Assembly: GCA_004376265.1 (NCBI GenBank)
Contig: SOKL01000334.1
Coordinates: 1-32,432 of the forward strand
DNA length: 32,432 bases
From: Candidatus Thorarchaeota archaeon
Lineage (GTDB): Archaea; Asgardarchaeota; Thorarchaeia; Thorarchaeales; Thorarchaeaceae
Direction of reading: 5' to 3'
Program-made: the position numbers and the translations under genes
Shown here: positions 1-32,432 of the stretch, piece by piece
Position numbering within the stretch: position 1 is the first letter of the stretch
Layout of the letters: every line of letters begins with the position of its first letter
The notes under the pieces: model-generated
What the model saw: the letters and a program-made list of their open reading frames with translations, nothing else
The model's database searches: none
Told to the model about the DNA's origin: nothing

Positions 1-2
1 CT

Positions 3-1253
3 ATGCGGGGTCTTCATAACGATTTCGAGCCGTATCGCCAAGTGGAAAGCCGCCTAACTCAATTGGAAACAATCGGGCACAGTATAAACAAAGTGGAACT
101 CATTGTGATGGGTGGTGATTGGTGCTCAAAACCGCACGAGTATCAAGAATTCTTCGTCAAAGGATGTCTTGATGCTATGAACAGATCAATCAGTGATACT
201 TTGGAAGGAGCGAAGAAGCTCAATGAATCAACCAGAATTCGTAATGTGGGACTAACATTTGAAACCCGTCCTGATTGGATTACTCAAGAGAACGTTGACA
301 ACATGCTTGATTTAGGTGCTACAAGGGTCGAGATAGGTGTTCAGACACTGTCTGACGAAGTCCTTGAGAAAGTCGAGAGAGGTCATGGTGTCACTGAAAC
401 TGCACAAGCATCAAAGATGCTACGCGATAGTGGTCTCAAGGTTTGTTATCATATCATGCCAGGTCTTCCTGGAACAACAGTTGAGAGTGATCTGGCGACC
501 TTCAACCTGTTATTCTCAGATGAACGATTTCATCCAGACATGCTGAAGATATATCCAACAATCGTAGTGAAAAACACGAAACTTTATGACTGGTGGGTAG
601 CAGGTGAATATAGTCCTTATACGACAGACCAAGTCGTATCACTAGTTTCTGAGGCAGTCAGCAGAATTCCCGAATATGTCAGAATTCAACGAATACAGAG
701 AGACATTCCCCTTCATCAGATCGAGGCTGGTCTCGATAAGGGTCATCTCCGAGAACTTGTTCACAAGAAAATGCTCACAGATGGTTTGAGAAATCCAACA
801 ATCAGATTCAGAGAGATTGGCCATTTTAATATGAGGTCTTCACAGAAAGTAGATTTCAGTGCAATCCAACCTGTCCGTCGAAACTACACAGCATCTGGCG
901 GAAAAGAGGTCTTCTTGTCTTTCGAGATACCTGATCTTGATGTCATTTTTGCATTCCTGCGTCTTAGACTGCCCAGTGGTGAGGCTCACAGAACAGAGAT
1001 ACACGAGAAACCATGTTCATTGATTCGAGAATTGAGAGTCTATGGTCCTGTTGTTGAAATCGGTGACAGAAACCCTCAAGCGTGGCAACATCTCGGTCTC
1101 GGAGAAAAATTACTAGTAACTGCTGAACAGATCAGTCAAGATGAGTTTGGTGTAGACCGCATACTGGTCAACAGTGGAATTGGTGTGAAAGAGTACTACC
1201 GAAATCTTGGATTCAGTGACCTTGGTCCTTTCCTCTCAAAGAACCTAAGATAA
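3..1253 (+). CDS. elp3: Elongator-type tRNA acetyltransferase/radical SAM Elp3, C-terminal part (5' end lies outside the window)
   Basis: NDFEPYRQVESRLTQLETIGHSINKVELIVMGG and C-terminal GNAT segment LRVYGPVVEIGDRNPQAWQHLGLGEKLL..GVKEYYRNLGF match the Elp3 layout; the N-terminal radical-SAM cysteines are missing, so it is truncated by the window edge. Confidence 0.9.
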   Translation: MRGLHNDFEPYRQVESRLTQLETIGHSINKVELIVMGGDWCSKPHEYQEFFVKGCLDAMNRSISDTLEGAKKLNESTRIRNVGLTFETRPDWITQENVDNMLDLGATRVEIGVQTLSDEVLEKVERGHGVTETAQASKMLRDSGLKVCYHIMPGLPGTTVESDLATFNLLFSDERFHPDMLKIYPTIVVKNTKLYDWWVAGEYSPYTTDQVVSLVSEAVSRIPEYVRIQRIQRDIPLHQIEAGLDKGHLRELVHKKMLTDGLRNPTIRFREIGHFNMRSSQKVDFSAIQPVRRNYTASGGKEVFLSFEIPDLDVIFAFLRLRLPSGEAHRTEIHEKPCSLIRELRVYGPVVEIGDRNPQAWQHLGLGEKLLVTAEQISQDEFGVDRILVNSGIGVKEYYRNLGFSDLGPFLSKNLR

Positions 1254-1351
1254 CATACTAAGAACTTTCTAGATTCTGGGAAAAACGGAACTATACTCAA
1301 CATCTTGGGTTTAGGTAAGAATTAATATTGTGGAATCTCACAAAACTGAGT

Positions 1352-2623
1352 ATGAATGAAGTGTGGTTGGTTGATTACGCGCGTACCCCATTCTCACGAT
1401 CCCGTCCTCAAAAACCTGAAACCGATGTGTTCGGTGAGATTAGGGGAGATGAACTCCTATCCCGTCTACTCCTGAAATTTTTCGATGGGTCACTTTCAGA
1501 CAAAGGAATCGAGAAAAAGGACATCGATGAACTCACTGTCGGTGTGGCCTCAGGTGTCCTTGAGAACTGGACCTATGGAGGAAAAATACCCGCATTCCTA
1601 TCTGGATTTCCGCATCATGTACCTTCTGTCTTCATCGACCGTCAATGTGGATCTGCAGGTTCAGGCATGCATATTGGTATCATGGAGATCATGACGGGGT
1701 TCAGTACAACCGTTCTGTCAACAGGTTTTGAGCATATGACTCGAGTGAGGGGACAAGGTGTCGAACCAAACCTATCCATGGCTGACGAAGCTTCGGAGTT
1801 TTACAGACCTGACATGGATGTCGCTACGGTACTCAACATGTTGCAGACTGCTCAGAAATTATACGAGGAGGAGGTTCCCACCTTTACCAAGGAGGATATG
1901 GACAAATTTGGTGTGAGGAGTCATAATTTGACCATAAAAAATCAGGAGAGTGGATGGTTCAAAGGTGAAATCATACCAATACAGGGACATACACCAGGTA
2001 ATATTGATGAACCCATGATGGTGGACAATGATATGAGTGCCCGACCTTCAACACTTGAGAAAGTTTCAACTCTGCCAAGAGTATCAACACCATTCTATCT
2101 TGAGAAAAATGGGGGGAAAGAGGGGTATATCAAACGAGAGGGGACAGATGAGGGAGTGATTACACCGGGTAATGCATCACCTCTAAATGCAGGTGCCACT
2201 GCTGCTGTTTTAATGGAGGCAAAGGAAGCAGAAAAAAGAGGTGTGGAACCCATGGCACGAATTGTTTCCATGGGGTGGGCTGGAGTTGATCCTACTGTCA
2301 TGGGTCGAGGTCCTGTACCTGCTACAGTCAAGGCTCTCAAGCATTCAGGATTAAGCGCTGAGGATATTGACTTCTGGGAGATAAATGAGGCTTTCAGTAT
2401 TGTCCCCCTCAACTGTATGGATAAACTGAATATCCCCGAGGAGAAGGTGAATGTCATGGGGGGATCGATTGCCATCGGACATCCTCTGGGTTCAACCATG
2501 GTTAGGTTAACCGGGACGCTGGCAAGAATTCTCAAAGACAAAAAGGCAAAATATGGCGTCGCTAATGCCTGCATTGGTGGTGGACAGGGAGTTGCGACCA
2601 TTATTGAGAACTTAGACGCATAG
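1352..2623 (+). CDS. Thiolase / acetyl-CoA acetyltransferase family protein
   Basis: Starts MNEVWLVDYARTPF; active-site region RQCGSAGSGMHIG; C-terminal INEAFSIVPL, GGSIAIGHPLGSTMVRLTGTLARIL, NACIGGGQG. The ORF track begins earlier at a TTG (1328), but ATG 1352 is more plausible. Confidence 0.93.
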   Translation: MNEVWLVDYARTPFSRSRPQKPETDVFGEIRGDELLSRLLLKFFDGSLSDKGIEKKDIDELTVGVASGVLENWTYGGKIPAFLSGFPHHVPSVFIDRQCGSAGSGMHIGIMEIMTGFSTTVLSTGFEHMTRVRGQGVEPNLSMADEASEFYRPDMDVATVLNMLQTAQKLYEEEVPTFTKEDMDKFGVRSHNLTIKNQESGWFKGEIIPIQGHTPGNIDEPMMVDNDMSARPSTLEKVSTLPRVSTPFYLEKNGGKEGYIKREGTDEGVITPGNASPLNAGATAAVLMEAKEAEKRGVEPMARIVSMGWAGVDPTVMGRGPVPATVKALKHSGLSAEDIDFWEINEAFSIVPLNCMDKLNIPEEKVNVMGGSIAIGHPLGSTMVRLTGTLARILKDKKAKYGVANACIGGGQGVATIIENLDA

Positions 2624-2624
2624 G

Positions 2625-3242
2625 GTGGTTTTCATAAATCTATTCCATCTTCTAGCTATCTGTGGAATGCTCAGTCCAATCATTTACACAGTGATGTGGA
2701 TTCTAGGAGGGATCTTGGACTCAGATTATAGTCACATTCGTGATGACGTTAGTACCCTTATTGCAGTTGATGCTCCAAGCAAGAAACTCCTTGACAAGTT
2801 TATCATAACATCAAGTACTCTACTGTTGCTTTTCTATGTTGGACTACATTGGGGAATAAACAATGGAATAGGGTCAATCATTGGCCCCATCTTGTTCGTG
2901 ATCAGTGGACTCCTAGGAGTACTTGTCGCCATCTTCTTTCCGCTTGATGCGGGAGGTGAACTTGTGACCACAAGTGGGAAAATGCATCTCGTTCTGATTG
3001 CAATATCAGGGATATTGGCTACTGCAGGGATGGTTGTACTTTGGTTTAGTTTGGTATCAGATACAGTCTGGGGTGCATTCGCTACATTCTCACTGATTAC
3101 AGCAATTGTGTCTCTAGTTCTCGTAATTGCTACCTCTATAGCTGCTACGAGTAATCACCTAGGATTAGTCGAACGATTTATGGTCAGCACCTACCAAGTC
3201 TACTACTTTGTTCTAGCATTGATGGTGTTTCTGACAAATTAG
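2625..3242 (+). CDS. DUF998-like multi-pass membrane protein
   Basis: About six hydrophobic segments; FPLDAGGE and KMHLVLIAISG resemble DUF998 proteins. Confidence 0.65.
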   Translation: MVFINLFHLLAICGMLSPIIYTVMWILGGILDSDYSHIRDDVSTLIAVDAPSKKLLDKFIITSSTLLLLFYVGLHWGINNGIGSIIGPILFVISGLLGVLVAIFFPLDAGGELVTTSGKMHLVLIAISGILATAGMVVLWFSLVSDTVWGAFATFSLITAIVSLVLVIATSIAATSNHLGLVERFMVSTYQVYYFVLALMVFLTN

Positions 3243-3251
3243 AGGCAGAAA

Positions 3252-4535
3252 TTATAATTCAGGAACGCCCTCTCCTGAATAATCAAGCCATTTCTCCATC
3301 CTTGATCGAGATTCCTTTCCAAGCTTTTTCTGTATCAAGTCGAGAAATGATTCTGATGTTATCGACTCGTTCTGGGTGCAAATCCTAGCAAATTCCCCGA
3401 TAGTTTTCCTGAACTTTGTAATTCCAACAGATTCTGCAACGTCATTAAGTAGCAAAAATCCACGAAAATAGAAAGCCGCATAGGATTCATCTTGTTCACG
3501 AACAAGGTTTCTGATTGCTGGCAAATCCCCTGCTTTCTCAAGACGTTCATTGGTTTTTGTTATCCGTGATGATAGAAAGTCATCGTTGACATAATCATCG
3601 ATAATGTATATTGAACAGAATTCAGCTAATGCCTCGTCGACCCAATTATCATAAGTCAGGGGGGATGCTTTACAAAACCAGTCATGACATATCTCATGAC
3701 TCATCGCTTGAAGAACTGCATTATGTAGATTCGATTCAGTTGGATAGCCCCCACCCACAACCACCATCCCTGCTCGGTTGTAAGCACCTCCCAGTTGTCG
3801 AGGTGTTATCACGAACCTAAGAGGTGCCTCTGTACCTCGGGGACCAAGCCAGTTCTCTAGCATACCCCTGATTTTGTGAATATGCTTGTCAAACATCTTC
3901 TGAGAGGAAACCATTCTCTTGGTCCCCCAGAAAAAGCTCTCTGGGTCAATATGAGCATCCCTGAGCGGCATCCCTATCAAGGTGATATCATTCACTTGTC
4001 GTTCTTGATTCCAAGTCCATACAGATGTCTTATCAAATACCTCCGAACTTGAATTCTCTCCATTTGCTTCCCAAGTCCAATTAGGTGGACCTTCCAAAGT
4101 GATATGAAATTTCATGTATGCTGTCATAGTGAGAGGCACAGGATACCAAGCACTATAGCAAGCGAGCTCTACAAAATCACTCTTGATGTACCCCATGGTT
4201 GGTTTCTTTGAACCCTTTTTGGGAGGATGTATCTGCCCACCGTATTCGAAATCAATAACGATCGGTTCCTGTTTGATTCCATCTTTTTCTACAGTCGCTT
4301 CCAATCCCCATAATTCACCATTGTAGAATCCTGGTACTTTTCTCTCATCAGTTCTTTGCAAGTTCACAGGAAGAATCTCGTCTGCAATTCGTTGTGAAAC
4401 ATTCTTCCATTTCAATCCTCGATTCAGCACGAATAAAAACTTCGTTTCTGGTACTGAAATGATGGCTGTTCCTCTAACTCTAAGCCTTCCTTCTTGTGGA
4501 ATAATCTTACAGCTGAGGTCGTACTGAACTGACAT
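3252..4535 (-). CDS. M1-like (gluzincin) metallopeptidase family protein
   Basis: MSHEICHDWFCKASPLTYDNWVDEALAEF resembles the M1 HExxH...NEGxA motif; N-terminal beta-rich domain. Confidence 0.7.
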   Translation of the reverse strand: MSVQYDLSCKIIPQEGRLRVRGTAIISVPETKFLFVLNRGLKWKNVSQRIADEILPVNLQRTDERKVPGFYNGELWGLEATVEKDGIKQEPIVIDFEYGGQIHPPKKGSKKPTMGYIKSDFVELACYSAWYPVPLTMTAYMKFHITLEGPPNWTWEANGENSSSEVFDKTSVWTWNQERQVNDITLIGMPLRDAHIDPESFFWGTKRMVSSQKMFDKHIHKIRGMLENWLGPRGTEAPLRFVITPRQLGGAYNRAGMVVVGGGYPTESNLHNAVLQAMSHEICHDWFCKASPLTYDNWVDEALAEFCSIYIIDDYVNDDFLSSRITKTNERLEKAGDLPAIRNLVREQDESYAAFYFRGFLLLNDVAESVGITKFRKTIGEFARICTQNESITSESFLDLIQKKLGKESRSRMEKWLDYSGEGVPEL

Positions 4536-4601
4536 TCTAAATCACCTGTTTTCGAAATCGTGTCAACCTTTTGAATAGATTGAATACTTCAAGATGGAGC
4601 T

Positions 4602-5381
4602 CTATTTTATTTTGTGAATTGCTACATCAGGGTAAACAAGAAATTTCCAATCACCACTCATACCCTCTACGCGCGCACCTAGTTCCAGGTGCAACATAGC
4701 AATTCCACAATCAAGTTTTCTTGAAACATTGAATCCCTCTCTTTTACTATTTGCAGAAACAGTAATCGCGTCACGGTCAATCTTGAATCTCCATGGTTGT
4801 CTGTTTGCAGCTGATGGAGCTATTCTCACTGCTTCTAGTGCAGTTCTGACCCACTTCTTATCATCCACATCTCCACTCAAAACGAGCTTATCGAGATTCT
4901 TACGTCTATACTGTTTCGAAGAAACGCCCACTCTGTCAGTTTCTTTCTTTGAATACCCAATGGGCGTAATTCCCAAAACGCGTTCACCATCTTTGAGACT
5001 GACCTGTTCCATGACAGGCTCACGACGATAAAATCCTCCCACCCAGCACGTATTCAGGCCAAGAGCAGTAGCTTCGAGAATGACCCCCTCGCCTAGATAT
5101 CCAGTGATAGTTTGAACATTTGGTGCGTCCATGTCACCAATGAATGCAATATAGTATGGTGTTTCTTTGACCTTATAGAATAACTCACCTACAGCACCTT
5201 TGAAAACGTCTTTTGAAGGATTCCTCACAAGGACAGCTCTTGCTCCTGAAAACGGTCTGAAATCGTTGCAGACTTTTTCAATTCTCGCAGTCACCTCATC
5301 ATCTGGAACTTCACCAGAATATCGTCTCTGTGAATGTCGAAGGAAAATGGCATCGTACCAAGATTTTACAGGAATTTCCAT
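4602..5381 (-). CDS. Nitroreductase-family protein
   Basis: MEIPVKSWYDAIFLRHSQRRYSGEVPDDEV (R-S-x-R motif), GLNTCWVGGFYRREPV, IAPSAANRQPWRFKI. The ORF track start at 5402 is upstream of a better ATG. Confidence 0.85.
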   Translation of the reverse strand: MEIPVKSWYDAIFLRHSQRRYSGEVPDDEVTARIEKVCNDFRPFSGARAVLVRNPSKDVFKGAVGELFYKVKETPYYIAFIGDMDAPNVQTITGYLGEGVILEATALGLNTCWVGGFYRREPVMEQVSLKDGERVLGITPIGYSKKETDRVGVSSKQYRRKNLDKLVLSGDVDDKKWVRTALEAVRIAPSAANRQPWRFKIDRDAITVSANSKREGFNVSRKLDCGIAMLHLELGARVEGMSGDWKFLVYPDVAIHKIK

Positions 5382-5443
5382 TGTAACCAAATAGATGTTC
5401 ACATCGATGACACATTAGTACATTCCGTAGCGGCAAAATGAAA

Positions 5444-5531
5444 TGGCGCCGAGGACGAGATTTGAACTCGCGCTTCACGAAGAAACTGGTTTTCAAGACC
5501 AGCGCCGTAATCCGGGCTTGGCTACCTCGGC
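5444..5531 (-). tRNA. tRNA-Ser (anticodon UGA), with CCA encoded
   Basis: Minus strand reads GCCGAGG TAGCCAAGCCCGGATTACGGC GCTGG TCTTGAAA ACCAG ...long variable arm... GAGTTCAAATCTC GT CCTCGGC G CCA; acceptor stem pairs perfectly, anticodon TGA, discriminator G, extended variable arm. Confidence 0.95.
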
Positions 5532-5601
5532 TCAGCATGCCTCCGTTGGAAATGCCTTTTAAGCTTCTTGTCGTGGTTGGTTGAGAAGGTGAACTAAATC
5601 C

Positions 5602-6033
5602 TTGGATCGCGGTTTCACATTTCACGACCATCCGGCAGATATCACGATTGAATGCTGGGCACCAAGTCTGATTAAGGCATTCGCAGAGGCTGCAAAAGCA
5701 ACATTTGAAGTGATTCTTGATACATCCTCAGTAAAACCACAAGAATAGCTAGAAGTTACTGGCAAGGTTACTGATCTTGAAGAGCTCCTAGTGGAATGGA
5801 TTGGTGAACTGATAGCGCTAATCGACATAAAAGACCAATTCTACTCAAAATTCGAAGTAGAAACTATTGAAAAGACAACAGACGGTTATTTACTCAAGGC
5901 AATTGTCTGGGGTGAAACCATAAATCATGAACAACATGACACCAGAACTGAAGTCAAGGCCATGACATATGCTGATATGAAAATAGACCAGAAACCAGAT
6001 AGAACCACATTATGGTTCACTGTAGATCTCTAG
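5602..6033 (+). pseudogene. Archease (tRNA ligase cofactor family) with an in-frame TAG codon at 5746-5748
   Basis: Continuous frame RGFTFHDHPADITIECWAPSLIKAFAEAAKATFEVILDTSSVKPQE*LEVTGKVTDLEELLVEWIGELIALIDIKDQFYSKF...TLWFTVDL; archease-like N-terminus FxDHxADI and core DLEELLVEWIGEL on either side of one TAG. Either a pseudogene, a recoded gene or a sequencing error. Confidence 0.8.
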
Positions 6034-6044
6034 GAGGACATGAG

Positions 6045-6902
6045 GTGACTCTGAAGGTTGCAATTCCTGACACTGCATTGACTGATTGTTCGGATTTACG
6101 TCAAAAAACTGTGAAAGCTGGGTCTATAGCCCGAGCGCTTGCAGTGTTTCGTGTTGATACTGTGTATATCTATTACACTGGGACATTAGCTGCAAGTAAG
6201 AAAAGAGATGCAGACTTACTGACAAAGCTGCTTAGGTTCATGGATACACCACAGTATCTTCGAAAGAGAATCTTCCCCAAATCTCCATCTCTCAAGTATG
6301 CAGGTATTCTTCCTCCACTGAGGACTAGGAGCCACCCCTTAGAGAGCACTAAATCGAAGTTACAAGAGGGAGTTGTGAGATGGGGTGTGCAAATTCGGTC
6401 TGGCAAGGTTGACCTAGGTCTTGACAGACCCATTAATTATTCCAAGACCATCAGTGAACGTGACCCAACGTTATTCCGGGTAAAGAAGATTTTACCCCAA
6501 ATCGCCCTTGAGATTATCGATCGAGAGGACGTAGAAGAGTACTGGGGATTTGCGGTCGAACGAGTACGAGAACTCAGTAGTCTGCTTGAGGAGGCAGAGG
6601 ACGACACTAGAATCGGTTTCTCAAGGAAAGCACCCCCGTTCCACAGACTTGAAGCTGACCTGAAATCAACTGTTGCAGCAACACAGTCAGTACTAGCAAT
6701 TTTCGGTGGTCCAGGTCATGGTATCCTCGATGTTTTCCAAGAAGAGAGAGAAACCGTCAAGTCAAACATTGATTTCTGGGTGAATACAATTTCCGACCAA
6801 GGTACCGAAACCGTACGTCTTGATGAGGCACTGTTAGTAAGCCTTGGCGTGCTGAATGTTTCACTTGGTCCTATGGTCGCTAAACCTGGTTTTCATGAAT
6901 GA
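6045..6902 (+). CDS. SPOUT-type RNA methyltransferase (COG2106-like), upstream neighbour of uL3
   Basis: KVAIPDTALTDCSDLRQKTVKAGSIARALAVFRVDTVYIY, YLRKRIFPKSPSLKYAGILPPLRTRSHPL; conserved position upstream of uL3 in archaea; GTG start 8 nt after TAGGAGG. Confidence 0.85.
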   Translation: MTLKVAIPDTALTDCSDLRQKTVKAGSIARALAVFRVDTVYIYYTGTLAASKKRDADLLTKLLRFMDTPQYLRKRIFPKSPSLKYAGILPPLRTRSHPLESTKSKLQEGVVRWGVQIRSGKVDLGLDRPINYSKTISERDPTLFRVKKILPQIALEIIDREDVEEYWGFAVERVRELSSLLEEAEDDTRIGFSRKAPPFHRLEADLKSTVAATQSVLAIFGGPGHGILDVFQEERETVKSNIDFWVNTISDQGTETVRLDEALLVSLGVLNVSLGPMVAKPGFHE

Positions 6903-7229
6903 ATCTAACGAATACACGCATACATGACCATTATAGATGAAACCGTTTAGACGAACTAGAATATTCAGCGAGGTCATCTAGATGCAGTCCGAAAGGGTCA
7001 TGCGATTGCGCAAACAGAGCGACGGAGTATCTGAATCCCATTAGATAAACGAATTCAGTGACATCATGGACTGTCAATTTGTCTTTAAGGTTACAAACTT
7101 GGTCACTGGGCAAATCTTAAAAACATACTACGACTCGGCTCGCGATGTAGAAAGAATAGCCATGCGGCGACTATTCGATTGAAGATGATTTTGATGCCGC
7201 ATGGGCTGCAAAACTACAAGGTGACAATA

Positions 7230-8237
7230 ATGGCACATAGGAAGAAACATGCTCCCAGAAGAGGTAGTCTTGCCTACCTACCTCGAGGAAGAGCATCTAA
7301 ATTCGTACCTAGAATCAAGAATTGGCCTTCTTATGACGGTAGTTCCCCCAAGATACTTGGTTTCATCGGCTATAAAGCCGGTATGACACATGCGGTGGTG
7401 ACCGTCGACAATCCCGATAGCCCTTACCAGGGTCAGGAGACTGTGGTTCCAGTTACAATTATTGATACCCCACCAATTAGACCATTCTCAATTCGTGGTT
7501 ATAATGCCACACACTATGGTCTCAAACTAGTCACCGAGGTTCTTGCCGAAACACTCGCAGAGGACCTCCGGAAAGCAATACCTTTTCCCAAAGAATATGA
7601 CCATGAAGCCAAGATGAAAGAGTTCGAGGAAACACTCGACTCACTTGCCGAGATCCGGATGTTAATCCACACTCAGCCTAGACTTGCCGGAGTACCAAAG
7701 AAGAAACCTGACATAACAGAGTACAAAGTAGGCGCGCCTAGTGTCAAAGAAGCCTTTGAATACGCTCAAAGCATTCTTGGAACAGATATTCGTGTTGCAG
7801 ATATCCTCAATGAAGGAATTCTAATTGACAGCATTGCAGTGACCAAGGGTCATGGTTTTCAGGGCCCGGTGCGCAGGTGGGGAATACGAATTCTTCAGCA
7901 CAAGTCACGGAAGACAAAACGCGGTGTGGGATGTATAGGTCCATGGACCCCTTCCAACATCAGATATTCCGTTCCTAGAGCAGGACAAACGGGATTTCAT
8001 ACTCGAACCAGCTTCAATAACAAAGTCATGAAGATGGGCGAGCGTGGTGAGGAAATTACACCTTCCGGAGGGTTCGTGAACTACGGCGTGATTCGTGGCG
8101 ACTACATAATGCTTCATGGATCTATCCCTGGTACAGTAAAGAGACCAGTGCGATTCAGATTCGCCATTCGTCCTAAGAAGGGACACGTGGATACACCGAC
8201 CCCGGTGAGCTACATCAGCACATCCTCGAAGCAGTAA
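7230..8237 (+). CDS. rpl3: 50S ribosomal protein L3 (uL3)
   Basis: MAHRKKHAPRRGSLAYLPRGRAS...LGFIGYKAGMTH...VTKGHGFQGPVRRWGI...PRAGQTGFHTRTSFN. Start moved to ATG 7230 from the ORF track 7179. Confidence 0.98.
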   Translation: MAHRKKHAPRRGSLAYLPRGRASKFVPRIKNWPSYDGSSPKILGFIGYKAGMTHAVVTVDNPDSPYQGQETVVPVTIIDTPPIRPFSIRGYNATHYGLKLVTEVLAETLAEDLRKAIPFPKEYDHEAKMKEFEETLDSLAEIRMLIHTQPRLAGVPKKKPDITEYKVGAPSVKEAFEYAQSILGTDIRVADILNEGILIDSIAVTKGHGFQGPVRRWGIRILQHKSRKTKRGVGCIGPWTPSNIRYSVPRAGQTGFHTRTSFNNKVMKMGERGEEITPSGGFVNYGVIRGDYIMLHGSIPGTVKRPVRFRFAIRPKKGHVDTPTPVSYISTSSKQ

Positions 8238-8253
8238 TTGGAGATGATTATCT

Positions 8254-9045
8254 ATGGCAACTGTGAAAGCATTTACATTGAAAGGAAAGGTCATCAAAGA
8301 AAGGGTTACACTACCCGCTCATTTTGATACACCATATCGTCCAGACGTAATCAGGAGAGCAGTTCTAGCAGTGCAGTCACGAAGACATCAACCCCACGGC
8401 GTTGACGAGTTGGCTGGGAAACGCAACACTGCTCAGAGCTGGCAGACTGGACATGGCAGGTCAAGGATGCCCCGTGTGAAAGGAAGTGGTACTGGAGCAG
8501 CAAACAAGGCTGCATTCGCTCCAGGTACTGTCGGAGGTCGTGTAGCACATCCTCCAGAAGCACGAAAAGTAATCGTTGAGCGTATCAACATAAAGGAGAA
8601 CCGATTGGCTATTCGTTCAGCCATCGCAGCTTCTGCCAACCCTGAGTTCGTTAGGGCTCGAGGTCACAAGATAGATAATGTTCCCCAGATTCCAATGGTT
8701 GTGAGTGACAAGTTAGAATCAGTTACCACAACGGCAAAAGCCTTTGAATCGTTAATCTTCCTCGGCTTGGGGGATGATCTTGATAGAGCTAGTAATGGTC
8801 GTAGCATCAGAGCTGGCAAAGGAAAGATGCGAGGTAGAAAGATGAAGACACCCAAGTCACTACTCATTGTAGTAGGTACAGACTCAGGAATCGTTAAAGC
8901 TGCTCGTAATCTTCCTGGAGTGGATATTGCAGAAGTTCACGGTCTAAATGCTGATCTTCTGGCTCCTGGAACACATCCCGGTCGCCTAGTAGTCTGGACA
9001 AGATCCGCCATTGACAGGCTTGAAAAGGAGAATCTGTTCATCTGA
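8254..9045 (+). CDS. rpl4: 50S ribosomal protein L4 (uL4)
   Basis: QPHGVDELAGKRNTAQSWQTGHGRSRMPRVKGSGTGAANKAAFAPGTVGGRVAHPP, characteristic of archaeal uL4. Confidence 0.98.
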   Translation: MATVKAFTLKGKVIKERVTLPAHFDTPYRPDVIRRAVLAVQSRRHQPHGVDELAGKRNTAQSWQTGHGRSRMPRVKGSGTGAANKAAFAPGTVGGRVAHPPEARKVIVERINIKENRLAIRSAIAASANPEFVRARGHKIDNVPQIPMVVSDKLESVTTTAKAFESLIFLGLGDDLDRASNGRSIRAGKGKMRGRKMKTPKSLLIVVGTDSGIVKAARNLPGVDIAEVHGLNADLLAPGTHPGRLVVWTRSAIDRLEKENLFI

Positions 9046-9054
9046 GGTGATCTA

Positions 9055-9318
9055 ATGAGAGACCCAAATGAAATCATTATCCGCCCTGTCGTGACAGAGG
9101 CAAGTCTTGAGGCAGTGGACGACGAGAACAAGCTGATTTTCTACGTGGTTCGTACAGCGAACAAGAACACAATCAAGTGGGCAGTCGAGTCCCTTTACGA
9201 AGTTGTAGTTGAGAAGGTCAACACTCTGATAATGCCAAACGGAAAGAAAAAGGCATTCGTCAGATTAGCGCCTGAATACAGTGCCGCTGAGGTTGCAACA
9301 AACCTCGGGATATTCTAA
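9055..9318 (+). CDS. rpl23: 50S ribosomal protein L23 (uL23)
   Basis: MRDPNEIIIRPVVTEASLEAVDDENKLIFYVVRTANKNTIKWAVESLYEVVVEKVNTLIMPNGKKKAFVRL. Confidence 0.97.
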   Translation: MRDPNEIIIRPVVTEASLEAVDDENKLIFYVVRTANKNTIKWAVESLYEVVVEKVNTLIMPNGKKKAFVRLAPEYSAAEVATNLGIF

Positions 9319-9489
9319 GGAGGCTTATGAATGGGTAGAAGCTCCTCTTATCTTGACTTACTTACGAATATGAATAATCGTTTCCCGACCACTGATATCT
9401 ACGAACACCAACTTCTCCCTATTTTCGGACCTTGACCTTCAGAATGATCACTACAGCTCCAAGAAGGATGATGATGAATATTGCAAATC

Positions 9490-10074
9490 TCAATGGTAAT
9501 GAAGAGATATCCGGGGGGGGTCTCCGGGGTTGTAGTGAGCCATGAGTTGGTAAACTACTGATTCTGCTACATGCCCAAGACTGTCATTGGCAAAGAATTG
9601 AATGTCAAATTCTGTAGTATATGGTGCTAAAGTGACTCTGAATGATCCCGAGAATGTGTTCTCCCCAAAAGCTGGTGATATGACCATCGATTTATTATTA
9701 CTCCATTGACTCTCGTTGGTGCGTCTGTATAAGAACCACACCATTTCAACACCATCCTGATCCACGACATCAATCCTGACACTGATACTTGGGTTAGAAG
9801 AGGTTGTGTCACCACTATCATAGCTGTAGTTTGCGAACACTGTCTGATTTTCCTGAGAAGGCAAGTATGATGTATGCTGTGTTGTAGTCATTGAACTATT
9901 GGCAACCAGTCCCATACCTATGAATGCCATACCTGATGTAAGAAGTATGAAACTGAAGATGAATATTGACAGACACCCACAGCTCTTTTGTATGACTACC
10001 AACTCGAAAGGGTGTATTTGAATGTAAAGTCCGCTGGATGGACCTTTATGTTCTGACTCCAGTCGTATGTCCAC
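9490..10074 (-). CDS. Putative membrane-anchored/secreted protein of unknown function; C-terminus displaced by a homopolymer frameshift
   Basis: N-terminal hydrophobic segment (LSIFIFSFILLTSGMAFIGMGLV), Ser/Thr-rich beta-type ectodomain; the shifted frame downstream (to 9419) encodes a plausible C-terminal TM anchor. Confidence 0.6.
   Translation of the reverse strand: MDIRLESEHKGPSSGLYIQIHPFELVVIQKSCGCLSIFIFSFILLTSGMAFIGMGLVANSSMTTTQHTSYLPSQENQTVFANYSYDSGDTTSSNPSISVRIDVVDQDGVEMVWFLYRRTNESQWSNNKSMVISPAFGENTFSGSFRVTLAPYTTEFDIQFFANDSLGHVAESVVYQLMAHYNPGDPPRISLHYH
9513..9520 (-). repeat. 8-nt poly-C tract (G8 on + strand) at the frameshift point
   Basis: + strand reads ccgggggggg tctcc; direct count of eight G. 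Confidence 0.95.
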
Positions 10075-10493
10075 TTCTTTGCAGTATATAGGTTTGACAC
10101 CCTAACCACTTTGCCCTTAATCTATGACAGATGATATTTCTATTTATACTCATGTTATTCTAAGATTTTTCGAGCTCTTTTTTATGGTCTAATCTTACCT
10201 AGAAAAATCCAGTGTAAGTGAGAATGCATCTGAGAAATCAGGAAACAATTTTGGCTTTTGGTGCAAAAAGCGAACTACGCCTTGGGGCAATGAGGAGTCT
10301 CATGTTGGATTCGTATCAACAGGCCGTTTAGGCAAGGAAAATTAGGCGGACCGAGGGTTATGAGGTATCTATTCCAGCGTTAGAACATTCGTACATTTTA
10401 TCCTGCCTCGAGTATAAGAATAAGTAATTTCCTTTCCTCATCACGATAGGAGCGTAAAAGGCAACCGAAAGATAACATTTCAGGTGAAAATCC

Positions 10494-12734
10494 ATGCAAC
10501 GAAAGCGAGGTGCAGACCTCCTTAGGGAGATTCATGGTGAATTACTTACTGAGAGTGAGAGAGATGAGTTAGTCAGGGAATTGAAGAAAGAATCAGAGAT
10601 ACTGCAAGATACTGAGAATTGCAGTTTCCGAGATCTGGACCCTGAAGAAGTGCATCGACTATATTACGAAGAAAAGTTCTCTCAAAGAAAAGTAGCTGAA
10701 GTTCTAGGTTTTTCAAGGGATGCAATTCAAAACCTTTTCAAAACCCAAATGTGGAAACCTAGACCGGTGGGGGGTGTTGAGAAAGACATTGACCACCAAG
10801 AAGTCTATCGTATCTGTGTTGAAGAGGGGCGCTCCAAGAAGGAAGCTGCTGAGATTCTTGGATGCAAGTCGATAAGACCAATCAATCGTATTTTGAATGA
10901 GAAAGATTGGAAGACCCCACTTGAGGTAAAGATGGAAACTGAGATTGATCCTGATGAGGTTCACCGACTGCATTTTGAGGATGGGTGGTCTTTCATCAGG
11001 ATAGCCAATCAATACGGCTATGAATCGAAGGATATCATCAGCAAACTATTCAAAGAGAGAGAATGGATTCCAATTCCTATAGCAAACAGAGTTGTCTACG
11101 AGTTCCCTTCAGAGATTGAAGAAGAACACCGGATTGAGCCATCTAGAATCAGTGATGCTTTTGAACATCTAGGAGATTCAGAGGACATCTCACCCTTGGA
11201 CATGGCTCGCTGTATTGAGAAAGTCATGTCTTCATCTCCTTCTGAATCAAGAGTCGAGTGGATGGGACTCTCTTCTCAATCTAAGTGGAACACAAGGGTT
11301 ACTAAAGTGCTTGAGGATGAGCTGACGGAAGTAGAAACCTCACTGAATGAACTTCTTGGTATTTCTAAAGAATCCAAGATGAAGGTCCGCGTGGGATTTG
11401 TAGATGGTAAACTCTACATCCGACATCAAGACAAGTCCGAATACAACTGGATGAACATCTATAACAACGAGCTCTTCTACTTCAAGTCTGTGGATGATAA
11501 ATTCAAACTTATGCATGAGATGAGAGCAAGGCTAGGTCTGAGCACTAATATGGACCTGGGTAGGCTCATTGACCAACTCACAGACCGTGAGTCAGCTGAG
11601 GGGAATGGATACAGCGACATCAAGGAGTGCCAGGATGAACATCTGCGCGCTGAAACTCTTCATCTTATACTTGATACAACAGGACAAACATTGTCTGATA
11701 CTCGAGATGTGATTCAATGTATTGGAAAGATTCGTGGTGGAAAATACGAGGGAAAAGGGGGAATTAGAAATCCAAAATTTCCCACCGGTTCCGACGAAAT
11801 TGACATCATGTTTGCAAGATTCTTTGGTCTTGGACTATCGGACGGTCATATTAGTAAAACCAGTGATGAATTTGTGTATGCTGAGAAGAATCCTGACCGT
11901 CGTAGAATCGTTACTGAGCATTCCAATGACTTTGGAGATGTTTACTATAAGGAAAAAGAAATCAAGGGTGAGATACGTCAAATTCAGTTTGCATCTGCAT
12001 TTGGTCGTATCTTGAAAAGAAGGGGGTTTCCAGTTGGTGATAAGAGTATCCTGAACATTGGTCTTCCTAATTTCATAAAAGAAGGGTCATTGCAAGTAAT
12101 ATGCGTATATTTCGGTAATCTGTGGCCGGAGGATGGTTGTTTCACTATAGAATACCTGCGAAATGTTGCATATTTCACATGGGATCGTTCAGTTGTTGTT
12201 AGAGATCCAACAAAGGAAGTAGAATATGGTTTCAAGGCAGTAGTAGCTGATGACCAATTATCACTCTTTGAAAAATATGGGGTACATAATGAAGAGGATT
12301 TGAAAAACGGGTTCAAAGAAGAGTTTCATATGACATCGAAGACCTTAGAGGAACTTATACGATCAAAGAACCCCAAAGTATCTTCTCCAGCAGAAGAACT
12401 CAAAGAAATAGTACTCTCTAACTCATCTAAACTCTTGAATGATGAGATTGAAGCTCTACGTAGAGTGGGTGTGCATGCAAATCAAAGACTCCTGAAACTC
12501 ACATATCATGTTGAATCATCACGGGTATCAATCTCTTATAGAGGTAAAATCTATAGAAAGAAGGATGTCATGCGAACAGCGTTAATTATGTCACCTGATG
12601 ATATGTGTAAACGAGCTAAAGTTGAAGAATGGATGAATCTTCGTCCTAAACTAAGAAGAGAAACCGAAAGAGAACTTGCTGACCCTGACAATATAGATGG
12701 AAACGACGGTGAAAAATCATTAGTTACTCAATGA
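10494..12734 (+). CDS. 746-aa protein: three tandem HTH-like repeats followed by a two-motif LAGLIDADG-like domain; paralog of the ORF at 25455-27719
   Basis: Repeats DPEEVHRLYYEEKFSQRKVAEVLGFS..W / DHQEVYRICVEEGRSKKEAAEILGCK..W / DPDEVHRLHFEDGWSFIRIANQYGYE..W; LAGLIDADG-like FARFFGLGLSDGHI and ICVYFGNLWPEDGCF. Confidence 0.75.
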   Translation: MQRKRGADLLREIHGELLTESERDELVRELKKESEILQDTENCSFRDLDPEEVHRLYYEEKFSQRKVAEVLGFSRDAIQNLFKTQMWKPRPVGGVEKDIDHQEVYRICVEEGRSKKEAAEILGCKSIRPINRILNEKDWKTPLEVKMETEIDPDEVHRLHFEDGWSFIRIANQYGYESKDIISKLFKEREWIPIPIANRVVYEFPSEIEEEHRIEPSRISDAFEHLGDSEDISPLDMARCIEKVMSSSPSESRVEWMGLSSQSKWNTRVTKVLEDELTEVETSLNELLGISKESKMKVRVGFVDGKLYIRHQDKSEYNWMNIYNNELFYFKSVDDKFKLMHEMRARLGLSTNMDLGRLIDQLTDRESAEGNGYSDIKECQDEHLRAETLHLILDTTGQTLSDTRDVIQCIGKIRGGKYEGKGGIRNPKFPTGSDEIDIMFARFFGLGLSDGHISKTSDEFVYAEKNPDRRRIVTEHSNDFGDVYYKEKEIKGEIRQIQFASAFGRILKRRGFPVGDKSILNIGLPNFIKEGSLQVICVYFGNLWPEDGCFTIEYLRNVAYFTWDRSVVVRDPTKEVEYGFKAVVADDQLSLFEKYGVHNEEDLKNGFKEEFHMTSKTLEELIRSKNPKVSSPAEELKEIVLSNSSKLLNDEIEALRRVGVHANQRLLKLTYHVESSRVSISYRGKIYRKKDVMRTALIMSPDDMCKRAKVEEWMNLRPKLRRETERELADPDNIDGNDGEKSLVTQ

Positions 12735-12912
12735 TAAGATTCAAAAGGAGACCGCAAATTCCACCCGTTTGTAGTAAGAATAGGTTCGGCAAGACCTGAC
12801 CTGCAAAACTACAGGTGAATCATATGCTAATTTGGAAATCTTGCATTTCACAAAAAGAGAATGCTCTTTATTTTGTAACAACGAAAAATGACGCGCTCAG
12901 CTCAAGGAGGGG

Positions 12913-13638
12913 TTGCTGACGGGTCGTAGAATCCTCGTTCAAAGAAAAGGAAGGGGTACCACGCAATGGAGATCCCCAAGCCACAAGAAGATTGCACCAG
13001 CTAGACATCCCAAGTGGGCTCCAGACAAGACCTACGTAGGCACAATTATGAATCTTCATCATGAGTCTGGTCGAGGAGCTCCTCTGGCTGAGATTCGCTA
13101 TGAAGGTGAATCAAAGATACACCACATAGTTGCTCCTGAGGGTGCACAGATTGGTCAGTCAATTGAGTGTGGCGAAGACGCTGCGCTGGCAAACGGAAAC
13201 ACTCTGCTGCTTGAACATATCCCTGAAGGTACACCTGTCTATAACATAGAAGGTAGTCCTGGTGATGGAGGAAAATATGTGAAAGCCTCAGGTCTTGCAG
13301 CCACAATCGTGTCTATTGACAAGGCAAAGGCAATGGTGCGACTCCCAAGTGGCAGACAGAAGGCTTTCAGTCCACGGTGTCGAGCCACAATCGGTATAGT
13401 TGCTGGTGGCGGTCGTCAAGAGAAGCCTTTCTTGAAAGCTGGAGCAGTCTGGCATCACACTCGTGGAAAGGCTAGAAAATGGCCTGTTGTCCGAGGTGCT
13501 GCAATGAATGCATGCTCACATCCTCATGGTGGTGGTTCTCATCAGTCACCTGGTAGACCAAGCACAGTAAGTAGACATGCCCCACCTGGTCGGAAAGTGG
13601 GAAACATTGCGGCTAGGCGAACTGGTCGCAGAAAGTAG
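12913..13638 (+). CDS. rpl2: 50S ribosomal protein L2 (uL2)
   Basis: GRRILVQRKGRGT...GSPGDGGKYVKASG...RGAAMNACSHPHGGGSHQSPGRPSTVSRHAPPGRKVG; TTG start after AAGGAGGGG. Confidence 0.97.
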   Translation: MLTGRRILVQRKGRGTTQWRSPSHKKIAPARHPKWAPDKTYVGTIMNLHHESGRGAPLAEIRYEGESKIHHIVAPEGAQIGQSIECGEDAALANGNTLLLEHIPEGTPVYNIEGSPGDGGKYVKASGLAATIVSIDKAKAMVRLPSGRQKAFSPRCRATIGIVAGGGRQEKPFLKAGAVWHHTRGKARKWPVVRGAAMNACSHPHGGGSHQSPGRPSTVSRHAPPGRKVGNIAARRTGRRK

Positions 13639-13693
13639 TTGAGATCAGAGGGTATGCTACACTTGCAAGAAATTTGGACATTTTATTATCTGT

Positions 13694-13703
13694 GCTTATA
13701 TAC
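13694..13703 (+). promoter_or_regulatory. Putative archaeal TATA box upstream of the rhh-ftsZ leader
   Basis: gcttatatac located about 300 nt before the RHH start codon, about 25 nt before 13721. Confidence 0.4.
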
Positions 13704-13729
13704 AATGGATAGAACAGTAAGGTGTAGAG

Positions 13730-13891
13730 TTGGTCTTTGACAAGAACCAAGTCCATGAACTAACTCTGCAGTCGCCGCGAGTTGCACGGAGACTGAAAAC
13801 GCCTGTTGGAGAGGCCGTCAGACGTCAAAGGTCATGTACCTGTGATGCAGCCTCGATGAATCAGGAACCGAACATCGATCATGGAATGTGA
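13730..13891 (+). other. Small ORF (TTG start) resembling a degenerate TnpB (IS605 OrfB) C-terminal tail; alternatively a leader ncRNA
   Basis: Frame reads LVFDKNQVHELTLQSPRVARRLKTPVGEAVRRQRSCTCDAASMNQEPNIDHGM*; the end CDAASMNQEP resembles the CGD...TSVKQEAP tail common in archaeal TnpB proteins. No TnpB core upstream. Confidence 0.3.
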
Positions 13892-14015
13892 TGTCCAAGT
13901 CTGTATAAGTTTCGGGCAACGGTTCCTCCTCTCTCCCTTCTTCTATTTTGATAACACTGCCAGTATTACACACAACCATATCTCCCTAATTCCTCAACAT
14001 TTCAGAGGACTTGAC

Positions 14016-14198
14016 ATGCGTCTCATAGCTGTTCACTTGCCCGAGAGGATTGTTGAAGACATCCAGCGCCTGGTGGAGAAAGGACTCTACCCCAACAGAT
14101 CAGAAGCCATTCGAAATGCCATCCGTGACCTGTTGAAACGTGAGTTGTGGGAAACCAGTATGAACAAAAGTGGTAGGATGAGCGGGGTTATCGGATAA
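14016..14198 (+). CDS. Ribbon-helix-helix (CopG/CdrS-like) transcriptional regulator
   Basis: MRLIAVHLPERIVEDIQRLVEKGLYPNRSEAIRNAIRDLLKREL is a typical RHH domain; its stop codon overlaps the ftsZ ATG (taatg). ORF track start 13881 is judged too far upstream. Confidence 0.88.
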   Translation: MRLIAVHLPERIVEDIQRLVEKGLYPNRSEAIRNAIRDLLKRELWETSMNKSGRMSGVIG

Positions 14199-15451
14199 TG
14201 AAATCGTTGATTGATGAAGCACGTGAGCACAGTCGTGGTGAACGAGGTCTTTCTACAGTCCGAGATATGGGCCAAGCCCGAATTGTTGTTATAGGCTGTG
14301 GTGGCGCTGGTAACAACACAGTGAAGAGACTCATGACTATTGGTATTCAGGGTGCTGAGTGTATCGCGATAAACACCGATCGTCAACATCTTGCTGTCAC
14401 AACAGCACACAGAAAGCTCCTGATTGGAGAACGAATTACTCGAGGTTTGGGTGCAGGCGGCTATCCGCATGTTGGAAGAGCAGCCGCAGAGGAATCGACT
14501 GGGCGATTAACGGAACTTCTACGAGATGCAGATTTAGTATTCATTGCTGCAGGAATGGGTGGAGGTACAGGCACAGGTAGCGCACCGGTTGTTGCTGAGA
14601 TTGCAAAGAAAAGTGATGCAATCGTTGTGGGCGTTATTACGATGCCTTTCAACCTCGAGAGAACACGCATCGATAAGGCAAAGGCTGGTCTAGCCCGTCT
14701 ACAGGAAAACGTAGACACTGCAGTGGTGATTGATAATCAAAAATTGATGGAACTTGTTCCAGATCTACCCCTTGAGGAAGCATTTGGAGTTGCAGACGAG
14801 GTCTTAGCAAATATGGTGAAGGGAATCACTGAAACAATAACAATGCCTAGTCTGATCAATCTTGATTATGCTGATGTTCGCACAATCATATGTAATGGTG
14901 GAGTCGCGTTAGTAGGACTAGGTGAGGCTACTGGAGCAGATCGTGCTAGTGACGCAATAAAGAACGCTCTAAACAGTCCACTCTTGGAAGTTGAATGGAG
15001 TGGTGCAACTGGAGCTTTGATTCACATCACTGGAGGACCGGATATGAGTCTGGCTGAGTCGAACAAGGTAGGCGAGCTGGTTTCCGAAAAGATGAGTCCT
15101 GATGCTAATGTTATTTGGGGTGCTAGAGTAGATCCGAGGCTCAGTGGGATCCTCCGTGTTATGCTGATTCTTACAGGTGTAAAGAGCCCTCAACTACTTC
15201 CCAGATCAAAGGAAGAAAAAAGGTTCTCACCAACAACCAAACGTCTTGCTGAATTTGGTATAATCGGCTCACAGACAGCGACTATCGGTTCAAAAGAAGC
15301 ACGAGCCCGTGCGTTTGGCAAGGTTCCCGCATCATCAGAACGTTCATGGGAAGAACGACTCAAACCGCTAGAGCGAACACTTACCCGAAAACCGAAAAAG
15401 GAGCTCAAAAAGAGAGAGATTGAGGAGCTCGGTCTTCGAAAACTTCTCTAG
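14198..15451 (+). CDS. ftsZ: Cell division protein FtsZ
   Basis: IVVIGCGGAGNNTVKRL, AAGMGGGTGTGSAPVVAEIAK, VGVITMPFNLE tubulin/FtsZ signature; C-terminal basic tail. Confidence 0.97.
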   Translation: MKSLIDEAREHSRGERGLSTVRDMGQARIVVIGCGGAGNNTVKRLMTIGIQGAECIAINTDRQHLAVTTAHRKLLIGERITRGLGAGGYPHVGRAAAEESTGRLTELLRDADLVFIAAGMGGGTGTGSAPVVAEIAKKSDAIVVGVITMPFNLERTRIDKAKAGLARLQENVDTAVVIDNQKLMELVPDLPLEEAFGVADEVLANMVKGITETITMPSLINLDYADVRTIICNGGVALVGLGEATGADRASDAIKNALNSPLLEVEWSGATGALIHITGGPDMSLAESNKVGELVSEKMSPDANVIWGARVDPRLSGILRVMLILTGVKSPQLLPRSKEEKRFSPTTKRLAEFGIIGSQTATIGSKEARARAFGKVPASSERSWEERLKPLERTLTRKPKKELKKREIEELGLRKLL

Positions 15452-15550
15452 CGTGTATAAGGGTTCTACGTCGCAGCGAAAAACCTCGTTTTGCCTAGTT
15501 TTGACTCAAGGATGTATTTGCGTCACATGCTCACATGTTCATGGCAATTA

Positions 15551-15982
15551 CTATGCTAGACCGTGTTCTTTAAGCCAGTCATCTGCAATGACTGCGACTC
15601 GCTCATAGAGAGGGCCACTTCCCTCAATACCATCCTTTGAAATTCGGATTTTGTTCATGACGAGTATTATTCCCGTATCGGGATAGAACTGCACCCCACC
15701 TGGTGGGAATGTTTTCTCTAGCTCCTTTGCTAGCCCTTCGAGGCTAACCTCTCTCTCTGCAACTGAGAATGAAACTATGCTAGATCCATAAAGAAAGATC
15801 TTCGGAATGCTTGTTTCACCGTCAGCAACAACATCAGAGAGGACTATACTCAGACTGTTCTGGTCAATACCTTTCAGAGTACCTGAATAGGTCTTGCCGG
15901 TGCTTATTACTACTTCAACCGTTGCACCAACAACTGCTGCAAGTTCACGGTTGAAGACTCTCATCGCTGCGACATCAGACAT
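15551..15982 (-). CDS. Sm-like (Lsm/SmAP) protein with a C-terminal extension domain
   Basis: GATVEVVISTGKTYSGTLKGIDQNSLSIVLSDVV...IFLYGSSIVSFSV resembles Sm1/Sm2 motifs, plus an extra ~70-aa domain. Confidence 0.75.
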   Translation of the reverse strand: MSDVAAMRVFNRELAAVVGATVEVVISTGKTYSGTLKGIDQNSLSIVLSDVVADGETSIPKIFLYGSSIVSFSVAEREVSLEGLAKELEKTFPPGGVQFYPDTGIILVMNKIRISKDGIEGSGPLYERVAVIADDWLKEHGLA

Positions 15983-16145
15983 TTAGTTTCACCACTAAAG
16001 TAACTAATTCAGAATGGAGGGCAAAGTCAAGTGGTTTTAAAATTGGTGCTTGCACAGTATTCCTCCTTTACGCATGGTCTATCGGTGCTTAAATTGTATT
16101 GACAACCACCTCATCATAGTTCATTCAAGATTAGAGGCCAATATT

Positions 16146-17093
16146 ATGTCGACAACACAAGTTCCAGAAACGAGAGTCGAGTCCGAACAGTCTGCTTCAA
16201 CCCATGCTTGGACGTCTATTGGTCTCGTAAAGTTAGGAGGAATCATGCTAGCAATCGCAGTACTCTGGCGGGTGGTGGACCAATTTGTGCTCGGTCTTGG
16301 TAGCACTTGGATGAACATCTTTCCCTCAAAGATATTTCCATTCTTAATCATTCTTGGATTCTTCTGGAAGTATCGCCGTCAAGAGATAGGTCCAGTTCTA
16401 GGATTATCTCGAGATAAAATACAATTTCGCCTCGCAATCGGTATTCTGATCGGTCTTATCTTTGCCATTGGAATTGATATTGGTGGGACCATTGTGTTCG
16501 CGGTCTTTGTGGATCCCACGTATCCTCTTCAATTACATATTATCAATGAAGAAATACTTGGGTACATGTTTATTTTCTTCTTGACTAATGCCTTTCTGGA
16601 GGAAACTCTATTCAGAGGACTCCTGCTAAATGCCGCCAAAACACGATTAAGTTCTAATTCATCAATCCTATTATCCGCAATCATATTTGGTCTATGGCAT
16701 GCAGGTTGGCCTCTCGTTAATGGAGCCATAGGTGGTGAAGCAATTAGTGGAATAGCCACAATGGTCTTTTTCACCATGATTCTTGGGATATTCTTTGGCA
16801 TTTACTATGAACGGTTCAGTTCTTCGAAGTCTCTTATTGGACCGATTGCAGTCCATACCATCATCAATTTTGTGAGTGAATGCTTCAAGATTGGTCCAGA
16901 ACCAGTTATCCAAGGTCCGGATATGATCTTCTCAAACAGTGGATTGATGACTATCACACTTGTGATGTTCTTTCTAACATTCATCCCTCTTGGCGTATTC
17001 CTCTGGAAATTTAGGACTGAACAAGTGACTGATTTGTGGGGGAGGATAATTGGTAAAGAGCGCGACGACGAACAGGAATATTATGTGGTGTAA
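16146..17093 (+). CDS. CPBP-family intramembrane metalloprotease (CAAX/ABI-like)
   Basis: NAFLEETLFRGLLLN (EExxxR), IIFGLWHAGWP, AVHTIINF motifs with multiple TM helices. Confidence 0.88.
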   Translation: MSTTQVPETRVESEQSASTHAWTSIGLVKLGGIMLAIAVLWRVVDQFVLGLGSTWMNIFPSKIFPFLIILGFFWKYRRQEIGPVLGLSRDKIQFRLAIGILIGLIFAIGIDIGGTIVFAVFVDPTYPLQLHIINEEILGYMFIFFLTNAFLEETLFRGLLLNAAKTRLSSNSSILLSAIIFGLWHAGWPLVNGAIGGEAISGIATMVFFTMILGIFFGIYYERFSSSKSLIGPIAVHTIINFVSECFKIGPEPVIQGPDMIFSNSGLMTITLVMFFLTFIPLGVFLWKFRTEQVTDLWGRIIGKERDDEQEYYVV

Positions 17094-17096
17094 ACA

Positions 17097-17786
17097 ATGC
17101 AGCAAGGTACAGAATTAGTAGTTTTATCAGGTGTCCTGACGATATTATTATCTTCAATAATGAGTGTGTTTTTAGGTCGGAAATGGTATAAACAGGAAGT
17201 TCGACTCATGACTGACCTTCCGTTGGTTTTTGCAATATCTGGAATATGTCAGGCGGTAAATTCGTTAATACTTACATTGCCTAACATAGGTTTACTAGAA
17301 CTCACACTAGAGCTCTTTCGACTTCGTTCTTTGGTAATCGGTGGAGCAATAGTACCAATCTTAGGTGCAATCCTGCAAATCTGGACGCCATCCTATCAAA
17401 AGTATCATACCAGGACAGTGATTCTTCTCACCATGTACTGGTTCTCAATAGCACTTCTCGGACCATCTGAAGCTATTATCATGATATTGACCATACCGAT
17501 CCTGCTTGTCATCAGTTTTACAATGATGATTACTTTCATCATAACTTGGAAAACTGGAAGATTGAAAGAAGTACGAAGCGAACTCTTGATAGCGGCTGTT
17601 CTCTTTATGATAGCAAGTCAGATTCTAAGAGTTCCTTTCATGTCAACATCTCTATTCTATATCCCAGATCTGCTAATCGTTGCTACTATGTTTTGCATGG
17701 CAGTAGGAATAGCCAATCCGTGGTACTCTCGAGAAACAAAAAGTCTTCGTAAGGAGTCCCCACAAATGGTTCAGATTGCAGAATGA
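17097..17786 (+). CDS. Multi-pass membrane protein of unknown function
   Basis: Several hydrophobic segments; starts 3 nt after the CPBP gene stop, so probably cotranscribed. Confidence 0.6.
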   Translation: MQQGTELVVLSGVLTILLSSIMSVFLGRKWYKQEVRLMTDLPLVFAISGICQAVNSLILTLPNIGLLELTLELFRLRSLVIGGAIVPILGAILQIWTPSYQKYHTRTVILLTMYWFSIALLGPSEAIIMILTIPILLVISFTMMITFIITWKTGRLKEVRSELLIAAVLFMIASQILRVPFMSTSLFYIPDLLIVATMFCMAVGIANPWYSRETKSLRKESPQMVQIAE

Positions 17787-17972
17787 TGTCAGAATTATCA
17801 ATCGTGAAAGAAGAAAGAGGGATTCGAAACTGTTGTTTTAATCCCTCTTGAATACTGTAAGTGTCATCTTATCTTTTTCACAAGGAAAACACTATCAGGA
17901 ATCGATGGATGGGAAGCCCTAGGGAATGGGTTATTAGTCTCTCACTCCGCAGCTGGATTAGGTGTTGTTCTG

Positions 17973-18800
17973 ATGGTCACTAAAAAGCACTTTGCACGGC
18001 AATATCTTCGTGAAGCTAGCCTTCCAAATCCATTTTGCCCAGGCTGTGGGAATGGTGAAATTACCAATGTGTTTCTGAAAGCGGTCAGTGACCTGGGTCA
18101 TGAAGATCTCAGTGAATTCGCATTTGTTTCTGGAATTGGTTGTGGTGCATGGATACCTTCTCCTCATTTCAAGGCTGACTCACTCCATACTACTCACGGA
18201 CGCTCAATTGCATTCGCTACTGGTCTCAAACTGTCTAATCCAGAACTGAAAGTCGTCGTGATAAGTGGAGACGGCGACTTGGCCGCAATCGGAGGAAATC
18301 ATCTTATTCACGCAGCCAGACGTAACATGGACATGACAGTCATATGTAGCAACAACTTCATCTACGGGATGACCGGTGGACAAGTTGGTCCGACAACTTT
18401 CACCGGAGACCTGACAACTACAACACCCTACGGAAATCCTGAACGCCCATTTGATTTGGCAAGACTAGTTACTGCAGCAGGAGCTAACTATGTAGCGAGA
18501 TGGACAACAGCACATCCAATACAGGCCGCTCGATCTATTAAAACAGCCCTTGAAAGAAGAGGGTTCTCATTTATTGAAATGATATCTCAATGTCCCATAG
18601 CATATGGACGAAGAACTCATGCTGGAGGTCCTCCTGAAATGATTCAATGGTTCAAGAAATTCCCAGTCCGAAAGAAGGGTGCTCCAATTGACCAGAGAGT
18701 TCCTACAAAGGATGGAATGGACCTAGGAGTGTTTGCAGATCGAGATGAAGTTCCATATACTGAGGCTATGCAGTTAACACTGAGTCAGATAAAGAGGTAA
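17973..18800 (+). CDS. korB: 2-oxoacid:ferredoxin oxidoreductase, beta subunit (TPP-binding)
   Basis: NPFCPGCGNGEITNVFLKA, SGIGCGAWIPSPHFKADSLHTTHGRSIAFATG, VVISGDGDLAAIGGNHLIHAARRN, NNFIYGMTGGQ. Confidence 0.93.
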   Translation: MVTKKHFARQYLREASLPNPFCPGCGNGEITNVFLKAVSDLGHEDLSEFAFVSGIGCGAWIPSPHFKADSLHTTHGRSIAFATGLKLSNPELKVVVISGDGDLAAIGGNHLIHAARRNMDMTVICSNNFIYGMTGGQVGPTTFTGDLTTTTPYGNPERPFDLARLVTAAGANYVARWTTAHPIQAARSIKTALERRGFSFIEMISQCPIAYGRRTHAGGPPEMIQWFKKFPVRKKGAPIDQRVPTKDGMDLGVFADRDEVPYTEAMQLTLSQIKR

Positions 18801-18806
18801 TAGACA

Positions 18807-19334
18807 ATGAGGGCAGAGATACGTATTGCAGGAACTGGCGGTATGGGAGTAGTTTTAGCTGGTGTGATTCTTGGTCATGCTGCTGTTGTCTATGCCGGTC
18901 TTGAAGCAGTTCAGAGTCAGAGTTATGGTTCAGAGGCTCGCGGTACAGCCGCAAAGAGTGAGGTCATCATTAGTGACCAACCCATCAAGTATCCCAAAGT
19001 TCAGGAATCCGATTATTTCGTTGTGATGTCCCAAAAAGCGCTGGATATGTATCTGAAAGGTGCCAAGAAGGGTAGTGTAGTCATTGTCGACCCAGATTTG
19101 GTGAACACAAAGAAGGTGAAGGACGACTACGAAATTGTAGAGGTTCAAGCTATGAAGACAGCGGATGAGTTGGGTCTCAGGTTAGTTTCCAATATGGTGA
19201 TGCTGGGTGCACTTGTCAAAAAGTCTGGTCTATTCCCTATTGAAACTCTTGAGAAAGCAGTGACTGACCTAATCAGCGCAAAAGCGCTCCAGATTGATAT
19301 TAATGCAATCAAGATTGGAGCTAGATTGGTCTAA
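18807..19334 (+). CDS. korC: 2-oxoacid:ferredoxin oxidoreductase, gamma subunit
   Basis: MRAEIRIAGTGGMGVVLAGVILGHAAVVYAGLEAVQSQSYGSEARGTAAKSEVIIS. Confidence 0.92.
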   Translation: MRAEIRIAGTGGMGVVLAGVILGHAAVVYAGLEAVQSQSYGSEARGTAAKSEVIISDQPIKYPKVQESDYFVVMSQKALDMYLKGAKKGSVVIVDPDLVNTKKVKDDYEIVEVQAMKTADELGLRLVSNMVMLGALVKKSGLFPIETLEKAVTDLISAKALQIDINAIKIGARLV

Positions 19335-19609
19335 CCTCCATGAATCAGTGGTAGAACGATCAATATATCACCATCATTCAAGTCTGTTTCAAGCCCTCCT
19401 GTGAGACCAATATCTGATTCATTACACAAGATTAGCGCATCACGGTCCATCGTTTCAGGATTGGACCACACATCTCTCACGCTGTCTTCCTTCTCCAACA
19501 GTTTGGTCAATAATAATAGGAGATTGACTCCCTCTTTACACTCTAACTCGATGTTTCCGTTTCGAAATTGTTTTGCTAATGGACCTCGAAACTGAACGGT
19601 GATTTTCAT
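19331..19609 (-). CDS. MoaD/ThiS/SAMP-type ubiquitin-like protein ending in Gly-Gly
   Basis: MKITVQFRGPLAKQF...LNDGDILIVLPLIHGG*; beta-grasp-like with C-terminal GG; stop overlaps the convergent korC stop. Confidence 0.85.
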   Translation of the reverse strand: MKITVQFRGPLAKQFRNGNIELECKEGVNLLLLLTKLLEKEDSVRDVWSNPETMDRDALILCNESDIGLTGGLETDLNDGDILIVLPLIHGG

Positions 19610-19709
19610 TGTAACTGACCACTCGATGATGGTGAGTGATTAATTGATAAAGGACTTGTTTCGTGCGTTAGTATCAACTTCTATATACAGTGATGTTCGG
19701 GTTGAGAAT

Positions 19710-21236
19710 ATGGCAGCGGATTGTGAGTCTGAAACTGAACCATCAATCAAAGTAGTCCAAAGCAGATATGCCCGTGTCTTTGGCATAGACCAGGCAACTC
19801 CTGATGTGGTCCGTCTAGTCAAGATTCTATCCGTCTTATTGCCAGCTTTTGCAGCGAGCTTTCAAATCAGTACAACTTTCTGGATGATCTACATTGCCGA
19901 GTCTCTAGGCAACGGTGACTATTTTGCAGGACTCACACTCGTAGGTTTTCTCGTAATCATTCAGATGGCAATTCAGACTGCGCTCGATTATCCAACAGGA
20001 GCACTCGGAGACTGGATTGGTCAACGATATGTGATAGCTTCAGCCCTTCTATGTTACGCAGTCGCGTTCGGGCTAACATCATTGATTGTGAAGGATACAC
20101 CAGCACCATTTTGGATCTACTTGACGATATATGCACTCTTCGGACTTGGGTCCTCACAGGAGAGTGGAGCTTTCAACGCATGGTTCGATAACAATTACCG
20201 TGTCGCTATGCCACATGATAAGGACCGTAAACAGTATGGTGTGTTTCAAGGTAGGCTTGGAATGGTGTGGCAGGTTTCATCAACTTTAGTCCTACTTCCA
20301 GGGTCTTGGCTTGCGTTCTTCTATGGTGAAACATGGGTCTTCAGTTTTCAGGCTATCTTTGCTGTGTTTCTTGCGTTCGTAGTATTCAGACTTGTCCGAG
20401 ACTTGCCTGGTGTTAAGGATAAACAAGATGAACGACCATCTATTCGAGAGTATGGCTCTCTCCTCAAAGATGGTTTCAGATTTCTTTGGTCTAGTCGTTT
20501 TGTCACACTCATCATGCTTGGTGAAGTTGTGCTTTGGAGTACCAGTGTGGCATGGTGGCACCTCATTCTGTTCCCTCTCTACTTCAGTTTCCTTGTCACA
20601 TTAGTGGCTGTGAGTGCATTCAGAACTTTAGTTTTTATTCCGCAGGCACTAGCAAATGAAAGAAGTGGAGTCTTAGCAAAGAGATTTGAACCAAAGAAAT
20701 GGATTCCTCGATTCAGAATCTTGCAGTTCATGGGTGTCATCTTTTACCTGGTACTAGCAGCAATAGTATATGTTTTCCCAGGTATAGATGCAGGTACAGA
20801 TCCAGAATCCATTGAGTTCTTCACAGTACTGATTCCATTCACAAATCTCCCATTGATTGAGATACCTGTCCAGACAGCGGTTCCAGTAGCTCTACTATTC
20901 ATTCTCTTCGTGGCCCTCAGTCTTTTTGGTGGTATTGCAGGCATTCTGACTCAACGAGTAATGTTGGATGTTATTCCCAATCGCATTCGAAACTCAATGT
21001 ACTCGCTGCAACCTACACTCATCATGCTAATATCGATACCACTAGTTGCATTCTTTGGATGGCTCATCCCATTCACAGGAGGGTTCCTACTGACATTCCT
21101 CATCTGCGCATTGATATCTGTTCTAGGGGTAGGAATGATATGGGCGGCTTTCAAGAATCCAATACCAAAGGCTGACGAGCTAGTACCCGCGACTGAAAAA
21201 GAGAAGGAAGAGGTCCAAGAGATGGACGTCACATAG
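19710..21236 (+). CDS. Major facilitator superfamily transporter
   Basis: About 12 TM segments; ALDYPTGALGDWIGQRYVIASALLCYAV resembles the MFS loop 2-3 motif. Confidence 0.85.
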   Translation: MAADCESETEPSIKVVQSRYARVFGIDQATPDVVRLVKILSVLLPAFAASFQISTTFWMIYIAESLGNGDYFAGLTLVGFLVIIQMAIQTALDYPTGALGDWIGQRYVIASALLCYAVAFGLTSLIVKDTPAPFWIYLTIYALFGLGSSQESGAFNAWFDNNYRVAMPHDKDRKQYGVFQGRLGMVWQVSSTLVLLPGSWLAFFYGETWVFSFQAIFAVFLAFVVFRLVRDLPGVKDKQDERPSIREYGSLLKDGFRFLWSSRFVTLIMLGEVVLWSTSVAWWHLILFPLYFSFLVTLVAVSAFRTLVFIPQALANERSGVLAKRFEPKKWIPRFRILQFMGVIFYLVLAAIVYVFPGIDAGTDPESIEFFTVLIPFTNLPLIEIPVQTAVPVALLFILFVALSLFGGIAGILTQRVMLDVIPNRIRNSMYSLQPTLIMLISIPLVAFFGWLIPFTGGFLLTFLICALISVLGVGMIWAAFKNPIPKADELVPATEKEKEEVQEMDVT

Positions 21237-21241
21237 GACCT

Positions 21242-22207
21242 CTATTTCGACTTTGTCTTTTCTATCGATTGTTTGAGAATCTCTGGATTCAGCTCACCAG
21301 CGTGGTATGTCTTGCCACTCTCAATGTGATTGAATGTGATCTCTGCTGGGCTGAATAGAAGTGGGTCAACCTTGTAGAAGTCATTTCCTACACTCTTGAA
21401 CAAGTCATAGAATGGTTGACCATATTGTTCAGATGAGGATGATGGAACTTTTTCAATGACCTCTTTCAAGTCCTTATCATCATCGCAGATAAAGTAGAAT
21501 GTCCGACCTCCGTATAGGATGCAGTCGTTTGTAACACCCATAGCTCTGGCATCTTTCTTTGCCACTGGGGCAACTGGAGCAACACCATATCCTGATCTGA
21601 CTCTATCAAGGTCAAATTCAATCTCATGCAGTTTGTGCATACCTACTTCAACAACTCTTGCAGAAACTTGTATTGAACCGACAAGACATGCCGTGGGAGC
21701 GAGAATACAGTAGAGGTCAGAGGTTGCAATACCGCATTTGTCTGCGATATATTGAGCAACATTCTCTGGGGGTACTTCTCTTGTTTCAAGCAAAATCACT
21801 CCAACCTTGGCATCATCCTCATAACCAAGGTGTTTGTACAATTTCTTCTCAACACGAGCAAGCGCTCTTGCTGGACCCGAACCCATGGCAAAGTAACCCT
21901 CTTCGTTGATTAACCAGCCTGCATACTGTGATCCCATACATGCAATCTTCGGATGGTCGGAACTCACAACGACTGCAGGTAAATCCATGTCCCCAATGTG
22001 CATCTTGGTGTGTCGGACTACTCCAAATCCACCCAGACATATCTCACTCACTAATCTTCCGAGTTCCTCGGTTCCCGATACTTCTATACCGGCGTCAATT
22101 ATTGTTGTACCGTTCTTCAGTTCACTGACAGTACAATCCATGTCTTCCTTCTGGTCCATAATCTCTTTGGTAATCTCAAATGCTCCTTCATTTACACTAA
22201 GTTTCAT
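21242..22207 (-). CDS. mch: Methenyltetrahydromethanopterin cyclohydrolase
   Basis: MKLSVNEGAFEI...DAGIEVSGTEELGRLVSEICLGGFG..., GSQYAGWLI, FAMGSGPARAL, APTACLVGSIQVSARVVE. Confidence 0.95.
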   Translation of the reverse strand: MKLSVNEGAFEITKEIMDQKEDMDCTVSELKNGTTIIDAGIEVSGTEELGRLVSEICLGGFGVVRHTKMHIGDMDLPAVVVSSDHPKIACMGSQYAGWLINEEGYFAMGSGPARALARVEKKLYKHLGYEDDAKVGVILLETREVPPENVAQYIADKCGIATSDLYCILAPTACLVGSIQVSARVVEVGMHKLHEIEFDLDRVRSGYGVAPVAPVAKKDARAMGVTNDCILYGGRTFYFICDDDKDLKEVIEKVPSSSSEQYGQPFYDLFKSVGNDFYKVDPLLFSPAEITFNHIESGKTYHAGELNPEILKQSIEKTKSK

Positions 22208-22222
22208 GTCCTCTCTCTCTCC

Positions 22223-23077
22223 TCATATCAAATGCTGGTTCTTCGAAGCCCGAATGAATATCTCCTCCCCCGGACTTGCCTCGGCAAAGTCTCCCATGTA
22301 TTTGACCCACTTCTCTGAGTATTTGATATCCTCAGAAAGAAAATCGGGCCTCCGTTCTTTCAGATATCGAAGATAGTATGAAATGAATTCTCTATCTGAA
22401 CTACCACTGAACTTGTAGGTTGGGAACAAGGACTCTAGTTTTCCAAGACAGAAGATCATTCCCTTTGTAGCTTGAACACCCACACGTTCAGCCATATCAC
22501 CGACAACAATCACAGTTCCACCCATCATACGTATCGCTGATTGTGGACCAACGTTTCCTTTGACAGCAAGGAATCCTTTTCGCATATGCGCTGCCATCTC
22601 ACGCCCTACGTTACCAGCCACATAGACGCGTCCACCTTTCATACCATCTGTACTACCACGATAGCCAGAACAGAGGTAATCTCCCGCATCACCCTCAATC
22701 TGGATGTTGCCTCCTTCCATTTCTGCCGCAGCCCAATCACTAACTGATCCTTTCACATGGATACGACCAGCAATCATTTCAGCTCCAAGATACATTCCTG
22801 TATCCCCTTCGATAGTGAGTCTTCCTCCGTTCATCTCCTTCCCAATCATCTTCACCTTTCTCAGATCACCTTTAACAACGATATCAGTTTCTTCAGGTGT
22901 TGGACCACTCTCTCCACTGATGTCAAAGAATTCTTTGAGTTGTATGACCTGATTGCCTTGTTGCAGGGGTAGCTCCCCAATCGCATTGGCAGTCTTTCCA
23001 GCAAAATGAGTAGGAGTAATAGAATCCGCTTCCAGAGGTAATTCAGGTGTTTCCCGTAGTGACAATGTCACTGTCAT
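22223..23077 (-). CDS. fwdC: Formylmethanofuran dehydrogenase subunit C
   Basis: Repeated G-x-M-x-x-G-x-I-x-V-x-G-D beta-helix repeats (GKEMNGGRLTIEGDTGMYLGAEMIAGRIHVKGSVSDWAAAEMEGGNIQIEGDAGDYLC). Confidence 0.93.
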   Translation of the reverse strand: MTVTLSLRETPELPLEADSITPTHFAGKTANAIGELPLQQGNQVIQLKEFFDISGESGPTPEETDIVVKGDLRKVKMIGKEMNGGRLTIEGDTGMYLGAEMIAGRIHVKGSVSDWAAAEMEGGNIQIEGDAGDYLCSGYRGSTDGMKGGRVYVAGNVGREMAAHMRKGFLAVKGNVGPQSAIRMMGGTVIVVGDMAERVGVQATKGMIFCLGKLESLFPTYKFSGSSDREFISYYLRYLKERRPDFLSEDIKYSEKWVKYMGDFAEASPGEEIFIRASKNQHLI

Positions 23078-23201
23078 GAGTCCATCCTCCTTGTTTTCTG
23101 GAAATAATCCCCGTCATAAATGCTTTTACAGTTCTCCAACGCCTGTAGGAAAAAAGAAAAGGGCGGTAGACCTTCGAATTTTTACACTTGGGTGCGTTAT
23201 T

Positions 23202-24098
23202 ATGGAGATAAACGGAGTTCCTATAGAAGATACTTTTGCTGAGGCATTCAGTATGCATATGAATCGAACGATAATCACAGCCTATGATGAGGAGTGGGCA
23301 CGAACCACAGCTACTGAAGCCACTGGCTTTGGCACATCAGTAATTATGGCCCCTGCAGAGGCTGGGATAGAGTACATCATGTCTCCTGATGAAACCCCAG
23401 ATGGGCGTCCAGGAGTGCGTGTGATCTTTGCTGTTGGGTCAAAGAAGAAATTGGAGCCACAACTCTTGGCACGACTCGGACAGTGTGTGTTGACAAGCCC
23501 GACAGCGTCCGCATTTGATGACACTCCGAAACCGAAGGACCGCTACGAGATTGGTAAGAAAATTGCCATGTTCGGTGATGGTTTCCAAACCAAGAAGGGT
23601 CCTATTGATGGGAGGGTCTTATTTCTCATTCCAAGGATGAGTGGAACCTGTGTAATGCAGAACATGTTTGGTCGAGTAAAAGGAGTTGCTGGTGGCAACA
23701 TAATCTATACCTGCGAGGACGTTGAGAGTGGGATGAACAGTGGAAAGGCTGCAGTGAAGGCAATCGAGAAAGTAGAAGGTGCCTATACACCGTTTCCAGG
23801 TGGTCTCGTGGGTTCCGGCTCAAAACCCTCATCAAAATACAAAGTCCTATTTGCATCTACAAATGAGAGGTTCTGTCCCACACTGAGAGCACTGGTTCCT
23901 GATACACATGTGCCAAAGGGAAGTGAGTTCGTACAGGAGATTGTCATCAACGGTCTGACCGAGGCGAATGTTGCTGAGGCAACGAAAGTAGCTATCGAAG
24001 AGGTCTGTAAGCATCCCGGTATCACTAAGATGACTGCTGGTAACTACGACGGAAAGCTTGGACAGTACCAGATTAAACTACATGATCTGTTCAAATAG
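23202..24098 (+). CDS. ftr: Formylmethanofuran:tetrahydromethanopterin formyltransferase
   Basis: MEINGVPIEDTFAEAFSMHMNRTIITAYDEEWARTTATEATGFGTSVIMAPAEAGIE...; start moved to ATG 23202 from the ORF track 23076. Confidence 0.95.
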   Translation: MEINGVPIEDTFAEAFSMHMNRTIITAYDEEWARTTATEATGFGTSVIMAPAEAGIEYIMSPDETPDGRPGVRVIFAVGSKKKLEPQLLARLGQCVLTSPTASAFDDTPKPKDRYEIGKKIAMFGDGFQTKKGPIDGRVLFLIPRMSGTCVMQNMFGRVKGVAGGNIIYTCEDVESGMNSGKAAVKAIEKVEGAYTPFPGGLVGSGSKPSSKYKVLFASTNERFCPTLRALVPDTHVPKGSEFVQEIVINGLTEANVAEATKVAIEEVCKHPGITKMTAGNYDGKLGQYQIKLHDLFK

Positions 24099-24950
24099 TC
24101 AGTCTTTCTTGGTTCCATTTGATAAGATCTTTCCAACCTCTAAAGGAGTTTCTGAAAACATCATAGGTTGATTTGGAGAGTATGACGGTTCTTGGTTGAC
24201 CAGTTTCATGATCATCTCATCTCCGGTATCAAAGACACCTCTGAACTGTATCTCCAAGATAGGACTATACAACAGGAGAGGGAGGAATATCGCTATCATC
24301 ACATAACGGAATGGCCATAGATCGTATCCTCCTACTCCAAGAATTAGCTCATTTAGCTTGAATGCGATTTCAATGAACCCCCACCAAAAGCCAAAGAAGA
24401 TACTGACCTGTCGGAGATGTTTCAACCTATTGAACAATCCAAATGCTCGAACCATCCAGTCATCATACTCCCGATGTCCAAAAGGATAATTCAGAACTCC
24501 TCTTTTCTGCACTGTTATTACTGCAAGTTTTCCGATGAATTCCTTGTTTTCATTCTCAACAATGGCAAGCGTTCGGAACCGTTTCCTGAAGAATCCGCCT
24601 ATTGTCATGATGGAGAAGGCAAGCATCACCACCGCCCATACAATGGTTAGGGCCGCCATTATTGCTACTATAATTATGAGGCAGATAATTACACCCTCCT
24701 CACCACTGCCGCCTCCGCCACCACCACCACCATAACAGTCACCACCCCCGCCGCAACATCCGTTGCCAAATACTTCAGATGTCACTGATACACGACCAGT
24801 TTCTTGGGAATAGACGGCATTACTTCCAGGATTTACACCTGTAATACTCTCAATCTCCTTCTTGAGAGTCGAACTAGATATGCCATATGCTCGTATTGCT
24901 AGGACTTTCTTTGGCTCATCAGCCTCTGAATAATAATCCACTTGCTCCAA
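24099..24950 (-). CDS. Membrane protein of unknown function with a Gly/Cys-rich low-complexity linker
   Basis: GNGCCGGGGDCYGGGGGGGGSGEEG followed by TM segments VIICLIIIVAIMAALTIVWAVVMLAFSIM and others. Confidence 0.65.
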   Translation of the reverse strand: MEQVDYYSEADEPKKVLAIRAYGISSSTLKKEIESITGVNPGSNAVYSQETGRVSVTSEVFGNGCCGGGGDCYGGGGGGGGSGEEGVIICLIIIVAIMAALTIVWAVVMLAFSIMTIGGFFRKRFRTLAIVENENKEFIGKLAVITVQKRGVLNYPFGHREYDDWMVRAFGLFNRLKHLRQVSIFFGFWWGFIEIAFKLNELILGVGGYDLWPFRYVMIAIFLPLLLYSPILEIQFRGVFDTGDEMIMKLVNQEPSYSPNQPMMFSETPLEVGKILSNGTKKD

Positions 24951-25080
24951 CCTCCATAATTCCTAGAAACCTCTGTGATTATCACTTCTTCGCTTTTCAA
25001 TTACAAAGAACCCTGTAGAAATCTTTATCACCGATTTTCTTGCGAAGTGCGAAGTGACAGTCCTTGATTGTCATATGGAA

Positions 25081-25115
25081 GCCTCAGTAGCTCAGACTGG
25101 TTAGATCGCCTCCTC
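25081..25115 (+). pseudogene. tRNA 5'-half-like remnant
   Basis: GCCTCAG TA GCTC AGACTGGTTA GATC G CCTCC..: 7-nt acceptor-like segment, canonical T8/A9 and D-arm with GG and TTA; no anticodon loop with T33 and no matching 3' half (CTGAGGC preceded by a T-arm) nearby. Confidence 0.5.
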
Positions 25116-25136
25116 CTTTTTCAGTGACAACTTAAT

Positions 25137-25403
25137 ATGTTTTCAAAACTAGCAAATGTCCGAGTTAAATTGGTGTATCATAAGTATAGCTACGACGGTC
25201 TGAGAAATGTGCAAGCACAATACAGAAAACAATGTGTAATTTGTCCAAAGAAAGGCACTATGGAGAGAATCAGAATTAGTATTGGCCCCTTGGGACTAGG
25301 CGAGAGGGAGAGAAGTGCCTGTGATGGTTGTCCAATTGGAAAAGAACTTCGGTCAATTCAGGAAGAAATGGTCCGAAGGAGAAAAAGGGGTTGGGACATT
25401 TGA
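25137..25403 (+). CDS. Small putative zinc-binding protein of unknown function
   Basis: 88 aa with CVIC...CDGC cysteine pairs (QCVICPKKGTMERIRISIGPLGLGERERSACDGCPIGKEL). Confidence 0.5.
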   Translation: MFSKLANVRVKLVYHKYSYDGLRNVQAQYRKQCVICPKKGTMERIRISIGPLGLGERERSACDGCPIGKELRSIQEEMVRRRKRGWDI

Positions 25404-25454
25404 GCTTGTCTTAAAGCCCCCTCCTCATGAAAAGAGCTAATTGAAACTATCATT

Positions 25455-27719
25455 CTAAAGTTGTTTCTTAATTCTTGCAACGTCATCGGGTATTAGTATC
25501 AACCATTCCTGAACCATCATATTCTTTCGTGGGTCATTTGGAGGAGCAATCAAGGCCCACCTAATTGAGTCGTCTTTTCGCTCTGTTGTTGCTACCCATT
25601 TCAAAGAAATTCTACCCGTTTCATTGTAAAGTGTAATGTATTCTGGATACACATGAATTTCAATTCCTAATTTGTTAGCTAGAGAAACTTCATCATCCAA
25701 CAATCTGCTTCTATTTTTCTCTACAACTGAAAGTATGTGTTCGACAATTTCAGATTCAGACTCATCAGGATGCTTCGCATAATTCTCAAGTCTTGTTATT
25801 GGAACGTAGACCTCATTCGAATATCGTCTGGTATGTTTAAATTTTACTAGAAACTCGATTTCGTCAATAGATAATTCCGATTCCATCTTATACTTTACAT
25901 CAGTAGTTCCTAGTTTTAGAACATTTGTTCGGCTCCATCGAAATCCATTACTCTGATCAAAGCAACCATCTTCCGATATCAGGTCTTCAAGATAGGCTAC
26001 GTATGATTCCATTGAAGCTTCTCTGATAATACTAGAGAGTCGTTCATTTCGAATAGGTTTGTCACCAGAAGTAAAACCCCAGTAAATGAATGCATTTCCA
26101 ATTGGTTTCGGTATCCACATACGATAACTTTTGTTGAATTCATTAGGTTCTATTTTGAATGCCAAATCCCCAAATTGTTGAAATAAATTGGCTACAATCT
26201 TTATCCTCTCTTTGTTAGCTTCGGAATAAAATAACCGACCATCTTCTCCTAACCAGCAATCACTATTGATAATAGCACCAAGTCTAGCCCGAAGGATCTC
26301 TAGTTCTGTGCCCTTCAAGAGTTTCGGATGAATAACACCACCTCGCCCATTACTCCCTGTCATCCTCTCAATCTTATCTTCAAGATATCTTGGTGAAACA
26401 CCAATAATATCGCATTGAAGGTGAAAGATTTCTCCTAGAACTCTCGATTTTGCATTTCTATTCAGAATCTTATCTTTAGGTCTGTTTGAAACAATCTGTT
26501 CAACAAGTTTATTCAAATGACGTAAAATTTCGTACCCATTATTCAGACCGAGATGTCTTCCAGTTTCCAGTATTATCTGTGCAAGATTGCTTGGATTAAA
26601 ATGGAAATACTTCCTTGCCCACACGTTTATCATATCATTTGGTGTCTTGTCAGGATTCCATAGGTATATTCTCTCGTCCACAATGCCAATACGAACGCTT
26701 TGTTCTGAAATATTCAGATTCAATTGAGTATGTACAATTCTTTCAATTTCTGTTCTATTTTCTTGCAACCAACTCTCTATCAATGAACTATTTTCAATTT
26801 TGAAATCCATGTATGCAATCCTTGATTTTGTTTTCAATAATGCATGAGTTATCTCATTGGCAATAGATACAAAATCTTCTTCTGCGAAGAATTTTGGATC
26901 TAGTTTTGCTAACACGCTATTCAATTTACAAGAATCGCCTGAGGAAATATTATACATTGAAGCATCAATCTGTTCCATAGTTTCAATGTGCTTAGATTCT
27001 AGATATCTTTCCACGATGTCAGACTCTTTCCCTCGAATACATCTACTTAACCCATTTTTCTTCCATTCATCTATTATCCGAATTTCTTCATTCCGACGTA
27101 GATGTGAAATCAGTATAGTTTCTTTCCCTTTTTGATAGTCACTAATTCTTGGTTGTTGGATATCATGAATAGGAGCCAGTTCAGTCTGTTTCATATAATG
27201 ATTGTTTCTGACAGCTAGATAGATACTTGATTTTCTATATTGCTCCACAAAACTATCATCTTCTCTCTTTTCAGGATATTTCTCGAGAAGTCTATCAATA
27301 TCCCGCATGGATTCAATTCTGACTCTAGGTGGTCCACCATGTGTTTCTTCAAATAGGAATTGAACTAATGCATCATCCATTTCTCTGACTAATTTTGGTA
27401 TGTTGTCCTTGTGGTTATTTTCAAAGTACTCTTCCGCTTCACGAAGATGTTTTTCATATCCTCTTCTCAATCTAAATTCAGGATTCGCAAGAAGTGCAGT
27501 TACAAATTTCTGTTTAGTAACAACTATTTCTGGTTCAAATAGTGAGAATTCTGCATGATTAAGATGAACCCAATCTTCCCTTTCTTCACGAGTTAGAAGT
27601 TTAGAATGGTAATCACGAAGGAACCGATCACGTTCCTCAGAATTAAGTGACGCTTTGGGTTCTATCTCTTCTATTTTCTCCAATGTTTTATCTTCTTCAT
27701 AGTCGAATGATTCATCCAT
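25455..27719 (-). CDS. 754-aa HTH + two-motif LAGLIDADG-like protein; last gene of the T4SS-like operon; paralog of 10494-12734
   Basis: XRE-like HTH candidate MKQTELAPIHDIQQPRISDYQKGKETI; LAGLIDADG-like RARLGAIINSDCWL and YVAYLEDLISEDGCF; shared blocks with the 746-aa ORF, including LLTxxER N-terminus, VRxGxVDxxxY and G(R/K)GG(V/I)xxPK. Confidence 0.75.
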   Translation of the reverse strand: MDESFDYEEDKTLEKIEEIEPKASLNSEERDRFLRDYHSKLLTREEREDWVHLNHAEFSLFEPEIVVTKQKFVTALLANPEFRLRRGYEKHLREAEEYFENNHKDNIPKLVREMDDALVQFLFEETHGGPPRVRIESMRDIDRLLEKYPEKREDDSFVEQYRKSSIYLAVRNNHYMKQTELAPIHDIQQPRISDYQKGKETILISHLRRNEEIRIIDEWKKNGLSRCIRGKESDIVERYLESKHIETMEQIDASMYNISSGDSCKLNSVLAKLDPKFFAEEDFVSIANEITHALLKTKSRIAYMDFKIENSSLIESWLQENRTEIERIVHTQLNLNISEQSVRIGIVDERIYLWNPDKTPNDMINVWARKYFHFNPSNLAQIILETGRHLGLNNGYEILRHLNKLVEQIVSNRPKDKILNRNAKSRVLGEIFHLQCDIIGVSPRYLEDKIERMTGSNGRGGVIHPKLLKGTELEILRARLGAIINSDCWLGEDGRLFYSEANKERIKIVANLFQQFGDLAFKIEPNEFNKSYRMWIPKPIGNAFIYWGFTSGDKPIRNERLSSIIREASMESYVAYLEDLISEDGCFDQSNGFRWSRTNVLKLGTTDVKYKMESELSIDEIEFLVKFKHTRRYSNEVYVPITRLENYAKHPDESESEIVEHILSVVEKNRSRLLDDEVSLANKLGIEIHVYPEYITLYNETGRISLKWVATTERKDDSIRWALIAPPNDPRKNMMVQEWLILIPDDVARIKKQL

Positions 27720-30429
27720 TACTCGACTCCCCCATTACAGATTCGTCAACTCTCAAATATTCGAATGTTATTGCAATATACTGGTTGACATCACTAGGAT
27801 TTTCGATATCGAGAAACTCAGAAACGAGATTGCGAATATAATGTTGTGCTGTTTCCTCATTCTCTTTCAAGAAACAATTGTAGTTCTCGCTAACAATTTT
27901 TGATTTGACCAGATATCTTAGATTCCAAAGAATAACAGGATCAGGTTCCCATTCCGGCATAACTAATGGAATATTTTGTACGGTGAGATGTGGATTATCG
28001 ATATAGAATGAATCCATCAAACTAGAAACTTGGAGGTCTGAATATCCATCTCCTATTTCCTGATAGTGAACAACTTGCACATTCACAGCTTGGTCAGTAA
28101 ATCCTTGATGAACTACTGCTTCACCAATGCTCAATGAACCGAGATAGTTCAGCTGTTCATCTGTAAGGTTGGCTTGACCACCAACAATCACACGTTCCCG
28201 TTTATCTTTGAGAAGATGGAGAATAGTGATACCGGGCAATTTAACTGCAGCATCAGCTAAATTTCCTGGTAATTGGTCAAGAATAAAAACTCCAAGCCCA
28301 TATCCTCTTGCTTCTCGCAATAGACGCACTATACTGTTTATCGCCTGCTGTTGACTTGCATGACTCTCATATAGGCCACCACCGGTATTGATGCGTTTCA
28401 ATAAGTGATGAGCCTCTTCCAAAACCAAGATGTGCTTCAGCTCTTGTTTAACTGACTTATTCTGAGCCTCAAGATATTCTGCCACGCCCACCAGAATAAG
28501 ACTACCAATCAGACTAAGTTTTCTCGATGGAAGATTTCTGAGTTCTATAACCGTTGGATTGTTGAGTAACTCAGGAATTGAGATTCCTCTCCCCGCATTA
28601 AGAATGACAGCAATCTGAGAATCATCAATAATCGCCCCAAATCGGGCTTTGAGAGCCCCAACAAAGTCTTGATTCAATCCAGGGCCATAATCAAGCTCAC
28701 AGACAACCATCTCCATAGCTCTGTAGAGATCTGTAAGTAAGATTGACCGACCCCGTGTATTCTCAAGTATGTTCCACCCGCAAATAGAATACACACGTCG
28801 AAAAACTTTGGAGATATGCTCTAGCAGAATACCCTCAGTTGGCCAAGCGGCTGTGAAACAGGTGATTAGACCGTCGATATGTTTCTGAATTGGTACCCCC
28901 GGCGGCACTTCAAAGGGATTGTAACGGAAAGGAGCAGTATCCTCATCACCCACAGTAAAGATTCGGAGATTGGAAACTGATTCACTCAGTAGTCGCATCT
29001 CAGATGTGGAGGGATCAATCACAAGAAATGGAATACCTAGATTGTCAAACTCGTGAAGAAGATGCTTCATAGTATTTGATTTTCCACTCCCTGTTTGACC
29101 GAACAGACCTGTGTGAAGACAGAATCTATCCTTAGGAATATCATAGATCTGTTCGAGACGTTTTCCCTTATACAGAACCTGTCCCAAGGGAATTGATTCA
29201 GTCCTCTCTGAATCAAGCAAGGGTAGCAGAAACTCAGGAGGAATTGATCTTCGAGAAACCCCAGGGAGCGGTTCCGAGAAGTCAAGAAGTGCAAGTAGCT
29301 TGGCTCCACTCACAGAAGTACGTCCCAGAAGGTGGTTTCGAAGTAACAATCGATTCCAATTTCTTTGAAAACTATCTACCTTGGATGCGATTATCTTTAC
29401 ACCACTCCATACTGATCTCACTATTGCTTCTATCTGATTCATACTATGTCCCCTTTCTCCAAGAATATTCACACTGGTTCGAAAGACACCAGTTTCCTCA
29501 CATGCCTCAATCTCAGCCATCTGTTTGTAGATACTGCTTAGCTGATGCTCTTCGACACGATATGGTGTTCTAGATTGATACTCTAGATTTCCACTTTGGA
29601 CTCCTGCATACCTTTTCATACGAGGCTGAGTGCCCGAATTGAATGAAAATTGATTTCGAGCCTTGATTTTTCTATCAATCAGTCTCTGAAGTAAGACCCC
29701 ATAATTGTTTGAGAGTCGATTTGGTAACCCCTCAATCGAGAGGGAGTCCATTGATTCATGGCATTCAGTATCCAAGTCTGAGTAGGCATTCACAAGTTGT
29801 TGTCTAACAAGGACCTCGAATGAGTAGTCCATCTGTTTCAGCCAAGTATCTGCCACCTCTCGGGATTGGTGGACCTTCTCAATGGCACGTTTCCAGTTCT
29901 TGTCTATAGATACCATGAAGACAACAAGTTCTACTAGCCCATTCTCCCCCTTTGCCTCTACTGTATAGGTGGTTCCTGACTTATGACAATCCTCCCAAAG
30001 GGGATGGAGCAACCTCAGTTCTTCATTCGCATCCTTTCCTGAAATGTCAGTCCTGGAAGGAATTCCTATGATTCTGACTGCGTTCATAGCTACAAAGATA
30101 CGACTCAGAGAGAAGCACAGAGTATCATCTAAATCATAATCGAGGATGACAGGAGAGCTGGAATCTGCATCCGATGGACGAAATGCTTCATAGACCACCA
30201 TTGGAGTCACAAGAAGCATCATAATCAGGGTCCAAGATGGATCATAGTTTCCAAGGGTGAGCTCCGCACTTACAAACACAACAAGCCCGAGAACAGCACT
30301 GATTTCAGTACCAAAACGATTTCCTCCTATAGACAGTGCAAGATGAGCCAACGTCATCACTAGCACACTGACACCCATTAAGACAAGGAACGGAACAATA
30401 CTACTGAGCCAAGCGATTAAATCAAACAC
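27712..30429 (-). CDS. Membrane-anchored VirB4/HerA-type (DUF87-like) ATPase, CedB-like
   Basis: N-terminal hydrophobic helices; Walker A HTGLFGQTGSGKSNTMKHLL; IDPSTSEMR; Walker B HILVLEEAHHLL; VIGGQANLTDEQLNYLGSLSIGEAVV. GTG start. Overlaps both neighbouring ORFs by 8 nt. Confidence 0.88.
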   Translation of the reverse strand: MFDLIAWLSSIVPFLVLMGVSVLVMTLAHLALSIGGNRFGTEISAVLGLVVFVSAELTLGNYDPSWTLIMMLLVTPMVVYEAFRPSDADSSSPVILDYDLDDTLCFSLSRIFVAMNAVRIIGIPSRTDISGKDANEELRLLHPLWEDCHKSGTTYTVEAKGENGLVELVVFMVSIDKNWKRAIEKVHQSREVADTWLKQMDYSFEVLVRQQLVNAYSDLDTECHESMDSLSIEGLPNRLSNNYGVLLQRLIDRKIKARNQFSFNSGTQPRMKRYAGVQSGNLEYQSRTPYRVEEHQLSSIYKQMAEIEACEETGVFRTSVNILGERGHSMNQIEAIVRSVWSGVKIIASKVDSFQRNWNRLLLRNHLLGRTSVSGAKLLALLDFSEPLPGVSRRSIPPEFLLPLLDSERTESIPLGQVLYKGKRLEQIYDIPKDRFCLHTGLFGQTGSGKSNTMKHLLHEFDNLGIPFLVIDPSTSEMRLLSESVSNLRIFTVGDEDTAPFRYNPFEVPPGVPIQKHIDGLITCFTAAWPTEGILLEHISKVFRRVYSICGWNILENTRGRSILLTDLYRAMEMVVCELDYGPGLNQDFVGALKARFGAIIDDSQIAVILNAGRGISIPELLNNPTVIELRNLPSRKLSLIGSLILVGVAEYLEAQNKSVKQELKHILVLEEAHHLLKRINTGGGLYESHASQQQAINSIVRLLREARGYGLGVFILDQLPGNLADAAVKLPGITILHLLKDKRERVIVGGQANLTDEQLNYLGSLSIGEAVVHQGFTDQAVNVQVVHYQEIGDGYSDLQVSSLMDSFYIDNPHLTVQNIPLVMPEWEPDPVILWNLRYLVKSKIVSENYNCFLKENEETAQHYIRNLVSEFLDIENPSDVNQYIAITFEYLRVDESVMGESSNG

Positions 30430-31273
30430 CTAGAATCATCATCCTATAGAGTTCGAGAATAGAGTTCAGAAAAACCAGTGAGAACTGGACATTCATTGCA
30501 GGAAAAACAGCTAGTAGCAAGACTGACAGGATTGCATGGTAGGTCCCTTGCTGACTTGACCCATTCATGAAGTACCGAAGTATCTCAATCCCACCGCTAC
30601 AACTCCCTGTTATCCCAACAATGTACACGATGACCATGACTAGAATGTTGATGTACCAACCAGTAACTCCCAAGGGAATTGGAATAGGTATCGTAGTCCC
30701 AACTATCTCAAATGGTAATAGGTAGATTATTGGAATGACGAACAGAAAGGGAAGGATGCCTTGAAAGTACTGATGGATGGTCAGAATCAACCCTACTGAC
30801 AGAAGACTCCAGAAGTAACCCCGAAAGACTGCTTTTACTAGGTTGTCACGCTGCCCCGTCAAGTGTGATATGAGGTTTCGGACCAGATTGCTTCCACTCA
30901 TCAGCACGATTCCGTAGACGACTATGAACAGGAAGGGAATAGCTGAAGATATACTCCAGACTGAGCCTGCAGTTACCACACCGAGTAAGGTTAGGATTGG
31001 CCAACCAATCTCAAGCATCAACCAGCTTCCTGCAAACAGGGCGATGGATCTGAATGGCACATCAATACCTGACCCGAACCTCGACAACCAACGCATCATT
31101 GATGACCCAGACTTCTCCCAGCTGCTTGTCCTAGGATGTGTCATCTTGTAGGCAGAGCCCATTTTCCTTGAATAGTACTGACCGACTCGATGACTCCTTG
31201 AAACTGGTTCATTTCGCTCAGGATCAGACTCAGAATACATCCAATCCCCCCAGTAGTAGTATTGTGAGTGCAA
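30422..31273 (-). CDS. Polytopic membrane protein (candidate VirB6/CedA-like)
   Basis: About 80-aa hydrophilic N-terminus then 6-7 predicted TM helices; overlaps the downstream ATPase ORF by 8 nt. An internal ATG at 31240 is an alternative start. Confidence 0.65.
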   Translation of the reverse strand: MHSQYYYWGDWMYSESDPERNEPVSRSHRVGQYYSRKMGSAYKMTHPRTSSWEKSGSSMMRWLSRFGSGIDVPFRSIALFAGSWLMLEIGWPILTLLGVVTAGSVWSISSAIPFLFIVVYGIVLMSGSNLVRNLISHLTGQRDNLVKAVFRGYFWSLLSVGLILTIHQYFQGILPFLFVIPIIYLLPFEIVGTTIPIPIPLGVTGWYINILVMVIVYIVGITGSCSGGIEILRYFMNGSSQQGTYHAILSVLLLAVFPAMNVQFSLVFLNSILELYRMMILGV

Positions 31274-31850
31274 TTGACAGAAATGGCAGCAAGAGAGTCA
31301 GGATTCTACCATATACTCCCTTAGATGCTGCTTCAATATCGAGTTGTGTCTGAAGGTTGTTGATTGCATCTGGCAGCAGGAGGAAGAATGGCACAAGACT
31401 GCACAGGGCTAGGATGATCTGGAAAGAGGGAGGGATATCCAGTTCTGATGAGTTCTCCTCAATCTGAATCCCTACAAGATACACATGATGGTCTGAACTT
31501 GATATCTCAAGTCTAGCACGTTCCTCTCCGAACATGACACTATCAAGATTGACATATTGGATGGAACAAAGAATAGAAGAGCCGTTTGTGACATAGTAAA
31601 CCGATCTTGTATATTGATCATTCTTTACATGAAACGGCTCTTGGACTTCAAGCCTTTCACCAACAGATTTGTTATAATAGAAACTGAAGACTATTGTCAT
31701 CTCTGACTCTTGGCTGATACCATTCAACCCTATCTGATACCATTCTCCAGGTTTTGCAAGGACGATGCAGGGAGTATCCTCAGCATCACTGATAATTGGC
31801 GACGCTGAGAACACTACCATTAGTAGGAGAATTACACTCTTTATCCTCAC
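31230..31850 (-). CDS. Signal-peptide membrane protein with an ectodomain and two C-terminal TM helices
   Basis: MRIKSVILLLMVVFSASPIISDAE signal-like; ectodomain ~115 aa; FQIILALCSLVPFFLLLP and ILTLLLPFLSIALTILLLGGL. Confidence 0.65.
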   Translation of the reverse strand: MRIKSVILLLMVVFSASPIISDAEDTPCIVLAKPGEWYQIGLNGISQESEMTIVFSFYYNKSVGERLEVQEPFHVKNDQYTRSVYYVTNGSSILCSIQYVNLDSVMFGEERARLEISSSDHHVYLVGIQIEENSSELDIPPSFQIILALCSLVPFFLLLPDAINNLQTQLDIEAASKGVYGRILTLLLPFLSIALTILLLGGLDVF

Positions 31851-31868
31851 ACGTATTCCCCCCTCTTT

Positions 31869-32195
31869 CTAGAATAGGGTTGTCACAATACTCGTCAGAA
31901 GACAGAACGACAGGTAGCAGGCACCAATTAACACGAGTGGGAGAAACAACTGAAAGACCGCTGTATAGACACGATACTTCAGTCCACCAATGTGCTGTGA
32001 CTGACCGAGCTCCACATCAATGGCATCAATCAGGTTCTTTGATCTCGGGGGAACGATGACCACAATCTCGTACATGAGCCAGATCTGTAGTGCATTCATT
32101 CCTAGTCCCATTATTAGTCCGACCAGACCCTGAGTAAGGATGTCTGCTGGACCCATGAGGAATTGAACAATATCGAATCCTTGAATTTCAATCAC
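31869..32195 (-). CDS. Small two-TM membrane protein (candidate CedA1/VirB2-like pilin)
   Basis: 108 aa: TM1 ILTQGLVGLIMGLGMNALQIWLMYEIVVIV, polar loop, TM2 AVFQLFLPLVLIGACYLSFCLLTSIV; first gene of the operon. Confidence 0.6.
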   Translation of the reverse strand: MIEIQGFDIVQFLMGPADILTQGLVGLIMGLGMNALQIWLMYEIVVIVPPRSKNLIDAIDVELGQSQHIGGLKYRVYTAVFQLFLPLVLIGACYLSFCLLTSIVTTLF

Positions 32196-32217
32196 CGAGA
32201 TGTTTCTTGGTAGAAGT

Positions 32218-32227
32218 AATATTAAGC
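32218..32227 (-). promoter_or_regulatory. Putative TATA box of the T4SS-like operon
   Basis: Minus strand reads GCTTAATATTAC about 25-30 nt upstream of the first start codon. Confidence 0.35.
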
Positions 32228-32248
32228 GTGACTCAATGGAAAGTCGTC

Positions 32249-32336
32249 AATTGAACGATTTCCTTGTTCAATGAGCGAAAATCATTGTTGAATCTCATTC
32301 AAATGTTAAGATTTCATATTCAGGCTCGTTCAATGG
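32249..32336. repeat. Cluster of TTGAAC/GTTCAA-type half sites, including inverted repeats
   Basis: AATTGAACGA (32249-32258), GTTCAATGAGCG (32266-32277), TTGAATctcATTCAA (32288-32302, perfect 6-bp arms), CTCGTTCAATGG (about 32325-32336). Confidence 0.6.
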
Positions 32337-32432
32337 TCGGACTTTATCAACGAAAACATGCGCTCGTTCGACTCAGCCTTAACATCGTCTATTATTAAGT
32401 TGACAACAATTGGCGACATGTACTTGTAGTCA

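Follow-up and report, generated by a model that had tools for sequence, protein, structure and literature searches.

The closest described counterparts of the element reported here are the mobile endonuclease open reading frames (mORFs) of fungal mitochondria, which occur at atp6 in Allomyces and at atp6, atp9, cox2, and nad3 in Glomus (PMC3630166). mORFs and the element have in common an endonuclease gene and a foreign, synonymously diverged gene end that is joined in frame to the host gene and leaves the native end displaced (PMC3630166). The core trick, an endonuclease coupled to a foreign gene end that displaces the native one, is already known from these fungal mORFs. mORFs are found in organelle DNA at 3' ends, whereas the thorarchaeal elements are found in archaeal chromosomes, at both 5' and 3' gene ends and at tRNA genes. 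The thorarchaeal elements also go beyond mORFs: they form cargo arrays, some copies include a HerA/VirB4-like module, and a leader RNA has been copied. The nucleases PI-SceI, I-DmoI, and I-Tsp061I resemble the protein encoded by the element in their two-motif fold and catalytic acids, and the systems are alike in occupying one conserved site, in the existence of empty sites, and in decay. Unlike these nucleases, the thorarchaeal protein, of 746 amino acids, is free-standing and much longer, has an N terminus with three helix-turn-helix (HTH) units, and carries a gene end with it.

Two further systems are comparable in part. HeimM2 of Heimdallarchaeum, like the thorarchaeal element, is an Asgard mobile element with a homing-endonuclease-like gene and a fixed site; the accessible part of its description, on which this comparison rests, proposes that the gene directs integration between the 16S rRNA and tRNA-Arg genes and does not mention gene-end replacement, arrays, or rescue (PMC8813620). 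The HomeR and Cleave-and-Rescue drives, as outlined in the accessible parts of the reports, also combine a nuclease at an essential gene with a recoded rescue (PMC7968924, PMC7951863). Both are engineered, HomeR working in Drosophila with CRISPR, whereas the thorarchaeal element is natural, archaeal, and presumably guided by protein. A search of the open-access literature, with most subscription papers outside its range, found no description of LAGLIDADG elements that replace gene ends in archaea.

The window, the 32,432-nucleotide stretch of DNA that was analyzed, corresponds to contig C215 of the draft genome G000 (3.0 Mb), whose genes read as Thorarchaeota-like and whose order is represented by 47 genomes. 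Unlike mORF-bearing DNA it is not mitochondrial; it is an archaeal contig with uL3, FtsZ, and other chromosomal genes. The original prediction considered a tight uL3-uL4-uL23-uL2 order to be the norm and proposed a 3.6-kb insertion between uL23 and uL2. Both points hold. Among 30 uL2 loci compared within the order, 25 are empty, with uL23 and uL2 spaced 9 to 19 bp apart, and close relatives of the window are among those with empty sites. The element is sporadic rather than vertically conserved across the phylum. An insert with a LAGLIDADG (LAG) gene is present at 3 of the 30 loci, in G000, G028, and G017. The homologues of the 746-amino-acid protein that lie directly 5' of uL2 are 77% identical in G028 and 67% identical in G017. 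Because these homologues precede uL2 in two other genomes, and because close relatives have empty sites, chance and misassembly can be ruled out. The contents of the gap were also as predicted: a minus-strand open reading frame (ORF) for a secreted-type protein at 9490-10074, a noncoding stretch at 10075-10493, and the ORF of 746 codons at 10494-12734. The features of the locus are as follows.

7142 to 7223, plus strand: native uL3-operon leader RNA, of the type copied by the element (covariance model, E = 1.4e-16; in the training set)
9319 to 9341, plus strand: relic of the original uL2 start, comprising the old Shine-Dalgarno sequence and ATGGGTAGA(AG) (matches the intact start of empty-site genomes in position and almost entirely in sequence)
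9342 to 12918, no strand: inserted element of ~3.58 kb (absent between uL23 and uL2 at 25 of the 30 loci)
9490 to 10074, minus strand: cargo gene for a secreted or membrane-anchored protein, frameshifted at a run of eight G residues (three-frame translation)
10494 to 12734, plus strand: gene for the 746-amino-acid putative nuclease (motif, AlphaFold2, and Foldseek evidence)
12766 to 12818, plus strand: hairpin carried by the element and copied from the leader RNA of the uL3 operon (covariance model, E = 1.3e-7; E = 3e-6 in the whole-genome search)
12824 to 12919, plus strand: short ORF of 31 codons, its stop overlapping uL2 codon 1 (in each of the four filled genomes the overlap is -1 to +2 nt)
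12904 to 12912, plus strand: new Shine-Dalgarno sequence for uL2, AAGGAGGGG (conserved GGAGGGG)
12919 to 12954, plus strand: replaced (recoded) 5' end of uL2, with ACG rather than ATG as codon 1 (codon comparison across the genus)
12955 to 13638, plus strand: remaining native uL2 coding sequence (Pfam Ribosomal_L2_C, 6e-42)

The insertion boundaries differ from those proposed previously, 9319 and 12912. uL23 ends at 9318, but the left edge is not intergenic, as 9319-9341 belongs to uL2, and the right edge is at ~12919, immediately before uL2 codon 2, where uL2 resumes. At the left junction TAAGGAGGCTTATGAATGGGTAGAAG runs from the native operon into uL2 codons 1 to 3 and then stops; at the right junction AAGGAGGGGTTGCTGACGGGTCGTAGAATCC leads back into uL2. 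Therefore, the insertion is within uL2, and the start of the gene is now the element's. A target duplication had been suggested for the two edges. No classical one was found there; the gene end was replaced instead, and the left and right ends of the element differ in sequence. A search for exact matches to the right-end motif yielded two more, both within unrelated coding genes.

Two other loci with wider gaps bear traces of the element. The 2.5-kb insert between uL23 and uL2 in G008 is a decayed copy, the end of which, translated by eye, still resembles the C terminus of the LAG protein (EKWIQLHPELRRRVERE versus EEWMNLRPKLRRETERE). In G011 the gap is 89 nt and holds both an old and a new start; it looks like a scar. 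The contigs of G028 and G017 start within the element, so that their right junctions alone are visible. More generally, the genomes are mostly drafts with contig ends close to several elements, and left ends are mostly unseen. At the left junction in G008 (L070, 5812-5860) the old uL2 start lies within a perfect palindrome, TACTATGGGTAGA CG TCTACCCATAGTA. In G028 the LAG gene holds within its 3' end (L068, 2480-3380) a piece of ~0.9 kb that has an ORF for a secreted protein on the minus strand; bordered by the repeat AGAGAACTTGCTGGCC, this piece is apparently a nested insertion.

The 746-amino-acid protein is most likely a LAGLIDADG homing endonuclease, as judged from two motifs, their acids, and the predicted fold, with cutting activity presumed from these features. 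The N terminus has three HTH units (approximately residues 47 to 190), and the LAGLIDADG motifs are FFGLGLSDGH (residues 443 to 452) and YFGNLWPEDG (residues 539 to 548). Across 64 aligned family domains D450 is conserved in every one that includes the region, and the acid of motif 2 is D or E in every member that covers the motif. The AlphaFold2 model (mean pLDDT, 83.8) gave as its best Foldseek matches in the PDB the folds of PI-SceI, the TliVMA intein nuclease, I-Tsp061I, I-DmoI, and WhiA, with a probability of 1.0. The best E value, 3e-4, was modest, perhaps because the query extends beyond the LAGLIDADG domain. Pfam and NCBIfam searches returned only weak HTH matches for the protein, and a family profile searched against PDB sequences matched only homeodomain/HTH-like proteins, with E values of >0.1. 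Because sequence searches were weak, the LAGLIDADG assignment relies on the motifs and the fold comparison. The presence of WhiA, which also combines HTH and LAGLIDADG domains, among the fold matches and the location of the gene in a ribosomal operon might indicate a domesticated transcription regulator recruited beside uL2, as the original prediction considered. This is highly improbable: the gene is sporadic and decays, as in G008, the catalytic acids are retained, and relatives adjoin unrelated genes.

The uL2 start brought by the element is recoded, with synonymous changes over approximately 11 codons. In codons 4 to 14 (window numbering, counted from 12913), genomes G029, G025, G021, G024, G020, G030, G022, and G026 have a native class of allele, and the recoded class is found both in the filled genomes G000, G028, and G017 and in the element-free genomes G027 and G031. 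When G020 was compared with G027, G028, and G031, 9 to 11 of the 11 codons for the same amino acid differed within codons 4 to 14 versus 51 to 54 of ~200 past codon 14 (P = 4e-4 to 1e-6 for the contrast). The edge is sharp, with codons 15 to 24 nearly unchanged in these comparisons. For example, G020 and G027 differ at 10 of 11 same-amino-acid codons in codons 4 to 14, at 0 of 9 in codons 15 to 24, and at 51 of 204 from codon 15 onward. Comparison of G000 or G017 with G029, the nearest empty relative of the window, gave a contrast in the same direction that was not significant, because in these more distant pairs synonymous divergence is already high throughout uL2. The recoded ends could be the product of plain divergence, in an end taken from another species. 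G027 and G031 most likely lost the element and kept the recoded end, a reading of the sequences that is favored because the rest of uL2 is almost identical among G027, G028, and G031. Gene conversion may instead have brought the recoded end alone to G027 and G031.

The right end of the element appears equipped to drive uL2 translation. A covariance model built only from seven native uL3 leaders, with the element copy of the window outside the training set, matched just two places genome-wide, one being the native leader and the other the copy between the LAG stop codon and uL2. The model also matched the elements of G028, G008, and G017, so that four genomes have the copy, and a C-G pair of the native inner stem is G-C in the elements. 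Downstream of the copy is the short ORF, of 31, 31, 19, and 25 codons in the four filled genomes, and GGAGGGG stands at the same distance ahead of uL2 codon 1 in G000, G028, G017, and G008. Codon 1 in the filled genomes is ACG or TTA, never ATG. No in-frame ATG was found at the uL2 start in any of the four, and in two of them ATG, GTG, and TTG are all absent. The TTG at 12913 that had been proposed as the uL2 start is doubtful because an in-frame ATG is absent. The preferred reading of this arrangement is that uL2 would be translated by termination-restart coupling from the short ORF with the aid of the strong ribosome site. Native uL3 leaders fall into two classes, GCTGCAAAACTA in G000, G024, G025, G011, and genus g13 and TTCGATAC in the others, as read upstream of uL3 at L070, L071, L073, L081, L085, and L086.

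The missing start codons, along with the old start that remains intact in G000, G008, and G011, might also be explained if the insert behaved like an intron, with the old ATGGGTAGA joined to the uL2 body in the RNA. An intron is improbable on several counts. The RNA structure close to the right end copies the uL3 leader, an Rfam search of the insert and the native leader matched neither an intron nor a known RNA, and pairing between the two ends of the insert, including the archaeal bulge-helix-bulge type, did not exceed chance. No intron or intein housing the 746-amino-acid gene was found. Furthermore, the new start retains a ribosome site together with a coupled short ORF, and the copies at uS19 and Lsm are clearly not introns.

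The reading that we consider likely is that a homing endonuclease drives an element that has its own recoded rescue end and is sometimes linked to a HerA/VirB4-like module. The sequences themselves show the insertion and its exact site at codons 2 to 4 of uL2, the recoding, the relics, the match between clade and target, and the predicted fold; cutting, insertion through repair, immunity of the recoded end, and a part in transfer are inferred. The HTH array of the LAGLIDADG protein would bind the target and its LAGLIDADG core would cut element-free uL2 at the insertion point, after which repair would copy in the element with its right end. That end holds the recoded uL2 start, the ribosome site, the short ORF, and the leader RNA copy. 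The essential uL2 gene would remain functional and, as recoded, could presumably no longer be cut, a built-in rescue. Relatives would act alike at other gene ends, including the 3' ends of uS19, Lsm, and tRNA genes, with repeated rounds at uS19 leaving behind a series of displaced gene ends that have cargo between them.

LAG family members are present in 42 of the 228 genomes of the phylum, 31 of which belong to the order of the window. The approximately 60 relatives in the order are mostly at the ends of conserved genes, such as uL2, uS19, Lsm, and tRNA genes, and members adjoining uL2, uS19, and Lsm are accompanied by relics. At all three genes an in-phase replacement end occurs together with a displaced native end, as in mORFs. 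Other bordering genes, read by eye without a database match, we take to be sahH, sufS, rubredoxin, rnhB, porB, scpB, and mcm. The tRNA genes include those for tRNA-Ala, tRNA-Val, and tRNA-Phe and in several copies are 1 to 50 nt from the LAG gene or an accessory gene. The tRNA-Ala genes that abut LAG elements at L181, L175, and L195 appear to contain introns. Direct repeats in several copies pair the restored gene end or tRNA side with the far side of the element, and the right-hand repeat is the end of the gene in every case with an identified gene (Lsm, sufS, rubredoxin, and a 375-amino-acid-protein gene). The LAG clade tracks the target gene: seven target groups require 6 changes on the tree, the minimum, and none of 200 shuffles was as low, a statistic to which near-copies contribute. 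For some copies no target gene could be assigned. The uL2, Lsm, sahH, mcm, and tRNA-Ala groups each form one side of a branch; the uS19 and pyrE-side groups do not. Horizontal movement of the LAG gene fits the sequence divergence, because the synonymous difference between G000 and G028 is 0.33 for the LAG gene versus 0.51, 0.57, and 0.65 for the host genes uL2, uS19, and Lsm, and by uS19 and Lsm G000 is nearer to G017 than to G028. Thus, of the two roles originally envisaged, homing-type insertion at a conserved locus is borne out by the empty sites, the two-motif fold, the target-specific clades, and these signs of horizontal movement, and recruitment as a regulator is not.

Tyrosine integrases usually target the 3' ends of tRNA genes and the ends of other genes. 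The element could accordingly be a conventional integrative element with an unrecognized recombinase, in which the gene ends are att sites and the LAGLIDADG and HerA genes are cargo or a defense module. The types of sites hit, the fixed crossover point, and the restored gene end fit such an element, and the HerA-like ATPase matches HerA models from anti-phage systems. We regard this explanation as unlikely. No PF00589 integrase was found near LAG copies among 36 integrase matches in the 47 genomes; the sole contig with both is a chromosome-sized contig of G034, on which they are hundreds of kilobases apart. The target is predicted by the LAG clade, and the restored gene end is bordered by the LAG gene or its accessory gene. 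At uL2 the two ends of the insert do not match each other, as they would if they formed an att core.

Signs of repeated insertion are seen at uS19, where a search found intact genes together with repeated 3' fragments. Most of the 29 relics listed start at the codon after GEF (codon 111), and some are shorter or decayed. Most keep the frame and the stop codon, and they differ from one another mostly at synonymous sites. Up to ~5 kb of varied genes separates neighboring relics. Between G031 and G028, uS19 differs at 13 of 99 same-amino-acid codons upstream of codon 108 versus 18 of 28 downstream (P = 2e-7). From these sequence patterns, the arrays are read as serial replacement of one gene end. 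Most cassettes in the arrays have no LAG gene and may have moved in trans, lost the gene, or used another enzyme. The Lsm relics begin at one codon. G034 has two full uS19 genes ~55 kb apart (L160 and L161).

Cargo is also found in the window. The secreted-protein ORF of the uL2 element is frameshifted at the eight-G run at 9513-9520, and the other frame continues to a C-terminal transmembrane anchor; the frameshift could be phase variation, decay, or sequencing error. A relative (35%) of this protein adjoins uL2 in G008. No remnants of the HerA module were seen in the noncoding 10075-10493. A second cassette in the window is fuller.

25455 to 27719, minus strand: second LAG family member, 754 amino acids (26% identity to the 746-amino-acid protein, E = 4e-39)
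27712 to 30429, minus strand: HerA/VirB4-like ATPase gene, overlapping the 754-amino-acid-protein gene (HerA/VirB4-like matches)
30422 to 31850, minus strand: two membrane or secreted proteins of 283 and 206 amino acids, part of the HerA-like cassette (homologues next to a HerA-like gene)

The ATPase matches HerA and VirB4 folds and has N-terminal membrane helices, in a model of low confidence (pLDDT, 65). A homologue (52%) is located within the uL2-site element of G017, next to a homologue of the 283-amino-acid protein, and homologues of both the 283- and 206-amino-acid proteins adjoin a HerA-like gene on another contig of G000 (C259). A HerA/VirB4-like gene is upstream of the LAG gene at 13 of 62 loci, within 40 nt at 11 of the 13. 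The ATPase and membrane proteins of such fuller versions may aid transfer from cell to cell. No target could be assigned to the second cassette in the window, as the adjacent 88-amino-acid-protein gene is unique to the genome and no tRNA gene was seen there. The 88-codon ORF (25137-25403) encodes cysteines and is in no other genome of the order.

We favor, with less assurance than the homing reading itself, the view that these elements are a distinct class of archaeal integrative element in which a LAGLIDADG protein replaces the integrase, an essential gene is broken at a fixed codon and repaid with a recoded end (plus, at uL2, leader RNA), and serial replacement at uS19 gives rise to integron-like arrays of cargo with old gene ends interspersed. 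In archaea related to the ancestor of eukaryotes, the element seems to be a naturally occurring equivalent of home-and-rescue gene drives. Such elements would show that selfish DNA can persist in essential genes without introns or inteins and would account for the interrupted ribosomal operons and out-of-place gene ends of carrier genomes. They would make ribosomal genes used as phylogenetic markers patchworks at their ends and would yield natural sets of site-specific nucleases, with targets and resistant alleles readable from the genome.

Two further observations concern related genes elsewhere. In G042 and G044 (L109, 7409-8509, and L164) a LAG gene is followed by what seems to be only the C-terminal part of methylmalonyl-CoA mutase, and the mutase gene may be split at this site. 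In several genomes HTH-repeat proteins without a nuclease domain are encoded just 5' of the uL3 cluster (L082, L083, L084, and L073).
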